A stretch of 64,000 bases of DNA, taken from positions 67,933-131,932 of the forward strand of contig JAMNXU010000013.1 in NCBI GenBank assembly GCA_023623175.1. Reading direction: 5' to 3'. The position numbers and the translations under genes are program-made. A model generated the notes under the pieces. That model saw only the letters and a program-made list of their open reading frames with translations, searched no databases and was not told the origin of the DNA. Of the stretch, positions 1 to 64,000 are shown one piece after another; the first letter of the stretch is position 1, and every line of letters starts with the position of its first letter. The DNA is from Bacillota bacterium (GTDB lineage: Bacteria > Bacillota > Clostridia > Acetivibrionales > JAMNXU01).

Positions 1-1
1 A

Positions 2-601
2 GGCAGAATACTAAAAAAGCTCTATCCCGGCGCCCGCGTTGTGTTCATATCTCCCTGCATCGCCAAAAAAGCCGAAATCAAGGAGCCGGAACTCAGGGGA
101 GCCATCGACTTTGTCATTAACTTCCGGGAACTGAAGGAGATATTTACCGCATTGAACATAAATCTCAGCGAACTTCCGAGCGATGAAAAGGACCAGGCTT
201 CCTTGGGAGGAAGAATATATGCAAGAACCGGGGGTGTAAGTTTTTCTGTCAAGACCGTGGTAAACCGCCTGGAACCCCAAAGGCTCGTCATGCTGAAAGC
301 CAGGAAAGTCGATGGGCCGCAAAACTGCAAGGCCGTCCTTGAAGATTTGTCCGGGGGCAGGGACATCAACGCCAACTTTATTGAAGGCATGGGCTGCATA
401 GGTGGATGCGTGGGCGGTCCGAGAACCATTATTGACACCGAAAAGGCAACGCGCGCCGTAAATGAATTTGGCGAGGATTCGCTGATAATGACTCCGTTCG
501 ACAACCTGAACGTCGTCAAAATACTGAAACAGCTCGGCATAAATTCCATCGAGGAGATAGTCGAAAACAACGGGGTCTTTGAAATACTTACAAGGGCATA
601 G
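2..601 (+). CDS. [FeFe]-hydrogenase-type protein, C-terminal part (partial)
   Basis: The reading frame is open from the left edge of the window, so the N-terminal ferredoxin part and first H-cluster motif are missing. The visible ~199 residues contain two H-cluster motifs of the iron-only hydrogenase large-subunit domain: SPCIAKKAE (like the PCxxKK motif) near the start and EGMGCIGGCVGGP near residue 130, whose cysteines ligate the iron-sulfur cluster. Family members make or oxidise H2, or act as hydrogenase-like sensors. The protein stops (TAG) about 60 residues after the last motif, with no PAS or phosphatase domain after it. Which hydrogenase group it belongs to cannot be decided from this fragment. 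Confidence 0.85.
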   Translation, partial: GRILKKLYPGARVVFISPCIAKKAEIKEPELRGAIDFVINFRELKEIFTALNINLSELPSDEKDQASLGGRIYARTGGVSFSVKTVVNRLEPQRLVMLKARKVDGPQNCKAVLEDLSGGRDINANFIEGMGCIGGCVGGPRTIIDTEKATRAVNEFGEDSLIMTPFDNLNVVKILKQLGINSIEEIVENNGVFEILTRA

Positions 602-895
602 TCTCCCGGTTTGCGCCTGCCAAATTTGCGATAAAAAATTGTTGTGTGTATAATTGTTTAAGTATGGCAATTCAAAAGAAAGTATTGCAGTGCGGATTAA
701 GGGTCGCAGTTTGTAATTGAAGTATTATAACGCTGTTGATGTATTGAGTATTACAACGCTATTGAAGTATCGCATGAAAATTAAGTACAGCAACGCAAAT
801 GAAGCAGGTAAAACAAATAAAAAGTCAAACAAAAACGCATTGCTGCAATATGAATTGATATTACCTGTTAAAAGAAATTACCGGGGAGATGTGAG

Positions 896-1393
896 ATGGC
901 AATACAGGAAGTAAGGGAATACTTCAAACAGTTTGACTTGGATGACAAAATCCTCGAGTTTGACGTTTCGAGTGCAACGGTGGAACTGGCGGCACAGGCC
1001 TTGAACTGCGAGCCGCAGCGAATTGCAAAAACGCTGTCTTTCAAGGTCGGCGACAGCTGCGTGCTGGTCGTCGCCGCGGGCGACGCAAAGATCGACAATG
1101 CAAAATTCAAGGCTGTCTTTAAGACAAAGGCAAAAATGTTAACTCCCAAAGAGGTGCCGGAACTCACCGGCCATCCCGTGGGAGGCGTTTGTCCCTTTGC
1201 GGTGAAGGACGGTGTCAAGGTTTACCTCGACATATCACTAAAACGATTCACCACGGTGTTCCCGGCATGTGGCAGCGCCAACAGTGCCATTGAGCTCACT
1301 CCCGGCGAACTGGAGAAATATTCGAACAGCCTGGGCTGGATCGATGTGTGCAAAAACTGGCAGGAAGCCGGGGAACAGGCCGGCAATTATTAA
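896..1393 (+). CDS. ybaK: YbaK/EbsC-family aminoacyl-tRNA deacylase
   Basis: A 165-residue protein matching the single-domain YbaK/ProX fold along its whole length. Family members hydrolyse mischarged aminoacyl-tRNAs such as Cys-tRNA(Pro) in the cytoplasm. Recognisable stretches are RIAKTLSFKVGD, the VAAGDAKIDNAKFK segment around residue 65, and the GGVCPFAVKDGVKVYLD region around residue 105, which carries the family's GG-hP substrate-pocket motif. The ATG at 896 follows a purine-rich GGGGAGATGTGAG. It is monocistronic, with a hairpin about 35 bp after the stop. The exact tRNA substrate is inferred from the family only. Confidence 0.9.
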   Translation: MAIQEVREYFKQFDLDDKILEFDVSSATVELAAQALNCEPQRIAKTLSFKVGDSCVLVVAAGDAKIDNAKFKAVFKTKAKMLTPKEVPELTGHPVGGVCPFAVKDGVKVYLDISLKRFTTVFPACGSANSAIELTPGELEKYSNSLGWIDVCKNWQEAGEQAGNY

Positions 1394-1427
1394 AACACAT
1401 TACATTATCAAAAACAGCAAATTAATG

Positions 1428-1461
1428 TACTGCGGCAAGAATATTGCTGCAGTATGTTTTT
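1428..1461 (+). terminator. Hairpin terminator after the ybaK-type gene
   Basis: TACTGCGGCAA and TTGCTGCAGTA form an 11-bp stem (one G-U pair) with a 5-nt loop, followed by TGTTTTTA. It lies 34 bp after the stop at 1393. Confidence 0.6.
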
Positions 1462-1497
1462 ACATTGCCGAAATATTTGTTCAAAACTTTCCCGGAT

Positions 1498-1662
1498 TTA
1501 TTTGCTCAAAATATAAGGTTTGGGACCGATGTCGGCACAGACCTTTACCTGCATTAACTGAACAATTACAAAAAGAGTCAGAAGAAAAAAGAGCGCCTTC
1601 TTGCCGGCTCCTGGATTTTCCATGGCACTGCGGCCCTTAATGTAAACCTTTTCTGTTTTCAT
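1498..1662 (-). pseudogene. Truncated start of a secreted/membrane protein (signal peptide plus ADIGPKP)
   Basis: The minus-strand frame encodes a lysine-containing N-terminus, the hydrophobic core ALFFLLTLFVIVQLMQV, and then CADIGPKPYILSK before a TAA stop. A signal peptide followed directly by ADIGPKP or ADMGPKP is, from memory, the start of a clostridial membrane-protein family of several hundred residues. Here nothing follows, and the DNA downstream on the minus strand is soon the ybaK terminator, so I read it as a 5' remnant. It could also be a real small secreted peptide; no good ribosome binding site is visible. Confidence 0.4.
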
Positions 1663-1775
1663 AAGACATTTTATCGCTTTCATTTAAATTAATGGCCTTC
1701 TAAGACTTCGCAGTATCGCCGTGTTATATGAAAATTTTTATTCCCGGAACCAGCCATTTTCAGGATGAATTATTC

Positions 1776-2945
1776 TCAGTACAGCTCCCTCTTCCAGACA
1801 CATCGGCCTTCGATATAGGTTGCTTCCACCCTGCCTTTCAGGGTGAATGGCTCTCCTCCGAGCACCACAAAATCAGCGTCCTTGCCGACCTCCAGGGACC
1901 CCACGCGATCCCGGATGCCAAGGGCTTCAGCAGGATAAAGCGTTATGGATTTCATTGCCTCTTCAAAAGGAAGTCCGTATTTATAGGCTATAGCGGCATA
2001 ATGCAGGAAATACCGGCAGTTCAAAAAGGGATGATCCGTTATGAGACAGACTTTTACTCCGGCTTTGTTCAATATTGCCGCATTTATGTTCGTAAGGCGG
2101 GCATTTTCCGTTTTCTGCGGCGCCGAAAGCCCCGGTCCTACCATCGCTGTCACTTTCTTTTTGCCAAGATATTCGGCTATGAGATGTCCTTCAGTGCAGT
2201 GTTCAATACTGTAGTCAATATCAAGCTCCTCGCACAGCCTTATGGCAGTCACAATATCATCCTGCCTGTGAGCATGAATCCTGAAAGGTATTTCTTTTTT
2301 CAGCACCTTCAGGCCGGACTCATATTTTAAATCTATGCAAAACGGCTCTCCCGAAACTTCCGCTTTTTCTTTCCTTTGACCATATTCCGCCGCTTCATAA
2401 AAATAATTCCTGATCAGCGAAGCTATACCCATTCTTGTAAATGGCGCCTGCTTCCTGTTCTGTCCGTGGTTCCTCTTGGGATTCTCGCCCAGCGCGCCTT
2501 TAAGCGCCGAGGGGTTTTTCAATGTCATTTCATCAATTATATTGCCATAAGTCTTGCATACGAATCCCAATCCGCCGATCGGGTTTGAAGAACCCGGAAG
2601 AATTTGAACAGTGGTTATTCCGCCTTCCCTTGCCGCTTCAAAGCTTGACTGGAGCGGGTTTGCCGATTCTATCGCCCTGATTTGAGGAGTAATCGGGTCA
2701 ACGGATTCATTCCCATCGTATGAAGATGGGCCTTCTCCGTCCCCCCAGATTCCTAGGTGGGAATGGCAGTCTATAAGCCCGGGAATAACTACTTTATCCG
2801 TCAGGTCCAGGATTTCAGCGTCATCGGGCGCGCTTATTTCCTTGCCGATTTCCTTTATCTTTCCGTCATCGCCGACAAGGATCATCCCTTCTTCCAGCAC
2901 GTCGCCAACAACGGGATAAATTTTTGCTCCCTTCAGCAGCAGCAT
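1776..2945 (-). CDS. Amidohydrolase family protein (imidazolonepropionase-like), copy 1
   Basis: A 389-residue metal-dependent hydrolase of the amidohydrolase superfamily. A small N-terminal beta-sandwich part (residues 1-55) is followed by the metal-binding HxH in GLIDCHSHLG (around residue 60), a conserved GALGENPKR (around 150), HAHRQDD (around 225), EHCTEGH (around 248), and TDHPF (around 302, metal/catalytic Asp). The C-terminus has the usual SLEVGKDADFVVL strand. These enzymes open cyclic amides or remove groups from C-N bonds. The substrate is unknown. It lies 24 bp after a paralogue (2970-4115) in the same direction, so the two are probably co-transcribed. Confidence 0.85.
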   Translation of the reverse strand: MLLLKGAKIYPVVGDVLEEGMILVGDDGKIKEIGKEISAPDDAEILDLTDKVVIPGLIDCHSHLGIWGDGEGPSSYDGNESVDPITPQIRAIESANPLQSSFEAAREGGITTVQILPGSSNPIGGLGFVCKTYGNIIDEMTLKNPSALKGALGENPKRNHGQNRKQAPFTRMGIASLIRNYFYEAAEYGQRKEKAEVSGEPFCIDLKYESGLKVLKKEIPFRIHAHRQDDIVTAIRLCEELDIDYSIEHCTEGHLIAEYLGKKKVTAMVGPGLSAPQKTENARLTNINAAILNKAGVKVCLITDHPFLNCRYFLHYAAIAYKYGLPFEEAMKSITLYPAEALGIRDRVGSLEVGKDADFVVLGGEPFTLKGRVEATYIEGRCVWKRELY

Positions 2946-2969
2946 TTTTCTACCTCCCCAGGTCGAGCA

Positions 2970-4115
2970 TCACCGTTTGTACACAATTTCGCCGTTAATG
3001 ATCGTAATATCAACAAAGGTTGTAAATTCAAACGGGTCATCGGACCAGATAACCAGGTCCGCATCCTTGCCTTTTTCCAGGGAACCTACCCTGTCATCAA
3101 TTCCCAGGTGCCTTGCAGCTTCCAGTGTAATTGCCCTCAAGGCGTCTTCGTGGCTCAAACCCCACTGTATGGCAATGGCCGCCGTAAGTATTATGTTTTT
3201 ACCGCTAATAACGGGGTGGTCAGTAATAAGGCAGAAAGGCACGCCTTCCCTGGCAAAATATACGGGAGTCCTGAAAGTCCCGTTACAGTTTTCCACCTTC
3301 AGATGCGGCGACAGCAGCGGCCCCAGTGCACAATGGGTGTCCTGCTCTTTCAGAAAATCAACAAGCATGTAGCCGTCGGTCACATGCTCCAGCACGAATT
3401 TTACATCAAACTCCCTGCATATCCTTACGGCTGTTACAATGTCGTCATGCCTGTGGCAATGGATAATCAACGGGATTTCCTTCTTTATGACCGGAATCAT
3501 GGCCTCGCATTCCCTGTCGGTTTTCAGGCCATTTTTTCCTCTGCTTTTTGCTTCCAGGTAATACTTTGTCCGCGTCAGCAAATCCCGTAAAACAGCGGCG
3601 TTTGCCATCCTGGTCGAAGGAGTTTTCTTCATTTCTCCGTAAACCCTTTTCGGGTTTTCACCAAGGGCAACTTTCATACCGACAGGATCCTTAATAACAG
3701 CTTCATCGACAATCGTTCCACAGCATTTAATGGCAATTCCCGTTCCGCCCACGACGTTGGCGCTGCCGGGAAAAACCCCGATGCTTGTGATTCCCGATTG
3801 CCTGAACATTTCAAAAGCTTCATCAAGCATGTTTATGCCGTCCCTGGCCCTGCACCATGGCGCAACCGGATTTCCTGCTTCATTGACGTCATTGCCCTCC
3901 CAGCCGATTCCCTGCTCATGCAGGCCGATATGGGTATGGGCATCTATAATACCCGGTGTCACGGTTCTCCCCCGGGCGTCGATAATCTGGCTGCAATAGT
4001 CGAGATTAACGTCTGTGCCAATATCAAAAATCTTGCCTTCAGAGATCACTATTTGCCCTTCATCAATAACTCCGTCCGATACCGTCTCGATGCGGGCGTT
4101 AACAATGCCCACCAT
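2970..4115 (-). CDS. Amidohydrolase family protein (imidazolonepropionase-like), copy 2
   Basis: A 381-residue paralogue of the next gene with the same order of motifs: HxH in IIDAHTHIGLHEQG (around residue 60), VALGENPKR, HCHRHDD (around 220), EHVTDGY, TDHPV (around 296) and LEKGKDADLVIW near the end. The two proteins share motifs and length but differ widely in between, so the duplication is old or they were paired for different substrates. It is the first gene of the pair. Cytoplasmic hydrolase; function beyond the superfamily cannot be assigned. Confidence 0.85.
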   Translation of the reverse strand: MVGIVNARIETVSDGVIDEGQIVISEGKIFDIGTDVNLDYCSQIIDARGRTVTPGIIDAHTHIGLHEQGIGWEGNDVNEAGNPVAPWCRARDGINMLDEAFEMFRQSGITSIGVFPGSANVVGGTGIAIKCCGTIVDEAVIKDPVGMKVALGENPKRVYGEMKKTPSTRMANAAVLRDLLTRTKYYLEAKSRGKNGLKTDRECEAMIPVIKKEIPLIIHCHRHDDIVTAVRICREFDVKFVLEHVTDGYMLVDFLKEQDTHCALGPLLSPHLKVENCNGTFRTPVYFAREGVPFCLITDHPVISGKNIILTAAIAIQWGLSHEDALRAITLEAARHLGIDDRVGSLEKGKDADLVIWSDDPFEFTTFVDITIINGEIVYKR

Positions 4116-4325
4116 TTCGGACCCCTCCTTGTAAACGATTACAACCCGCCTGGTGTTACCATGAAACTTGATGTTAAGATGTTAATATAAATTGAGTATA
4201 TACGTTATATTGAGTATATATGATTCAAGCTGCTGATTCAAGTTAAGCCCTTTCTGCCTTTTTCGCATTATTGGGGATACGCCCGGTTTATAATACCACG
4301 AGTTTTTGAGAACCATCCCCAAGTT

Positions 4326-4361
4326 AAAAAAAGCAGGAAGTCCTGTAAATTGACTTCCTGC
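4326..4361 (-). terminator. Rho-independent terminator of the oxaloacetate decarboxylase operon
   Basis: On the minus strand GCAGGAAGTC, a 9-nt loop and GACTTCCTGC form a perfect 10-bp stem followed by seven T. It lies 22 bp after the stop of the oadB gene. Confidence 0.9.
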
Positions 4362-4382
4362 TTCATAATAAACCTATAATTT

Positions 4383-5531
4383 TTAGCCAAACAACGCCAG
4401 CAGGATACCTGCCGCCACCGCAGAACCAATTACGCCTGCCACGTTGGGACCCATCGCATGCATAAGGAGGTAGTTGGATTTATTAGCCTTCTGCCCTTCA
4501 ATCTGGGAAACCCTTGCAGCCATCGGAACAGCAGATACTCCGGCGGAACCTATCAGGGGATTGATTTTACCACCCGACAGCCAGCACATCAGCTTTCCTA
4601 TAAGCAGGCCGCCCACCGTGCTGAACATGAAAGCCAATAATCCAAGCCCAATTATCATCAGTGTCTGGAGCCTCAGGAACCTGTCAGCGACTGCCGTAGC
4701 TCCGACGGTCACTCCAAGGAATATTGTAACAATATTTATCAGGGCGTTTTGTGCTGTTTCTGAAAGCCTTTCAACAACCCCTGACTCCCTGAACAGGTTG
4801 CCCAGCATGAGCATTCCAATCAAGGGTGCAACGGAGGGAAGTAAAAGGATGCAAAAAACTGAAACAATAATGGGGAAGCATATTTTCTCGAGCTTGGACA
4901 CTTCCCTAAGCTGCTCCATCTTGATTTCCCTTTCCTTTTTTGTCGTAATCAAACGCATGAGCGGCGGCTGGATCATGGGTATCAGCGCCATGTATGAGTA
5001 TGCCGCTATCGCTATTGCAGGCAGCAGGTCCGGAGCAAGCCTTGTCGTCAGGTATATGGCGGTTGGTCCGTCAGCTCCTCCTATTATGCCAATGGATGAC
5101 GCCTCCTGGGGATCAAAGCCGAGCGCCGAAGCTATGATAAATGCGGCAAAAATCCCAAACTGCGCGCCGGCTCCCATAAACAGCGACGACGGCCGGGCAA
5201 TGAGGGGACCGAAATCCGTCATTGCGCCGATTCCGAGGAAAATCAGCGAAGGATAAATACCAAGTTTGACTCCCATGTATAAATAGTGCAGCAATCCCCC
5301 GGGTCCGGAAGAACCTTCCGCAGGCTCGTTCATAAGGCCAGACAATGGCAGGTTGACAAGCAGCATTCCGAACGCGATCGGCAACAGCAGCAACGGTTCG
5401 AACTTTTTAACAATGGCAAGATATATCAGGAAAAAAGCGACTCCTATCATTATGCATTCTTTCCAGGCAAGAGCGGCAAAACCGGAATCGCTCCAGATAG
5501 TTTTCAATGCATCAACAAACATTCCATTCAC
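4383..5531 (-). CDS. oadB: Sodium-translocating decarboxylase beta subunit
   Basis: A 382-residue polytopic membrane protein of the OadB/MmdB/GcdB family, which decarboxylates carboxybiotin and couples this to Na+ export. Typical stretches include GAMTDFGPLIARPSSLFMGAGAQ (residues about 100-125), the GIIGGADGPTAIYLT motif (about 147-161), and the C-terminal GSAGVSAVPMAARV and MGPNVAGVIGSAVAAG segments that line the ion path. It is last in a four-gene operon and starts 4 bp after the biotin carrier stop. The alpha subunit in the operon points to oxaloacetate as the substrate rather than methylmalonyl-CoA or glutaconyl-CoA. Confidence 0.93.
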   Translation of the reverse strand: MNGMFVDALKTIWSDSGFAALAWKECIMIGVAFFLIYLAIVKKFEPLLLLPIAFGMLLVNLPLSGLMNEPAEGSSGPGGLLHYLYMGVKLGIYPSLIFLGIGAMTDFGPLIARPSSLFMGAGAQFGIFAAFIIASALGFDPQEASSIGIIGGADGPTAIYLTTRLAPDLLPAIAIAAYSYMALIPMIQPPLMRLITTKKEREIKMEQLREVSKLEKICFPIIVSVFCILLLPSVAPLIGMLMLGNLFRESGVVERLSETAQNALINIVTIFLGVTVGATAVADRFLRLQTLMIIGLGLLAFMFSTVGGLLIGKLMCWLSGGKINPLIGSAGVSAVPMAARVSQIEGQKANKSNYLLMHAMGPNVAGVIGSAVAAGILLALFG

Positions 5532-5535
5532 CCCA

Positions 5536-5943
5536 CTATATAATTAAAGCCAGGACATCGCCGGTAGAAACGGATGAACCCTTGGAAACGTTGATCTGTT
5601 CAACCACCCCGTCGAATGGTGCTGTGACTTCATTTTCCATCTTCATGGCTTCCAGGATAAATACCACGTCTCCCTGGCTGACTTTCTGCCCTACAGACAC
5701 TTTAACATCCAGGATTGTACCGGGCATCGGCGCTGTCAGCGGTTTGCCTTTACCAGACGCCGCACTCTGTGCCTGTGTTGCCGGGGCAGCCGCCGGAGCG
5801 GGTGCAGCGGTCGGAGCGACAGCCGGGGCGGGTGCAGCTGCCGGGGCAGGCGCGGCAACTTCTTCGGTTTTTACTATGGTTGCCTGGCCTCTCTCGACCT
5901 CTACCTCGTATTTTTTATTATTTATGGTAACTATATATTTCAT
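5536..5943 (-). CDS. Biotin carboxyl carrier subunit of the decarboxylase
   Basis: A 135-residue biotin carrier. Residues 1-25 form a small N-terminal part ([19 protein letters not shown]), residues 30-65 a flexible Ala/Pro hinge, and residues 68-135 the biotinyl domain with EAMKMEN, whose second lysine carries biotin. The long Ala-Pro linker lets the biotin arm swing between the carboxyltransferase (alpha) and the membrane beta subunit. In many bacteria this domain is fused to OadA; here it is separate, as in glutaconyl-CoA and methylmalonyl-CoA decarboxylases. Confidence 0.93.
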
Positions 5944-6104
5944 GCTGTTTCCCCCTTACAAAACATTGTTGATTCTGCGAATGCTTTTTTAGTAATTGTC
6001 TACCTTTACGGGATCCGCTGACTTTGTGTGGACAGATTCCCTGTAATGCTTCTATGCAGCTTTTTCAATCCGTTACGCAGCCTTTCCAGGTCTTTGTCAT
6101 CCTT

Positions 6105-6440
6105 TTACAGGGCCTTTATTGACTTAAAGCTGAGTTCCGACAGCGGGATCTGTGACTCATGGCTCACAATGGCCATTATCATCGCGGCCGTTTTTTCATC
6201 GACGTCAATGAGTTTCACCTGGCCTGCAGAAATGCTTGCCACGCTTCCGATTTCGGAGGCCGCAGCAACTGCAGCCTGCATACCGGTCGCAACCTGTGCT
6301 GCTGTATTTTCGCTTTTTCTATTTTCAAAATGTTTCAACACCGTCGAGAGTATTTTTATCAATGCCCACAGAAAAGCCAGTACAAAAAAAACAATTGACA
6401 TGCTAAACAGAGTTACGACAAAACTTTCTAAAACAGACAT
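6105..6440 (-). CDS. oadG: OadG-like membrane subunit of the decarboxylase
   Basis: A 111-residue protein with one N-terminal transmembrane helix (residues 5-32) followed by a charged and Ala-rich cytoplasmic tail. This is the layout of the gamma/delta subunit that holds the decarboxylase complex together. The tail ends with an AAMIMAIVSHESQ segment seen in OadG-type proteins. It starts 13 bp after the oadA stop and is followed by a 161-bp gap before the biotin carrier. Assignment rests on position, size and topology more than on sequence. Confidence 0.8.
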   Translation of the reverse strand: MSVLESFVVTLFSMSIVFFVLAFLWALIKILSTVLKHFENRKSENTAAQVATGMQAAVAAASEIGSVASISAGQVKLIDVDEKTAAMIMAIVSHESQIPLSELSFKSIKAL

Positions 6441-6453
6441 CCGGAACCCCCCT

Positions 6454-7833
6454 CTAAACTTTCTCTATGGAATAAGCGACACTGACTGCCCTGCTCTCTT
6501 CCCTTTCCCTGAAGAACTTCTCCGCGATCTGAGGGAATGCAATGTATGAAAGAACGTCCTCATCGGATTTTGCAATGCCTTTGAGCTGTTCCTTCGTTTT
6601 TTCGAACTGGGGTTCAAGAGTATCGGCAAATCTTGTGGTAATAGGTTTTTCATCACCCAGTACCTTTTTAACGAGTTCAGGATTTATCTCACCGGGAGCC
6701 CTGCCGTATTCACCCTTCAGATATGCCCTTACTTCCTTGGTAACGCTCTTATATCTTTCTCCCGCCAAAACATTCAGCGTGGCCTGGACTCCGACCATCT
6801 GGCTCATGGGAGTTACAAGCGGCGGATACCCGAGGTCCTTTCTTACGCGCGGAATTTCTTCAAGAACCTCTTCAAGTCTGTCAATGGCGTTTTGGGCTTT
6901 CAACTGGGCAATAAGGTTTGAAAGCATTCCACCGGGTACCTGGTAAACCAGGGCGTCGGTTTCAATTCCCATGACGAATGCGTCCAGAAGCCCGGAATTT
7001 ATATATTTCGCCTTAACCGGCTTGAAATAGTCGTTGATCTTTTTCAGTATTTTTTCATCCAACCCGGTTTCATAGCCGGCCTGTTTCAATGCATAATTCA
7101 ATGTTTCCGTTGCAGGCTGCGATGTTCCGCCCCCAAACGACGATATCGCGCAATCTATACCGTCACAGCCCGCTTCTACGGCCTTGACATATGTGATCGG
7201 ACCGAGACCTGTCGTGGAGTGGGTGTGCAAAAATACCGGTATTTTAACGGTTTCTTTCAACGCCTTGACAAGATCGTAAGCTTCCTGGGGACCCATGATG
7301 CCAGCCATGTCCTTAATGCACAGCGAATGGACTCCCATGTTTTCCAGTTCCTTGCCCATTTTTGCGTAGTTTTCAAGATTGTGAATGGGGCTTGTAGTAT
7401 AGCAGATACATCCCTGGGCATGGGCTTTCCGCTTTATAACTTCATCCAGGGCCACCTGGATATTCCTGAAATCGTTCAAAGCGTCAAACAGCCTGAAAAT
7501 GTCCATGCCGTTGTCCACAGCATGGGCAACGAATTTTCTCACCACATCATCGGGATAATGCCTGTAGCCGAGAATGTTCTGACCTCTGAACAGCATCTGG
7601 AGAGGCGTCTTTTTAACCTTGTCCTTGATTTTTCTAAGTCTTTCCCAGGGATCTTCATTGAGATACCTGAGGCATGAATCGAAAGTTGCTCCGCCCCAGC
7701 ATTCGAGGGAATAGTATCCTGCTTCGTCCAGGGTTTCAAGGATACCTTCAAAATCCGAAAACGGCATCCTGGTAGCAACCAGCGATTGGTTGGCATCTCT
7801 CAGAACGGTTTCTGTTATGTGGATTTTTTTCAT
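6454..7833 (-). CDS. oadA: Oxaloacetate decarboxylase alpha subunit (carboxyltransferase, PycB/OadA type)
   Basis: A 459-residue protein with the HMG-CoA-lyase-like TIM-barrel at the N-terminus and a PYC/OadA C-terminal domain. Diagnostic features are TVLRDANQSLVATRM (residues 8-22, metal-binding Asp), ECWGGATFD (around 44), MLFRGQN, the CIKDMAG motif (carboxylated/active-site Lys in the family) and the HTHSTTG metal ligands around residue 205. It transfers CO2 from oxaloacetate to biotin. No C-terminal biotin domain is present; it is encoded separately downstream. First gene of the operon, with AAAGGAG 11 nt before the ATG. Confidence 0.93.
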   Translation of the reverse strand: MKKIHITETVLRDANQSLVATRMPFSDFEGILETLDEAGYYSLECWGGATFDSCLRYLNEDPWERLRKIKDKVKKTPLQMLFRGQNILGYRHYPDDVVRKFVAHAVDNGMDIFRLFDALNDFRNIQVALDEVIKRKAHAQGCICYTTSPIHNLENYAKMGKELENMGVHSLCIKDMAGIMGPQEAYDLVKALKETVKIPVFLHTHSTTGLGPITYVKAVEAGCDGIDCAISSFGGGTSQPATETLNYALKQAGYETGLDEKILKKINDYFKPVKAKYINSGLLDAFVMGIETDALVYQVPGGMLSNLIAQLKAQNAIDRLEEVLEEIPRVRKDLGYPPLVTPMSQMVGVQATLNVLAGERYKSVTKEVRAYLKGEYGRAPGEINPELVKKVLGDEKPITTRFADTLEPQFEKTKEQLKGIAKSDEDVLSYIAFPQIAEKFFREREESRAVSVAYSIEKV

Positions 7834-8568
7834 GATTGCTTCAACTCCTTTTTATCTTTCTTGCTTCCTTAATTTTATATTTATTGCACCTATTGATTTT
7901 TTTCGAATAAGTCACAACCCAAATAATTGAAATATTCCTTTGGATTTTAAATTTTTAATTTTTCATCTCATGAAAAAAGCAGAAAAGCTTTTTAAGTTTC
8001 CTGCCCAGAAACCAGGTTTCACAAACTTTCCAAATTCTTTTAAAACCCATCCATATGTTAATACCATTAAGTTCCCAAAAGCAAACAAAAAAATAATTTA
8101 CGAAATCTGAAATTAAGTCGCAATACATTTGCTATCCAGTAAGCAATCAACAACGATAAATGTAAAAACACAATTAAAATTTTAATATATTAACGTCTGA
8201 AAATCAAAAACAAATTATAAAAAAATTCAACCTTAAACTGTTAATATTTTAACATATATTATTGTTTTTGTAAACATCAAAGAAGCAAATCCATCGGTAT
8301 ACCACCATCATTGAGGCAAAATTCAGGCATAGCATAATCAGGATAAAATTCATGCGTTGTATCGCCCTGGCACAATTCAGGCATTGAGTTGCCAAGGTGA
8401 AATTCATGAATTGCATCGATCAGATAAAGGTCCGGCATTGCATCGCATATGTCAGCATTGCATACATAAATTCAAGCATCGCTGGAACTCCACACTGAAA
8501 GAATTCAGCATAAGCATAATAAAACAGGCTAATACTAAATTTAAAACAGTTAAAAAGGAGGAATGTTT
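7834..8568. other. Gene-free AT-rich spacer with a degenerate repeat
   Basis: No coding frame with a ribosome binding site is visible in these 735 bp. Positions 7860-8280 are very AT-rich and must hold the oadA promoter (leftward). From about 8310 to 8500 a loose repeat occurs, variants of AATTCAGGCAT and GCATTGCATC every 25-40 bp. No CIRCE element (TTAGCACTC and its inverted partner) was seen before the Hsp20 gene. Confidence 0.5.
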
Positions 8569-8997
8569 ATGAGCCTGGTTCCATGGAATCCATTCAGGGA
8601 AATAGACAATTTCAGCAGGGAAATGGAAAATTTCTTTGACCGGACGCCATTCAGCCTTTTCGGAAGAACAGCAACCCCCAGGGTCGATGTATATGAAACC
8701 GAGAAGGATGTTGTTGTAAAGGCTGAAATTCCCGGCGTTTCCAGGGAAGATTTAAATGTTTTTGTGGACGAGTACTCGGTCAGAATATCAGGACAAACGA
8801 AAAGAGACGCCGAGTTCAGGGATGAAAACATGTTCAGGTCCGAAAGATTCTACGGAAGCTTTTCAAGAACCGTCCCGCTGCCCGTCGAGGTCAAATCCGA
8901 CAAGGCCAGGGCGGAATATAAAGACGGCATACTGTCCGTTATAGTGCCAAAAGCCGAGACATCGCAAACAAGGGCCCGGAAAATCGACATACAGTAA
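8569..8997 (+). CDS. Hsp20/alpha-crystallin family small heat-shock protein
   Basis: A 142-residue holdase chaperone. The N-terminal MSLVPWNPFREIDNF is typical of bacterial class A small heat-shock proteins. The alpha-crystallin domain runs from about residue 40 (PRVDVYETEKDVVVKAEIPG) to 130, ending with AEYKDGILSVIVPK, where the A-x-x-x-n-G-v-L signature is clear. I use the ATG at 8569 because GGAGG (8557-8561) is 7 nt away from it but only 1 nt from the upstream ATG at 8563. Monocistronic, with its own terminator. Confidence 0.95.
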   Translation: MSLVPWNPFREIDNFSREMENFFDRTPFSLFGRTATPRVDVYETEKDVVVKAEIPGVSREDLNVFVDEYSVRISGQTKRDAEFRDENMFRSERFYGSFSRTVPLPVEVKSDKARAEYKDGILSVIVPKAETSQTRARKIDIQ

Positions 8998-9000
8998 CAG

Positions 9001-9031
9001 CGGGGACGATTACCGCCCCCGTATTTTTTTT
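9001..9031 (+). terminator. Rho-independent terminator of the Hsp20 gene
   Basis: CGGGG and CCCCG close a hairpin with an inner CG/CG pair and an ATTAC loop, followed by eight T (9024-9031), directly after the stop. Confidence 0.85.
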
Positions 9032-9078
9032 GTGCCGGTTTACAAAATAAAATGTCGGCATCCGACCCGGCTCGATTC

Positions 9079-9474
9079 CTAATTACCTATGACTTTTATG
9101 TAAACTCTCCTGGTCCTCGGTCCGTCAAACTCGCAGAAATATATACCCTGCCATGTCCCGAGCTGGAGCTGCCCATTTTCAATAATCACGGTACAGGAAG
9201 AGCCCATGAGTGACGCTTTGATATGGGCATGGGAATTGCCTTCAATATGCTTGTATCCACCGTTTTCGGGAAAAGCCTTTCTCAGCCCTGACAGGATATC
9301 ATCCACCACGTCCGGGTCGGCATTTTCATTGATGGTCACACCCGCCGTGGTGTGGGGAACAAAGACTATTGCAATACCGTCATTGATGTTGCTCTTTCTC
9401 ACTTCTTCCCTGACAATATGTGTTATGTTTATCATTTGGTCTGATCTCGAGGTTCTTACTGTATACTCCGTCAT
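9079..9474 (-). CDS. YjbQ/UPF0047 family protein
   Basis: A 131-residue protein of the YjbQ (UPF0047) family, compact trimeric proteins with a metal-binding surface; some members have weak thiamin-phosphate synthase activity. Visible motifs are FVPHTTAGVTINENADP (residues 37-53), the GNSHAHIKAS segment (around 80) with conserved histidines, and QLQLGTWQGIYFCEFDGPR near the end. The ATG at 9474 is preceded by AAAGG at 10 nt; the in-frame ATG at 9492 has no ribosome binding site. It converges on the Hsp20 gene. Confidence 0.92.
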   Translation of the reverse strand: MTEYTVRTSRSDQMINITHIVREEVRKSNINDGIAIVFVPHTTAGVTINENADPDVVDDILSGLRKAFPENGGYKHIEGNSHAHIKASLMGSSCTVIIENGQLQLGTWQGIYFCEFDGPRTRRVYIKVIGN

Positions 9475-9681
9475 CAAATCACAACCTTTCATTACTTTGT
9501 TATGACCGGTTTCCTTATCATGATTGATTATCGGGTTCCTGAACTCCTTTCCGGCCAGCCGTTCACGGATATCAAAAGGATGAGCGGCCGCTCATGTCCG
9601 GATTCTGGATCCCAGGAGAGTGTTATCCCGATTAGGGTTTTTCCATACATCCAGTATAACACATCCATTGCCCGCATTTGC

Positions 9682-9712
9682 AAAAAATCAGCGCCCTCAT
9701 CAGGAGCGCTGA
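9682..9712 (-). terminator. Terminator of the ECF sigma factor operon
   Basis: On the minus strand TCAGCGC, an 11-nt loop and GCGCTGA are followed by TTTTTT. It lies 32 bp after the stop of the 80-residue membrane protein gene. Confidence 0.85.
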
Positions 9713-9743
9713 CTCAAAATATGACAGAAATATTAGGCAAATT

Positions 9744-9986
9744 TTACAAAGCAGGTATACTGAAGCGCAGAAAATTTTTCAGTTTAGTCTCCCTTGCAAG
9801 CTGTTTTGCATATTTTTTCGGCATTCCCGACCGCGTCATGTTCTTAACCAAAACAAACCGGAAATACCAAAGCCTTAGCAATATCCAGGGGACCAGGACC
9901 GGAAGCAGGACAATGAAAATTAATATCCTGAGGATAACATTGCAAAAGCGTATCACAGTCATGACCAGGTTCAAAGTTTGCTTCAT
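9744..9986 (-). CDS. Small membrane protein of unknown function in the sigma factor operon
   Basis: An 80-residue protein with one or two hydrophobic segments (about residues 6-42, rich in Val, Leu and Ile) followed by a basic tail (KKYAKQLARETKLKNF). Family not recognised. Its ATG overlaps the stop of the preceding gene (ATGA at 9983-9986), so it is translationally coupled. As last gene of an ECF sigma operon it may be part of the envelope response the sigma factor controls; that is an inference from position. Confidence 0.7.
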   Translation of the reverse strand: MKQTLNLVMTVIRFCNVILRILIFIVLLPVLVPWILLRLWYFRFVLVKNMTRSGMPKKYAKQLARETKLKNFLRFSIPAL

Positions 9987-10252
9987 TTATTATTTTCCCA
10001 TTTTGTCACTTTCCCGATGCTACCGGTCAAGTCCCTGAGAGAAAGCATGTAATCCTTCGCCATTTTAAGCGCCTCTTCCGCCGGTATTTCAGACTTAACC
10101 AGTTCTCTATAGAACGCTCCTACCGCCTGCCCCATTTTTTCGCCCGATTCGGTGGAATACATGGTATCGAGCAGCCCCTTGATTATTTTCGGAATTTTGC
10201 TTGATATTTCGTCAAGCAATTCGCCAATTTCTTTAACGGGAATATCAGACAT
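9983..10252 (-). CDS. Small acidic protein of unknown function in the sigma factor operon
   Basis: An 89-residue soluble protein, predicted largely helical (IGELLDEISSKIPKIIKGLLDT, then EALKMAKDYMLSLRDLTGSI). No transmembrane segment, cysteine or known motif. It has AAAGGAGG before its ATG and overlaps the next gene by 4 bp. Family not recognised. The gap to the anti-sigma gene is only 36 bp, so the four genes form one operon. Confidence 0.75.
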   Translation of the reverse strand: MSDIPVKEIGELLDEISSKIPKIIKGLLDTMYSTESGEKMGQAVGAFYRELVKSEIPAEEALKMAKDYMLSLRDLTGSIGKVTKWENNK

Positions 10253-10288
10253 GGCTTTTCCTCCTTTAAATTATTGAATTAAACATTG

Positions 10289-10600
10289 TTAAATGATTTG
10301 TTGCACAAATCTCACCGTTTGACCGAAAAGTCTTAAGGAGTCAAAAAACTGTTCAAGATAGTGCCCGGACTGCGGCCGCTCTTCCGGAATCAAGTCGAAA
10401 GCAGTCTTTTTCAATGATTTGGGGATTTCCTTCAGGTTATTCATCTGCTCGTTTTTCAGCCTTATTAAGAAAGCCGCTTCCTTCCTGCAATCACTGCATT
10501 CTACGAGATGAGCGACGACCCTGAATTTGTCCTTTTGCTCAAGCCTGTCATTTACATAGTCAACCAGAATATCATAAATTTCCATGCAATCGGTCATCAT
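10289..10600 (-). CDS. Zinc-finger anti-sigma factor
   Basis: A 103-residue protein with the anti-sigma zinc-finger pattern of the ZAS/zf-HC2 family: HLVECSDCRKE around residues 31-41 gives the HxxxCxxC ligands. It overlaps the end of the ECF sigma gene by 4 bp, the usual arrangement for a cognate pair. The C-terminal part ends with a moderately hydrophobic stretch (FFDSLRLFGQTVRFVQQII) rather than a clear transmembrane helix, so it may be a cytoplasmic or peripheral anti-sigma factor. Release would depend on redox, zinc or another signal. Confidence 0.85.
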   Translation of the reverse strand: MMTDCMEIYDILVDYVNDRLEQKDKFRVVAHLVECSDCRKEAAFLIRLKNEQMNNLKEIPKSLKKTAFDLIPEERPQSGHYLEQFFDSLRLFGQTVRFVQQII

Positions 10601-11136
10601 CTCTCACCCCTCTCATAAAGTTTTCTCAGCTTGCTTCTTACTGCATGCATTCTGCTTTTCACGGTGCCTACAGGAATGCCGGCAATTTCCGAAATCTCCT
10701 GGTAAGTCATCTGCGCATTGAAAACCAGAAAAACAAGCTCCTGTTCCGTACTGCTTAAATTCATTACAAGATTGTTCACATCAATGGCTTCAATCAGCAT
10801 GTCAGACTCATCTGCTGCCGGCTGCCCGTCTTCCTCGTCGTAAATTGATATGGCAGAGGCTTTGTATTTATGCCTGTAGTAATCATAGATTTTCCTTCGG
10901 GCAATCCCAATAATCCATGTTTTGAAAGATGAATTGTTTGCAAACAATTTGAGGTTCGACCATGCAGAAAGCATTGTTTCCTGGATAATGTCCTGAATGT
11001 CCTCGCTGCTCTTTACATGGATGCATATATAATTGTAAATAATTTTGAGGTAAGGACTTATCAGCAACTCAAAGGCCTTTTTGTCGCCACTTTGCGCTTT
11101 TGCTATCAAATCGCTCTCTGCCGGTTTTTCATTCAT
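10597..11136 (-). CDS. ECF-type RNA polymerase sigma factor
   Basis: A 179-residue sigma-70 family member with only regions 2 and 4. Region 2 (residues 20-95) includes IQDIIQETMLSAWSNL and TWIIGIARRKIYDYYRHK; region 4 (residues 125-175) includes MTYQEISEIAGIPVGTVKSRMHAVRSKLRK, a helix-turn-helix that binds -35 elements. It heads an operon with its anti-sigma factor and two small proteins. ECF operons usually drive their own promoter, so a target site is expected in 11137-11230. Confidence 0.92.
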   Translation of the reverse strand: MNEKPAESDLIAKAQSGDKKAFELLISPYLKIIYNYICIHVKSSEDIQDIIQETMLSAWSNLKLFANNSSFKTWIIGIARRKIYDYYRHKYKASAISIYDEEDGQPAADESDMLIEAIDVNNLVMNLSSTEQELVFLVFNAQMTYQEISEIAGIPVGTVKSRMHAVRSKLRKLYERGER

Positions 11137-11232
11137 ACCATTTAAAAAACCATGGGCCTCACCTCACTTAACTGCTTTCAACTGATTAGTCGCAGAATAA
11201 CCTAATATGGTTCATATAGTTTAAAAATTTTT

Positions 11233-11337
11233 GGGACACGGGTGGGACACGGGGACGGTTCTCCTGTCCCTGGTCATGACACAACACAAGGGGGCGGTTC
11301 TCCTGCCTCCGGGACAAGAGAACCGTCCCCGTGTCCC
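11233..11337. repeat. Palindromic 27-bp repeat: one direct and one inverted copy plus fragments
   Basis: A full copy of the 27-bp element (core ACGGGGACGGTTCTCC, ends GGGACA and TGTCCC) lies at 11244-11270, preceded by a 10-bp fragment at 11233. A degraded copy follows around 11290, and an inverted copy (two changes) lies at 11311-11337. The outer copies can pair into a long hairpin between the ECF sigma promoter region and the MATE gene stop. The same element occurs at 51457, 55916 and 58967. Confidence 0.9.
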
Positions 11338-11349
11338 TCCCTGCACAAA

Positions 11350-12720
11350 TCAAATGTGACTTTCCATCCATTTGCCTTTTACCCAGCGCCGGTAAAACAC
11401 GGCGGAGCGCAAAATCCAGTCCAGGTACATCGCAGCCCATACCCCGACAATGTCGAAATTTAGCACTACACCAAATACATAGCTTAGCAAGACCCTTACG
11501 AGCCACAGGCTTGATATGGAAAACACCAGAGTAAAAACGGAATCTCCCGCTCCTCTCAGTCCTGACGGCACAATGAAGGACAGGGGCCATAAAAGCGGTA
11601 TCATAACGGCATTTATCCTGATCAATTGGGCGGTCAGCCGCACTACCTCGGGATCCCTGGAATAAACGGAAGCAATGACCGTCGCCAGGGGAAATGCAAG
11701 AACGCCTATTATGGCACAGCATGCCATCGCAAGTTTTACAAGATAGATGTTTATTTTTTTGGCTTCTTCAAATTCGCGCATTCCAAGGAAGCTTCCTACC
11801 ATTGTGACAGTCACGATGCTAAAGGCGTTTCCGGGTATGACAATCAGGTTGAAAACGGACCACGAAATCGTATTCGCCGCAAGGCTCGAGGTTCCGAGGG
11901 AAATTATGAAAATCTGCTGTACAAATTTGCCGACGTTGAAAAAAAACGATTCCATGCCTGCAGGCAGTCCAATACCAAGAATCAGTTTCTGCATTTTAAA
12001 ATTTATATTAAAATGCCTGATTCCTCCGAGGTTAATCATGTTATCATAACCGCTCAAAGCATATATGAAAAGAATAACACCTGCCAGGCGAGCCACGGTT
12101 ATCGCGATGCCCGCGCCTTTAACGCCAAGGCCCCTGAAGCCGAATAAAGCTCCTTTTCCCGTCGGTATTCCGTATATTAGCACATAACTTAAAACAACAT
12201 TGACAATATTGATAATAATATTTATTTTCATGGGTTTGTCCTGCTGGCCCGTGCTTCTCAAAATGCCGCTGGCCACGAAGGAAAACGCGGTGAGGGGGAA
12301 ATTGAACACTGTTATTGCAAAATAGGAAATGGCATATTCTATGACCTGTTTTTCAGCCTTGCCAATCAAAGAAAGCATGATCCTGTCCCTGAAGAGAGCC
12401 GCTGCCAGCGTTATCAGCGTTGAAATGACCAGGGCTGAAAAAAGCGCCTGGTTCGCAGCTTCCTTTGCAGCATTGCGGTTTCTTTGCCCCGTATATTTGG
12501 CGACGGCCACCGTGCCACCTATCGCCAGTGAATTCAGGAACATGATGATGATATTGTTAAACGAGTCTATTGTTCCTATTGCTGAAATAGCCTGCTTCCC
12601 GAGGCCGCTGGCTATAATCGTGTTCAAAACGCCAATGGAAGTTATAAACAGCTGTTCAGTCAAAACAGGAACGGACAGATCCAGTACGTCTTTTCTGACT
12701 GATATCGTCAGATTCGGCAT
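11350..12720 (-). CDS. MATE family efflux transporter
   Basis: A 456-residue membrane protein with about 12 hydrophobic segments in two similar halves. The pattern near the start (SVPVLTEQLFITSIGVLNTIIASGLGKQAISAIG) and the later LPAGMESFFFNVGKFVQQI match multidrug and toxic compound extrusion proteins, which exchange Na+ or H+ for organic cations. The chosen start ATG at 12720 has GGGGG 5 nt upstream; an alternative ATG at 12732 lacks a good site. Monocistronic, with the 27-bp repeat hairpin directly after it. Confidence 0.92.
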   Translation of the reverse strand: MPNLTISVRKDVLDLSVPVLTEQLFITSIGVLNTIIASGLGKQAISAIGTIDSFNNIIIMFLNSLAIGGTVAVAKYTGQRNRNAAKEAANQALFSALVISTLITLAAALFRDRIMLSLIGKAEKQVIEYAISYFAITVFNFPLTAFSFVASGILRSTGQQDKPMKINIIINIVNVVLSYVLIYGIPTGKGALFGFRGLGVKGAGIAITVARLAGVILFIYALSGYDNMINLGGIRHFNINFKMQKLILGIGLPAGMESFFFNVGKFVQQIFIISLGTSSLAANTISWSVFNLIVIPGNAFSIVTVTMVGSFLGMREFEEAKKINIYLVKLAMACCAIIGVLAFPLATVIASVYSRDPEVVRLTAQLIRINAVMIPLLWPLSFIVPSGLRGAGDSVFTLVFSISSLWLVRVLLSYVFGVVLNFDIVGVWAAMYLDWILRSAVFYRRWVKGKWMESHI

Positions 12721-13098
12721 TTCTTCCCCCATCTCAAAATAATCCGCTTAACTCACTCATTCTGCCTTTTGTTGTCCGGGTAATTTCCGGCATTGCACAA
12801 ATTCCAAACTATGCGCTGCTTTTAATCATGTCTGAGCCTTCCATACAATCATATACAAAACCAAGTTACCATTTTGATTCAATAATTATAAAATAAAGCT
12901 ATATATCTAATTAATAAAGCTATATATCTGACAAGTAATATATATCCTTAATAATATACTTTTTACGTCAACATTTCCACATTTGACTGGACCAGCGCAC
13001 ATTTATTATATTTTTATACTTTATTTACGGCTTTATTGATAAATAAAGCCATATATGCTATATTCATGCCATATCGCATCGAAAGAAAGGTGTCCAGT
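12721..13098. other. Divergent intergenic region with 17-bp direct repeats
   Basis: This AT-rich region lies between the leftward MATE gene and the rightward hydrolase gene and should contain both promoters. A 17-bp sequence (AATAAAGCTATATATCT) occurs at 12892-12908 and 12913-12929, a spacing of 21 bp or two helical turns, and a related copy (AATAAAGCCATATATGCT) lies at 13042. They could be operator sites or plain AT-rich slippage. Confidence 0.5.
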
Positions 13099-13971
13099 AT
13101 GAGTGTCAACATTAATCCTCCCGAAAAACCCGTACGTCTGATTTTCGCCCATCGTTCATGCGGCAGGAACTGGCTCGAAGACAATAACGGAAGACTGGGA
13201 ATAACCCTTGCCGCCAATAATTATTACGTCAGTGACACATATTTTGGCTGGGGTCCCAATTCCATCGGGGACCATACATATACCGGCCACTGGTGGACAT
13301 GGTTCAGGGGACCTGGAAGCGAAAAGATCCTGGAAGCCCTTTATAAAGAAGACAAGGCCATTTCCAATTTTTCGAGGCCCCTGGAAAACCCCGGCGGGGA
13401 AAATGAAATAATCATGTTTAAATCCTGTTATCCAAATTCCCGTATGAAAGGGACACCGGACGATTCCGTTCCGCCCATTGATGAAAACCCGCTTCGCGGC
13501 CTGGGGTACGATTCAGAGCATCACACCGTGGGAAACGCCAAGGGCATTTACATTGACCTGCTGGATTACTTCAAAACACGCAGGGACAAGCTTTTTATCG
13601 TTATTACAGCTCCACCGGTTTCAGATCCCGAATTGTCCGATAATGCGCGCTATTTCAACAGCTGGCTTGTTCATGAATGGCTAAAGGATTATCCGTACAA
13701 AAACGTCGCTGTATGGGATTTCTACAATGTGCTGACAAGCTGCGGCGGCGACAACAATACCAATGACCTCGGAAGCATTTCGGGCAATCACCATCGCTTC
13801 TGGAACGGAGAAATTCAGCATGTGGTGGGAGAAAACTGCAACACCAACAAATACCCCGTAGTACCGGGCGACGATCATCCTTCCAGGGCCGGAAACGTCA
13901 AGGCCACCCATGAATTTGTCAGCGTGTTGAATTATTTCTATAACGAGTGGCGTAAAGATTCGGCAAAATAA
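13099..13971 (+). CDS. Putative SGNH-like hydrolase
   Basis: A 290-residue soluble protein without signal peptide. I do not recognise a named family, but the order of motifs is like SGNH hydrolases: IFAHRSCGRNWL at residues 16-27 (a serine in the place of the GDS nucleophile), NEIIMFKSCYPNS around residue 105, ITAPPVSDPELSDNARYFNSWL around 170, and DDHPSRAGN near residue 260 with the Asp/His pair expected near the C-terminus. The start at 13099 has AAAGG at 8 nt; upstream in-frame TTG has none. Substrate unknown; it could be an esterase or deacetylase. Confidence 0.6.
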   Translation: MSVNINPPEKPVRLIFAHRSCGRNWLEDNNGRLGITLAANNYYVSDTYFGWGPNSIGDHTYTGHWWTWFRGPGSEKILEALYKEDKAISNFSRPLENPGGENEIIMFKSCYPNSRMKGTPDDSVPPIDENPLRGLGYDSEHHTVGNAKGIYIDLLDYFKTRRDKLFIVITAPPVSDPELSDNARYFNSWLVHEWLKDYPYKNVAVWDFYNVLTSCGGDNNTNDLGSISGNHHRFWNGEIQHVVGENCNTNKYPVVPGDDHPSRAGNVKATHEFVSVLNYFYNEWRKDSAK

Positions 13972-13995
13972 CTCCATGCCGGTTCAACAAGGAAA

Positions 13996-14044
13996 TGGCA
14001 GCATTATTCTCCCATGGTATATTCATGGGCGAATAATGCTGCCA
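13996..14044. terminator. Long two-part hairpin between convergent genes
   Basis: TGGCAGCATTATTC pairs exactly with GAATAATGCTGCCA and, inside it, CCCAT pairs with ATGGG around a 9-nt loop. The total is about 19 bp of stem with one mismatch. No T-run follows on either strand, so it may terminate weakly or act as an RNA-stability element between the hydrolase gene and lipA. Confidence 0.7.
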
Positions 14045-14116
14045 CGTTCATTTTCAGGCTTGTTGGCTTTTATTATGAATTGTTAGCTTTTATTGTGGCT
14101 TGTCGACTATTTTTCT

Positions 14117-15004
14117 CTATGCCCCGCCGGCACACATGAACGCCTTCTCCGCCTGGTATGAACTTCTCACAAGAGGTCCCGAAGCCACATATTTAAATCC
14201 CATATTTAAAGCGATTTCCCTGTACCTTTCAAACTCATCGGGGTGAATATATTCCACGACAGCATGATGTTTTTTTGACGGAGCAAGGTACTGGCCGACG
14301 GTCAGGAAGTCGCAATCCACAGACCTTAAATCCTCAAATACCTTTATGACTTCTTCCTTCTTCTCGCCAAGTCCCAGCATTATGCCTGACTTTGTACGGA
14401 TGCTGCCGTCCATTGCCCTGACATTCCCGAGAAGCCGTATTGAACGTTCATACACAGCCATCGGCCGCACTTCGGGATACAGCCTGGGCACGGTTTCCAC
14501 ATTGTGATTTATTACATCCGGTTTTGCCCTTACAACTTTCAGGAGTGCATCCTCATCTCCCTTAAAGTCCGGTAAGAGGACTTCTATAATAACGTCCCCG
14601 TTCACGCTCCTTACGCGGTTTATCACTTCGGCAAAATGCCCCGCCCCGCCATCGGGTATATCGTCCCTTGTAACCGATGTAATTACAACATGTTTCAGCC
14701 CGAGTTTTTTAACGGCTTCAGCAACATGGGCTGGTTCTTCCCTGTCGACGGGCGTCGGTATAGCCTTGCTTACATTGCAGAACGTGCAGTTTCGCGTGCA
14801 TATTTTCCCGAGAATCATGAAGGTGGCGGTTTTATTGCAGAAACACTCCATTTTGTTGGGGCAGTTTGCTTCATTGCATACCGTGTTGAGGGACAGATTT
14901 CCGAGTATGGTTTCGACTTCGGCCATTTCTTTTGTTTTTTGCACCTTAATTTTCAGCCAGCCGGGTTTTCTGTCATGCACTGCCATCTTTTCGCTCCTCC
15001 GCAT
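14117..15004 (-). CDS. lipA: Lipoyl synthase
   Basis: A 295-residue radical SAM enzyme that inserts two sulfurs into octanoyl groups on lipoyl domains. Both iron-sulfur motifs are present: the auxiliary cluster [12 protein letters not shown] (residues 43-54) and the radical [11 protein letters not shown] (residues 69-76). The C-terminal [10 protein letters not shown] supplies the conserved RSSYxA serine ligand. It follows lipB by 3 bp; the GGAG of its ribosome site lies in the last lipB codons. A second start (ATG at 14986, after GGAGG) is equally possible and would shorten it by six residues. Confidence 0.95.
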
Positions 15005-15007
15005 CTG

Positions 15008-15709
15008 TTAGCTCCTTCGAAAATCCTGAATTTCCTGTTTCAAAACTGCCTCTTTTTCGAAAACTGTCGGTTCCATGCCAAATACCCTGCAGAAATATTC
15101 CAAAACCTTGTTGTTCATGCCTTCAAGGTTCAGGGGATAACCCAGGAGTTTTTGCAGAGAAGTTACTCCTTTATCTGTTAAACCGCACGGGATAATCCAT
15201 TTGAAATGATCAAGGTTTGTATTCACGTTAAAGGCAAAGCCATGCATCGTGACCCAACGTTTAACCGCTATGCCTATTGCGGTTATTTTTTCTTCGCCGA
15301 CCCACACGCCGGTATATTTCTTTTCCCCGCGGTAAGCTTCAATATTATATTCATTCCTTAACAGTTCTATAAAAACATCTTCCAATTTATTTACAAAACC
15401 CCGGATATCCCTTCCATGTCCTCTCAGATCGAAAATCGGATAGCCCACGATCTGCCCGGGTCCGTGATATGTCACGTCGCCTCCGCGGTTTACTTCGTAG
15501 ACTTTAACTCCGTTTTGCTCCATCTCCCCGCTGGAAATTATGATGTTGGAATAGCTTCCCCTTTTCCCGACAGTAAGCACGGGCGGGTGTTCCACCAGTA
15601 ATAGGGTATCGCCGATTTCACCGTTTTTCCTGCGTTCCAGGATTTCCTCCTGTATCTTCAAAGCTTCAGCATAGTCCATTTTTCCGAGTTTTATAACGTT
15701 AAGCCTCAT
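15008..15709 (-). CDS. lipB: Octanoyl-[acyl-carrier-protein] transferase
   Basis: A 233-residue LipB. Seen are EHPPVLTVGKRG (residues 40-51), the signature RGGDVTYHGPGQIVGYPIFDL (residues 75-95) and the catalytic-site region IPCGLTDKGVTSL (around residue 172), with the conserved Cys and Lys. It attaches octanoate from acyl-ACP to lipoyl domains; LipA then adds sulfur. lipB-lipA form a two-gene operon on the minus strand. AGGGG lies 6 nt before the ATG. Confidence 0.95.
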   Translation of the reverse strand: MRLNVIKLGKMDYAEALKIQEEILERRKNGEIGDTLLLVEHPPVLTVGKRGSYSNIIISSGEMEQNGVKVYEVNRGGDVTYHGPGQIVGYPIFDLRGHGRDIRGFVNKLEDVFIELLRNEYNIEAYRGEKKYTGVWVGEEKITAIGIAVKRWVTMHGFAFNVNTNLDHFKWIIPCGLTDKGVTSLQKLLGYPLNLEGMNNKVLEYFCRVFGMEPTVFEKEAVLKQEIQDFRRS

Positions 15710-15795
15710 AGTCGACCCCTGTCTGTCAATGTTTCTTCAACGCTTGCAGAACAATCTTCCAATGCTTGTAACCAAAATAATATAAATAATAATTT

Positions 15796-15840
15796 ATTTA
15801 GTCTATTAAAAAATCACATATTTAGTCTATAAAAAAATCA
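15796..15840. repeat. Tandem 21-bp near-identical repeats upstream of lipB
   Basis: Two 21-bp units sharing ATTTAGTCTAT and AAAAAATCA lie at 15796-15816 and 15820-15840 (one difference, spacing 24 bp) within an AT-rich region about 90-130 bp before lipB. They may be a regulator site or promoter duplication. Confidence 0.6.
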
Positions 15841-15955
15841 TAAGTAATAATTTACAGGCGACAAATTACTGGTAACAAATTACAATTAACAAACTGCTCC
15901 GACCAATATCACAACCTTTTTTCCCGAAAGGTCAGCCATGTACACCATGCATATT

Positions 15956-16714
15956 TCAACCAATGTGATTCGAACAGACAGGGCATCCCTGGACAGACAA
16001 CGGCAGCTCAAGTCCGCATGAATCCAGCAATTTTGCGTCAGTAAGCAATTTTAAAGCCTCACCGTCGGCCGCAACCTGCCCGTCCCTGATTACCATCACC
16101 CTTTTGCAGGTTTCAAGCACCATGTCCAGGTCGTGGCTCGCAATTATTTTCGTATGCTCAAAGCTTTTCAGAAGCTCGATTACCTTTCGCCTGGATTTCG
16201 GATCAAGGCCGGCCGTCGGTTCATCCATTATGAGAATGTCGGGCTGCATGGAAAGTACCGTCGCTATCGACGCCGCGCGCTTCTCCCCTCCGGACAGCTT
16301 GTACGGCGCCCGGTCTTTCAAATGCGGGATTCCCACCATGTCCAACGCTTTCATTACCCGTTCCCCGACTTCTTTTTCATCAAGCCCGTAATTCCGGGGC
16401 CCGAAAGCTACATCATCATAAACCGTGGTCATGAACAGCTGGTCATCGGGATCCTGGAAAACCATGCCAAGCCTTTGGCGTATCATCGGCAATGTTTTTT
16501 TGGTCACGCGGACATCGCCGACAAGAACTTCTCCGCTCCCGGGAAAAAGAAGCCCTGTCAGCAGCATGAGCAACGTGGATTTCCCCGCTCCGTTCGCTCC
16601 GATTATTCCCACCGATTCTCCATGATGAATGCAGAAGGATATGTTTTTAATAGCTTCATGACCATCGGGATAAGAAAAACTCAAGTCCCTGGCTTCAAGT
16701 CTATGATGACTCAT
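15956..16714 (-). CDS. cbiO: Cobalt/nickel ECF transporter ATP-binding protein
   Basis: A 252-residue ABC ATPase. Walker A GANGAGKST (residues 40-48), Q-loop VFQDPDDQLF (around 84), signature LSGGEKRAASIA (around 143), Walker B ILIMDEPTAGLD (around 163) and the H-loop ASHDLD are intact. The VFQDPDDQ form and the immediately preceding cbiM and cbiQ genes identify it as the energising subunit of an energy-coupling factor transporter for Co2+ or Ni2+. Last gene of the operon. The C-terminus carries CPVCSNH, a possible CxxC. Confidence 0.93.
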   Translation of the reverse strand: MSHHRLEARDLSFSYPDGHEAIKNISFCIHHGESVGIIGANGAGKSTLLMLLTGLLFPGSGEVLVGDVRVTKKTLPMIRQRLGMVFQDPDDQLFMTTVYDDVAFGPRNYGLDEKEVGERVMKALDMVGIPHLKDRAPYKLSGGEKRAASIATVLSMQPDILIMDEPTAGLDPKSRRKVIELLKSFEHTKIIASHDLDMVLETCKRVMVIRDGQVAADGEALKLLTDAKLLDSCGLELPLSVQGCPVCSNHIG

Positions 16715-16798
16715 TCACAAAATCACTCCACTGAAAATTACGCGTTTTAAGTGTCCTTTTTTCCGTTTTGCCAATCCGCCACCATTTTGCCCATCATT

Positions 16799-17611
16799 TC
16801 AGTGCTTTGCCAACCATGTCATAATCGAGCCAATAAATCCGGGCACGTCAAAAATCCTCGCCACGGCAAAGAAAAAAATCCACCCGGATAAATACGCGAA
16901 ATCCCTGAACTTAAACCTGGTATCCTCTCCAATATTGTAATCTCCGGTAAACCCTCTCGCGCGCATTGCCTGCCAGACCCTTTGCGCCCTGTCAAAAGAA
17001 CGTAAAATAAGCTGGCCGGCAAAAGATCCCCAGGCCCTTGTGTGAACACCTCTCTGCCCCGGAGCACGCAATGCGTACGCTCTTTGCATCCTTGCGACTT
17101 CTTCCGTCAGAACCGATATGTACCTATAGGTCAGCAAAAGCTGCAGAACAAAAATCCGGGGAACTCCGAGCATCCTCAGGGCCCGGGCCAGCCTGTCCAT
17201 TCCCGTGGTGGCGACGAGCAAAAGCGCAGCGGTAACGGTAAGGGCGCCTTTGATTAAAATAGACAAAAATGTAATCCAGCCCGTCGACAGCACAACTCCT
17301 CCAAGGATAAATGTCTGCCTTTCAAAAAGCGGATTTAAAATGCCCATCCCCACAATAAGGGGACTGATGAGCAGGAGTCGCTTAAGTATGGACGCTGCCG
17401 GAATCTCTGATAAAACAAATATTGTCACGGGATAAAAGAAAAAAGTCAATAAACCGCTTATATCATACCTGCCGAAGGACGAAACAGCTACTAAGAAAGC
17501 AACGGTGACCAGCAGCTTGGCAAGCGGATGGACCCTGTGAATGGACGTGTCCATCCGCGCCAGTTCATCCAAATGTAATATATTGTAAAATGAATCGCCT
17601 GCACTTGCCAT
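16799..17611 (-). CDS. cbiQ: Cobalt/nickel ECF transporter transmembrane protein
   Basis: A protein of about 270 residues with five or six membrane segments and the coupling motif region RALRMLGVPRIF and MRARGFTGDYN typical of CbiQ/EcfT proteins, which contact the ATPase. The likely start is ATG 17611 (MASAGDSFYNILHLDELARMD, a conserved-looking N-terminus), although no strong ribosome site precedes it. The frame stays open to a GTG at 17752, which would overlap cbiM by 38 bp and add 47 unconserved-looking residues. Confidence 0.88.
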   Translation of the reverse strand: MASAGDSFYNILHLDELARMDTSIHRVHPLAKLLVTVAFLVAVSSFGRYDISGLLTFFFYPVTIFVLSEIPAASILKRLLLISPLIVGMGILNPLFERQTFILGGVVLSTGWITFLSILIKGALTVTAALLLVATTGMDRLARALRMLGVPRIFVLQLLLTYRYISVLTEEVARMQRAYALRAPGQRGVHTRAWGSFAGQLILRSFDRAQRVWQAMRARGFTGDYNIGEDTRFKFRDFAYLSGWIFFFAVARIFDVPGFIGSIMTWLAKH

Positions 17612-17714
17612 AAGTAAAATCAAATCCCGATTTAAATTTTTGGGGCAAGGCTGCAAGGCAGCCCCTTGTGTTTCCCTGTTATTTATATCTATCCTGTGTA
17701 TATCCTGTGTACTT

Positions 17715-18776
17715 TTAAGCAATTGCTTTCCTTTTTCTTCTCTTGATGCCACCGATTATTAATCCTGTCAGGACTGTCAGGGCAAGAGTCAACAGTCCGC
17801 CGACTATACCGGAAACACTGGTCCCTGCGCTGACAGCAGGCCAGGCAGATTCCTCCGTGTCAACGGCCTCAGCTTCTCCGCCGCTTTCCCCTTCGCTTTC
17901 CCTGAAGCTGTAATCAGGCAGAAAAGCGGTTTTGTCCTGTATCTTTGACAGGGTTTCATGTATTCCGCCCGGTTGTTCAAGTTCCGCGGTACCGGCGGTT
18001 TTTTCTATGGACCACTCCAATCCGTCAGGATAGGACGAAGCAAACCAGGAAAGCACTCCCCCGACAAGCAAAGCGGCAATTGCAAGTCCTGCCAGGACCT
18101 TCCCCATGGATATATTGCCAAAAGCTTCGCCGAAAGCAGCTTTTTCCAGGATTTCGGGTCTCGCCTTCCACACGAAGGAAACCACGGCAGCCGTTATAAG
18201 TCCCTCGCCAATTCCAATCGCAAGGTGAACAGGCTGCATCAGCATGACAAATGTACCAAAAGGCAATTCAGTCTTTCCGGACAGAAGGGTTTCCAGCACA
18301 ACGGCAAAGGCTCCCAGCTGGAGTCCAATCACCGCTGAAATCACTGATGCAACAAAAATCTTTTTCGATGTAATGCCTTTTCTTATAATCCGTTTGTAAA
18401 TCAACTGATAAGCGACAAAACATGTAAAGAAGCCAAGATTGAATACATTGCAGCCGTATGCCAGCAATCCCCCGTCTCCGAAGAATAGTGCCTGTATCAG
18501 CAAAACTGACGCCATGGTGAGGAAGCCTGCATAAGGGCCAAGCAGAATCGCCAGCAGCATGCCGCCACCGATATGTCCGCTTGAACCGGTTCCCGGGATC
18601 GAAAAATTAATCATCTGGGCTGCAAAAACAAAAGCTCCCATTACACCCATCAGGGGTATTTTCTTTTCGTCGATGTCATATGTAATTTTTTTGGCTGAAT
18701 AAGCGGCGACACCTGCGGTCGCAGCAAGCATGGTCCCTCCTACAGCCGGTGAAATCAGGGCGTCGGCCATATGCAT
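17715..18776 (-). CDS. cbiM: CbiM-PDGLE fusion: cobalt/nickel ECF substrate-capture protein
   Basis: A 353-residue protein. It starts MHMADALISP, the N-terminus whose Met, His and amino group bind the metal in CbiM/NikM. Residues 1-210 form the CbiM membrane domain (PGTGSSGHIGGGMLLAILLGP; QPVHLAIGIGEGLITA). Residues 225-345 form a CbiN-like PDGLE domain (SYPDGLEWSIEKT), an acidic extracytoplasmic loop and a last membrane helix. No separate cbiN gene is present, so the fusion supplies its function. GGGAGG lies 8 nt before the ATG. No cobalamin riboswitch was seen upstream. Co2+ versus Ni2+ is undecided. Confidence 0.93.
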   Translation of the reverse strand: MHMADALISPAVGGTMLAATAGVAAYSAKKITYDIDEKKIPLMGVMGAFVFAAQMINFSIPGTGSSGHIGGGMLLAILLGPYAGFLTMASVLLIQALFFGDGGLLAYGCNVFNLGFFTCFVAYQLIYKRIIRKGITSKKIFVASVISAVIGLQLGAFAVVLETLLSGKTELPFGTFVMLMQPVHLAIGIGEGLITAAVVSFVWKARPEILEKAAFGEAFGNISMGKVLAGLAIAALLVGGVLSWFASSYPDGLEWSIEKTAGTAELEQPGGIHETLSKIQDKTAFLPDYSFRESEGESGGEAEAVDTEESAWPAVSAGTSVSGIVGGLLTLALTVLTGLIIGGIKRRKRKAIA

Positions 18777-18822
18777 GGGCTTAGCCTCCCTTGTCTTTGT
18801 TTTTTATAGTTTATAATTGAAC

Positions 18823-18875
18823 ATATTTGTACCGCATGCTGGGAATATTTGTACCGCATTGGAACCCAGTATGCG
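18823..18875 (-). promoter_or_regulatory. Direct repeats and hairpin in the cbiM leader
   Basis: A 15-bp sequence (ATATTTGTACCGCAT as read on the plus strand) occurs at 18823-18837 and 18845-18859, 22 bp apart. Overlapping them, CGCATGCTGGG (18833-18843) pairs with CCCAGTATGCG (18865-18875). Both lie 50-100 bp before cbiM. They could be a metal-regulator operator or an RNA leader element. Confidence 0.45.
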
Positions 18876-18964
18876 TTTATAGCTTTGCATATATTGTAAC
18901 ATGAAATCCCGGGAACAAAAAATACCGGGACCTGTTCCACGGGAAAGGAACAACTGAAATCTTC

Positions 18965-20356
18965 TTATTCCGGCTGTTTAGGCAGTGTTACAACAAACTC
19001 CGTTCCCTCGCCCACTTCGCTTTTTACCCGGACAGATCCCCTGTGGGCGTCAACTATGGCCTTTGCGATTGTAAGCCCGATTCCGGCTCCGCCCGTCGAC
19101 CTGTTACGCGACTTGTCCGCGCGGTAGAATCGTTCGAATATAAAGGGCAAATCTTCGGGAGGGATTCCCTGCCCGGTATCCTTAACAATTATCTCCGTGG
19201 CATTTTCTTCTCCCCTGACTTCTACCTCGACCGTTCCTCCCCGCTGGGTGTATTTAAGCGCGTGGGAAAGGAGGTTTATTATAACCTGGCTAATTTTGTC
19301 CCTGTCGGCATAAACAACTTCTTCCTTGCCGTAAAATTTGATGTCGATTCCCCTGCTGGCGAAATCATTTTCATAATTCCGTATTATGTGCCGGATGAGC
19401 TCCGAAACATCAAAACGAGTCCTTGTAAGAACCAGGTTCTCGCTTTCATATTTCGCAAGCTTTTCAAGGTCTCCCACGAGCCTGTTTAATCTCATTATTT
19501 CTTCATAGCATACCACAAGCCTCTCGGTATCAGGTTTCCAGATGCCGTCAATCATAGCCTCCATGTGGCTCTGCAAAGTAGCAAGCGGGGTTCGGAGTTC
19601 ATGGGCCACATCCGCGGTAAGCTTCTTTCTCAGGACTTCCTGTTTCTCCAGGGTCTGCGCAAGGTTGTTTATGGCCTCAATGAGCTGAGCCGTTTCCCTG
19701 GTGCCGGATGTTTCAGTAATCCTGTCATTGTAATATCCCTTTGAAATCATGTGAGCCGTGGTTATGACCCTTGAAATTGGGTCGCTCAGCCTTTTTGCCA
19801 TTACCGAGCCGGTCAGCAGCGACAGAAGAAGTGAAAATATCCCGATTCCCATGGTTAAGCGGTTTATGGTGTTAATGAATTCAAGGTCGCTGTCATTAAA
19901 GTAATATGGGCCATAATAACCGATTACGACTTTACCGACTTCTGTCAGCTTATCCCTGACAGGATAGGTATTTTCCACATATCCCCCTTCCCAGTTGGGA
20001 TATCGGCTGCTCATGTTCTTTTCCATATGAGCCAGTATCTGCTCGCACAGTTCATTGTCATGGTTGCGCGCATCCCATATTACATTTCCATTGGAATCCA
20101 CGACCTTGATAATCAGTCCCTGTTCCAGGGCATTGACGCAGATATTTCCTATCGCATCCGTGTCCCACTCTCTGCCTTTATACTGCTGGCTTACCTGGTT
20201 GACAATCTCCCTGCTCCTTCGTTCCTGGTTTTCAATGATATATTCTTTAAAGTGCCTGTCGAGCAGCAGGTTGGTCACAACACTGAGCATAAGCACGGAT
20301 ATAAGTACCACGAAAATATAGGACAGCGTTAACTTGGTTTTTAAACTGTATTTCAT
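18965..20356 (-). CDS. Sensor histidine kinase of the copper-cluster two-component system
   Basis: A 463-residue membrane kinase. One helix near residues 10-32, an extracytoplasmic sensor part to about residue 155, a second helix (155-180) and a HAMP domain lead into HisKA with ADVAHELRTPLATLQSH (phospho-acceptor His) and HATPase with DTGQGIPP (G1) and GGAGIGLTIAKAIVDAH (G2). In the N-box the usual LLSNALKYT reads LLSHALKYT: the Mg-ATP-binding Asn is His (CAC). The ATG at 20356 fits the family better than GTG 20389; neither has a strong ribosome site. It follows its response regulator by 72 bp. Confidence 0.9.
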   Translation of the reverse strand: MKYSLKTKLTLSYIFVVLISVLMLSVVTNLLLDRHFKEYIIENQERRSREIVNQVSQQYKGREWDTDAIGNICVNALEQGLIIKVVDSNGNVIWDARNHDNELCEQILAHMEKNMSSRYPNWEGGYVENTYPVRDKLTEVGKVVIGYYGPYYFNDSDLEFINTINRLTMGIGIFSLLLSLLTGSVMAKRLSDPISRVITTAHMISKGYYNDRITETSGTRETAQLIEAINNLAQTLEKQEVLRKKLTADVAHELRTPLATLQSHMEAMIDGIWKPDTERLVVCYEEIMRLNRLVGDLEKLAKYESENLVLTRTRFDVSELIRHIIRNYENDFASRGIDIKFYGKEEVVYADRDKISQVIINLLSHALKYTQRGGTVEVEVRGEENATEIIVKDTGQGIPPEDLPFIFERFYRADKSRNRSTGGAGIGLTIAKAIVDAHRGSVRVKSEVGEGTEFVVTLPKQPE

Positions 20357-20428
20357 GTTAAATAGATTATAACCCTTTCTGTTTATCACAATCGCTTCAA
20401 ACTGATCCAGGTACCTTATAACCCCTTT

Positions 20429-21163
20429 TTATTCCCCTCCAAATCGATACCCTATCCCATGGACAGTCAAGATGTACCTGGGGTTCCTGGGATCAGGTTC
20501 AATTTTCTGCCTTATGTTCTTAACATGGGTGTCAATTGTCCTGTCATAGCCGCTGAAATCCTCTCCCAGCCCGATACTTATCAGTTCATCCCTTGTAAAG
20601 GTCTTGTCAGGATACTTAACCATCGTCAAAAGCAGCTTATATTCATTGGGAGTCAAACTTACAACTTCCCCATGTTTTCTCACTTCGTATTTCAACGTGT
20701 CAATAACCAGTTCGCCGTTATTAAACGAAAGAACGCTTGACAACGGCACCAGTGAATCGCCTGACCTTCTTAAAACCGCCCCGACCCTTGCCACCAGTTG
20801 CCTTGGGCTGAAGGGCTTTGTAACATAATCATCCGCTCCCATGTTCAGACCCTGCAAAATATCCTCTTCTTCAACCTTGGCCGTCAGCATTATTATGGGC
20901 ACCCTTGATTTTTTCCTCAATTGTTTGCAAATTTCCTCGCCGGTCATGTCGGGAAGCATCAGGTCCAGGACAATAAGGGCGGGATTTTCCTTCTCAAATT
21001 TTTCAAGGGCGTCCCTGCCGCTATATGCGACACAAACCGTATATCCCCTGTTTTCAAGATAGGATTTTACAACCTCCACTATCTTTGCCTCGTCATCCAC
21101 GACAAGGATTTTTTTCCCGGTGACGGGATCTTTCGTCTTGCGTATGCATTGGTCAAACGACAT
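20429..21163 (-). CDS. OmpR/PhoB-family response regulator
   Basis: A 244-residue transcription factor. Receiver domain (residues 18-130) with acidic pair VDDE, phospho-acceptor VLDLMLPD and TKPF; then a winged-helix DNA-binding domain (residues 150-242) ending in RYILTVHGIGYRF. The ATG at 21163 lies inside the CopZ-like gene, 11 bp before its stop, with an AGGG ribosome site, so it is translationally coupled to the metal chaperone. The link suggests that this system senses copper or envelope metal stress. The in-frame TTG at 21181 is less likely. Confidence 0.92.
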   Translation of the reverse strand: MSFDQCIRKTKDPVTGKKILVVDDEAKIVEVVKSYLENRGYTVCVAYSGRDALEKFEKENPALIVLDLMLPDMTGEEICKQLRKKSRVPIIMLTAKVEEEDILQGLNMGADDYVTKPFSPRQLVARVGAVLRRSGDSLVPLSSVLSFNNGELVIDTLKYEVRKHGEVVSLTPNEYKLLLTMVKYPDKTFTRDELISIGLGEDFSGYDRTIDTHVKNIRQKIEPDPRNPRYILTVHGIGYRFGGE

Positions 21164-21359
21164 CGTATCCCTGGTCCTCAATTTCGTTTTTAATCATGTC
21201 CAGCGAAACCTTTGAACCATCGTATTCGACCGTCACCGTTTTGCCTTTCAGATCCACCGTTACGGAACTGACGCCGTCGAGGGCTCCTACGGCTTTCTTT
21301 ACAGCATTTTCGCAATGGGAACAGGACATTCCCTCAACCTTTAAAATCGCTTTTTCCAT
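21153..21359 (-). CDS. copZ: CopZ-like heavy-metal chaperone
   Basis: A 68-residue single heavy-metal-associated (HMA) domain. The metal-binding loop is GMSCSHC (residues 10-16), followed by ENAVKKAVGALDGVSSVTVDLKGKTVTVEYD. CopZ-type proteins carry Cu+ in the cytoplasm to P-type ATPases. GGAGG lies 8 nt before the ATG. It lies 246 bp after copA and overlaps the response regulator gene by 11 bp. Confidence 0.92.
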   Translation of the reverse strand: MEKAILKVEGMSCSHCENAVKKAVGALDGVSSVTVDLKGKTVTVEYDGSKVSLDMIKNEIEDQGYDVV

Positions 21360-21605
21360 CTTTCCATCCTCCGTTCATTTTTATTTTGCCTTAGCTTTGC
21401 TTTAACTTAACCAGAACTTCACTTTAAGCAAATCAAGTTTTGATTTTTTACAAGGCACTTGCCCTATTTTCTTTGTATCTATCTATTCTCTATATATTTA
21501 ATAATTCATTTTATTTATCATTAAATCCAGTTTATTCCCTGTACCCTGTTTCAGCCCAGTTTATTCATTGCATGCGTTAATTCCCTGCTTGGTTAGTTCT
21601 GCATA

Positions 21606-24071
21606 TTATCTGTACGGTTTGAATCTTTTCAGCCTTAAGGCATTTGTTACAACCGACACCGAGCTCAGCGACATTGCCGCGGCTGCAAACATCGGGTTCA
21701 GCAGCGGACCTCCGAAGATGTACAGGATGCCTGCAGCAATCGGAATACCCGCGACATTGTACCCAAATGCCCAGAACAGGTTTTCCTTTATGTTGCGTAT
21801 CGTGCTTTTGCTGAGCTGGATTGCCGTCGGGACATCCATGAGATCGCTTTTCATCAGCACAATATCTGCCGATTCCATGGCCACGTCGGTGCCCGAACCA
21901 ATGGCTATGCCGATGTCCGCCTGCGCAAGCGCCGGGGCGTCATTGATTCCGTCGCCCACCATCGCCACCTTCCTGCCTTCCTCCTGCAGCTTTTTAACTT
22001 CGTATGACTTATCCTGCGGCAGGACCTCGGCAAGCACCCTGCTGATACCGACCTGCCTTGCGATAGCCTCGGCGGTTTTCCGGTTATCGCCCGTTATCAT
22101 GGCAACCTCGATACCCATGGACTGAAGCTTCTTAATCGCCCTTGCACTGCTTTCCTTGACAACGTCAGCCACGGCAATGATACCTAATATCCTGTTGTCC
22201 ACGGCGACATACATCGGCGTTTTGCCCTCATCGGCCAGCCTGTCGGACTGACCTGCAAGTTCTCCGAGGGAAATGCCTTTTTCGTCCATCAGTTTCCTGT
22301 TGCCTATAAGCACGTTCATTCCGTCAATAACGACTTCAATGCCATGCCCCGGGATTGCTTCAAATTTCTCTGCATCCAAAAATTCGAGCTTATCCTTTTC
22401 GGCGCGCCGTACAATAGCCTGCCCCAGGGGATGTTCGGAGCCCTTTTCGCCGGAAGCCGCAATCTGGAGCAGCCGTTCCGCCTCAACGCCGGGCGCGGGG
22501 ATAATATCCGTCACCTCGGGTTTGCCCTCTGTTATTGTGCCGGTTTTGTCAAAAACAATAGTATTTATTTTATGGGTAGTTTCGAGGGCTTCTCCGCTCT
22601 TGATAAGAATCCCGTATTCCGCCCCTTTGCCCGTTCCCACCATTATGGCAGTCGGCGTGGCAAGTCCCAGCGCGCAGGGGCACGCGATAACGAGTATTGA
22701 AATAAATATTGTCAGTGCAAATGCCAGCGACTTTCCTGCAATGAGCCATCCCGCAAAGGCAAGCACAGCAATGGCCACAACTATGGGAACAAAATAACCC
22801 GATACTATGTCAGCCAGTTGGGCAATGGGAGCCTTCGAGCTCTGGGCGTCCTCAACGAGCCTGATAATCTGCGCCAAAGCCGTGTCATCACCCACCTTCG
22901 TGGCCCTGAAACGAATTACGCCATTGGTGTTGATACTTGCCGCATATACCTTGTCCCCGGCTTTTTTGTCCACGGGTATGCTCTCGCCGGTCAGCATCGA
23001 TTCGTCAATCGCCGTGTGACCGTCCAGTACCACCCCGTCCACCGGTATTTTTTCACCGGGCCTTACCAGGATCACGTCCCCGATTTCCACCTCGTCAATG
23101 GGAACTTCTATTTCCTCCCCGTCATGTATAACAACGGCCGTTTTCGGGGCGAGACCCATCAGTTTTTTAATGGCTTCGGAGGTTTTCCCCTTCGAAACCG
23201 CTTCGAGGGATTTTCCAAGCAGTATTAATGTAATGATAACTCCGGCTGTCTCGAAATACAGCCCTTCAACGGCGTGGGGATTGCCCGTCGCAATCTGCCA
23301 GGTCGAATACAGGCTGTAGATAACCGCTGCCGTTGTGCCGATCGCTATCAGGGAGTCCATGTTGGGACTTCCCTGTATCAGCGCCCTGAACCCCACGGTG
23401 TAGAATTTGTGCCCTGCTATGATTACCGGTATGACAAGGGCAACCTGGGTCAGCGCGTATGCCAGCGGATGTTTCATTGGCTCAAGAAAGGACGGGAAGG
23501 GAAGCGGGATCCACGAAATCATCGGAACCATCGCAAGGTACAACAGCGGCGCGGCGAAAATCGCCGATACGATAAATTTGCTCCAAAGGGTGCGTATCTC
23601 CTTCTCCTTGCGCAGCTTATCCTCGTCTACGGCCGATTTTTTCTCAATATTCAAAGCCTTGTACCCTGTTTTTTCTATGGCCTGCCTGATAGCCGAAAGC
23701 CTTGTTATTTGAGGGTTATATTCCACTGTAGCTTTTTCTGTCGCAAAGTTGACGGAAGCCCGCAGTACCCCGTCCATTTTACTCAAAACTTTTTCAATGC
23801 GATTGGCGCAGGCTGCGCAGGTCATACCTCCAATGGGTATCGTGACGGTATTCTTCGGCTGTTCTTCCTCAACCCCGTATCCGACCTTTTCAATGGTTTC
23901 CCTGATTTTATCCAGCGATGTCTTCTGGCCATCGTATTCAACGGACAGTTTTTCTGTCGCAAAATTGACTGAAGCCTGCGAAACGCCATCAAGCCTTCCG
24001 ACCGCTTTCTCAATTCGCTTTGCGCATGCCGCGCAGGTCATGCCGCTTATTTTAACAGTTGCTTTATCCAT
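21606..24071 (-). CDS. copA: Copper-exporting P1B-type ATPase
   Basis: An 821-residue Cu+ ATPase. Two N-terminal HMA domains ([13 protein letters not shown] at residues 10-22 and [13 protein letters not shown] around 83), eight predicted membrane segments, actuator TGES (around 363), the metal-site CPC in [11 protein letters not shown] (around 467), the phosphorylation site DKTGT (around 508), the HP motif in SEHPLG, and [10 protein letters not shown] (around 707). It pumps Cu+ out of the cytoplasm. A good site (GGAAAGGCGG) precedes the ATG. It lies between the cupredoxin-type gene and copZ in one minus-strand cluster. Confidence 0.96.
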
Positions 24072-24186
24072 TGATCAACCGCCTTTCCAATGCACGTATC
24101 CAGTGTTTGTTGCCTGTGGATTCCTGGTAAAACAGATCGAGTTCATCAGCAGGTATTCTGCACCCTGGTTTTTGAATACCCCCATT

Positions 24187-24810
24187 TTAACCGTATATAT
24201 CAATATTGTTAATATCTTCAACTACCGTGATTTTACTCCTTATCATTCCCATCCAGCAACTGTATGCAAATGTGCCGGTTTCCGTCGGAGTAAATTCAAT
24301 TATATTGTCACCGGGCTCAAGCTTTTTTCTTGCATTAAACCGGGGTATTACAATTTCATTGTTGCAGCCGTTTATGCTGCCTTTCTCAGCCCGTACAGTC
24401 CATCTTACCGGTATGCCCTTCTGAACTGTTATAGGTTCATACCTGCCCGGTTGCAGATTCGTGGTCACCAACTGAATTCCGTCCTGTATTGTTGCGATGT
24501 TGCCGCTACGAGTACTGCCGCCTGTGCCAAAGGGCATGGACGGCAGGGAAAATCCTGACAATGCAAACCCCCTGTTGGCCATGATCACTCCAAGTGCTAT
24601 AACCAATACTGCGCTTGCCTTCATCATCCTGTGGGTGAATTTTCCGCTCAGTATGGACGTGACTGCGCCCAGGCCGAACATTAAAGGCACTGTACCCAGG
24701 CTGAACATGAACATGGACAATGCCCCCGCTGCAAAGCTCCCCGTGCCCAAAGCGTACAACTGCATTGCCTGGAGAGGGCCGCAGGGCATCAGGCCGTTGA
24801 GCAGTCCCAC
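24187..24810 (-). CDS. C-terminal part of the split HMA-TauE-cupredoxin protein
   Basis: Residues 1-105 continue a TauE/SafE-type membrane domain (GLLNGLMPCGPLQAMQLYALG), and residues 125-207 form a cupredoxin-like domain (ITVQKGIPVRWTV ... GTFAYSCWMGMIRSKITV) with the Cys and Met expected at a copper site. It is in the same frame as the gene at 24823-25614 and separated from it only by TAA-GGG-TCT-TTC-TAC. AAGGG lies 9 nt before the GTG at 24810, so independent re-initiation is possible. In homologues as I recall them, the two parts form one protein. Confidence 0.75.
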   Translation of the reverse strand: MGLLNGLMPCGPLQAMQLYALGTGSFAAGALSMFMFSLGTVPLMFGLGAVTSILSGKFTHRMMKASAVLVIALGVIMANRGFALSGFSLPSMPFGTGGSTRSGNIATIQDGIQLVTTNLQPGRYEPITVQKGIPVRWTVRAEKGSINGCNNEIVIPRFNARKKLEPGDNIIEFTPTETGTFAYSCWMGMIRSKITVVEDINNIDIYG

Positions 24811-24822
24811 GTAGAAAGACCC

Positions 24823-25614
24823 TTACCTGACGTTGCTGTTGCTTATTTTGTTGCCAAATATCTTAGGCATCCTCGGATTGAATTTTCTAAGCCAGGGAAA
24901 TACGTTGAGCATGTTTAACCCGATTATTATCATGAACACGCCGGATATTACAGCCACAATTCCCCTGGCGGCGCCTGAAAAATTTATACCGGAACCTAAG
25001 CCTCCTGCAATGCCCCCTATCAGGGTATAGGAAACCACTCTTCCGCTGTTGTAAAGCAAACTCGGCTTTAATTGTGACAGCCTGCTGAGTTTTGAAGGCT
25101 TGCCGGGATTTCCGCCGTCAATTTTATATGAAACACACTGGGACAGGTTTATTCCGCCGCACATGGCGATACAATGCAGTGAAGTTAGCAATCCGACGAG
25201 GAACAGGATCCCGTATCCCATTGACGGGTTAATATCCGGGATGAAGTTAAATCCCGCCGTGTTTTTTATAATTACGTAAAGGGAAAAAATCACAATCCCG
25301 GTTCCCAGCAGCTGGCTGATCGTCATCCTGTCATCAGCTGATTTTTTCGTATTTGTTTTGGTATCTGTTCCTGGGTATGCAGGAGCACCGGGTTTGTTCC
25401 TTACTATATAACCAAGCTTCTCTATCGATTCAATAATTTGTTTCAGCCCTGTGGCATCTGCATCGTAGGTAACGTAAACATTGGAATTGCTGTAAATTGC
25501 CTTTACTTCCTTTACCCCGTCAAGCTTTTTCAGGGCATTCTCTATTCTCATTTCACAGCCTGAACATGTCATCCCCCAGGTTTGGAGAACTTTTCGTACC
25601 AATCTCTGTTCCAT
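24823..25614 (-). CDS. N-terminal part of the split HMA-TauE-cupredoxin protein
   Basis: 263 codons: an HMA domain (TWGMTCSGCEMRIENALKKL, residues 10-30), a linker, and the first membrane helices of a TauE/SafE-like domain (GILFLVGLLTSLHCIAMCGGINLSQ, with a cysteine pair). The product ends at TAA 24823-24825 just where the next helix (GLLNGLMPCGP) should follow. The chosen ATG at 25614 has AAGGA 8 nt upstream; the ATG at 25623 is too close to it. Proteins of this type are thought to move copper or reducing power across the membrane; that role is an inference. Confidence 0.8.
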   Translation of the reverse strand: MEQRLVRKVLQTWGMTCSGCEMRIENALKKLDGVKEVKAIYSNSNVYVTYDADATGLKQIIESIEKLGYIVRNKPGAPAYPGTDTKTNTKKSADDRMTISQLLGTGIVIFSLYVIIKNTAGFNFIPDINPSMGYGILFLVGLLTSLHCIAMCGGINLSQCVSYKIDGGNPGKPSKLSRLSQLKPSLLYNSGRVVSYTLIGGIAGGLGSGINFSGAARGIVAVISGVFMIIIGLNMLNVFPWLRKFNPRMPKIFGNKISNSNVR

Positions 25615-25737
25615 GTCACACATCCTTTTTCCCGCGGACTGGCTTCCTGTTACCAGCCGGATGGTTTATCGACCGCTTTTTTCCTTGCTCATTTCTACAG
25701 TCCTGGTAAATCTCGTTTCTGTTAATTATGCCCGCAA

Positions 25738-25893
25738 TTATGCCTGCCCACCCGGCCCGGTCGTCGCCTTACTGCTGTTACCCGGCCGATTCAGCCGGCA
25801 GCAGTCAAGCGTTCCCTTTCCAAAGGATTTTTCATTTTCTTCTGCAAGTTTTTCCAGAAAATTACTAATAGCTCTTTTTATACGTTTCAGCAT
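25738..25893 (-). CDS. LDCC-motif putative metal-binding small protein
   Basis: A 51-residue protein starting MLKRIKRAISNFLEKLAEEN, an amphipathic basic helix, followed by SFGKGTLDCCRLN with the adjacent cysteines of the LDCC motif, and a Gly/Ser-rich tail. Similar short proteins occur next to DUF2318 and TauE-type genes in Clostridia, as I recall. The ATG has AGGTGGG 7 nt upstream and lies 12 bp after the DUF2318 stop, so it is in the operon. The CC pair suggests soft-metal binding; function untested. Confidence 0.75.
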   Translation of the reverse strand: MLKRIKRAISNFLEKLAEENEKSFGKGTLDCCRLNRPGNSSKATTGPGGQA

Positions 25894-25904
25894 AGCAATC
25901 CCAC

Positions 25905-26651
25905 CTACTTTTTCCAGTTTGCAAACAGCACTTTGTACTCTGCGAGAAATTCCTGCGGGATCACGATTTTTTCTTCATCTTCGATTTTAATCTCTTTCAA
26001 AACAGGCACGGGATTGCATCCGCCCCTGGTTAATCCAATCTCGTCAAGAGGGAACCTGTTTCCGCAATTCTGGCATACCAGCTCGTAGCCCTCCTGTTCA
26101 TAATAACCCCTTCCGGAATCAAAGCATACCTGGCAGGTGTTAAACGCCGTCCTTATCGTTCCATCGCCCGCTTTTACCGCAAGAACTTCCATTCTCGTTT
26201 TACCCACTTTATATGGATAATATTTCACAATTTCGGTGACTTCACTTTTGGGTATTATCAAATCACCGGATACGGTCCCTGCATCGGTTCCCCCTGAACC
26301 GGGTCTGAAGATATAAAATCCCGCGATAAGTACTGCAATGACGCCGACCGCTATAAACGCCAATTTACCAGGTTTCTGCACTTTATCGGTTTTATGCGCT
26401 TTATCGGCTCTGTCGGTTTTATATGCTTTATCAGTTCTGTATGCTTGACCGTTTACATGTACTTGTACTTGACCATTTCCATGCGCTTCACCGGTTTTAT
26501 GCATTTGACCGTTTCCATGCGTGTGACCGGTTCTATGCGCTTGACCGGTACTAACCGTTTGACTGGTTTTCTGTGCATCATCATTTATTTGTGCCCTGCC
26601 GGTCGTCTTTTCAATCTGAACCCTTTTGCCTTCCCGGTTTAACTCAGCCAT
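25905..26651 (-). CDS. DUF2318-type membrane-anchored protein with His-rich repeat tail
   Basis: A 248-residue protein with three parts. Residues 20-90 are a low-complexity cytoplasmic segment of degenerate repeats around THGNGQMHKTG and YKTDRADKAHKTD, rich in His, Gly, Thr and Lys. Residues 95-115 form a transmembrane helix (FIAVGVIAVLIAGFYIF). Residues 125-248 form a DUF2318 domain with FNTCQVCFDSGRGYYEQ and LVCQNCGNRFPLDEIG, two CxxC pairs that probably bind metal outside the membrane. It is the first gene of the copper cluster. The histidine-rich segment looks like a metal buffer and has diverged by short repeats. Confidence 0.8.
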   Translation of the reverse strand: MAELNREGKRVQIEKTTGRAQINDDAQKTSQTVSTGQAHRTGHTHGNGQMHKTGEAHGNGQVQVHVNGQAYRTDKAYKTDRADKAHKTDKVQKPGKLAFIAVGVIAVLIAGFYIFRPGSGGTDAGTVSGDLIIPKSEVTEIVKYYPYKVGKTRMEVLAVKAGDGTIRTAFNTCQVCFDSGRGYYEQEGYELVCQNCGNRFPLDEIGLTRGGCNPVPVLKEIKIEDEEKIVIPQEFLAEYKVLFANWKK

Positions 26652-26957
26652 TGCATACCACCTTTACCCTGTTTTATTCATTACTGAAACTAACACATTT
26701 TTGTGGAGATTTTATGAAGAAGAGCATTAAGATTTATATTTCCCGTCAGCGCGTTTTTACGTGGTATTAATTTACAGGGGTCGTATCTCCGCCCTGCTAT
26801 TATTCATTTATGCGGCAAAAAAATAAGGATGTTTTTGTGTGAATTTGCACAATAAATATGTTGTTATATGGTATAGTTGAGTAGATGGGATAAATTGAAG
26901 GAAGACAGAGCAGTTTTTCTGATTGCCAAAGTAATTCAGGCATATGGAGTGGATCGC

Positions 26958-27812
26958 ATGGAAACAATGCTGGAAATGCTTAAGTATATTCAGTCATTTT
27001 CAAATAATGCCCTGGATACTTTTTTTGAACTTGTAACCATGCTGGGAGAAGAACATTTCTTTATTATCATTATGGCAATCATTTATTGGTGTTTCAACAA
27101 GTCACTGGGTTATAAACTTGCATTTGTCTGCCTTACAGGTCTGACTGTCAATACCATTATAAAAGAAATAGTTAAATTCTCAAGACCTATAGGATATGAA
27201 GGCATTAAATCAATCAGAGTAAAAACCGCTGAGGGTTATTCATTTCCAAGTGCACACACACAGCAATCAGCCTCGTTTTTTACAATACTGATGATGTATT
27301 TCAGGAAAAAATGGCTCTATTTCACAGGCATATCAGCGATGCTGTTGGTTGGTTTGTCAAGGATGTACCTGGGAGTCCACTGGCCAAGCGATGTCCTTGG
27401 CGGATTGATTATCGGAATACTGTGGGTTTTGGCTGCAGGCAGGATATTTGATTGGTCAAAAGAAAAGGGAAATCCCTGGCTCCTGGGAGTTCTTGTAATA
27501 CCAATGTTTACAGGCCTGTTGTTTTTCAAAACTGCTGCTTATTATAAAATCGTTGCCACGCTGATTACATTTTGGATTGGATATATTATCGAAAATAAAT
27601 ACATTAATTTTTTAACGAAGGCAATTTGGTGGAAGCAAATTATTAAGCTTGCAACAGGGATATCCGGCCTGGTTCTCATTAAAGAATCCTATGAAAAATT
27701 ACTGCCCCCCTCCATATATAGTGATCTTTTGGGTTTTGCCTTAATGGGAATTTGGATGACAATAGTATCACCCGTAATATTTCGCGTGTTACATATTGAG
27801 GAAAGAATATAA
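26958..27812 (+). CDS. PAP2-superfamily membrane phosphatase
   Basis: A 284-residue polytopic membrane protein with the three phosphatase motifs: KEIVKFSRP (KxxxxxxRP), PSAHTQ (PSGH-like) and SRMYLGVHWPSDVLGG (SRxxxxxHxxxD). Such enzymes dephosphorylate lipid phosphates such as undecaprenyl pyrophosphate or phosphatidic acid at the outer face. The ATG at 26958 is preceded by GGAG at 8 nt; the upstream in-frame TTG at 26877 has none. A candidate promoter (TTGCAC, 16 bp, TATGGT) lies near 26850-26880. Substrate not determined. Confidence 0.9.
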   Translation: METMLEMLKYIQSFSNNALDTFFELVTMLGEEHFFIIIMAIIYWCFNKSLGYKLAFVCLTGLTVNTIIKEIVKFSRPIGYEGIKSIRVKTAEGYSFPSAHTQQSASFFTILMMYFRKKWLYFTGISAMLLVGLSRMYLGVHWPSDVLGGLIIGILWVLAAGRIFDWSKEKGNPWLLGVLVIPMFTGLLFFKTAAYYKIVATLITFWIGYIIENKYINFLTKAIWWKQIIKLATGISGLVLIKESYEKLLPPSIYSDLLGFALMGIWMTIVSPVIFRVLHIEERI

Positions 27813-27887
27813 TTAGCTTTCACTATGCAGGCGTCTCAGGTGCGAAAATGGAAAACGAGACAATCTCATTAAAGTTTGCCCTTCTCG

Positions 27888-28120
27888 TTAATTTGGCATA
27901 TGCCTTGCATATATACCTTGCGTTTTCAAAAGATTCTTGAAGAAACTAACATCATATTCTTCACTGATAATATCATACCAGTATTTCCTTCCCAAATATA
28001 CTTTCTTCCCGACAAACGTGAAACTTACCATGATTTCAGGATTATCGCGATCTAAAATTTACCAATAGCCTCATATTCAACCAAGGCAGTGATAATTTCC
28101 GATTGCTCCGTGAATTTTGA
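27888..28120 (-). pseudogene. Decayed small gene, family unknown
   Basis: Two reading frames on the minus strand look coding but are shifted by one base at about 28053: an upstream piece ending EIITALVEYEAIGKF and a downstream piece of 54 codons containing MVSFTFVGKKVYLG and KYWYDIISEEYDVSFFKNLL, ending TAA at 27888. Together they resemble one protein of 75-80 residues or more. No start or ribosome site is left upstream because the radical SAM gene begins there. Family not recognised. The rest of 27813-28130 shows nothing else. Confidence 0.4.
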
Positions 28121-28130
28121 TCACACATCT

Positions 28131-29255
28131 CTATATAACCAGTTCCCCGGGTCTAAAACCGGCAGGCAGCTCTTCTTCGATTAAAAATTTGAAACTGTCA
28201 TCGCGCAGTATTGGCAGAAACACCTCATATGGTATTTCAGAAAATTCGCAGTAGTAATCGCTGGCCCCGAACCATTTGCCCTCCTTGCTGCTCAGGTTTA
28301 AACCCCTGGCGAATTTCGTATAGTTTGAACAATCGTGCACTACTAAATCCCACTTCTCATCATCAGCTATTTTCATTAATTTCAGGGTCAGTTCCCTGCT
28401 CCAGACGGGCGATATATAGCCATGCCTTGAGATATACATGTTTTCGCCATAATAATTGCCTATGTTGTTTTCATTCAAATGCAATTCCGCACAATTGATG
28501 AAGTCTGGTTTTGTATCCAGGATGGCCTGCTTTTTCTTAAGAAAAGCCGAGAAGAACTCCGGGAACATGGGAGATTCAATGCCAACACTTTTAATATATT
28601 TTTTGGCAATGGCAATGTTCCCGATAACTTTGTCTGAACAGTTGGAAGCAGCCAGGTTGAAACGTATCTCATCAAGGCCGGCTTCTCCCAGGGCTTTCAA
28701 TGACTCTTCCGTAGCGAGGAGCCCGTTTGTATACAGGTGTTGATGAACATCCGCATCCCTGAATTTCCTTATAACCGGATAGTATTTTTCAATTTCCATG
28801 AACGGCTCCAGAAAAACGTAGGAAACGCCTGTGGGTTTCTTGTGTATGGAAAGGAGCAAATCAATATCTTTCTCATAAAACTTTGTGCCGCCAATTTCCC
28901 ACATGCCCTCTCCGACCGGCGGAATGTTGTCCAGCTCCTCGTAATTATAACAGAACTTGCACTCTATGTTGCATTTGTTTGTTTTCCTGACCGCGCTCAA
29001 ACCGGTTCCCAAAAGGCAGGAACGGCATCCCTTCGGAAACTTGCTTTCATCTCCCACAAAATAAGTCCTGTTTTCCAGGGTTTTCAATCCTTTGATTTGC
29101 GACATTAATATTTCGTTCCTGTGGTCAACGGCTGCCTCAATTTGCGCAAAGGTGGAGTATACGATTTCCAGTTGTTTTGCAGTTAATTCCTCGCCCTCCG
29201 GCAGAGATGAAAAAAATTCAAACCATAATAGCGCATCTTTCTTTGAAATTTTCAC
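28131..29255 (-). CDS. Radical SAM family protein
   Basis: A protein of about 374 residues. The cluster motif is CNIECKFCYNY (CxxxCxxC, around residue 95), preceded by another cysteine pair in CRSCLLG. A TIM-barrel-like series follows (YVFLEPFMEIEKYYPVIRKF; HLYTNGLLATEESL; EIRFNLAASNC). The protein has no SPASM-like cysteine cluster at its end. The GTG at 29255 is preceded by GGAGG at 10 nt; an in-frame ATG at 29285 has none. No neighbouring substrate peptide or partner was found; reaction unknown. Confidence 0.8.
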   Translation of the reverse strand: MKISKKDALLWFEFFSSLPEGEELTAKQLEIVYSTFAQIEAAVDHRNEILMSQIKGLKTLENRTYFVGDESKFPKGCRSCLLGTGLSAVRKTNKCNIECKFCYNYEELDNIPPVGEGMWEIGGTKFYEKDIDLLLSIHKKPTGVSYVFLEPFMEIEKYYPVIRKFRDADVHQHLYTNGLLATEESLKALGEAGLDEIRFNLAASNCSDKVIGNIAIAKKYIKSVGIESPMFPEFFSAFLKKKQAILDTKPDFINCAELHLNENNIGNYYGENMYISRHGYISPVWSRELTLKLMKIADDEKWDLVVHDCSNYTKFARGLNLSSKEGKWFGASDYYCEFSEIPYEVFLPILRDDSFKFLIEEELPAGFRPGELVI

Positions 29256-29714
29256 GTTGCACACGCCTCCGATCAAGGTTACCATTACCGGGCATGATAA
29301 TTGTCAATTACCTAACAGAAAATTTTCAACATTATTCCGACCTTTATCCCATATTTATCGTCCTGATACTGGTATCTCTGGTGATGCACAATAATTTATG
29401 ATAACAGAATTTTATTGTATTTTCTACTAACGAGAATTTTTACTGTACTGACCACTGTTTCGACGGGTATCTTGCAAAACTGCATTACTGATCTTCACCT
29501 TGGCAAGCAGCCTTATTTTAACCGACAATCCGCGGTATTTAAGCGGGCAAATGGGTTATGCCAGGAAGATAAAGCTGTTTGAGAAATCCCTGCGCTTTTA
29601 AAGGCCATGTCGGATATGTGACAATGGTGATGAGAATTGCACTTACCGGTCGTACCAATACCCCAATTCAGTTAGATTCTAAGGCATCCAGTAACCGGAG
29701 AGTCAATAAAATAT
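29256..29714. other. Intergenic region without an intact gene
   Basis: About 460 bp with no convincing gene. On the plus strand a 44-codon frame without start (29468-29602) encodes a hydrophobic stretch followed by TDNPRYLSGQMGYARKIKLF and a stop, and a hydrophobic frame ends at 29401; these may be remnants of a decayed membrane protein gene. Promoters for the leftward radical SAM gene should lie near 29290. Confidence 0.35.
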
Positions 29715-32324
29715 TTAAATATTTTCCTGTCTCATCGCATCGAGAATGTTCTCCTTCTTTATCTTCGCACCGGAGTAAAGCATGGATGTACCGACGATGA
29801 CAAAAACCGCTGCCACGGCAATCACTATGCTGTTCCAGGGTAATGCAAAATCATAGTAAAAAGAATGCGTAAACGAGCGATAGAGCAGCAACATCGCAAT
29901 CCCGCTGAGGGGCAGGCCGTAGAGCAGTGCTTTTATGCCATAGAAAATACTTTCATAGTTTATCATCTTGCTGAACCCGCGGGGCGTCATACCTACCGAC
30001 CTTAGCATGGCAAACTCGCGGCGGCGCAGCGCAATACTCGTGGAAATCGTGTTGAAAATATTCGCAATGGAGATAAGAGTAATCAGCGTGATAAATCCAT
30101 AGGTAAAAATCAATTCGAAAAGGAGCACCTTTTCATTTTGCTTCCTGTCTTCGTGGTGGTTCTGGATATAGGAAAAACTCTCCGGCCTGTCTTCCATGGC
30201 CTCCTCCGTAGCCAAGGGATCAGTACTTTTTATGTAGACACGGGTCCGCGGCAATGTAATACCCATTTTTATTGCCAGCTGCTCAAAAGTTTCTTCAGAT
30301 ACAATAATACTCAATCCGTCCGTCCCCGCTTCATAAACACCCTCGGGACGCTCACCGGACAGGGCTGTAACTTCGATCTGATCAATATATTCTCCATAGC
30401 TGTCTTCCGCATTCCTGCCGGAACCCGGCATATATACATCGAGCTTATCTCCTGCCTTTGCTTCACTGGTTTTGACCTCGACAAACTTGCCCGCTTCATA
30501 GTCCCGGTAGGTGGTTCTGTTAATAAGGATCCCCGTGAACACACCGGGATCAGTTAGCCTGTCAAAATCGGCTCCTGCCCTCTCTGCATATCTTTTCAGC
30601 GCTTCATCATCCAGGTAGTTAATATAAAGGTAACAGAAATATTTCCCATCCCTGTAAACACCGCTATTATAGCTGCCATGGGTGTCATCAGCAAAACCCG
30701 GCTTTTTCCTCAGCTTCTCCGGTACCATTTTTTCATCGAGCCAGGTGACGCATGCGAAATTGTTCATAAAAGCATATTCTGAAATTTCTTTCCGCGAATT
30801 CAGCCAGTCCTTCAAATCCGTATCTGCATTCACACCCCAGTCAAGAATAGCTTCGATGTCATACTGGATCTGGCTCCGGGTTAATTGAATCGATTTCCTG
30901 AAATTCTCCGTGAAAAAGGATATTGACAGAAACAGGACAATACTTATTACTATGGAAAAAATAGTGGCTTTATAGCGCTTGCGGTTGCGCTTGAGATTTT
31001 TAAGACCTATTTCGGCTTCAATGCCGAAGAGCATCCGCACCAGCCTGGAAGTTTTGACTGTTTTGCGCGTAATTCTGAAATCCGTTGCCTGGCGAATAGC
31101 GTCGATGGCCGAAATCCGCGACGCTCTCAGCGCAGGCATATATGTGGAAATAAAAATAGTGAGTATGGAAACTGCGCAGGCCAGCACCAATGACATGGGT
31201 GTAACCTTCACCAGGAGCTTTTCAGAAGTACTTGCTTCCAGGAGTTTGTTCTTATTGATCAGGAAAAAGGTAATCCCAAGGCCACCCAGCCCGCTCAGGA
31301 TGCCAATGGGAATACTGATCAACCCGATAACGGCCCCTTCAAAAAATACAGAATTTCGCTTCTGGATTCTCGTGGCCCCTACGCTGGACAGCATCCCCAA
31401 ATAGCGCGAGCGCTCGCCTACAGAAATGGCAAAGGAATTATAAATCAAGGCAACGGCTCCTATGATGATAATGCCCATAATGACTGATAAAAGTCCCGTA
31501 AAGGTTTGCCGCAAATTATCATACCTTGTAACACCGTAAAAACGCAGGAGATTGTCATTAAAATTAACGGACTCTATATCATGCCTGTCGGCCAATTTCC
31601 GGGCATCGGAATAAAGGGAACGCCTGATCTTTTTCAGGACCACTGATGCGTCCACTCTTTCCCCGGCGGTAAGCCCGCTCTCGTCAATAAAGCCAAAAGC
31701 CCTGAACCTCGTAGCCGATTCTCCTGCAGGAGGCTTCATAATTCCAACCACTTTAAAGGCAGCAGTTTCGCGCTTAACGAAGGCTTCATTGCTTTTGTTG
31801 TTATTGCCTCCGCTGTTGTTCCCGGAATCTGTATCCAGGAGCACGATTTCGCCAATATCTACTGTAATTTCATCTCCAGGCTGATAATTCACCTTCGATT
31901 TTTTTATAACACTCTCGGAAATTACGACCTCATTCTCCTTTTGGGGCAGGCGGCCGACAGTCAATTTTACGGGATATTTCTCAAAACCGGTCCCGCTGAA
32001 TTCTTTTATGGATAAATAGAACTTGTTTCCGTCCGGATTTTCCCCGATAAACGCAAGGCCGCGGTTCCTGCTTAAAAACACCGTCCCGGTGTTTTCATCT
32101 TCCCTGATAGCATCTATCTGCTGCGTATTGACATTTTCGTATATGACATGCCATTCACCGTTTCTGTTTATTTCATCCCTTATAAAAAGGTCCAGGAAAG
32201 ACACTCCCAGCGTAGTTACGGCAGTTATCATGGCCACTGCGATAATAACACCGATGATGGTGACAAGGGTTCTTCTTTTGTTCAGTCTTAAATGTTTCAG
32301 GGTTAAGCGGTTAACAATGTTCAT
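29715..32324 (-). CDS. FtsX-type ABC transporter permease (Bce-like)
   Basis: An 869-residue membrane protein with an N-terminal helix (residues 15-38), a large extracytoplasmic domain (40-270), three helices with SVGATRIQKRNSVFFEGAVIG in the FtsX fold (about 275-400), a second extracytoplasmic domain (about 470-735), and a last FtsX block with RREFAMLRSVGMTPRGFSKMI. Such permeases export or sense antimicrobial peptides. It lies 29 bp after the ATPase gene. The RR-kinase-ATPase-permease order is that of bacitracin-type resistance modules, although the large domain layout is longer than in BceB. Confidence 0.9.
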   Translation of the reverse strand: MNIVNRLTLKHLRLNKRRTLVTIIGVIIAVAMITAVTTLGVSFLDLFIRDEINRNGEWHVIYENVNTQQIDAIREDENTGTVFLSRNRGLAFIGENPDGNKFYLSIKEFSGTGFEKYPVKLTVGRLPQKENEVVISESVIKKSKVNYQPGDEITVDIGEIVLLDTDSGNNSGGNNNKSNEAFVKRETAAFKVVGIMKPPAGESATRFRAFGFIDESGLTAGERVDASVVLKKIRRSLYSDARKLADRHDIESVNFNDNLLRFYGVTRYDNLRQTFTGLLSVIMGIIIIGAVALIYNSFAISVGERSRYLGMLSSVGATRIQKRNSVFFEGAVIGLISIPIGILSGLGGLGITFFLINKNKLLEASTSEKLLVKVTPMSLVLACAVSILTIFISTYMPALRASRISAIDAIRQATDFRITRKTVKTSRLVRMLFGIEAEIGLKNLKRNRKRYKATIFSIVISIVLFLSISFFTENFRKSIQLTRSQIQYDIEAILDWGVNADTDLKDWLNSRKEISEYAFMNNFACVTWLDEKMVPEKLRKKPGFADDTHGSYNSGVYRDGKYFCYLYINYLDDEALKRYAERAGADFDRLTDPGVFTGILINRTTYRDYEAGKFVEVKTSEAKAGDKLDVYMPGSGRNAEDSYGEYIDQIEVTALSGERPEGVYEAGTDGLSIIVSEETFEQLAIKMGITLPRTRVYIKSTDPLATEEAMEDRPESFSYIQNHHEDRKQNEKVLLFELIFTYGFITLITLISIANIFNTISTSIALRRREFAMLRSVGMTPRGFSKMINYESIFYGIKALLYGLPLSGIAMLLLYRSFTHSFYYDFALPWNSIVIAVAAVFVIVGTSMLYSGAKIKKENILDAMRQENI

Positions 32325-32353
32325 GGACGGATTACCTCCTCCCTGGCAATGCG

Positions 32354-33004
32354 TCAGTCTTCAATGGCCAGTATCCTGTCCGCCTGGAGAGCGATACGTT
32401 CGTCGTGGGTAATGATTATCAGGGTTTGTTTTAACTGCCTGTTGAACATCTTCAGGAGATTGATTATTTCACTGGAATTCTTGCTGTCCAGGTTGCCCGT
32501 AGGCTCATCCGCCAGCATGAGCGCCGGATTGTTTATCAATGCGCGTCCTATGGAAACCCGTTGCTGCTGGCCGCCGGAAAGCTGGTTGGGTAAATGGTTC
32601 AAACGGTCCTCAAGTTTCAAAGCCCTGACGATATCTTTAAAATGCTTTTTATCAACCTTCTGCCGGTCCAGCAAAAGAGGCAGCTTGATGTTTTCTTCCA
32701 CGGTCAGGACGGGAATCAGGTTGTAAAACTGGTATATCAGGCCGATCTGCCTCCGCCTGAATATGGCCAGCCTGGTTTCGTTCAGGGAATAAATATCCTG
32801 GCCTTCAATATATACCTTGCCGCTTGTCGGCCTGTCCACACCGCCGATAAGATGAAGCAGGGTTGACTTACCCGAGCCGGAAGGACCGACAACAGCCACG
32901 AACTCACCTTTCCGCACGGAAAAAGAGACGTTGTCCAGGGCTCTCACAGCCGTTTCGCCCTCGCCGTATATTTTTGTCAGATTCTCAACACGCAATATCT
33001 CCAT
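32354..33004 (-). CDS. ABC transporter ATP-binding protein (Bce/MacB type)
   Basis: A 216-residue ATPase. Walker A GPSGSGKST (around residue 41), Q-loop IGLIYQFYNLIPVLTVEENI, signature LSGGQQQRVSIGRAL, Walker B LMLADEPTGNLD and H-loop ITHDE are all intact. The sequence is typical of LolD/BceA-type exporters paired with FtsX permeases. The ATG at 33004 has GGGGG 8 nt upstream; ATG 33019 lies too close to any site. A regulator-binding palindrome lies 69 bp upstream. Confidence 0.95.
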   Translation of the reverse strand: MEILRVENLTKIYGEGETAVRALDNVSFSVRKGEFVAVVGPSGSGKSTLLHLIGGVDRPTSGKVYIEGQDIYSLNETRLAIFRRRQIGLIYQFYNLIPVLTVEENIKLPLLLDRQKVDKKHFKDIVRALKLEDRLNHLPNQLSGGQQQRVSIGRALINNPALMLADEPTGNLDSKNSSEIINLLKMFNRQLKQTLIIITHDERIALQADRILAIED

Positions 33005-33072
33005 TACTAAAACCCCCATTCTTTACGGGTTTAGTTTACCTGTCGAATATGACTCTGCAGTGACTCCAATTA

Positions 33073-33086
33073 TTACAATTTTGTCA
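33073..33086 (-). promoter_or_regulatory. Bce-type response-regulator binding site
   Basis: On the minus strand this reads TGACAAAATTGTAA, matching the known BceR-type consensus TNACA-N4-TGTAA exactly. It lies 69 bp before the ATPase start and downstream of the kinase gene, where a promoter controlled by the neighbouring response regulator is expected. Confidence 0.65.
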
Positions 33087-33335
33087 CCCGGATGTTTTCA
33101 CAAAACTGGTAACCTGCAGTTATATCGTACCGATATCATACCGGACATTTTCTCCCGGCTCCTGACTTCAGGGCAATCACAGAAAACGAGTCCGGGACCG
33201 GGGCCGGGATTCAGGGCTCAAGCTGACAGAATCAAGCCCGGATTCGCAAGAAACAGAACCGGATTAACAGGTATTAACCTTACATTGAAGAGTATAAAAA
33301 TAAAGCCCGGGAATAACGCCAGGACCTAAAAAAAC

Positions 33336-34346
33336 TTATATTATCTGTTTATAAAACTTAATTGTAAACTCTGTTCCTTCCCCTTCTTTGCTTTTAACTT
33401 CAATATTTCCCATCTGGGCGGTAATGATGCTGTGAGCCAGGTTCAAACCGATGCCCACGCTTTCATCACTGGAATTCTTTCCTTTATAGAAACGCTTGAA
33501 AATATTGGGAATATCTTCTTTCGCAATACCACGACCGTTATCCCTGATCCTGATTTCCGTATACAGGGGATTTTCCCTGAAAGCTATGGTGATTTTTCCG
33601 CCCTGGGGCGTATGCTCCACGCAATTTTTCAGGATATTGGTCAAGGCTTCCGCTGTCCAGTTCAAATCAACGCTGCACGTTGCCGACTCATCACCTTCTA
33701 TGGCCAGGGTTTGCTCCCTGATGTCCATCGGGATCAGGACAGGCTCCAGGGCCTTTTTAACGAGGCTCTGTACTGATATTGCCTCACGTTTGAACCGGAC
33801 AGTGCCGGCATCAATTTTCGATACTTTCAGCAAGGAAGAGATCAGCCAGTCAATCCGTTCCAACTGGCCGCTTATATTATTGATAAACTCAGCCCTTTTC
33901 TCCCCATCCAGTTCCGTATTCCTGAGCAAATCTGTCATTACCATCATTGAGGTAAGAGGGGTTTTCAACTGGTGGGAAATATCGGCCATGGCATTGGTCA
34001 GCCGGATTTTATCCTGCTGCAAAAGGCTGCTCTGCTCCGCCAGTTTAAGTGTCACCTTGTAAATGTCATTTTTTAAAATACTCAGTTCCCCTTCGCGGTT
34101 GTCCCTTATGTCCAAGGTATAATCACCGCTGCTGATTTTTCGTACATAGAATGAAAGCATGGCAATTTCCCTGTAACGCCAGGCCGTAAAAACAATGGTA
34201 CAGGCAATGAGCAGCAACGTGCCCAGCAAAGTGAACAAAGCTGCAACTTCAGTGTAAAAATACGCTCCGGTTGTCGCAGCCGCTCCTATTCCTGCCATAA
34301 TCAGCAAAAGAACCCTGATCTCCCTGTTGCGCCACAATTTACCCAC
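33336..34346 (-). CDS. Intramembrane-sensing histidine kinase (Bce-like)
   Basis: A 336-residue kinase with two N-terminal helices (residues 10-30 and 33-53) joined by only a few residues, so there is no extracytoplasmic sensor domain, as in kinases that take their signal from a partner ABC transporter. A short HAMP-like region leads to the H-box ADISHQLKTPLTSMMV (around residue 120), an N-box NILKNCVEHT, G1 RDNGRGIAKED and G2 VGIGLNLAHSII. It begins directly after the response regulator stop, so the two are co-translated. Confidence 0.92.
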   Translation of the reverse strand: MGKLWRNREIRVLLLIMAGIGAAATTGAYFYTEVAALFTLLGTLLLIACTIVFTAWRYREIAMLSFYVRKISSGDYTLDIRDNREGELSILKNDIYKVTLKLAEQSSLLQQDKIRLTNAMADISHQLKTPLTSMMVMTDLLRNTELDGEKRAEFINNISGQLERIDWLISSLLKVSKIDAGTVRFKREAISVQSLVKKALEPVLIPMDIREQTLAIEGDESATCSVDLNWTAEALTNILKNCVEHTPQGGKITIAFRENPLYTEIRIRDNGRGIAKEDIPNIFKRFYKGKNSSDESVGIGLNLAHSIITAQMGNIEVKSKEGEGTEFTIKFYKQII

Positions 34347-34348
34347 AA

Positions 34349-35050
34349 TTATTCACCAGCCTTGTAACCCAAACCCCGTACCGTTTTAATCAGAGTGGGG
34401 TTCTGGGGATCATCTTCCAGTTTATCTCTTAGCCTTTTAATATAGACTGTCAGCGTGTTGTCATTTACAAAATCGCCGGCCACATCCCAGATATGTTCCA
34501 AAAGCTGATTGCGTGTAAGGACCTGCCCGATATTATTTGCAAAAATCAGCAGCAAACGGTACTCCAAGGCCGTCAGGGTGATTTCCTCCCCGTTTTTGTA
34601 AACCTTGCCGGAAAGGGTGTCGATTTGCAGGTTTTCGAGTTTAATGACCGCCTTATTCTCTTTTAAAATATCCTGTTGCCTGCTGTACCGGCGTAAAACG
34701 GATTTTATCCTGGAAATGAGTTCGCGGACGCGAAAAGGCTTCGTTATGTAATCATCGGCTCCCATGTCAAGACCCATTACCACATTGACCTCATCATCCA
34801 CTGCCGAAAGGAAAATCACGGGAATATCCCTCTTCTTCTTAACAAGCCTGCAAAGGTCATAACCGCTGCCGTCAGGCAATGACAGGTCAAAAAGGCACAG
34901 GTCGAACTGGCCCAGGTTTTCTGCAATGACCTTTCGAGCACTTTCGGCATCATAACAAAGGACTGTAATAAAATTCTCCTGCTCAAGAGAATATTCCAGT
35001 CCGGCAGCCAGCACCCTGTCGTCTTCCACGAGCAATATTTTTACGGCCAA
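34349..35050 (-). CDS. OmpR-family response regulator (Bce-like module)
   Basis: A 233-residue regulator. Receiver domain (residues 1-118) with VEDD, phospho-acceptor LFDLSLPDG and ITKPFR; winged-helix DNA-binding domain (130-232) ending LIKTVRGLGYKAGE. First gene of a module: regulator, kinase, then, after 331 bp with the operator, ATPase and permease. It is expected to activate the ABC genes when the transporter detects its substrate. Confidence 0.93.
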   Translation of the reverse strand: MAVKILLVEDDRVLAAGLEYSLEQENFITVLCYDAESARKVIAENLGQFDLCLFDLSLPDGSGYDLCRLVKKKRDIPVIFLSAVDDEVNVVMGLDMGADDYITKPFRVRELISRIKSVLRRYSRQQDILKENKAVIKLENLQIDTLSGKVYKNGEEITLTALEYRLLLIFANNIGQVLTRNQLLEHIWDVAGDFVNDNTLTVYIKRLRDKLEDDPQNPTLIKTVRGLGYKAGE

Positions 35051-35224
35051 TTCCTGTCACCTCCATTGTTACTTAAAGAATATCATAAAAAATAATGGAT
35101 GTTGCTAATGTAATACACGGTTGTTTTACTGTAAAACAGGGGCGGCTGCTGCAACAGGGAAGTAAAATATGCATATTTTAAGTATGCCGGCAAAAAATAA
35201 ATGAAAATGGAAAAAGGAGAATTT

Positions 35225-35365
35225 ATGATGATAAGCGCATTCAGGAAGAAGACCCGGACCCTGTGCCCTGTTTGCAAAAAGAATATGTACCTGGTTTATT
35301 TCCATAACGGTACCAGGAGCTTAATGTGCCTCGGCTGCCATTTCGGGTTCAACTATAAATCATAA
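35225..35365 (+). CDS. Small zinc-ribbon protein
   Basis: A 46-residue protein. LCPVCKKNM and LMCLGCHFGFNYKS give two CxxC pairs 18 residues apart, as in a zinc ribbon; the N-terminus is basic (SAFRKKTRT). GGAG lies 5 nt before the ATG at 35225 and 8 nt before the next ATG at 35228. Family not recognised; role unknown, possibly nucleic-acid or protein binding. Confidence 0.65.
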   Translation: MMISAFRKKTRTLCPVCKKNMYLVYFHNGTRSLMCLGCHFGFNYKS

Positions 35366-35578
35366 TTTTGGCCGGTTTCCTGGATTGCTGATGATGCCGA
35401 TTAATCATGTCTATTAATCATGCCGGTCAATCATTTATGGACAATATCAAATATCTTCCAATGTCTGTTAGTTCAACCCGCAGGACTCCATGGTCTATTA
35501 ATAGCTCCGGGCTTTCAGGGAGCGGAATCACTTTTTTAATCAGCCAAATTAAAGATTCTGATTTCTTATATAAAAATA

Positions 35579-35606
35579 TTGACAAAACAAGGTGGACTGT
35601 TATAAT
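35579..35606 (+). promoter_or_regulatory. Sigma-A promoter for the larE-metC region
   Basis: TTGACA (35579-35584) and TATAAT (35601-35606) match both consensus hexamers exactly, with a 16-bp spacer. Transcription would begin near 35613, about 280 bp before the larE fragment. Confidence 0.75.
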
Positions 35607-35630
35607 TAACGTTAAATAATAAAATTATAA

Positions 35631-35643
35631 ATCCTATCGGAAT
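35631..35643 (+). promoter_or_regulatory. Possible repressor operator at the larE-metC promoter
   Basis: ATCCTATCGGAAT is an imperfect palindrome of the TCC-N4-GGA type, 18 bp downstream of the predicted transcription start. The form is reminiscent of Rrf2-family (CymR/IscR-like) sites, which would suit a sulfur gene, but I cannot confirm it. Confidence 0.3.
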
Positions 35644-35740
35644 ACTACGAATTAAAATGAGGCCCTGTTTAAACGGCCGTTAATTTTTAACCTATATCCA
35701 ACTAAAAATATATGAATACTAATATATAGTGAGGTGCCCC

Positions 35741-35854
35741 ATGAAAAACATTCACGTCAATCTCTTAATTCTTAATGGCAAGACTCTCCTGGTAAAACTG
35801 AACCGTATAAATGAGAGCCGGGGCATGAATCTACGCGAAAATGATAAATTTTAA
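35741..35854 (+). CDS. Possible 37-residue leader or degenerate small ORF
   Basis: An ATG with GAGG 6 nt upstream opens a 37-codon frame (MKNIHVNLLILNGKTLL...) ending 43 bp before the larE fragment. The first 20 residues look like one beta-strand pair; the rest is polar. It could be a leader peptide, or the relic of a small sulfur-carrier-like protein. No family recognised. Confidence 0.35.
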   Translation: MKNIHVNLLILNGKTLLVKLNRINESRGMNLRENDKF

Positions 35855-35896
35855 CCGGGCGAAACGGGAGTTAGCATGGGGGGAGGTAATAATAAA

Positions 35897-36199
35897 ATGG
35901 TGCCGGAAAAAGCTAAAACCAAACTAAATATGCTGAAAACCCTTCTGAAGACACTTGAAAGCGTAGCTGTTGCCTTTTCAGGCGGAGTTGACAGCACTTT
36001 TCTGCTGAAAGTGGCAAGCGAGGTTCTTGGAGATAATGTAATAGCCGTTACTGCGCGTTCATCCACCTACCCCGAAAGAGAATTCAGGGAAGCCTGCGAG
36101 TATGCCGCAGCCTTTGGAGTGAAGCACATAGTAATTGAATCGGAAGAGCTGGATATCGAAGGTTTTGCCGAAAATCCGGTCAATCGGTGCTTGCAGTAA
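35897..36199 (+). pseudogene. larE: Truncated LarE-type ATP-dependent sulfur transferase
   Basis: About 100 residues of the N-terminal PP-loop domain remain: VAVAFSGGVDSTFLLKVASEVLG (ATP pyrophosphatase loop), TARSSTYPEREF, and ENPVNRC, which in LarE is the start of the NPxxRCYxCK region with the sacrificial cysteine. Directly after NPVNRC the frame changes to LQ and a stop, while the other frame runs on as a trans-sulfuration enzyme. The remaining ~170 residues are absent. The ATG at 35897 has a strong GGGGGGAGG site 10 nt upstream. LarE makes the nickel-pincer cofactor in lactate racemase systems. Confidence 0.8.
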
Positions 36200-37316
36200 G
36201 CTTGTCCACGGGTGCAAAGGATTTGACCCCCATACGGGAGCCATTAGTTTTCCAATTTATCAGAGCGCCACATTCAGGCATCCCGGGCCCAATCAATCCA
36301 CGGGATATGACTATTCGAGACTGCAAAACCCGACGCGGGAAGAGCTGGAGAACACCTTGGCCGCCCTTGAAAGCGGAAAAGCCTGCTTCGCGTTCTCGAG
36401 CGGCATGGCTGCCATTACAGCTGTAATGGAGCTTTTCTCGGCCGGGGACCATATTGTTGTCTCCGATGACCTGTACGGCGGGACCTACCGGGTGTTTGAA
36501 GAAATATTCAGGAAACACGGCCTTGAATTTTCTTATACAGATACCAGCGATCCGGAATGTATAAAAGCAAGCGTTAAGGCAAATACAAGGGCAATTTTCA
36601 TTGAAACGCCCTCGAACCCGATGATGAAGATAACCGACATAAAAGTGACCGTGGAAATTGCAAAAAGCTCCGATGCCCTTGTTATCGTGGATAATACGTT
36701 TCTCACTCCCTATTTTCAGCGTCCCCTTGAACTGGGAGCGGATATCGTGGTCCACAGCGGAACCAAGTACCTCGGCGGCCACAATGACACTTTGGCCGGA
36801 TTTGTAGTAGTGAACGACGACGATTTATCCGACAGGCTCAAGCTGATACAAAAAAGCACCGGCGCTGTATTGGCCCCATTTGACAGCTGGCTCATACTGA
36901 GGGGAATCAAAACCCTCGGCGTCCGGCTTGAAAAGCAGCAGGAAAATGCCATGAAAATAGCCGAATGGCTGAAAAGTAATCCAAAGGTTGAAAAAGTCTA
37001 TTACGCAGGACTTGCCGATAATGAAGGCTATGAAATATCCAAAAAACAGTCTTCAGGTTTTGGTTCAATGATTTCCTTTTCATTGAAAAATGCGGAAGAC
37101 GCAAACAGGGTTTTAGGCAGGGTAAAACTGATTGCCTTTGCCGAAAGCCTTGGAGGTGTAGAAAGCCTCATTACATATCCCGTAGTTCAGACCCACGCTG
37201 CAATCCCGCAGGAAATGAGGGAACGGCTGGGCGTAAATGAAAAGCTGCTCAGGCTGTCGGTAGGCATAGAAGATGTCGAAGATCTGGTAAATGACCTGGC
37301 GCAGGCGATTGGATAA
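36135..37316 (+). CDS. Trans-sulfuration family PLP enzyme (cystathionine gamma-synthase/lyase type)
   Basis: The family-like sequence begins at about 36180 (SIGACSKLVHG) and runs 378 residues. It has YDYSRLQNPTREELENTLAALE (residues ~58-80), FSSGMAAI, DDLYGGTYR, DNTFLTPYFQRPLELGADIVVHSGTKYLGGHND with the PLP lysine in SGTKYLGG, and GGVESLITYP near the end. It makes or cleaves cystathionine, or uses O-acetylhomoserine. No start codon with a ribosome site lies in frame after the larE junction; the open frame extends only to TTG at 36135 inside larE. The gene body is intact but its own start appears lost. Confidence 0.85.
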   Translation: MNRKSWISKVLPKIRSIGACSKLVHGCKGFDPHTGAISFPIYQSATFRHPGPNQSTGYDYSRLQNPTREELENTLAALESGKACFAFSSGMAAITAVMELFSAGDHIVVSDDLYGGTYRVFEEIFRKHGLEFSYTDTSDPECIKASVKANTRAIFIETPSNPMMKITDIKVTVEIAKSSDALVIVDNTFLTPYFQRPLELGADIVVHSGTKYLGGHNDTLAGFVVVNDDDLSDRLKLIQKSTGAVLAPFDSWLILRGIKTLGVRLEKQQENAMKIAEWLKSNPKVEKVYYAGLADNEGYEISKKQSSGFGSMISFSLKNAEDANRVLGRVKLIAFAESLGGVESLITYPVVQTHAAIPQEMRERLGVNEKLLRLSVGIEDVEDLVNDLAQAIG

Positions 37317-37430
37317 TAATATCCCAGGGTTCGAAATATCCCCTGCCCATAAAAAAGGGATACCTGTAAAAGGGGTTTTCTTTCCTGCAGAATAGCCTTA
37401 CCGGGCAGAATACCCCTTAAACCATGTCAT

Positions 37431-37720
37431 TCATTTTTTCCCATATTGCCTGAGTATATTATCAAGGGTGTTTACATAATCAATAAATTCATTTCTGCCT
37501 TTTTCCGTCAGGTTGTACCTGGCCCGGGGCCTGTTATTGAAAAAATCCTTATGCACTTCTATGTTCCCGCATTCCTCGGGCTTTGAAATCTGCACACTCA
37601 GATTTCCGTCCGTTGATCCTGTAATCTCCCTGACTACCCTGAAAGTTTTTCCCCCGTCATTAAGCACGCGATAATGGCTATTCTGAGTTTTGACTGGAAT
37701 ATAAGATTGTCAGTCCGCAC
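37431..37720 (-). pseudogene. Frameshifted winged-helix transcriptional regulator
   Basis: Downstream piece (37431-37667): FRVVREITGSTDGNLSVQISK ... NNRPRARYNLTEKGRNEFIDYVN, the DNA-binding helix and wing of small winged-helix regulators. Upstream piece in the other frame: NLIFQSKLRIAIIACLMTGEK, their usual first helices. Adding one A to the A5 tract at 37646-37650 (minus strand) joins them as MTGEKTFRVVREITG, giving the normal length of ~96 residues from a GTG at 37720. So it is a one-base deletion in a homopolymer, either a real mutation, a switch or a sequencing error. Confidence 0.75.
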
Positions 37721-37836
37721 AATAATATTTGCCGGATCTGCGCCAACTGACGCGGAACTCATTGTGATTTTTGGCGGTATGACATTCATCAGCAGAATCA
37801 GGATCCATACTTTCATAAGATGCCTTTCAAGCCCTA

Positions 37837-37983
37837 TCAAAGGCATTTTTTCGATATGTACATGTAAATGAGCGCGGCAATCAACGCAGTTATTCCTACC
37901 GGGAAAATATAATTCAGCAGCGGAAAACCGCCCACTATTTCCCGCATTTTCTTCCTGCTCAAAGCCATCACTGAATAAATCAC
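37837..37983 (-). CDS. Small membrane protein, hypothetical
   Basis: A 48-codon frame: a basic start (MALSRKKMREIVGG from an ATG at 37968) followed by one transmembrane helix (FPLLNYIFPVGITALIAALIYMYI) and SKKCL. GTG at 37983 has AAAGGAACA upstream. It lies 117 bp before the broken regulator and could be its partner. No family recognised. Confidence 0.4.
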   Translation of the reverse strand: MIYSVMALSRKKMREIVGGFPLLNYIFPVGITALIAALIYMYISKKCL

Positions 37984-38220
37984 ACTGTTCCTTTCTTTTG
38001 ACTTTCAGGGTTATAAATAACAGGCGTCCGCATATATTTAGTTTATGGATTAATACGATAGCAATTTTTTGAAAAAATACATAATTATTATATTTCCTGG
38101 AAACAACTTTTTCGCAACATTTCTGATAGCATTAATACGTACGTACGGAACCTGTAACAATCGGTTTGCCTGTTAAGCGGACATTTTTCCGTTTAATAAT
38201 AAAAAAATGGAGGAGTATTT

Positions 38221-39471
38221 ATGAACAGGCTAAAACCTTTAAAACTAATGATTTTCGCCGTGATAATGCTGATTATGATATCGGCGTTTACACTGGCCGC
38301 AGCGGCATCTGAAGAAACGCAGGATGGCATGGCAAACGTTACTGTTAACCTGGCACCTGGAATGAATCTCCAGCGAATAAAACTGACCAACAACCAGACC
38401 GGCAAATCTTATGAAATGAACTGGGTCAATGACGGTGCCGTCAATTTCATCGTGCCCGAAGGAACTTACACAATATACGCCAACAAGGGCGAAATGGAAT
38501 ACAGGAAAGAAAATGTGGAATTAAAGGGCACAGTCATACATACTATCCCGATTACACGCCTCCTGGTGCGATTCGACGGAGTTTCAAGTGCTGTAGCTAC
38601 TGTACGGGTAGGCGAAACCGTGATTTATTCGAGTGGATGGGTAAATAACCTTGCGGAGTTTGCGTTGTTCCAGGACGAAAATATTAATTACATCCTTAAA
38701 GTTGATAAGGGCGGCATGGTACATGAGGCTGTTGTCAATTGCAGTGAAGAAACAATAACATATTCAGTGCCCCTTACAATACTTACAGTAAAATACCCCG
38801 GAATAAAAGCGGATAAAACTACGGTAAGCGTAGGCTCATCCACAGTAAACACCTCCTACTGGAATATAGATGAGGCTGTGTTTACACTGTTCAAAGGCCT
38901 GACCTATGATCTTAATGTTCAAACGGGCGGCATGGTTCATACGGCACAGGTTGACTGCAATGAAGATGAAGAAGTTTATGAAGTACCCCTCACTAAACTA
39001 ACAGTGAGATTCCCCGAAATTAAAACAGAAAAAAATACAATAAGTGTTGGCTCATCCCCGGTGATCACCTCCTACTGGGATGTCGGTGAAGCAGTGTATA
39101 TCCTGTTCAGAGGCCTGACCTACAATCTTAAGCTTGAGAAGGGCAGCATGGTTCATGAAGGATCCATACTCTGCGATGAAGAAGAGGAAATCTATGATGT
39201 GCCTGTCTGCCACGTCAGGGTGCTTTTTAACGGGCTGAAAGCCTCCGAAGCAACCATAGGCAGGAACGGAACCGATATTCTCACTTATTACTGGAAAGCA
39301 GACAGTGTCGACTTCTATGTTTTCCAGGATACCGGGTATTACGTCCGGTTAAATATCAACGGAAAGATTTACAGTTATGACAATATTGACTGTAGAACTG
39401 ATTATGTGGAAATTGGAATGGCAAAGGTCACGATCAGCTATCCCGGCGTCAAAGACGTAAACAGTGTGTAG
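38221..39471 (+). CDS. Secreted ten-repeat protein, N-terminal part (before in-frame TAG)
   Basis: A signal peptide (residues 1-30, ending TLAAAASEE) is followed by repeats of about 70 residues. Each repeat starts with a strand like LTVKYPGIKADKTTVSVGSS, has a central tYWnidEAVFTLFKGLTYDL and then KGGMVHTAxVxCneE and a yeVPLTK end. Five repeats and the start of the sixth lie in this part. The frame ends at TAG 39469-39471 in the middle of repeat six. The repeats look like beta-sandwich surface modules; no sorting signal or anchor is visible. A GGAGG site precedes the ATG. Unrecognised family. Confidence 0.8.
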   Translation: MNRLKPLKLMIFAVIMLIMISAFTLAAAASEETQDGMANVTVNLAPGMNLQRIKLTNNQTGKSYEMNWVNDGAVNFIVPEGTYTIYANKGEMEYRKENVELKGTVIHTIPITRLLVRFDGVSSAVATVRVGETVIYSSGWVNNLAEFALFQDENINYILKVDKGGMVHEAVVNCSEETITYSVPLTILTVKYPGIKADKTTVSVGSSTVNTSYWNIDEAVFTLFKGLTYDLNVQTGGMVHTAQVDCNEDEEVYEVPLTKLTVRFPEIKTEKNTISVGSSPVITSYWDVGEAVYILFRGLTYNLKLEKGSMVHEGSILCDEEEEIYDVPVCHVRVLFNGLKASEATIGRNGTDILTYYWKADSVDFYVFQDTGYYVRLNINGKIYSYDNIDCRTDYVEIGMAKVTISYPGVKDVNSV

Positions 39472-39474
39472 CTC

Positions 39475-40500
39475 GTGAGTGCAAACGGCAAAAAATACAG
39501 CAAAACCTGGACCAGTGACTCATGCGCCTTTGATGTTCCGAATGGTCTGTATGATATAACGGTAACAAAGGGCGGTATGGTCTATAAAGCAGAAAAAGTG
39601 CCGGTAGTGGGAATCACTATCCACGAGGTTCCATTAACCACCCTTAAGGTTGAGTATCCGGGTGTAAAAGATGTAAACATGACTGCAATAAGTGTTGGAT
39701 CATCCTCAGTAACCACTAAAACCTGGACCAGCAACGGCACTGAATTTGTACTGTTCAGGGGCGGAACCTACGATCTTAAGGTTCAAAAGGGCGGTATGGT
39801 GCATACGGCTTCTGTACCCTGCAATAAAGAGACAGTAACCTATTCAGTACCCCTTTCAAAACTGACAGTGAAATTCCCCGGGATAAAAACTGAAAAAATT
39901 ACTGTAAGCGTGGGTTCATCCTCGGTAACCACCTCCACCTGGAATGTCGATGAGGCGGTGTATATCCTGTTTAAAGGCTTGACCTATAATCTCAGGCTTG
40001 AGAAGGGCGGCATGGTGCATACGGCAGAAGTCAGCTGCAACGACGGGGAAGTAGTTTATAGAGTGCCCCTTACAAAACTTACAGTAAAATTCCCCGGGAT
40101 AAAAACTGAAAGAATTACAGTAAGCACAGGATCTTCCACGGTAATCACCTCCGACTGGAATATCGATGAAGCAGTGTTTATCCTGTTCAAAGACATGACC
40201 TACAATCTTAAGCTTGAGAAGGGCAGCATGGTTCATGAAGGCTCCATATCCTGCGATGAAGATGAGGAAACCTATGATGTACCTGTCTGCCACGTGACGG
40301 TGAGATTTAACGGGAAAGCTTCCGAGGCATCCATAGGAATAAACGGCACAAATGTTATAACTTATACCTGGAAAGAAAACCTTGTTGATTTCTATGTTTT
40401 CAAGGATACCGGGTATTTTGTGACAATAAAAATCGGTAATAATATATACAGCTGTGACAATATAGACTGCAATGATGACAACATTAATGTGGAGATATGA
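39475..40500 (+). CDS. Secreted ten-repeat protein, C-terminal part (after in-frame TAG)
   Basis: The same frame resumes one codon after the TAG with LVSANGKKYSKTW and runs through the rest of repeat six and repeats seven to ten. Repeats three-five and eight-ten follow each other in the same order of subtypes, and stretches such as TACAATCTTAAGCTTGAG at 39121 and 40201 are identical, so a block duplication is recent. Aligned to repeat seven, the stop takes the place of one residue without any indel. There is no ribosome site for a separate start, so this part is likely silent unless the TAG is read through. Confidence 0.75.
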   Translation: MSANGKKYSKTWTSDSCAFDVPNGLYDITVTKGGMVYKAEKVPVVGITIHEVPLTTLKVEYPGVKDVNMTAISVGSSSVTTKTWTSNGTEFVLFRGGTYDLKVQKGGMVHTASVPCNKETVTYSVPLSKLTVKFPGIKTEKITVSVGSSSVTTSTWNVDEAVYILFKGLTYNLRLEKGGMVHTAEVSCNDGEVVYRVPLTKLTVKFPGIKTERITVSTGSSTVITSDWNIDEAVFILFKDMTYNLKLEKGSMVHEGSISCDEDEETYDVPVCHVTVRFNGKASEASIGINGTNVITYTWKENLVDFYVFKDTGYFVTIKIGNNIYSCDNIDCNDDNINVEI

Positions 40501-40550
40501 AACCTGAACAAACACGCATAGCGCCTTCGGGTAAAACCCAGGTAAGGTTA

Positions 40551-40583
40551 AAAACAGGACGTTCTTTTGAACGTCCTGTTTTT
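40551..40583 (+). terminator. Terminator after the repeat protein gene
   Basis: AAAACAGGACGTTC and GAACGTCCTGTTTT form a perfect 14-bp stem around TTTT. It works on both strands and is also suited to the convergent amidase gene. A near twin lies at 45002. Confidence 0.9.
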
Positions 40584-40722
40584 GATGTTTTATTTTGAAA
40601 ACCAAAGGACTCCTGCCAAAATTACATCCCAACTTTTTCTGATGAAACCCCTGTACCTGGACTATCAGACCAATACATGGGTGCTGTTCACTATATTTAT
40701 TCATATTTTCAATACATTAATC

Positions 40723-41364
40723 CTATCCCTTTAATTTTTTATAAATCCTGTGGGCAATTAGCGTCACAGCCCATACCGGCATTGGTTCGTCAACACGTTC
40801 TTTCCAGTAATCAGGACTGTCAATTATCCCGGCCTCTGCAAGTTTGTCTATACCCTCGTATTTCCATGAACTGGCCAATCTTAGCTGAACATCCCGGACC
40901 ATTTGCTGCAGGGGGAAGTATTGACCGGGGCACTCCGTGTTGTTCCACCGTTTATGGCCGTCTATTATAACATTTTTATTGGGCAGTTGAGATACGAGCC
41001 ATGCGATAAGCTCAACTCCAGCCTTGTATTGAGCTTCGGGCATTACTTTATTGAACGCTCCTTCCCGGGGATGATATGCTCCCTGGAAACCGACACTGAT
41101 TACCTTGTGATTCATGTTTGCGACGCCTGCTCCCTGGTTCCATCCCCGTCCTTCATACACCTTTCCGTCAAAACCTACCCACCAGTTGTAGCCGAAACCC
41201 TTCCACGTGCCGTTATCCCTTTCAAGGTGCCATCTTTCCACTTCCCAAATGTCAGCTGTCGGATGATCCATGTGATGGAGCGCTATACCGATGATATTTT
41301 CTTTATACAAAGGATCTGTTTCCGGCGGATAACGCCAGTTCCACTTAGGCTTGATTATTTCCAT
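40723..41364 (-). CDS. N-acetylmuramoyl-L-alanine amidase (Amidase_2/PGRP type)
   Basis: A 213-residue zinc amidase that cuts the bond between muramic acid and the stem peptide. Zinc ligands and active site are visible in IGIALHHMDHPTADI (residues 25-39), GFGYNWWVGFDGKVYEGRGWNQGAG (56-80) and IDGHKRWNNTECPGQYFP (around 134-152). The last 50 residues (GIDKLAEAGIIDSPDYWKE) form a small helical domain found at the end of phage-type endolysins. There is no signal peptide, which fits a phage lysin or a holin-dependent enzyme, but no holin is adjacent. AAAGGAG precedes the ATG. Confidence 0.9.
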   Translation of the reverse strand: MEIIKPKWNWRYPPETDPLYKENIIGIALHHMDHPTADIWEVERWHLERDNGTWKGFGYNWWVGFDGKVYEGRGWNQGAGVANMNHKVISVGFQGAYHPREGAFNKVMPEAQYKAGVELIAWLVSQLPNKNVIIDGHKRWNNTECPGQYFPLQQMVRDVQLRLASSWKYEGIDKLAEAGIIDSPDYWKERVDEPMPVWAVTLIAHRIYKKLKG

Positions 41365-41676
41365 AAAACGTCAACTCCTTTATTTTTAAACAGGTTGAAA
41401 ACAACTCAGCAACTTTCTCTGTCTACTCCAGAATATGCAAATATCCCCGGAAGGCTACCCTTATAATAAAAGTCAAATCAAGAACAACGGGAAAGGATAC
41501 GATGCGCTGCAGGATGAGGATGAAAAAGTAGTATGAATAACGCCACAAATCACTAAAACAGTAAGGAGATATATCTTTCATAACACAATTATTATACAAT
41601 TGAGTAAAAACATTTGAAGAGTTATAACCATATTAAGTGAAATCTACAAGTGAAATCTGAGCAAGGAGGAATAAAT
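41365..41676. other. Divergent intergenic region
   Basis: It separates the leftward amidase and rightward radical SAM genes and should hold both promoters. No repeat, RNA structure or small gene was recognised. Confidence 0.4.
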
Positions 41677-42654
41677 TTGTTAAGAATCAGAAGCCTGGTG
41701 TCCGGGGGAATAATCACAAACTATAAATGCTCGTCAAAATGCAGGCACTGCAGTTATTCCAGTTCTCCAAAATGGCCTGACGATTACATGACGCCATCCA
41801 TGGCCGATGAGATATGTTCCGTACTGAAAAGCCTGGGTTGTTATTCCGTGCATATCGGCGGCGGTGAGCCGCTCCTGAAACCCGACAAAATCCTGGGTGT
41901 TCTTGATACTGCCAAAAAATACAATATTGACATCGAATATATTGAAACCAATGCATCCTGGTATAAGGACGAAGCATCAGCAAAAGCTGTCCTCAAGGAG
42001 CTTCAAAGCCATGGAGTTAACACCCTGCTTATATCCATAGACCCGTTTCATAACGAGTACATACCTTTTTGGAAGGTAAAGGCCTTGATCCGTACCTGTT
42101 CCGTGGTAAAGATGAACGTATTCCCCTGGCTGATGGAATTCTGGGATGATATTGACGCGATGGATGATAAAAGTCCCCACTCTCTCGATGAATACACGAG
42201 GCTTTTCGGGCAGGATTATCCTGTAAATCTGCTGAACAGGTATGGCCTTAACCTGAAGGGCAGGGCTTTTAAAACATACAGGCCTGTATTGAGAAAACAG
42301 CCTTATGAACAAATACTGGAAGAATCCAGGCCGTGCAAACTGTTATCAGGTGTATATCATTTCCATGTGGACCTGTACGGTAACTTCATTCCCCAGTCAT
42401 GCCCGGGATTTTCAGTTCCGCTGAAAGAACTGGTAAATGGTGCTGATCCTGGTAAATACAGTATATTCAATAGTTTGGAGACTGCCGGTGTAAAAGGCCT
42501 GGTTGAACTGGCGAAAAAAGAATATGGTTATATCCCCAAAAACGAGTACGCCGGAAAATGCGATCTCTGCTATGATATCAGGAATCATTTGGTCCTGGGG
42601 CTGGGACTGGATCTGCCCGATCTAAAACCGCAAGGACATTACAGGTACGTATGA
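41677..42654 (+). CDS. Radical SAM protein with C-terminal cysteine cluster
   Basis: A 325-residue protein. The radical SAM motif CSSKCRHC lies at residues 21-28, followed by HIGGGEPLLKPDKIL (the GGEP SAM-binding motif). The C-terminal part has CKLLSG, SCPGF and KCDLCYDIRN, enough cysteines for an auxiliary cluster as in SPASM/Twitch proteins. The start is a TTG at 41677 with GGAGG 7 nt upstream. It ends at a terminator. Its substrate is unknown, and no obvious precursor peptide lies beside it. Confidence 0.82.
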   Translation: MLRIRSLVSGGIITNYKCSSKCRHCSYSSSPKWPDDYMTPSMADEICSVLKSLGCYSVHIGGGEPLLKPDKILGVLDTAKKYNIDIEYIETNASWYKDEASAKAVLKELQSHGVNTLLISIDPFHNEYIPFWKVKALIRTCSVVKMNVFPWLMEFWDDIDAMDDKSPHSLDEYTRLFGQDYPVNLLNRYGLNLKGRAFKTYRPVLRKQPYEQILEESRPCKLLSGVYHFHVDLYGNFIPQSCPGFSVPLKELVNGADPGKYSIFNSLETAGVKGLVELAKKEYGYIPKNEYAGKCDLCYDIRNHLVLGLGLDLPDLKPQGHYRYV

Positions 42655-42660
42655 AATAAA

Positions 42661-42698
42661 GGAAGAGGAACCTGCACTCGTAGTTCCTCTTCCTTCAT
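42661..42698 (+). terminator. Terminator after the radical SAM gene
   Basis: GGAAGAGGAAC and GTTCCTCTTCC form an 11-bp stem with an 11-nt loop, followed by a weak T-rich tail, 6 bp after the stop. Confidence 0.75.
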
Positions 42699-42771
42699 TT
42701 GCAAACCATTGCTGTTATTTTATGTTTGTTTTATGTTTGCCGGAAGAAACCTTTCTCGTCCTGGCATGCAA

Positions 42772-43719
42772 TTAAGCACCTATATTATCTCCTGGTTTTG
42801 CACCCGTACTTCCAGGCAACACGGTCCTGATTATCCGCATAATGCCAAGCGATTTATCAAATCTGCGCGCGTTGAAAAAGATACACAGAAAAGGAATTAT
42901 GTAAAGTATGGCGCCAATCAAAAAACTCCTGAAATATGAGTCAAAATATATCCGGTCTAACCCATAATACCCTTTTAGTAAATTCATAGAAATCCGGAAA
43001 TACGCGTATTTCAACACGGGGCCTATTACAGCCAGAATAGCAGAGCGCCCCAGGAGCGCCGGCGAACCCATACTTATCCATGCAAAAACAATCAGGGCCA
43101 AAGGCAATATAACAAAAATAAAAACTCTCATCGGCGTATACGACAAAAACGACATATTCCATTGAATCATGAATCTTGCCATTTCCGGTATCAATGCAGC
43201 GAATACAATATGATACCACTTCGAAGCCCACATGATCCTGTTTTCGCGCGCGCGTCTTTCCTGCGCTTCACGTTCGGCCTCCAGCGCGGCTTCGCGCTCA
43301 CGGGCAATGTCGCGCTTTGCATCGTTCATAATGTGCTGTTCACGGGAAAAGGTTAAAACATAGCCCTTCTCAGTAACAATCTCCTCGATATAGATACGGA
43401 ATGAAGCAGCGTTGTTATTGGGTACAGGCAAAAGCTTCCTGGTACCAAAGGCGTCACCAACCTGCGCAGTTTCACTGTATTCGGCAGCAATTCCCGGGGT
43501 CTGCCCGGAATAGGCCGGATTACCTTCTTTATCAAACGCTTCAATATAAACCCTTACTGATTTGACAGGCACTGCTCCAATATTGGCTAATTTTAATTGC
43601 AGAAAATATGTATTGGTCTTCGTGTCCAGTAAAACGGCACCTTTTTCTACTGCGACAGGGCTGTCCGGTATATCCACTTCGTTGGTGAATACAAGCTGAC
43701 GAATATATCTTTCCGCCAT
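42772..43719 (-). CDS. Membrane protein with N-terminal beta domain and coiled coil, unknown function
   Basis: A 315-residue protein of unnamed family. Residues 1-130 are a soluble beta-rich domain (QLVFTNEVDIPDSPVAVEKGAVLLDTKTN). Residues 135-165 form a charged coiled coil (EREAALEAEREAQERRAREN). Residues 170-300 hold four or five transmembrane helices, and the C-terminus is basic and cytoplasmic. The ATG at 43719 has AAAGGAG 9 nt upstream; ATG 43728 would be too close. It follows the PH-like gene pieces by 17 bp and is probably in their operon. It might be a membrane sensor; inference only. Confidence 0.75.
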   Translation of the reverse strand: MAERYIRQLVFTNEVDIPDSPVAVEKGAVLLDTKTNTYFLQLKLANIGAVPVKSVRVYIEAFDKEGNPAYSGQTPGIAAEYSETAQVGDAFGTRKLLPVPNNNAASFRIYIEEIVTEKGYVLTFSREQHIMNDAKRDIAREREAALEAEREAQERRARENRIMWASKWYHIVFAALIPEMARFMIQWNMSFLSYTPMRVFIFVILPLALIVFAWISMGSPALLGRSAILAVIGPVLKYAYFRISMNLLKGYYGLDRIYFDSYFRSFLIGAILYIIPFLCIFFNARRFDKSLGIMRIIRTVLPGSTGAKPGDNIGA

Positions 43720-43736
43720 AACAAACATCTCCTTTA

Positions 43737-43976
43737 TTAAAGATCCGGAATAGGATCCTCTTCTTTGCTGACAAAGCCCTGGTCTACCGCAGCATTGCTG
43801 TAAGCCTTATCCTTCGCAAGATGAACATTGCGGATAAAGTCTTCCTGTTCATGCTTTGGTATCCACTTTACGTCAAAAGCAATATTTCCGCCGGCATATT
43901 CAATGCACAACAGAGTCTTGCGTTTTATAAAGTATATAATCAAAAATACTAGAGCTAAAATAAAACCAATTACCAT
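43737..43976 (-). CDS. C-terminal part of the PH-like membrane protein (after in-frame TAG)
   Basis: The frame is the same as in 44064-44339. It contains the second helix (VIGFILALVFLIIYFI) and the conserved-looking LLCIEYAGGNIAFDVKWIPKHEQEDFIRNVHLAKD, which is the end of a bacterial PH-like fold. Codons between TAG and ATG 43976 (WAVISLVLGFLTTILINGD) encode the missing first helix, so the natural protein included them. AAAGG lies 5 nt before ATG 43976, so this half might be translated alone. Confidence 0.65.
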   Translation of the reverse strand: MVIGFILALVFLIIYFIKRKTLLCIEYAGGNIAFDVKWIPKHEQEDFIRNVHLAKDKAYSNAAVDQGFVSKEEDPIPDL

Positions 43977-44063
43977 GGTTACCTTTGGACTCTCTTCGAA
44001 GCTTAAATCTCCGTTTATTAATATCGTGGTTAAAAATCCTAATACCAGTGATATAACAGCCCA

Positions 44064-44339
44064 CTAAATATAATGCAATGGGCGGTAAAATACATAACCC
44101 GTGCCCGTAACATCGTTGATATTGACAATTTTACGCTGTTTGTATGATACGAAATGACCCCTGTGGTTAAGAGTGTAGACAGAACCACTGAAATAGATAC
44201 GTTTGTTCGTTAAGGTTGCGCCGGCTTTCGAAACATTGCTGTCAGAAATTATATTTGCCATATAACCTGACCCGATGGTAGAGATTTGCCGCTCGTCAGG
44301 CGCACAAAAAGTACCTCCATAATTGCCTTTGTTGCTCAT
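44064..44339 (-). CDS. N-terminal part of the PH-like membrane protein (ends at in-frame TAG)
   Basis: 92 residues ending VTGTGYVFYRPLHYI before TAG. The part VSKAGATLTNKRIYFSGSVYTLNHRGHFVSYKQRKIVNINDVTG is the first half of a PH-like fold in which two transmembrane helices are inserted before the final strands and helix. The other half follows in the same frame after the TAG. The ATG at 44339 has GAGG 8 nt upstream. The gene is therefore a single ~200-codon gene with one nonsense codon. Confidence 0.7.
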   Translation of the reverse strand: MSNKGNYGGTFCAPDERQISTIGSGYMANIISDSNVSKAGATLTNKRIYFSGSVYTLNHRGHFVSYKQRKIVNINDVTGTGYVFYRPLHYI

Positions 44340-44742
44340 GATGCTCACCTCATATGTAAGTTTATTTTATTGACTGCCGCAAATAACCGGCATAGTCAAT
44401 TAATAACGTCTTATCTGGTTTAATCATTGCTGCATGGGTAATTACCGGAGAATATGTTGCTAAACTTAAGCATTTTGAGTTTTGAATTTTTGTTTTTTGG
44501 TATTTTAATTCGCCCTGAAAATGTCAGCATTACTACCTCTAATTTACACCAGGAATAGTGTTGGTTACGAAAAATGTTGTAAAATGCGCTAATTTGTTAG
44601 AATTATACCAGAAAGGCAATCTGCATACAATATCTTTCTCTGTATCTAAAATAATACAGATGTAGGCTTTTCTACGTGACGTATATAAATTTTTTTCTTG
44701 CCAATATTGTACTTGCAGGAATATTTTTATTGGAGGCAGTTT
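44340..44742. other. Divergent intergenic region
   Basis: About 400 AT-rich bp between the leftward PH-like gene and the rightward zinc-ribbon gene. Promoters for both are expected; no other feature was recognised. Confidence 0.4.
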
Positions 44743-44982
44743 ATGATTTGCCCAAAGTGTAAAAGTGAGAATGTAGTTGTCCAGGTTGTACCTCATGTGC
44801 AGACCAAAAGACATGGATTACTATACTGGCTTCTGATAGGCTGGTGGCTCAAACCTCTTCTTTGGTTGCTCTTTACGATACCAATGCTTGTCATAAGATT
44901 GTTTGGCCACAAAAAGGTAACAACGAAAGTAAAATCTTACGCGGTTTGTCAAAATTGCGGCTACAGCTTTATCGTAAAATAA
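44743..44982 (+). CDS. Zinc-ribbon membrane protein
   Basis: A 79-residue protein: MICPKCKSENV at the start and AVCQNCGYSFIV at the end give the two halves of a zinc ribbon, with a hydrophobic segment of about 30 residues (LYWLLIGWWLKPLLWLLFTIPMLVIRLF) inserted between them. Proteins with such split zinc ribbons are anchored with both ends in the cytoplasm. GGAGG lies 8 nt before the ATG; the upstream in-frame start is unlikely. A terminator follows 20 bp downstream. Confidence 0.8.
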   Translation: MICPKCKSENVVVQVVPHVQTKRHGLLYWLLIGWWLKPLLWLLFTIPMLVIRLFGHKKVTTKVKSYAVCQNCGYSFIVK

Positions 44983-45001
44983 AAAGGCCTCAACCCTGAT
45001 T

Positions 45002-45034
45002 AAAACAGGATGTTCTTTTGAACATCCTGTTTTT
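45002..45034 (+). terminator. Terminator after the zinc-ribbon gene
   Basis: AAAACAGGATGTTC and GAACATCCTGTTTT form a perfect stem around TTTT. It equals the hairpin at 40551 except for one compensatory pair (C-G there, T-A here). Confidence 0.9.
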
Positions 45035-45174
45035 CCATGTTGTTATTTTGTTCACCGGTTGCCCGCTCACATACTTTCCCTGGCGTTCTGCAAGCTAAAT
45101 TTCGTATAACCTGCTGTGCGCCGTCAGCCAGTCTTTCACTTATTGCCATCAACTTATTTTCACTTTCACTGTAC

Positions 45175-45262
45175 ACGCCATTCATAGATGTAGTACGTGC
45201 CGATGTTGGTTCCGCCTGTCCCCTTCGGCAGAGCATATCAATGGTAAAGGTACCACAGTTGA
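45175..45262 (-). pseudogene. Remnant of the 3' end of an unknown gene
   Basis: On the minus strand the frame ALPKGTGGTNIGTYYIYEWRV ends in TGA near 45175, and a frame shifted by one base just upstream reads NCGTFTIDM. They look like the last strands of one beta-rich protein after a frameshift. Very short, family unknown. Confidence 0.25.
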
Positions 45263-45277
45263 GCTCTGTAAAATGCT

Positions 45278-45307
45278 AAAAAAGACGGTCGATTAACCGT
45301 CTTTTTT
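45278..45307 (-). terminator. Terminator downstream of the tRNA genes
   Basis: GACGGT and ACCGTC with a 6-nt loop, flanked by six A and six T, a symmetrical terminator 6 bp beyond the tRNA-Thr 3' end. Confidence 0.85.
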
Positions 45308-45312
45308 CTTTC

Positions 45313-45388
45313 TGGAGCCCTCAACCAGGATCGAACTGGTGACCTCATCCTTACCATGGATGCGCTCTGCCTACTGAGCTATGAGGGC
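45313..45388 (-). tRNA. tRNA-Thr (GGT)
   Basis: The minus strand folds as a cloverleaf: acceptor GCCCTCA/TGAGGGC, D arm GCTCAGTAGGCAGAGC, anticodon stem CATCC/GGATG with loop ATGGTAA giving anticodon GGT, and T arm with GTTCGATCC. The CCA end is encoded (45313-45315). Confidence 0.95.
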
Positions 45389-45398
45389 AATTTATATA

Positions 45399-45472
45399 TG
45401 GAGCGGGTGATGGGAATCGAACCCACGCAGTCAGCTTGGGAAGCTGATATTCTACCATTGAATTACACCCGC
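45399..45472 (-). tRNA. tRNA-Gly (CCC)
   Basis: The minus strand folds as a cloverleaf: acceptor GCGGGTG/CACCCGC, anticodon stem TCAGC/GCTGA with loop TTCCCAA giving anticodon CCC, and T arm with GTTCGATTC. CCA is encoded. It lies 10 bp upstream of tRNA-Thr in the same direction. Confidence 0.93.
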
Positions 45473-45581
45473 ACGGATTCATCAGTCATCATCTCGCATC
45501 CAGTGACGAAAGAAATTATAACACATTACATTCTGAAATGTCCAGTATTTTTTCTGCCAATTTAGCCAAATCGCGCCTTGA

Positions 45582-46226
45582 TTAAACCCTGCTTTCCTCG
45601 AGGAATTTCTCGAGCTTACGTTTTACTCGCTGCAGCGCATTGTCAATGGATTTTACATGGCGGTCCAGCACCTGGGCTATCTCCTGGTAAGTCCGTCCCT
45701 GCAGGTACAGGCTGAGTACCTTCATTTCCAGTGAACTGAGAATTTCGCCCATCTTGACTTCGATACAGTTGAATTCCTCGCGGTTTATAAACAATTCTTC
45801 GGGATCGCTGACACATTCCTCGCCGAGAACATCCATGAGAGTACGGTCCGATTCTTCGTCAAAGATAGGCTTGTTAAGCGAAACATAGGAATTGAGCGGA
45901 ATATGTTTTTGCCTTGTCGCCGTCTTGATAGCCGTAATGATCTGCCTCGTAATGCAAAGTTCCGCAAAAGCCCTGAACGAGGAGAGCTTGTCCTCCCTGA
46001 AATCCCGGATTGCTTTGTAAAGCCCGATCATACCTTCCTGAATGATATCTTCGCGGTCGGCCCCGATGAGAAAATACGTCCTGGCTTTGGCCCTGACAAA
46101 ACTTTTGTACTTGTTTATCAGATATTCGAGGGCAGCATTATCACCTGCTTTTGCGTCAGCAATAATTTCCTCGTCAAGCATTGTATCATAGTCCGGCGTG
46201 ACCTCAGCCCGTGCGTTAAAATTCAA
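45582..46226 (-). CDS. sigH: RNA polymerase sigma-H factor
   Basis: A 214-residue sigma factor of the SigH (Spo0H) type, controlling the transition state and the start of sporulation. Region 2 has GADREDIIQEGMIGLYKAIRDF (residues 55-76) and FAELCITRQIITAIKTATRQKH; region 4 has LSLYLQGRTYQEIAQVLDRHVKSIDNALQRVKRKLEK. The start is a TTG with a GGGGG site 7 nt upstream. It is last in the cysE-cysS-...-rlmB-yacP-sigH block, the usual Firmicutes order. Confidence 0.95.
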   Translation of the reverse strand: MNFNARAEVTPDYDTMLDEEIIADAKAGDNAALEYLINKYKSFVRAKARTYFLIGADREDIIQEGMIGLYKAIRDFREDKLSSFRAFAELCITRQIITAIKTATRQKHIPLNSYVSLNKPIFDEESDRTLMDVLGEECVSDPEELFINREEFNCIEVKMGEILSSLEMKVLSLYLQGRTYQEIAQVLDRHVKSIDNALQRVKRKLEKFLEESRV

Positions 46227-46455
46227 AATGATGCCCCCCCAAAAGTATAAAACAGATATGAAATTAGTGTATCTATTTACTATTATTTACAACCGTCGTA
46301 ACAATAATATATACGACATTTATATAAAATTGCTTGGATTTCAAAACCCAGGGTTTTGCGTCAGAAACGTCTTAATCATGGGAAAATGATAATGTACGAC
46401 TTTATTATATGGGTTCTCAAAGATACTGTCAAGCCGATGCATTTTTGCAGCTTTC

Positions 46456-46974
46456 TCAGCCTCTTCCGGTGCCGCTTCTGCGCAATTTTTCCAGTGCCTC
46501 CAGGGTCTCGGGACTGAGATGAGCCTCAATGGAATTGGGCTGTCTCGGCCTCGTTCTCTCCCTCTGGCTTTCGCTTTTTAGAGTATTTTCAATTTCCTGC
46601 CGCAGTTCCCTGGGCGAAACCCTTGCGCCTCCCTTGCTCAGGATTATTCTCTGTTCAAGATAATCAAGGGTTACCACGCGAATTGTATGCTGGCTCCCGA
46701 GATTTGCCACGAACCTTTCAATATAAACATCGGCAGATTCATTTTCTTTTGTAAATACAATCGTCAGGTTGTCATACTTTTCGGTTCTTTCCTGGCCGCC
46801 CTTTAAATAATGCGCGTCATATACAATAATTATATTTAAATCCTTGTATCCCTGGAAATTTGATATAATCTCCTGGAGTTTCCGCCTTGCCTCCTCCAAT
46901 GACTCTCTTTTTAAATCGAATATATCGCTCCAGGCGTTTATTACATTATATCCGTCGATTATCAGGTATTCCAT
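46456..46974 (-). CDS. rae1: NYN-domain endoribonuclease (Rae1/YacP)
   Basis: A 172-residue PIN-like nuclease. Residues 1-15 (MEYLIIDGYNVINAW) carry the first catalytic Asp; NIIIVYDAHYLKGGQERTE and VFTKENESADVYIERFV add the other acidic residues. In Bacillus subtilis Rae1 cuts mRNA in the ribosomal A site. The C-terminal 40 residues form a charged helix. It follows rlmB by 9 bp. Confidence 0.92.
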   Translation of the reverse strand: MEYLIIDGYNVINAWSDIFDLKRESLEEARRKLQEIISNFQGYKDLNIIIVYDAHYLKGGQERTEKYDNLTIVFTKENESADVYIERFVANLGSQHTIRVVTLDYLEQRIILSKGGARVSPRELRQEIENTLKSESQRERTRPRQPNSIEAHLSPETLEALEKLRRSGTGRG

Positions 46975-46983
46975 GCTTCAGAC

Positions 46984-47868
46984 CTACAAACCCCTCTGTC
47001 TGCATATTTCAAACATAACAATTGCTGCGGCAACCGAGGCATTTAAAGAAGAAATTTTCCCCTTCATCGGTATATTGACCACAAAATCACAGCTTTCCCT
47101 CACAAACCTGCCCATGCCCTCGCCTTCGCTGCCTACAACAAGGGCAACGGCACCTTTCAGGTCGCATTCATAGTATGCCCTGTCGCCGGTGGAATCGGTA
47201 CCCACAACCCAGACGTTTTTGTTCTTCAGGTATTCTATTGTCTGGGCTATATTGGGAACCCTGGCAACTGCCACATATTCCAGCGCTCCCGCCGAGGCTT
47301 TCGCAACAGCCGGAGTAAGCCCAATCGCACGGCGCTTCGGTATTATTATACCATGAACTCCGGCAGCATCGGCAGACCTTATTATCGCTCCGAGGTTATG
47401 TGGGTCCGTAATGCCGTCCAGTATGACAATAAAAGGAGGCTCACCCCTTTGTTCGGCAATATCAAGTATATCATCCACGGTTACATAATCCCTGACGGAA
47501 ACAAAAGCGATCACGCCCTGGTGATGGCCGGTTTCGGACATTTTGTCCAGCAGGCTGCGATCCACTTCCTGCAAAACCACGCCTTTTTCCTTCGCAATCG
47601 CTGAAATTTGCCTAATCGAGCCTACCTGGGCTCCTTTAGCTATCAATATCTTGTTAATGGTCCGGTCGCTTTTAAGCGCTTCCAGTACCGGGTTCCTGCC
47701 TTCGAGCTTGTCTGAAAATTCTTCTTCATATCCCGGCTCCGCCTCCGCGTAATAACTTGCTTTGGCGATGCGGCTCAATTCATCATTCCTGCTTTTTTCT
47801 GTTTTCCTTAATTTTCTTTCATTGTCTTTCCTTTTTCCCCTGTCCCGTTTTTCGCGTCCGCTCTTCAA
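46984..47868 (-). CDS. rlmB: 23S rRNA 2'-O-ribose methyltransferase RlmB
   Basis: A 294-residue SpoU-family methyltransferase. A basic, charged N-terminal extension (residues 1-50), an L30e-like substrate-binding domain (EGRNPVLEALKSDRTINKILIA, 52-125) and a SPOUT domain with ILDGITDPHNLGAIIRSADAAG (motif 1), VVGSEGEGMGR (motif 2) and IPMKGKISSLNASVAAAI (motif 3, forming the knot). It methylates 23S rRNA at G2251 (E. coli numbering). The start is TTG with GGAGG 6 nt upstream. Confidence 0.95.
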   Translation of the reverse strand: MKSGREKRDRGKRKDNERKLRKTEKSRNDELSRIAKASYYAEAEPGYEEEFSDKLEGRNPVLEALKSDRTINKILIAKGAQVGSIRQISAIAKEKGVVLQEVDRSLLDKMSETGHHQGVIAFVSVRDYVTVDDILDIAEQRGEPPFIVILDGITDPHNLGAIIRSADAAGVHGIIIPKRRAIGLTPAVAKASAGALEYVAVARVPNIAQTIEYLKNKNVWVVGTDSTGDRAYYECDLKGAVALVVGSEGEGMGRFVRESCDFVVNIPMKGKISSLNASVAAAIVMFEICRQRGL

Positions 47869-47950
47869 TTCAATCCTCCTGTTTTCAGTAGCTTGCCAGC
47901 CCCGTATTTAACCTCTAAATTATCTTTAACCTCTGCGACAGGTTTTATCC

Positions 47951-48370
47951 TCAGTTGACTTCTGTCGCCATCGCAAGTATTTCCATAAGCCTCTTATACC
48001 TTTTTTTAAGGTAAAGATAACCCAGCAGGGATTCAAATCCCGTGGCATACTTGTACTCTGTTATATCAGCGTTTTTGGGAACCGTTCCCGATTTTGCGTT
48101 GCGTCCCCGACGCACGACATCCAGTTCCTCGTCGTTCAGGAACTCGCTTATCCGATGAATAACATCGGACTGGGCCTTGGCCTTGACGTAATGCACCGAC
48201 TGCCGGTGCAGCTTGTGCACCGGCGCATTACCCCTGCTTACAATAAGAGTGCGGATAAAAATTTCATAAACCGTATCCCCGATATACGCCAGTACAAGCG
48301 GAGACAGCTGGTCCACATCTTTTTCGCTGATATTCAAACTTTCCGAAATAGTATTAAAAAAGTCTTCCAT
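47951..48370 (-). CDS. mrnC: Mini-ribonuclease III
   Basis: A 139-residue RNase III catalytic domain without a dsRNA-binding domain, which matures 23S rRNA in Firmicutes. Visible are SPLVLAYIGDTVYEIFIRTLIVSRG (the catalytic signature) and TEYKYATGFESLLGYLYL. The ATG at 48370 has GAGGG 5 nt upstream; the frame is open to ATG 48430 inside the kinase gene, which is less likely. It starts 17 bp after the kinase stop. Confidence 0.93.
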   Translation of the reverse strand: MEDFFNTISESLNISEKDVDQLSPLVLAYIGDTVYEIFIRTLIVSRGNAPVHKLHRQSVHYVKAKAQSDVIHRISEFLNDEELDVVRRGRNAKSGTVPKNADITEYKYATGFESLLGYLYLKKRYKRLMEILAMATEVN

Positions 48371-48387
48371 ACGTACCCTCTGTTCTG

Positions 48388-49746
48388 TCAAACGGAATAT
48401 GCTGTCAATATTTCCTTTTTCCTGCGGCATCTCCGCAGTTTAACGGTAAATTTGGTCAAACTATCGTCCGATTCCAGCAAAACAGTCCCCTTGTTTCTTT
48501 CGGCGAGTTGCTTCACTATGTACAGCCCATATCCGCTGTCAGGCTTTCCCGCCTTCGTGGTAAATCCCTTTTCAAATATTTTCTCCCGCAGCTCGGCGGG
48601 CACCGGCTCCCCGTTGTTTGCCACCTCAATCAGGTAATTTTCATTCTCCGAGCGAAAACTGACCGAAATAAACCGGTCTTTGCTCTTGTCCTCCCTGTCC
48701 AGGACTTCCAGGGCATTGTCTATGAGATTGCTCAATATGCTTACCATTTCAAAGCTCGAGTATTTATCAGTTTCAAGCGGAACATCCACATCGACGTTAA
48801 ATTTGATTCCCTCTTCCTCGGCGCATTTGCTTTTGAATGAAAGCATTGCGTCGACGCACCTGTCTCCCGTTCCAAATCTCCGGTACGGAGCCTTTACAAT
48901 GCCGCATACGCCCGAAATGTATTTATTAATCTGTTCAAGTCCGTCGGGATCATTCAGAGTCGCAATCATTTTAATAGTATTGAGATGATTGAGAAAATCA
49001 TGCTTTTCCCTGCGGACAGCGCTCAGCATCTGTTCCGTGTCTTTCAGCTGCTGTTCAAGCATCCGGTATTTGCCAAGCTTCACCGTTAACGCGGTTCTTT
49101 CTTTGATTTCCAGAAAACTAAACACGATGAACGCAATGCACAGTACAATGGAAAGCACTTCAAAGGCAAATGTGTAATCAGAATTGTTAATATTAATAAT
49201 ACTTGCAAAAATCAACCCGAAAATCATTAATTGCATTGCAAAATACGAAAACTTCCATTTATTTTCCACGCGGGATATGCTAAGATGCAGCAGCAGCCTG
49301 GACCTGCCGAGCAGATAAATGATTCCTGCGTGAACAAGTTTTTCGACCGTTACCACAATGCATTTCAGCAGGTTTTTCTGTTCAAGGAATTCAGAAATGC
49401 TGTTTTTCGTGGCAATCATATAAATAACGAGGCTCACGGCCTCAACAGCGACTAATATGAGAAAATTGCCGGACACAACTTGCAGGGAATACAACAGGCT
49501 CTTATTTGCAACAAGACTCATAAGAAGAGTCAAAACACATAAAAGAAGCAAAGTTCGGAAACCGGTCAGCAGAAACCTGTTGGCAAAAAATGAAACACCA
49601 GCGAAAGTCAGACAGAATAAGACAGCCTTTATCCAGTTTTTTACGATAAATTTGTCGCGGTCATAAATTACCTGATACCAGTACAGAAAAATGAATCCCT
49701 CTATCAGCGCAACCAAAAAATCAATATAAAACTTGTAAATGTTCAT
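48388..49746 (-). CDS. AgrC-like membrane histidine kinase
   Basis: A 452-residue kinase. Six or seven membrane helices cover residues 1-210; a helical linker leads to the H-box RREKHDFLNHLNTIKM (around residue 255) and a GHKL ATPase with NLIDNALEVLDRE, EVANNGEPVP and GYGLYIVKQLAERN. This is the layout of peptide-pheromone receptors such as AgrC and of CitA-like kinases. No response regulator, agrB or agrD lies nearby. It sits between cysS and mrnC in a block that is otherwise conserved. The ATG at 49746 has GGGGA upstream. Confidence 0.88.
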   Translation of the reverse strand: MNIYKFYIDFLVALIEGFIFLYWYQVIYDRDKFIVKNWIKAVLFCLTFAGVSFFANRFLLTGFRTLLLLCVLTLLMSLVANKSLLYSLQVVSGNFLILVAVEAVSLVIYMIATKNSISEFLEQKNLLKCIVVTVEKLVHAGIIYLLGRSRLLLHLSISRVENKWKFSYFAMQLMIFGLIFASIININNSDYTFAFEVLSIVLCIAFIVFSFLEIKERTALTVKLGKYRMLEQQLKDTEQMLSAVRREKHDFLNHLNTIKMIATLNDPDGLEQINKYISGVCGIVKAPYRRFGTGDRCVDAMLSFKSKCAEEEGIKFNVDVDVPLETDKYSSFEMVSILSNLIDNALEVLDREDKSKDRFISVSFRSENENYLIEVANNGEPVPAELREKIFEKGFTTKAGKPDSGYGLYIVKQLAERNKGTVLLESDDSLTKFTVKLRRCRRKKEILTAYSV

Positions 49747-49871
49747 CCCTGTCCCCGAAAACAAACATGGTAGCTTATACATAAATTATATACAAGTATT
49801 AGGCAAATATAAAGGAAAAAATGCAATTTGTCGAAAAAGCGCTCCCAAATAATGGCTATACCTGGAAATAA

Positions 49872-49905
49872 AGGGACAGGCCTTCATTTTAACTGCCTGT
49901 CCCTT
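49872..49905 (-). terminator. Hairpin terminator after cysS
   Basis: AGGGACAGGC and GCCTGTCCCT form a perfect 10-bp stem, followed on the minus strand by TTATTTCC. Between it and the cysS stop lies a short degenerate repeat of GATTGAAA-like units. Confidence 0.7.
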
Positions 49906-49993
49906 CCTTCAATTCTATTTTCAATCCTTCCGCTCTCTTTTAATCTGTCCGTTCTTTTTTCAATCCATCTGGCTATTTTTTAATCTTTTCCGG

Positions 49994-51427
49994 TTATTTT
50001 TCCGCAGGCACAAACGCCTTCTTCTCAAAGCCGTCCGCGCCCTTCCATACCACACCCGTTCCGCCGGGTTTGTCTTCGAGCGTATAACCTCGCTGTTTCA
50101 ATCCGTCCCTTATTTCATCGGCCAGTTTCCAGTTTTTCTCCTTCCTTGCCTCAAGTCTCTGCAGAACCAGCGATTTTACTTCCGCATCCAGTTCATCATC
50201 GGACTTGGTTTTTTTCTCCGCTTCAGCGAGCTTCAATCCTGTTATTGAATCCATTGTGATAAGCGTTTCATATATCTCCCTCGACTTTTTCGGGTACTTG
50301 GCAAGGTTCCACATTATACCGAGGGCTTTCGGTATATTCAGGTCGTCGCTAATTGCCTCGCTGAATTCCTTCATCGCATTTTCGAGTTCAGCGGGATCAA
50401 CCTTTTCCGTGCCTTCCCGGTGCTGGAGCACGGCCTCATACAGCCTCTCAAGAGCCGTTTGCGCCGCCTGCAGCCCGCCCCACGTGAAGTTCAGCTTGCT
50501 CCTGTAATTCGCGTTGAGGCACATGTACCTGAAGGCCAGCGGGCTGAATCCCCTCGCTTTTATATCGTCAATTGTATAAGTGTTTCCGAGACTCTTTGAC
50601 ATTTTGCCGTTGTCAACAAGCAAAAACTCGTTGTGCATCCAGTACCTGACAGCCGGTTTGCCCAACAGCGCCTCCGACTGGGCAATTTCATTTTCGTGGT
50701 GTATCGGTATATGGTCAACTCCGCCGGTATGTATGTCAAAGGTATCCCCGAGGTACTTCCTCGCCATGGTCGAGCATTCTATGTGCCAGCCCGGGTATCC
50801 CATGCCCCATGGGCTGGGCCACTGCATGATATGTTCGCGCGGAGCTTTTTTCCACAGCGCGAAATCCAGCGGGTTCCTTTTTTCGGGATTAACTTCGACC
50901 CTTGCTCCGGCCTTCTGTCCCTCGAGATCAATTTTTGAAAGTTTTCCATAATCCTTGAACTTGCTTATGTCAAAATATATCCCGTCGCTCGTCTCATAGC
51001 CGTAGCCCTTGTCACACAGCCCCTTGACAAACTCGATCATTTCGTTTATGTGGTCCGTGGCCTTGGCTATAATTTCGGGCTTTTCTATATTAAGCTCCTC
51101 AATGTCCTTAAAGAATATAGCGGTATAGTATTCAGCAATTTCCCATGGCGTTTTCTTCTGCTCCCTTGCCGTCTTTACCATTTTGTCCTCGCCTTCGTCG
51201 GCATCGGACGTCAGGTGCCCCACATCCGTAATATTCATTACATGCTTCAGCTTATAACCGTTGAATTTCAGAACTCTCCTGAGTGTATCCATGAAAACGT
51301 ACGCTCTCATGTTGCCTATATGGGCATGGTTATAAACAGTAGGTCCGCAGGAATAAATCCTGACCTCTCCTGGATTAATCGGCACAAATTCTTCCTTTTG
51401 TCTTGAAAGCGTGTTAAAAACCTTCAT
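49994..51427 (-). CDS. cysS: Cysteinyl-tRNA synthetase
   Basis: A 477-residue class I synthetase. The HIGH-like motif is HAHIGNMR (residues 36-43) after CGPTVYN, whose Cys is a zinc ligand; other zinc ligands lie in GWHIECSTMARKYLG and HHENEIAQSEA. KMSKSLGNTY (around residue 268) is the KMSKS loop. The C-terminal part forms the anticodon-binding helices. It follows cysE in a T-box-regulated operon; 180 bp with two copies of the 27-bp repeat separate them. Confidence 0.97.
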   Translation of the reverse strand: MKVFNTLSRQKEEFVPINPGEVRIYSCGPTVYNHAHIGNMRAYVFMDTLRRVLKFNGYKLKHVMNITDVGHLTSDADEGEDKMVKTAREQKKTPWEIAEYYTAIFFKDIEELNIEKPEIIAKATDHINEMIEFVKGLCDKGYGYETSDGIYFDISKFKDYGKLSKIDLEGQKAGARVEVNPEKRNPLDFALWKKAPREHIMQWPSPWGMGYPGWHIECSTMARKYLGDTFDIHTGGVDHIPIHHENEIAQSEALLGKPAVRYWMHNEFLLVDNGKMSKSLGNTYTIDDIKARGFSPLAFRYMCLNANYRSKLNFTWGGLQAAQTALERLYEAVLQHREGTEKVDPAELENAMKEFSEAISDDLNIPKALGIMWNLAKYPKKSREIYETLITMDSITGLKLAEAEKKTKSDDELDAEVKSLVLQRLEARKEKNWKLADEIRDGLKQRGYTLEDKPGGTGVVWKGADGFEKKAFVPAEK

Positions 51428-51456
51428 TGACCTTCTCCTTTCGCAGTTTTATTTTT

Positions 51457-51510
51457 GGGACACGGGGACGGTTCTCCTGTCCCGGGACACGGGGACGGTT
51501 CTCCTGTCCC
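51457..51510. repeat. Two tandem copies of the 27-bp palindromic repeat
   Basis: Perfect head-to-tail copies at 51457-51483 and 51484-51510 (core ACGGGGACGGTTCTCC, ends GGGACA and TGTCCC), with a degenerate third piece after them. They lie between cysE and cysS inside the operon. Confidence 0.95.
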
Positions 51511-51607
51511 ACCCGGGATGCGGAAACGATTTTTTTGCCCCATCCCCTAAACTTCAAAAAAGAAATACTGCAATTCCCGGAATATTAAAAAATGAATTTA
51601 CAAAATA

Positions 51608-52285
51608 TTATCCCCCGACATTTTCTCCGTCTGCCGAAACGATGTTTTTTTCCATTAACAAAAGGCTCTCTTCTATTTTTTCGATCCTCAGAAGAATCTT
51701 GCAAATTTCCTGCGCAACGGGGTCCGGGAGATGTATCTGGTCCAGCTCAACGGAAGGCGCAGTTTTTGACTCCCTCTTTTTCACGATTCTGGCCTTGGGA
51801 CCCACAACGGTTGTATAGGGTGGCACTTCGTCCAGCACAATTGAGCCTGCGCCTATCATCACATTGTCTCCCACCTTGAACGGTCCCAGGATTTTTGCGC
51901 CGGCTCCGATGAGCACATTATTGCCAATCGTGGGGTGCCTTTTGCCTTTTTCCTTTCCTGTTCCTCCCAAAGTCACGCCGTGATATATGGTGCAGTTATC
52001 CCCTATTTCAGCCGTTTCTCCGATAACTACTCCCATTCCGTGGTCTATAAACAGTCCCTTGCCGATTTTGGCTCCGGGGTGAATTTCAATTCCCGTGATA
52101 AATCTGCTGATATGGGACACAGCCCTTGCCAGAAAGAACAGCTTTCTTTTATATAAAGCATGGGCTATGCGGTGCATAACAACAGCATGAAAACCGGGAT
52201 ACAGGAAAATAACCTCAAATACGCTTTTGGCGGCCGGGTCTCTGCTTGCTATGGATTTTGCATCTTCCCACATTTGTTTAAACAT
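51608..52285 (-). CDS. cysE: Serine O-acetyltransferase
   Basis: A 225-residue enzyme making O-acetylserine, the direct precursor of cysteine. The N-terminal helical part has [27 protein letters not shown]; the left-handed beta-helix of hexapeptide repeats ([36 protein letters not shown]) carries the catalytic Asp/His; [20 protein letters not shown] follows. The C-terminal 45 residues are longer than usual. GAGGTAGG precedes the ATG. First gene behind the T-box leader. Confidence 0.96.
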
Positions 52286-52679
52286 ATTATCCTACCTCAA
52301 TCCTTACAAAATCTCCTGATTGCATTTTTTCAGGTTTTTCGGCTATGTTGCTTACTGTGTCGGCTTATCGGTTGTCGTTTTCAGTACATTTTTCAATATA
52401 TTTATTAGTACGCCATGTTTGTTACGTCCCTGATTGTACATCAGCAAAATTTTGCGTGCACGTGTTCAGCGCGGTACCGGAAACAACGCCGGGGCTTTCA
52501 ACAACGCCGGAACCATGTGAACAACGCCAGGGCTTAAAACAACACAAAAAGTCAAAATAGCAACCCATGGTTTAAAGAGCAACTCCGGGGCTTAAAAATA
52601 ACACCGGATAATATGCCCCAATATATAATACCCATTACAGCCTGTGTAAAAGCAGCTGAAGCAAATGTTAAGCCAAATT
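52286..52679 (-). other. Long spacer between the T-box terminator and cysE
   Basis: About 390 bp without a gene. It includes degenerate repeated pieces such as CAACGCCGG and CCAGGGCTT, and AT-rich DNA near cysE. Usually the T-box lies much closer to the first gene. Confidence 0.4.
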
Positions 52680-52719
52680 AAAAACCCGCTCTGCCAAAAA
52701 TGGCATAGAGGCGGGTTTT
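52680..52719 (-). terminator. Conditional terminator of the T-box leader
   Basis: AAAACCCGC and GCGGGTTTTT pair, with CTCTATGCC and GGCAGAG extending the stem around ATTTTT, followed by a T-run on the minus strand. The antiterminator would use the T-box sequence just upstream. Confidence 0.9.
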
Positions 52720-53000
52720 ACTTCGCGGTTCCACTCTACTTGGACCTGAACCTGGTCCGTCTATTTGCGATATCAGGTCTATTTGCGATACCAAGTCAAA
52801 TTTTGACACCAGGTCAATTTGCTGCACCAGGTCCATCTCATCGTTCATAACGGAGCGTCTCCGCGGCAGCCTACCGGTAATGCGTTCTGAACCTGCATCG
52901 CTTTCGGTGCCGGATTCAAAGGCGCACTTCGCCCCGCCCCTTTCCCGGGCTGCTCTCAGCCTGCGACAGACCCTCTCTGAAGGGAGTTGACAGGGTTACT
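52680..53000 (-). promoter_or_regulatory. T-box leader sensing uncharged tRNA-Cys
   Basis: On the minus strand the leader ends with the T-box sequence AGAGTGGAACCGCG (52724-52737), whose TGGAACC pairs with tRNA ends, followed by a terminator. Upstream is a structured Stem I region with CTGAGAG and CCTTTGAATCC elements. The likely specifier triplet is TGC, the cysteine codon, at 52895-52897. It controls cysE and cysS by transcription antitermination: low Cys-tRNA switches the genes on. The 5' boundary is approximate. Confidence 0.9.
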
Positions 53001-53249
53001 CTGCCTTCTCATCATCTTTTTCTATATTTTTTCTTTTTGATTTAGAATTAATTTTAGCAAATTTATAATTTAAAGTAAACAAATTTTGTCCGAAGCCGCT
53101 TTTTCTGATTTTCACCGGTTCTTCGGCCGTTTTGTTGTTGACGGTCCAAGTATAAATAATGCTTTTTTAAAGATAATATTACTGTACGGGTCTGTTTAGC
53201 AGAATTTGTACAATCGGTTGGAAAACTTGGACCGGAAAGGGTGATTGCA

Positions 53250-53615
53250 TTGGCAGAACAATACGCAGGAGAACAAAAAAACTTCAGCGTAATGCATTTA
53301 GTGGTAAGGCTTATTTCCGGTATTGTGGTACTGGGTATCACGGCTGCCCTGGCACCTGACTTCAGGATCGCAAATGTTTGGTCACTTATAGTGGGTGCCG
53401 TGGTTCTCGCAGCACTGGATTACCTCGTGGGCAAACTGCTCGGTGTACATGCTTCGCCGTTTGGCAGAGGGATTACCGGCTTTATAGCCGCCGCGGTTAT
53501 AATTTACGCGACCCAGTTCTTTGTGACCGGATATGACGTCAATATATGGGGAGCTTTGATTGGTGCCCTTATCTACGGCATCGTTGATGCCATTATACCC
53601 GGAAAAGCCATGTGA
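53250..53615 (+). CDS. Holin-like membrane protein (Phage_holin_4-type layout)
   Basis: A 121-residue protein with four transmembrane helices. Two halves resemble each other: ITAALAPDFRIANVWSLIVGAVVLAALDYLV and TQFFVTGYDVNIWGALIGALIYGIVDAII, a pattern of the small holin-4/DUF2512-like membrane proteins. Despite the name these are often chromosomal and of unknown function. The start is TTG at 53250 with GGAAAGG 9 nt upstream; GTG 53241 is too close. A bidirectional terminator follows. Confidence 0.75.
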   Translation: MAEQYAGEQKNFSVMHLVVRLISGIVVLGITAALAPDFRIANVWSLIVGAVVLAALDYLVGKLLGVHASPFGRGITGFIAAAVIIYATQFFVTGYDVNIWGALIGALIYGIVDAIIPGKAM

Positions 53616-53636
53616 AAATTTTTCTTTTTAAAAGTA

Positions 53637-53670
53637 AAAGGATAGGCTCGTATCAGCCTATCCTTTCTTC
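53637..53670. terminator. Bidirectional terminator between convergent genes
   Basis: AAAGGATAGGCT and AGCCTATCCTTT form a perfect 12-bp stem with a 6-nt loop between the holin-like gene and the next minus-strand gene. Confidence 0.9.
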
Positions 53671-53678
53671 TTATTTTT

Positions 53679-54551
53679 TCAGCGCTTCTTGAATTTATCT
53701 TCCATTTCCTCAAACATTGCTTTTTCTTCTGCAAGCGCGCCAGGGAAATCAAATTTCTGAGGCGGGAAGAATTCATCGAACGGGAATTCGATGGTGTCGA
53801 ACAGGTCGCAGGGGTTCTCCTCGGTAGCCGCAATGCATTCCTTGTTCGGGAAGCAGAAATCAAATGCGGGTATCAGCAGCTGCACAAATCTTGCCAGCTT
53901 GATTATCGAGAAGAGACCAATGGTAACAAATACCCTCTTGCTGAGGATACCCTCGACTCCCCTTTCCTCTTCTTCTCCGCGTTTGTCTTCAAACAGCTTG
54001 TCAAGTATTCCCCTTATTTTTGCATTCAGCGGAATAGGTTCTGCAACTTCAACCTTGGAGAAGGGGAGGTTGCTCTGCTGCAGCTTGGACCTGACGGGTT
54101 TGTCAATTTCACCCTCTTCAAATACCGATGTAAAGATCTTGACGTTGCCTTCGGAACCGAAGAGGATTACCTTCTTGTCGAAGGTTATAAAGCCGGGTAT
54201 GGTGTGAATTTCGATGCAATCTCCGGGGCCGTTCGTGAAGAAATCAAGAATGACCTTGATGATAAATTTCACGTCAACGGTGTAGAAGCCCCTCTTGAAA
54301 GGCACGGGCTCGACGTCGGTCCTTACGTCCTTGACAATCGCCCTTCTTATTTTTACATTAAACGCCTCATTTATTACATCTCTTTCAGCCGGCGAAAGAT
54401 TCTCAAACCTTACCCTGGCGTCTTCTATGCAGTCTTTTTCCCGGCAGGAATCGTATATTTTTTCCACCTGAACGCAAACTGCTTCTCTAATCTTGCTCAA
54501 GTCTTTTTCCTTTATCAGTCCCGCTACAACCCTGTCATGATCGTGACCCAT
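53679..54551 (-). CDS. Conserved clostridial protein of unknown function
   Basis: A 290-residue soluble protein. The first 60 residues are charged and contain CREKDCIEDARVRFENLSPAERDVINEAFNVK. A beta-rich middle (VKFIIKVILDFFTNGPGDCIEIHTIPGFITFDKKVILFGSEGNVKIF, 95-140) repeats the style of clostridial spore-coat or envelope proteins, and the C-terminus has CFPNKECIAATEENPCDLFDTIEFPFDEFFPP. Seven or more cysteines, no membrane segment. I do not recognise a domain; a coat or spore-surface role is possible from composition only. Confidence 0.75.
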   Translation of the reverse strand: MGHDHDRVVAGLIKEKDLSKIREAVCVQVEKIYDSCREKDCIEDARVRFENLSPAERDVINEAFNVKIRRAIVKDVRTDVEPVPFKRGFYTVDVKFIIKVILDFFTNGPGDCIEIHTIPGFITFDKKVILFGSEGNVKIFTSVFEEGEIDKPVRSKLQQSNLPFSKVEVAEPIPLNAKIRGILDKLFEDKRGEEEERGVEGILSKRVFVTIGLFSIIKLARFVQLLIPAFDFCFPNKECIAATEENPCDLFDTIEFPFDEFFPPQKFDFPGALAEEKAMFEEMEDKFKKR

Positions 54552-54707
54552 TTATACATCCTCCTTCACAGTAAATAGAATCCGATAGTTTCACTTTCAA
54601 TTACATAATATGTAGGTGTACTTTTTTTGTGATTACATTGTTCCGGTTAATTTTGGGTTTTATCGTCATATACATATTATTGAACTGATAATCTTAAGGT
54701 GATATGG

Positions 54708-56285
54708 ATGTATAATGACAAGGACGCCCAATTTATATTAAAACAATCCTCCGGCATGGTCTGGAACTTCTTTTATGACGACGTGCACGGAATATGCTGC
54801 AGCACAATGACGAAGCGCCGCACCTGGACCGAGCCCATATCTCTCCAGAAAAACGCCTGCCCTTATTTTTATATGGATCTTGATTATGACGACAGATTTC
54901 ACCTGCTGTTCCAGGACAGGAACGGAAATATCCTGTATTCGCGCATTGAAAACGAAAACATAAAAACAATACCCGTATTGAAAAGCAAGAGCAAATCCGT
55001 TTACAACAAGCACTTTTACCTGATTCCGTCCAAAAAAAACATACAACTTTTTTATGTAATAGAGCACAACGACCGACTTATCCTGGCTCACCAGCAAATT
55101 ATCGGCGAAGAACCGTCCAATCCCAGGGTTATAGATTATGTAAACCCCTGCGCCTTTCCCTATGTGATCACTACGGACAGAAACGGAACCATTTATGCCT
55201 ATTACCAGGCTTCGGACGGCAAATATCTCCAGCTTGGATACAAAAAATACATGGGGAACAGGAATTACTGGGGCGAATTCACCCCTGTCACACGCTTTAA
55301 CGGGGACTGCGAGTTTCCCCATGTAATCTGCGACATAAACAATGTCATGCACCTGTGCTACCAGAGGCGTGCTGAAAAACAGTTCGAACTTGTGTACCAG
55401 CAGAAAATACCTGACCGGAATCTCTGGAGCGGGGAAACGGTGATAAGCAGTTCCGCATACAGTTTTTCTAACAGCGACATGGTGTTTGCCAACGGCAATT
55501 TGTACATTTACTGGGTTCGCGAAAATGCCGTTTATTTCAGTTCGTCCTCGGACAGCGGCACAACCTGGTCAAAGCCCGCGCGACTCAATTTCAGCTCCGG
55601 AAGACAGCTGTTCTGTTTCAACTACAGGACCAATTATCCCTACGAAAGTGACAAGATAATTGCGCGCTGCACTCCGGGCAATTTCATCAACGGCTTCACA
55701 ATGGCTTTTTATGAAGATTCCTCGAGCAATATATACAACCTCTCGGCCGAAGAACTCCGGTCCATGATCGTGGACACGCTGAAGCTTCTGAAAACAAATA
55801 TAGAAGAAATACGCGAAAACATATCCGAAATGCAGGCAAGCATCACCGAGCTGAGAGCGGCACAGCAGCATCTCGAAAGAGAGGTTACCAAGTATTCAAT
55901 AAAAATGACGCTCGCGGGACACGGGGACGGTTCTCCTGTCCCGAAACAGGGACACGGGGACGGTTCTTTTGTCCCATCTTCCAGGACAATGGATTACAAA
56001 AAAAGTTCCCTTTCTCCAGCATTCGGGGACGATTCCGCTGTCTCATTCACCGGGGCAGAAGAACATACGAACGGGAATCACTTCCCGGGATCCAGGAATG
56101 GTTCCGCTGTCCCGTCCATTGAAACAGGAGAATCGGCACCGTATACGTATACCGATAAGGCAAAAGAATCAAATTCATATTCCGAAGAAAAAAATGGAGA
56201 CCAAGAACAGGATTTCAGCAACGAAACCGAAGAAATTTTCAAGCGAGAGGATTATGATTCTGCGTCCATTAAAGAGACAAAATAA
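54708..56285 (+). CDS. Beta-propeller-like protein with coiled coil and repeat-derived C-terminal tail
   Basis: A 525-residue protein. Residues 1-340 contain about six units of the sialidase/propeller kind (HLLFQDRNGNILYSRIEN; HLCYQRRAEKQFELVYQQK; SSSSDSGTTWSKP, an Asp-box-like loop). Residues 343-400 form a coiled coil (LLKTNIEEIRENISEMQASITELRAAQQHLEREVTKY). The last 120 residues are low-complexity: GHGDGSPVP and GHGDGSFVP are translations of the 27-bp repeat, followed by weaker echoes. No signal peptide. ATG 54708 has AAGG 8 nt upstream; GTG 54699 would overlap it. Function unknown. Confidence 0.8.
   Translation: MYNDKDAQFILKQSSGMVWNFFYDDVHGICCSTMTKRRTWTEPISLQKNACPYFYMDLDYDDRFHLLFQDRNGNILYSRIENENIKTIPVLKSKSKSVYNKHFYLIPSKKNIQLFYVIEHNDRLILAHQQIIGEEPSNPRVIDYVNPCAFPYVITTDRNGTIYAYYQASDGKYLQLGYKKYMGNRNYWGEFTPVTRFNGDCEFPHVICDINNVMHLCYQRRAEKQFELVYQQKIPDRNLWSGETVISSSAYSFSNSDMVFANGNLYIYWVRENAVYFSSSSDSGTTWSKPARLNFSSGRQLFCFNYRTNYPYESDKIIARCTPGNFINGFTMAFYEDSSSNIYNLSAEELRSMIVDTLKLLKTNIEEIRENISEMQASITELRAAQQHLEREVTKYSIKMTLAGHGDGSPVPKQGHGDGSFVPSSRTMDYKKSSLSPAFGDDSAVSFTGAEEHTNGNHFPGSRNGSAVPSIETGESAPYTYTDKAKESNSYSEEKNGDQEQDFSNETEEIFKREDYDSASIKETK
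55916..55975. repeat. Two copies of the 27-bp repeat inside a coding sequence
   Basis: Copies at 55916-55942 and 55949-55975 (the second with TTTTG in place of CTCCTG) are separated by 6 bp, so the period is 33 bp or 11 codons. Length 27 is also a multiple of three, so each copy keeps the frame. Degraded copies follow at about 56027 and 56097. Confidence 0.95.
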
Positions 56286-56288
56286 AAC

Positions 56289-56313
56289 GGGCAGATTTGA
56301 GAATCTGCCCTTT
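56289..56313 (+). terminator. Terminator after the propeller-like gene
   Basis: GGGCAGATT and AATCTGCCC form a 9-bp stem around TGAG, followed by TTTCATATTC, 4 bp after the stop. Confidence 0.85.
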
Positions 56314-56386
56314 CATATTCTTGATTGCACAATGTCAAACCCCCATTATCTGGAGGTTTGCCTGATAAAAGCCCCAAAATGCCGTT

Positions 56387-56559
56387 CCCCTATATTTTGA
56401 CACCTAGCGCTCTGCTAGGTGGGTGTCCAGCTAGTAATTTCTAGCTTCCCCTGCCGTTGCACCGGGCTCGTGTCCCGATGTCGGAATTAGCTTGGGGCCT
56501 GCTATACGTTACTAAACTAAGACTCCCTATTGTCATCCGGTAGGTTCAAAATTATAGGG
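56387..56559. ncRNA. Structured RNA candidate (raiA-type or 6S-like)
   Basis: A GC-rich island of about 173 nt in AT-rich DNA. Its ends pair: CCCTATATTTTGA (56388-56400) with TCAAAATTATAGGG (56546-56559), one bulge. Inside are short hairpins CACCTAGC/GCTAGGTG, AGCTAG/CTAGCT and ACCGGG/CCCGAT, and an outer CCCC/GGGG helix. This multi-hairpin layout is closest to what I remember of raiA-type RNAs; a 6S-like RNA is the alternative. It has no coding potential. The strand is unresolved: a perfect extended -10 (TGATATAAT) lies upstream on the minus strand, but the sequence can fold either way. Confidence 0.6.
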
Positions 56560-56605
56560 TACATCCGGACATTTCAGGAAGCGCCGTTTTCCTGTCGGCA
56601 ATGTT

Positions 56606-56615
56606 ATTATATCAC
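56606..56615 (-). promoter_or_regulatory. Extended -10 promoter element upstream of the RNA candidate
   Basis: The minus strand reads GTGATATAAT, a TGn extended -10 with a perfect TATAAT hexamer. A start near 56599 would lead into the structured island. The -35 (TGTTAA-like) is poor, as is common with extended -10 promoters. Confidence 0.5.
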
Positions 56616-56760
56616 TGGTTAAGCCATATTAACAGCCATTTTGCTGTCTTTCAGGTTTCAATAGCAATAATTATCCCGGTTTAACTTTTAAATTCTTAAA
56701 TATGCTTTGTCTTTAATGACATTTTAAATCTTACAGCTATTACAATAAAAGCTATATCTG

Positions 56761-57018
56761 TCAAAAAATCTTTTCATATTTAACCTTTGAAAACATAGGT
56801 TTAATGGCATACAGCCGCCTGACAGGAATTTTGTTTTTCAATCCTTCTTCTACCACGATATCCTTATACTCAATGGGAAACTTGAGGCAATAATCGCATC
56901 CGTCCCGGGCCAGCTGGCACGGCGCCGCTATGACCTCAAACACGTAACCCTTTTGTTCAAGAATTCTGCACAAACGATACGCGTAGTTTCCTGAATCCAA
57001 AATGGCCAAACAATCCAT
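56761..57018 (-). CDS. DUF3343 family protein (putative Se/S carrier-like)
   Basis: An 85-residue protein matching the DUF3343 pattern: CLAILDSGNYAYRLCRILEQKGYVFEVIAAPCQLARDGCDYCLKF, in which a late cysteine pair (CDYC) follows a Rossmann-like strand-helix. Related proteins are annotated as putative selenium/sulfur carriers. The ATG at 57018 has GGAG 8 nt upstream; the in-frame ATG at 57075 has none. It follows the glycosylase gene in the same direction. Confidence 0.8.
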   Translation of the reverse strand: MDCLAILDSGNYAYRLCRILEQKGYVFEVIAAPCQLARDGCDYCLKFPIEYKDIVVEEGLKNKIPVRRLYAIKPMFSKVKYEKIF

Positions 57019-57083
57019 ACCCGACACTCCCGTAAAATTATTTTCATATATAAGAATACTGGCGTTGTTTTTCATTTGTTACA

Positions 57084-57974
57084 TCACGAACCGGCACCGA
57101 TTTTGTGTTCCCGGGCATAATAAAACAGGTACTGCTGGGCATATCCCCTGAGGTCACCGAAATACTTCCTTGAAAAATCCTGGATTTCCCTGAAGGAAGC
57201 CTTTCTTTTGAAATAAAGCTCTTCCATCACCCTTTTGACCCATACGTCCGTCGGAAACACATCCGTACTGGTTCCGCTGTACAGCAATATGCAGTCAGCG
57301 ACCTTGGGTCCGACACCCGGCAGCTTCATCAGCTCCTGCCTTGCAGTGTTAGTTTCCAGCCGTGCCAGCTCGCCAAGGCTGATTTCTCCGCTGCAAATCG
57401 CTTCAGCGGTTTTCTGCATGTACCGACACCGGAAACCTCCGCGGCAAACCTTCAGTTCCTCCAGGGAAGCGGTCGCAAGCGAATGAGCATCGGGGAACGT
57501 GTAAAACGCCGTATCATCCATGAAAACTGCCCTGCCGTACATCCGGGAAACTGCTTCCACGATTCTTGCAATGGCCGGTATCCTGTTGTTTATGGAAATG
57601 ATAAATGAAATCATCACTTCCCATATATCCTGTTTCAATATCCTGATCCCGTAGCCATGTTCCACGGCGGTCCGCATAACATCGTCCTTTGCCACCGCTT
57701 TCTTGATCAGTGAGTAATCCGTTCCCAGGTCAAAATATTCGAACCAGAAATTAATAAAATCATCGATATCGGCATTGTAAATAACCAGTCTCTCACCATC
57801 CCACGAGACATTGACGGCCCTGGAGCCTGCAACCCCGTTGTAGCTCCCGTCATCCTGGCGTATCCAGCGAAAACACTGTCCGCATTCAAAAGTGTGCACC
57901 GGATTAAAATCCCGCACCCCGTAAACTATTACGCTGTTCTCTCCGGTTTCCACCCTGTAGCCCCTGTAATCCAT
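57084..57974 (-). CDS. 8-oxoguanine DNA glycosylase/lyase (OGG1 type)
   Basis: A 296-residue base-excision repair enzyme. The N-terminal TATA-binding-like domain (residues 1-110) begins with NPVHTFECGQCFRW; the HhH-GPD domain has QDIWEVMISFIISINNRIPAI and the hairpin MKLPGVGPKVADCILLYS, with the catalytic Lys in GPKVAD and the catalytic Asp in VFPTDVWVKRV. It removes 8-oxoguanine paired with C, a protection against oxidative damage. Likely first gene before DUF3343. Confidence 0.95.
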   Translation of the reverse strand: MDYRGYRVETGENSVIVYGVRDFNPVHTFECGQCFRWIRQDDGSYNGVAGSRAVNVSWDGERLVIYNADIDDFINFWFEYFDLGTDYSLIKKAVAKDDVMRTAVEHGYGIRILKQDIWEVMISFIISINNRIPAIARIVEAVSRMYGRAVFMDDTAFYTFPDAHSLATASLEELKVCRGGFRCRYMQKTAEAICSGEISLGELARLETNTARQELMKLPGVGPKVADCILLYSGTSTDVFPTDVWVKRVMEELYFKRKASFREIQDFSRKYFGDLRGYAQQYLFYYAREHKIGAGS

Positions 57975-58181
57975 GATTGCACTCCTTCTTTCTTCCCTTA
58001 ACCCGGGCCGTAACCCGAAACACGGTCAGCTCTCCGTACACACTGCCGCTCGCTAACCGCATATGTGTATACTGGCAGACTATATTAAAAACTTCCGTTT
58101 TGATATAATTTACTTGTTGATTTAGTTGATTTATCAGAAGGCGGATGCCGCACAAAAAAATTTTACCACAAGGAGACGATT

Positions 58182-58958
58182 ATGAAAGAAAAAATATATA
58201 CCATTCCTGTGACCGAAGCTTTCAAGGCTGACAGCGAGTGCCCGCTGTGCGTGCTTGAAAAGCAAATGGAAGACAACTACGTGGAATATGCGTTGGGTCC
58301 GTCGCTCATGGAACCCGACAACAGGATTGAAACCAACAAAAAGGGCTTTTGCAAGGATCATTACGAAAAAATGTACAACAAGAAGGCCAACACGCTCGGC
58401 CTTGCGCTTATGATTGACACCCACCTGGTCGAAAAGAACAAGCGCTTCAGCAAATTATTCAGGCAGGGTGTTGAATCCCTGTCCAGGGACAGCAGTATGT
58501 CATTTGTCCAGAACATTGCCAACAAGGTAACCTTCAGGCAAACAAAAACGGAAGGTCTCGTGGACGATATAATCCACGAACTCGAGAAACTTGAAAAAAC
58601 GTGCTTTATCTGCGAAAAACTTGAATATACCATGGAAAGGTACAAAGACGTAATTTTTTACCTCTACTTCAAGGAGGAAGACTTCAGAAACCTGTTCAAC
58701 AGCAAAAAGGGATTCTGCCTGAAACACCTGAAAGAACTGCTGGAAGGCACAAAAAAATACCTCAATCCTGCGCAAACGGCCCAATTTGTTTACAACCTCA
58801 TGAAAATGCAGCTGGAAAACATGGACAGAATTCAAAAAGAAGTCAACTGGTTTACGAAGAAATTCGAATACCAGAATGAAGACAAACCCTGGGGCAATTC
58901 AAAGGACGCAGTGCCGCGCAGCATCCAAAAACTCGTTGGCAACTGCGATTTCAAATAA
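58182..58958 (+). CDS. DUF6062 family protein
   Basis: A 258-residue soluble protein with three or four paired-cysteine motifs: SECPLCVLEKQMEDNYVEYALG (residues 18-39), KGFCKDHYEKMYNKKA (64-79), KTCFICEKLEYTMERY (around 145) and KGFCLKHLKELLEG (around 183). The alternation of CPLC and FCxxH suggests two zinc- or metal-binding halves, an internal duplication. I recall this family as DUF6062 in Clostridia; function unknown. AAGGAG lies 7 nt before the ATG. Confidence 0.8.
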   Translation: MKEKIYTIPVTEAFKADSECPLCVLEKQMEDNYVEYALGPSLMEPDNRIETNKKGFCKDHYEKMYNKKANTLGLALMIDTHLVEKNKRFSKLFRQGVESLSRDSSMSFVQNIANKVTFRQTKTEGLVDDIIHELEKLEKTCFICEKLEYTMERYKDVIFYLYFKEEDFRNLFNSKKGFCLKHLKELLEGTKKYLNPAQTAQFVYNLMKMQLENMDRIQKEVNWFTKKFEYQNEDKPWGNSKDAVPRSIQKLVGNCDFK

Positions 58959-58966
58959 ACAAAATG

Positions 58967-59042
58967 GGACAGGAGAACGTCCCCGTGTCCCACCCGATTT
59001 TAAATATATAAAATGGGACAGGAGAACCGTCCCCGTGTCCCA
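58967..59042. repeat. Two inverted-orientation copies of the 27-bp repeat between convergent genes
   Basis: Copies on the minus strand at 58967-58992 (one C deleted, 26 bp) and 59016-59042 (perfect), followed by a fragment AGAACCGTCC that runs to the stop codon of the next gene. The two copies are separated by an AT-rich 23-bp spacer that repeats AAAATG. Confidence 0.95.
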
Positions 59043-59053
59043 GAAGAACCGTC

Positions 59054-59872
59054 CTATTCCAGTACGAGGCTTTTGGCCACAAGGTTGATCGAGGAGATGT
59101 TCAGTGTTGTCAGCCTCTCCACTTCATCGCGCACGCGCTCCTGGATCTTTCGCAGCAAGGGTTTTATGACGAACCCGTATACAAGCACGAGGTCCATTTC
59201 AATATATATGCCGTCGGGCCTGTTTTCGGCCCTGAACCGGGAGATGCGGCTTACTCCCTCCATGTTGGTCACAACATACTCTACAATCTGGTAGATCGTG
59301 TAGTCGGAAATGGTATAGCGACCCAAATAGCTGAAAGTAGGCCTTACCACCGATTTCTCCCCGATCAGCTGGTAGCTGCCTTTTCCCTTTCGCTTGAATA
59401 TTTGCAGCGGGTCGAGAAAATATCCCGAAAAATCCTTTTTTATTTCAAAAGTAGGAACAGGTATGACGTGCTTTCCCTGCTCCTTTCGCGTCAACAAGGC
59501 CTGCTTTATTTCGTAGTCGCTCGCCACCTCATGGATATAAACCTTTTCCTCGGGCTTTGGAAGTTCAAGCCGGCGCGCGATGGTATCCACCATTTCATCC
59601 GATGTCCCCAGGATCAGTATGGCATCGGGATTATATCTTTTTATGGCAGCCTTTATGTCCTCCGCATGTTCAGGCTGCATAAAAAGGGCCCTCTTTATTG
59701 AACCTATCTTGGTACTCTCTTTTTTTGCCGAAGTTCCGGCCACTATCTTGTTGCCCCTGATCAACAGGCCGTCATCTATTATGAACTCAATACCGCGTTC
59801 CCTTGCAACCCAGGCCGCCCTGTGGCTCTTTCCCGTGCCGCTGGGTCCGACGAAACCGACAACTTTCATCAA
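59054..59872 (-). CDS. P-loop ATPase fused to an Asp23/Gls24-like domain
   Basis: A 272-residue protein. Residues 1-150 form a nucleotide-binding domain with Walker A GPSGTGKSHRA (residues 9-19), DDGLLIRGNKIVAGTSAKKE, and ILILGTSDEMVDTIARRLELP. Residues 160-272 look like an Asp23/Gls24 alkaline-shock domain (YLGRYTISDYTIYQIVEYVVTNMEGVSRISRF ... DGIYIEMDLVLVYG). Conserved in Clostridia as I recall; role unknown. It stops at TAG next to the 27-bp repeat. GGAGG precedes both ATG codons (59872, 59869). Confidence 0.75.
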   Translation of the reverse strand: MMKVVGFVGPSGTGKSHRAAWVARERGIEFIIDDGLLIRGNKIVAGTSAKKESTKIGSIKRALFMQPEHAEDIKAAIKRYNPDAILILGTSDEMVDTIARRLELPKPEEKVYIHEVASDYEIKQALLTRKEQGKHVIPVPTFEIKKDFSGYFLDPLQIFKRKGKGSYQLIGEKSVVRPTFSYLGRYTISDYTIYQIVEYVVTNMEGVSRISRFRAENRPDGIYIEMDLVLVYGFVIKPLLRKIQERVRDEVERLTTLNISSINLVAKSLVLE

Positions 59873-59984
59873 TATCCTCCCAAAGCCGCCTTGTCGGACG
59901 GCAATATCATCTTTTGCATTTTATTATGTATTTTACCACAACACCATCGGGGAGTCACTCCAGGATACGGAGAAATACCTATAA

Positions 59985-60015
59985 AAATGGGAAAAGAGAG
60001 CTAATCACTCTCTTT
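59985..60015 (-). terminator. Terminator downstream of ytxC
   Basis: AAAGAGAG and CTCTCTTT pair around a 7-nt loop; on the minus strand TTCCCATTTTTATAG follows. Confidence 0.55.
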
Positions 60016-60254
60016 ATCCCCGGATGCTTTCTTTTGTATTTTTTACCATTTCTCATTCGTTTATCCCATGTTTTATCTTTTGTGACAAAACTTTATGTAA
60101 AAAAATATAGGTGAAATCAACATTGTGTATAAACAGCATCACCAAATACTGCATGTTGTGTTTCCATCACTAATTTTACCATTTACATTCTTCTTGTCAA
60201 TACCAAAATGGGGAAGGTTCTGCAAAAATTAAAAAAATTGCAGAAACGTCCCCA

Positions 60255-61148
60255 CTAAGTTTTTCCTGAACACAGTTCACACCCGCTGCAAATCACTATC
60301 TTTCCAGCAAAAACGTTTTTGATCGTTTCCAGCAGTTCCTTGTTCCTGAACGTGTCTGTTCCGTGAATTATAATCCTGCGGGGCGAAAGCGTTATTAGTG
60401 AACTGACGAGGAGGTCGTCAAAGTTGACTTCGCCGCCCGCAATCTCGTTCACAAATTCCTGGATGCATTCATTGGTGATTTCGGTCCTGTTTTCATCCAT
60501 CAGGACATATTTACCTTCGTGATGCGGGGTAACATGGACTACGTTGAATTTCGGCTCCTGGATGTCCACAAAATACCTCAGGAGCTTGATAAACTCCCTG
60601 TACTCCCGGTCCATCAGAAAATCGTCCACGGCCTTGTCTACAACTTCCTCAAGTTCTTTTATATATTCCTTCAGGCGAAAATTCACAAAACCATCCAAAA
60701 TCAAGCTGTTGGAGCCTTCGAAATAATCCAGCAGCTTGCGTATTATCACATTGCGCCTGCGCATCTGGAACAGGCTGTTTAAAAAATTCTTGTCTTCATT
60801 CCGAACTATCCTGATGGCATGGGCCAGTATCTCTTTCCTTTCCGCCGCATTAAAATAGCAGTAGTTGGAGTTTATAATCCTGGCAAGCAGTTTCTCCTCG
60901 TACTGTTTAATGATATAATCCGCCAGGGCATTGGCTATATGGACCCTCAAACATTCAAGAGAATGGGGGTGTTTACTGATTTCAGGTTTTCCATCATCTA
61001 TCGTGCAGATGATGGATTTGGAGCCATTGCAGCTTACTTCGTCAATAGAGCAGTCTATATGCTTGTTTTTCAGAAGTTTCAACTGACTACGCATGTGGTC
61101 GATTATATCGCTGTCCTGCTCACTGACTCCAATACTGAGAAACTGCAT
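60255..61148 (-). CDS. ytxC: Putative sporulation protein YtxC
   Basis: A 297-residue soluble protein that matches the spore-forming-specific YtxC family by its pattern: YYF-type segment NSNYCYFNAAERKEILAHA (around residue 105), ILDGFVNFRLKEYIKELEEVVDKAVDDFLMDREYREFIKLLRYFV (155-200), and the C-terminal RRIIIHGTDTFRNKELLETIKNVFAGKIVICSGCELC. The function in sporulation is unknown. ATG 61148 is better spaced from AAGGG (11 nt) than the in-frame GTG 61157 (2 nt). Confidence 0.88.
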   Translation of the reverse strand: MQFLSIGVSEQDSDIIDHMRSQLKLLKNKHIDCSIDEVSCNGSKSIICTIDDGKPEISKHPHSLECLRVHIANALADYIIKQYEEKLLARIINSNYCYFNAAERKEILAHAIRIVRNEDKNFLNSLFQMRRRNVIIRKLLDYFEGSNSLILDGFVNFRLKEYIKELEEVVDKAVDDFLMDREYREFIKLLRYFVDIQEPKFNVVHVTPHHEGKYVLMDENRTEITNECIQEFVNEIAGGEVNFDDLLVSSLITLSPRRIIIHGTDTFRNKELLETIKNVFAGKIVICSGCELCSGKT

Positions 61149-61157
61149 CAACTTCAC

Positions 61158-61453
61158 ATCCCTTCACGCGTAGTATATACCTTCGATTAATGTTGCATGC
61201 AGTCCGCCTCTGTTCTTTTTTATTTTGCATACGATTGTATTTCCTCATTCATGTTCATTCTTCCATTACTGTTCTTTCTGCCATACGCGTTCAGTCTTTT
61301 TTTTTTAACGCGCCTCCATTCCCCGTATCAAATCATCAATCGGTTTCAAATCGTTTTAATCGCTTATCAAGCCCTTATTTTCTCTTATAATGCCTTATAC
61401 ATTATATGCGACGCGCACCGGCAAGTTACAAAACAACCGCCGGCCAATATATT
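61158..61453. other. Intergenic region
   Basis: About 296 bp. A T-rich tract at 61293-61305 lies about 150 bp after the end of the GME-fold gene; no clear hairpin, small gene or repeat was recognised. Confidence 0.35.
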
Positions 61454-62209
61454 TTAACCCGCTTCTTCAAGCGGTATAATGGTACCTATATCCATGATCC
61501 TGTTTTCACCAAGGGACATAATTTCGATATTTTTCGATGAAAGAAATTCGCTGATTTTTTCAAAAGACCTGATTTTATTAAAATCCCCTGCAACGGCCCA
61601 AAGGCCGCGGTCCAGTTTCCCCGTCGCTCCCCCGATAAAACCCGTCATTCCGTATAAATCAATGTACTCATCAGGTTCAGTCAGCAACACATCCAAACCT
61701 TCGCGCACAGCAACCTTTGCAATGCCCTTGTCGGAGGTAATAATGCTTCGTTCGTCGACTACCGAGACGGCGCACTTGGCGTAACCCTGGTTTACATGGA
61801 CCAGCCTGACGCCGGCCTTGCTGAGCTCTTCCGCCAGCACGGGATCCGTAAATTTTAAATTATGAAATGCAATATTTCCTACGCGCGCAACATTATATGC
61901 AATATCGGCAGGATATTCAGCGCCGAGTTCGGTCTTGCCGCAAACAAGTTCAAAGCCCCTCCCGGCCAGCTCCGCAATCAGCAATTCATCGACCGACGGG
62001 GCATGAACTATCCTGCGATCTCCTACATGATGAAGAAATATGTCGGGGTGGCATGAAATTTCGCTGCAGACGCCGGGATAAGGTCCCGCCATGATGATTT
62101 CGACGCCCGATTCAGCGAGTTTTTTACGGCAAGCATCGTCAAGTCTCCGGTCGACAATGGCCAGTGTCACCTTTTTTTGCGGAAGATTTGGAATTTTGAT
62201 AAAACCCAT
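61454..62209 (-). CDS. DUF6873-type GME-fold protein
   Basis: A 251-residue protein that I recall as the DUF6873 family of the guanidine-modifying-enzyme (pentein) fold. Supporting features are CSEISCHPDIFLHHVGDRRIVHAP (residues 47-70), DIAYNVARVGNIAFHNLKFTD (around 103), LVHVNQGYAKCAVSVVDERSIITSDKGIAK with a Cys in a position usual for the nucleophile, and GFIGGATGKL. GME enzymes act on arginine-like compounds, but the catalytic set cannot be checked by eye. Usually this gene lies near housekeeping genes in Clostridia. Confidence 0.7.
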   Translation of the reverse strand: MGFIKIPNLPQKKVTLAIVDRRLDDACRKKLAESGVEIIMAGPYPGVCSEISCHPDIFLHHVGDRRIVHAPSVDELLIAELAGRGFELVCGKTELGAEYPADIAYNVARVGNIAFHNLKFTDPVLAEELSKAGVRLVHVNQGYAKCAVSVVDERSIITSDKGIAKVAVREGLDVLLTEPDEYIDLYGMTGFIGGATGKLDRGLWAVAGDFNKIRSFEKISEFLSSKNIEIMSLGENRIMDIGTIIPLEEAG

Positions 62210-62307
62210 TTTTTCATTCCTCTCTTCAAATCACCAATTTAAAATGTTATTCATATTATACTAAAGAACACATCCCTGAAAACATGGCTGCACAAACCCC
62301 TGAAAAA

Positions 62308-62397
62308 TCGCCGACGGCGACACTAACCGCCGGTAATCCGCGGGTATCGGCGGTTGTTCAGATAAAACGCGCCTTTTTAAAGGCGCGGTTTGTTTTT
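62308..62397 (+). promoter_or_regulatory. Structured leader with three hairpins before a Cys-rich small gene
   Basis: Three hairpins follow each other: TCGCCGACGGCGA (62308-62320), AACCGCCG...CGGCGGTT (62325-62355, inner CCGCGG) and a terminator CGCGCCTTT/AAAGGCGCG with TTTGTTTTT (62364-62397). On the minus strand the first hairpin ends in TTTTT and could terminate transcription toward the GME gene. The layout suits an attenuator or riboswitch-like leader, but no known class is recognised. Confidence 0.5.
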
Positions 62398-62465
62398 GAT
62401 ATGAAATCTTTTCAATGAAAAATACAAAAAAGACCGGGGCATAATATGAACAAGGAGATGATGTT

Positions 62466-62645
62466 ATGACAACCATAAAGTGCTCATCGGACTGCATACA
62501 TCAGAAAGACGGTCTCTGTACACTGGAAAACGCCGCGGCCAATTCGACTTTCAGTAATTCCCACTGTATTTATTATGAAAACCGTTCAACGGCAACGGGC
62601 CGGCAGGCATACAACTCCACTTTCGCTGATAACCATATCCAATGA
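62466..62645 (+). CDS. Small cysteine-rich protein (DUF1540-like)
   Basis: A 59-residue protein starting MTTIKCSSDCIHQKDGLCTLEN, with cysteines C-x3-C-x7-C and one more at SHCIYY. Such short C-rich proteins are common in Clostridia and often labelled DUF1540 or mis-named as a dehydratase. GGAG lies 8 nt before the ATG. It probably binds zinc or iron. It lies 69 bp after the terminator hairpin of the leader. Confidence 0.7.
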   Translation: MTTIKCSSDCIHQKDGLCTLENAAANSTFSNSHCIYYENRSTATGRQAYNSTFADNHIQ

Positions 62646-62706
62646 ATTTTTTTGCAATCCCCGGACATAATAATATACAAAATTCATGAAAGGGGATGTT
62701 GTCTAC

Positions 62707-62919
62707 ATGAGAACTCCATTGGACAGACTCGCTCTTGTTCTTGTCATAATAGGAGCGTTGAACTGGCTGCTTGTCGGCCTTTTCCAATATGACCTGGTCG
62801 CAGAAATGTTCGGCGGCGCTTCGTCGTTTATCAGCAGAACCATATATTCAATAGTAGGTTTGGCAGGACTTTATTCAATCAGCCTCCTTTTCAGAGAAGC
62901 AGCGCCGGCGCGCGAATAA
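62707..62919 (+). CDS. DUF378 family small membrane protein
   Basis: A 70-residue protein with two transmembrane helices: RLALVLVIIGALNWLLVGLFQYDLVAEMFGG (family signature NWxLvGlf) and SRTIYSIVGLAGLYSISLLF. The ATG at 62707 follows GGGG at 11 nt; an in-frame ATG at 62686 lacks a site. Function unknown. Confidence 0.88.
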   Translation: MRTPLDRLALVLVIIGALNWLLVGLFQYDLVAEMFGGASSFISRTIYSIVGLAGLYSISLLFREAAPARE

Positions 62920-63059
62920 AACTTCTCCTATTTTTCGGCACAATTTGACTGGAATATTATAAATTGGCTCGAATATTATCATAAAATGTGCAAAATATAA
63001 GAATACACCGAGGCTGATAAGCGCCCGGTGAATAAATAAATAATTGAGGAGGCTGTAAG

Positions 63060-63245
63060 ATGGCTAGAAACAGCAAAACTCAGTTTGAAAACCTGAAATT
63101 TGAAATAGCTTCTCAAGTTGGAGTTAACCTCAAGCAGGGTTACAACGGCGACCTCTCTTCAAGGGATGCCGGAAGAATCGGTGGCAACATCGTAAGAAAA
63201 GTATTCGAAGCTTACACCGGAAACAGCTACAATGTTGGCAAGTAG
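63060..63245 (+). CDS. Alpha/beta-type small acid-soluble spore protein
   Basis: A 61-residue SASP that coats spore DNA and is degraded on germination. FENLKFEIASQVGVNLKQGYNG carries the GPR protease site (FE-IAS), and LSSRDAGRIGGNIVRKVFEAY is the conserved DNA-contact half. GGAGG lies 8 nt before the ATG. A promoter for SigG is expected at about 62970-63000; only a weak GAATA is seen. Confidence 0.95.
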   Translation: MARNSKTQFENLKFEIASQVGVNLKQGYNGDLSSRDAGRIGGNIVRKVFEAYTGNSYNVGK

Positions 63246-63297
63246 CCTGACAGCTGGGCCGGAAGCCAACAAAACAATTTCGTAAACAAGCAAAAAA

Positions 63298-63329
63298 GGG
63301 TGCCATACTTGGTATGGTACCCTTTTTTT
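63298..63329 (+). terminator. Terminator after the SASP gene
   Basis: GGGTGCCATAC and GTATGGTACCC form an 11-bp stem (one G-U pair) with a 3-nt loop, followed by seven T. Confidence 0.92.
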
Positions 63330-63338
63330 GATCAAAAA

Positions 63339-64000
63339 TTATTGCTCCCAGTTGTGCCAGACATTCTGGACGTCATCATGGTCTTCGAGGTAATCTATAA
63401 GTTTTTCCAGCTGCCTGATCTGGTCCTCGTTTTCCAGCTTCGTCGTAGTTTGCGGCACCATCTGGATCGAAGCCTCGACAAATTCATAACCTTTCTTTTC
63501 AAGGGCTTCACGGACCGATGAAAAATCAGAAGGCTCGGTAATTATTTCAAAATATTCGTCTTCAGTGTTAAAATCCGATGCCCCGGCCTCGATAGCCTCC
63601 GCCATCAGCTCCTCTTCATCAACGCCTTCTTTCTTTTCGATGATTATAATGCCCTTTTTGTCGAACATGAATGATACGCATCCGGTTTGTCCCAGGTTCC
63701 CACCGCATTTATCGAAATAATGGCGTATATCGCCGGCCGTACGGTTACGGTTGTCCGTTGCGGCTTCAACTATTACCGCAACACCTCCCGGCCCGTAACC
63801 TTCATAGGTTATTTCCTCGTAATTCGCACCGTCCGTTTCCCCGGCTGCTTTTTTAATGCTGCGGAAAATACTGTCATTGGGCATGTTTGCCGCCTTGGCC
63901 TTCGCTATGACATCCTTTAGCTTTGAATTCGTCTCGGGATCAGGTCCCCCGGATTTTACGGCAATATATATTTCCCTGCCCAGTTTTGTGAATATCTTGC
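63339..64000 (-). CDS. yebC: YebC/PmpR-family protein (partial, 5' end beyond window)
   Basis: The frame is open to the right edge. It begins with [27 protein letters not shown] and continues [24 protein letters not shown], then [39 protein letters not shown], the central family motifs, to the acidic C-terminus [20 protein letters not shown]. About 220 of ~240 residues are visible; the start (MAGHSKF... in the family) is missing. YebC proteins are DNA-binding regulators and, by recent work, help ribosomes at proline stretches. Confidence 0.95.

Follow-up and report, generated by a model that had tools for sequence, protein, structure and literature searches.

The gene considered here occupies 54699..56285 on the forward strand of the window, by which we mean the whole stretch of 64,000 nucleotides of clostridial DNA (contig JAMNXU010000013.1) that was analysed. 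Counted from a GTG, its open reading frame has 528 codons and comprises a BNR/propeller-like core, a coiled coil and a tail. The GTG at 54699 is probably the wrong start; alignment with orthologues, which begin at a corresponding MYN, makes the ATG at 54708 the likelier one. Relatives of residues 1-402 were found in 33 of the 58 genomes compared from the order, with a top identity of 56%, and the match to BNR_2 is weak, falling under the cut-off. A divergent neighbouring gene lies at 53679..54551 on the reverse strand, and related divergent neighbours are present at two other loci (L058 and L071). Openness of the reading frame by itself is little proof of a gene in this region, since frame 0 remains open in 2.8% of shuffles and a second forward frame is likewise open across 143 codons. 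The core is followed by a predicted coiled-coil helix, residues 350-406 (55746..55916, forward strand), which aligns with the coiled coil of the orthologues. An AlphaFold model, made from two sequences, is poor (mean pLDDT 43, and 44-76 for the helix block) and was used for this helix and the unstructured tail alone. In this low-confidence model the helix ends at residue 406, precisely where the first copy of a 27-nt repeat begins, which agrees with the sequence-only reading that the tail follows a coiled coil.

The tail contains five units of this repeat. Units 1 (55916..55942, 27/27) and 2 (55949..55975, 25/27, with two differences at variable positions) are intact copies of GGGACACGGGGACGGTTCTNNTGTCCC, set 33 nt apart on the forward strand and read in frame from codons starting at 55917 and 55950. 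Their translations, GHGDGSPVP and GHGDGSFVP, confirm within the frame 54699-56285 the two palindromic repeats that had first drawn attention to the gene. The further degraded copies described at the same time are also real: unit 3 (56018..56044, forward, 19/27) is read as AFGDDSAVS and unit 4 (56087..56113, forward, 20/27) as GSRNGSAVP, both beyond chance in shuffles. To these we add unit 5 (56121..56147, reverse strand, 19/27), decayed and inverted, which gives ETGESAPYT in the sense frame of the gene. When the 307 nt past unit 2 were subjected to 2000 dinucleotide shuffles, one shuffle had a single match of at least 19/27 and none had the three observed; on both strands of the window, matches of at least 18/27 all fall within or adjoining repeat clusters. 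Two elaborations of this pattern were not adopted. An origin of units 2-4 by tandem duplication of 69 nt is suggestive (spacers agree at 19/42 positions against 12.1 +/- 2.9 by chance, in one pair only) and is not claimed, and an older 'CCGC' subfamily as the origin of units 3 and 4 is conjectural, GGTTCCGCTGTCCC being found in just one genome copy among those listed.

The block formed by all five units (55916-56147, about 77 codons) is weak as coding sequence, and the stretch with decayed units has a codon score of 0.06-0.11. True genes score 0.316 +/- 0.130 and the 99th percentile outside long ORFs is 0.376; the last 45 codons (56148..56282, forward strand), which are probably the remainder of an ancestral tail, score 0.37. 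An intrinsic-terminator-like hairpin (56289..56310, forward strand, z -4.6) starts 3 bases past the stop codon, and is terminator-like on the reverse strand too.

The 27-nt repeat is a REP-type element, albeit an atypical one. At 27 nt the unit falls within the size range of REPs, about 20-65 nt. It ends in GGGACA...TGTCCC and folds with a bulged stem of 11 bp (-6.4 kcal/mol as DNA), although as a single-strand hairpin it is modest (z -1.8). There are 248 copies in the genome at three mismatches or fewer, against 0 for the reversed control, and seven copies in the window, where the expected number is 0. Five of the seven, starting at 11244, 11311, 51457, 51484 and 59015, lie outside long ORFs, bearing out the statement that the repeat is elsewhere intergenic. 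They form an opposite-orientation pair at 11244..11337 (11244-11270 forward, 11311-11337 reverse, with a decayed unit at 11283), two abutting units at 51457..51510 (forward, followed at 51515 by what may be a decayed unit) and one unit between convergent genes at 59015..59041 (reverse, with a decayed unit at 58965). Throughout the genome REPs may stand alone, follow one another in direct arrays or pair up in opposite orientation; within 100 nt, 97 neighbours are on the same strand and 14 on the opposite one. One array (L112:1582-1890, genome G000, contig C25) consists of seven units in tandem with a strict 47-nt period. The majority of 200 copies sampled, in about 66 stretches around repeats, lie outside recognisable genes. 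Of 113 copies situated in ORFs of at least 100 amino acids, most were rejected as coding, the ORFs being spurious or the copies lying upstream of the true start. Three genomes of the order (G008, G048 and G057) contain related units, for the most part GAGACA...TGTCTC.

The genome also encodes a REP-associated tyrosine transposase (RAYT), at 31553-31888 of contig C30. This gene matches PF01797 and scores 83.6 bits with model NF047646 (REP-associated tyrosine transposase), for which the cut-off is 80; the protein has a sequence match to TnpA-REP 4er8 and contains the motifs HVH (NHVHLL) and YIHQNP. REP arrays in opposite orientation border the gene on both sides, and no such flanks accompany the two further Y1 transposase genes of the genome. 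We file the element as an atypical REP because the canonical 5' GT[AG]G foot is missing from it, the flank consensus being Y before the unit and A after; atypical REP classes without that foot have been described (PMC6006769).

The sequence-only reading regarded the length and period of the unit as tuned to the reading frame. This does not survive genome-wide comparison, in which spacings divisible by three make up 34 of 97 on the same strand, the level expected by chance; the unit is free of stops in all six frames anyway, and the tail is a surviving case. A period of 33 is thus correct at the host gene but is not a property of the repeat across the genome. Nor did a conserved GHGDGSxVP recur in other proteins of the sampled stretches. 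The 200 copies in that sample yielded two other recognisable genes with C-terminal REPs: a flippase (L002), whose REP-encoded C-terminal sequence is GTRGRFSCP, and a DNA-deoxyinosine glycosylase ORF (L088:1482-1570, contig C5 of G000), whose C-terminal part includes three REPs in a row that between them use all three frames. The genes of this genome read the REP in all three forward frames. Within the decayed units of the tail, differences at codon positions 1/2/3 number 2/3/2, 3/1/2 and 3/2/3, so that positions 1 and 2 are not protected. As far as these sequences can indicate, there is no sign of peptide selection, and no particular peptide appears to be favoured. There is a warning here for annotation, in that stop-free REPs inflate ORF calls near gene ends.

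Orthologues of the gene had been predicted to stop near residue 403. All 28 that were examined, taken from genomes of the same order but outside the genus and family of the host, instead run on for 23-134 residues (median 74) past the common coiled coil; their tails are hydrophilic, and these and the present tail are mutually unrelated. A contig search gave a single orthologue, with the same sequence as L049. We also looked for orthologues sharing the tail described here, which would have spoken for a conserved peptide, and none has it; nor is the repeat found in the 28 tails, the best match anywhere being 18/27 or less, except for one of 20/27 at a propeller loop in L071. Here, then, a REP lies within a real gene whose orthologues are without it, as in other intragenic REPs. 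Since all 28 orthologues extend past the coiled coil, we take the tail to be ancestral and the REPs to lie inside it. The proposal that an intergenic repeat has become a C-terminal tail is correct insofar as a genuine gene, conserved in other genomes, reads the repeat in its own frame, but probably not with respect to the creation of the tail, because the orthologues have tails of their own.

Orthologues in another family, f8, contain similar units at a different position. The core GGGGACGGTTCT has 7-101 copies in the seven f8 genomes searched, compared with 0-3 in the control. The largest number, 101, belongs to G040 (loci L064 and L157), a genome 87% complete in which the REP-associated transposase model has no match. 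Four f8 orthologues (L064, L070, L072 and L071) contain GGGGACGGTTCT or near-identical units in frame, read as GDGS and in tandem runs of up to four, within the propeller loop between CYKSN and PGxxxNG rather than in the tail; L074 and the orthologues outside f8 lack them. These units are shorter than the REP of the host gene, with which they share the core; a common origin of the two would be conjectural. Units with this core are also found in frame in f8 genomes inside the RNase H domain of a UvrC (L142:1501) and, in two DUF4080 radical-SAM orthologues from different genera (L136:68 and L157:1465-1512), at C-terminal positions that nearly coincide.

Our preferred explanation, to which we would assign a probability of roughly 0.8, is that REPs mobilised by the RAYT entered an existing disordered tail in at least two rounds, and that the peptides they encode are passengers. 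The RAYT, as a TnpA-REP protein and thus an HUH/Y1 nuclease, is predicted to cleave and join the REP and so would be responsible for its movement. Units would have been inserted into the coding sequence of the tail directly past the coiled coil, the three decayed units representing an older round and the two intact units a recent one. Insertion may have been survivable because the unit is stop-free, the insertion as a whole left the frame intact and extra residues can be accommodated in a hydrophilic tail; the extended tail would then be translated, with no effect on the protein. Most likely, on the comparison of orthologous sequences, the gene-like codon usage of the last 45 codons and the terminator behind them, the cluster was inserted where the coiled coil ends, into a tail that was already there and that REPs did not make.

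The picture drawn by the sequence-only reading differs on this last point. Spelled out, it has an old stop around residue 405-410 disappearing as REPs moved into the 3' flank, with translation then continuing across a REP cluster that had not been coding before, until a new stop is met. Such an extension would explain why the coiled coil breaks off just where the first REP begins and why the next ten residues of the orthologues (LENEIxxLK) are missing or displaced in the host protein, and it would suit both the poor coding character of the REP block and the REP-encoded ends of the flippase and the glycosylase. It does not account for a tail of 23-134 residues in every orthologue, for a codon score like that of true genes in the last 45 codons, or for a terminator 3 bases past the present stop. 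We consider it improbable, but it retains some probability because the genomes compared all lie outside the genus and family of the host.

Selection at the protein level is a much weaker candidate. If the tail peptides were functional, for example as a glycine/acid-rich linker or a ligand-binding repeat, this could have preserved the likeness of the DNA, and four of the five units do share a register; f8 orthologues also have GDGS units. Yet units 1 and 2 match the genome-wide DNA consensus at silent sites as well, the changes in decayed units are even across codon positions, other genes use other frames and the motif is absent from orthologues outside f8, all of which makes this explanation very doubtful. 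It is scarcely credible that an assembly or frameshift artefact has joined the gene to an intergenic REP cluster; the assembly is a repeat-rich draft in 39 contigs, but units of 27 nt are much shorter than reads, the frame runs on with gene-like codon usage to the terminator and the genome is 99.99% complete.

Beyond insertion of REPs into the existing tail, a broader generalisation can be entertained, although we think it unlikely. Within this order, one and the same propeller/coiled-coil protein might be a recurrent target of REP-type elements, which would enter it at one disordered site or another (the tail in this gene, the loop in f8). By continually supplying fresh disordered peptide, they would diversify tails and loops more quickly than point mutation does. 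Because units with the same core recur in orthologues, the idea that the fast turnover of disordered tails is fed by mobile repeats can be put to the test. The locus is in any case a clear instance of selfish DNA passing into protein sequence, in which two generations of insertion can be read next to each other.

There is published precedent for in-frame REPs. A survey of GTAG/CGTC REPs (BMC Genomics 2013, PMC3733652) reported in-frame palindromes of 20-40 bp in real genes, single or clustered and linked to RAYTs; intragenic clusters coded for 43-82 residues, some of the palindromes lay at the ends of coding regions and there were insertions in uvr genes. The tail described here has the same kind of palindrome in a real gene, but its element has neither a GTAG nor a CGTC tag, and intact and decayed generations stand together. 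REPs have also been found inside tnpA-REP genes of subclass 2.4 (PMC6006769). That case resembles ours in that the REP is in frame and leaves the protein unbroken, but its host is the transposase itself and its REPs carry the GT[AG]G foot.

Rickettsia palindromic elements are about 100-150 nt long and mostly encode one preferred peptide, and we know of no RAYT associated with them. The present element differs from them in size, at 27 nt, and in using all three forward frames rather than one. They are likewise selfish palindromes that keep the reading frame of the unrelated proteins into which they have inserted (Ogata et al. 2000, 2002, as related in PMC3733652 and PMC10969869). With the REPtron or BIME of E. 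coli TnpA-REP our system shares a single RAYT gene between REP arrays of opposite orientation and many dispersed copies, while the hairpin and foot sequence differ. A text search of PMC3733652 found no mention of Firmicutes or Clostridia, and what the present case adds to these known systems is a clostridial lineage outside the papers cited here.
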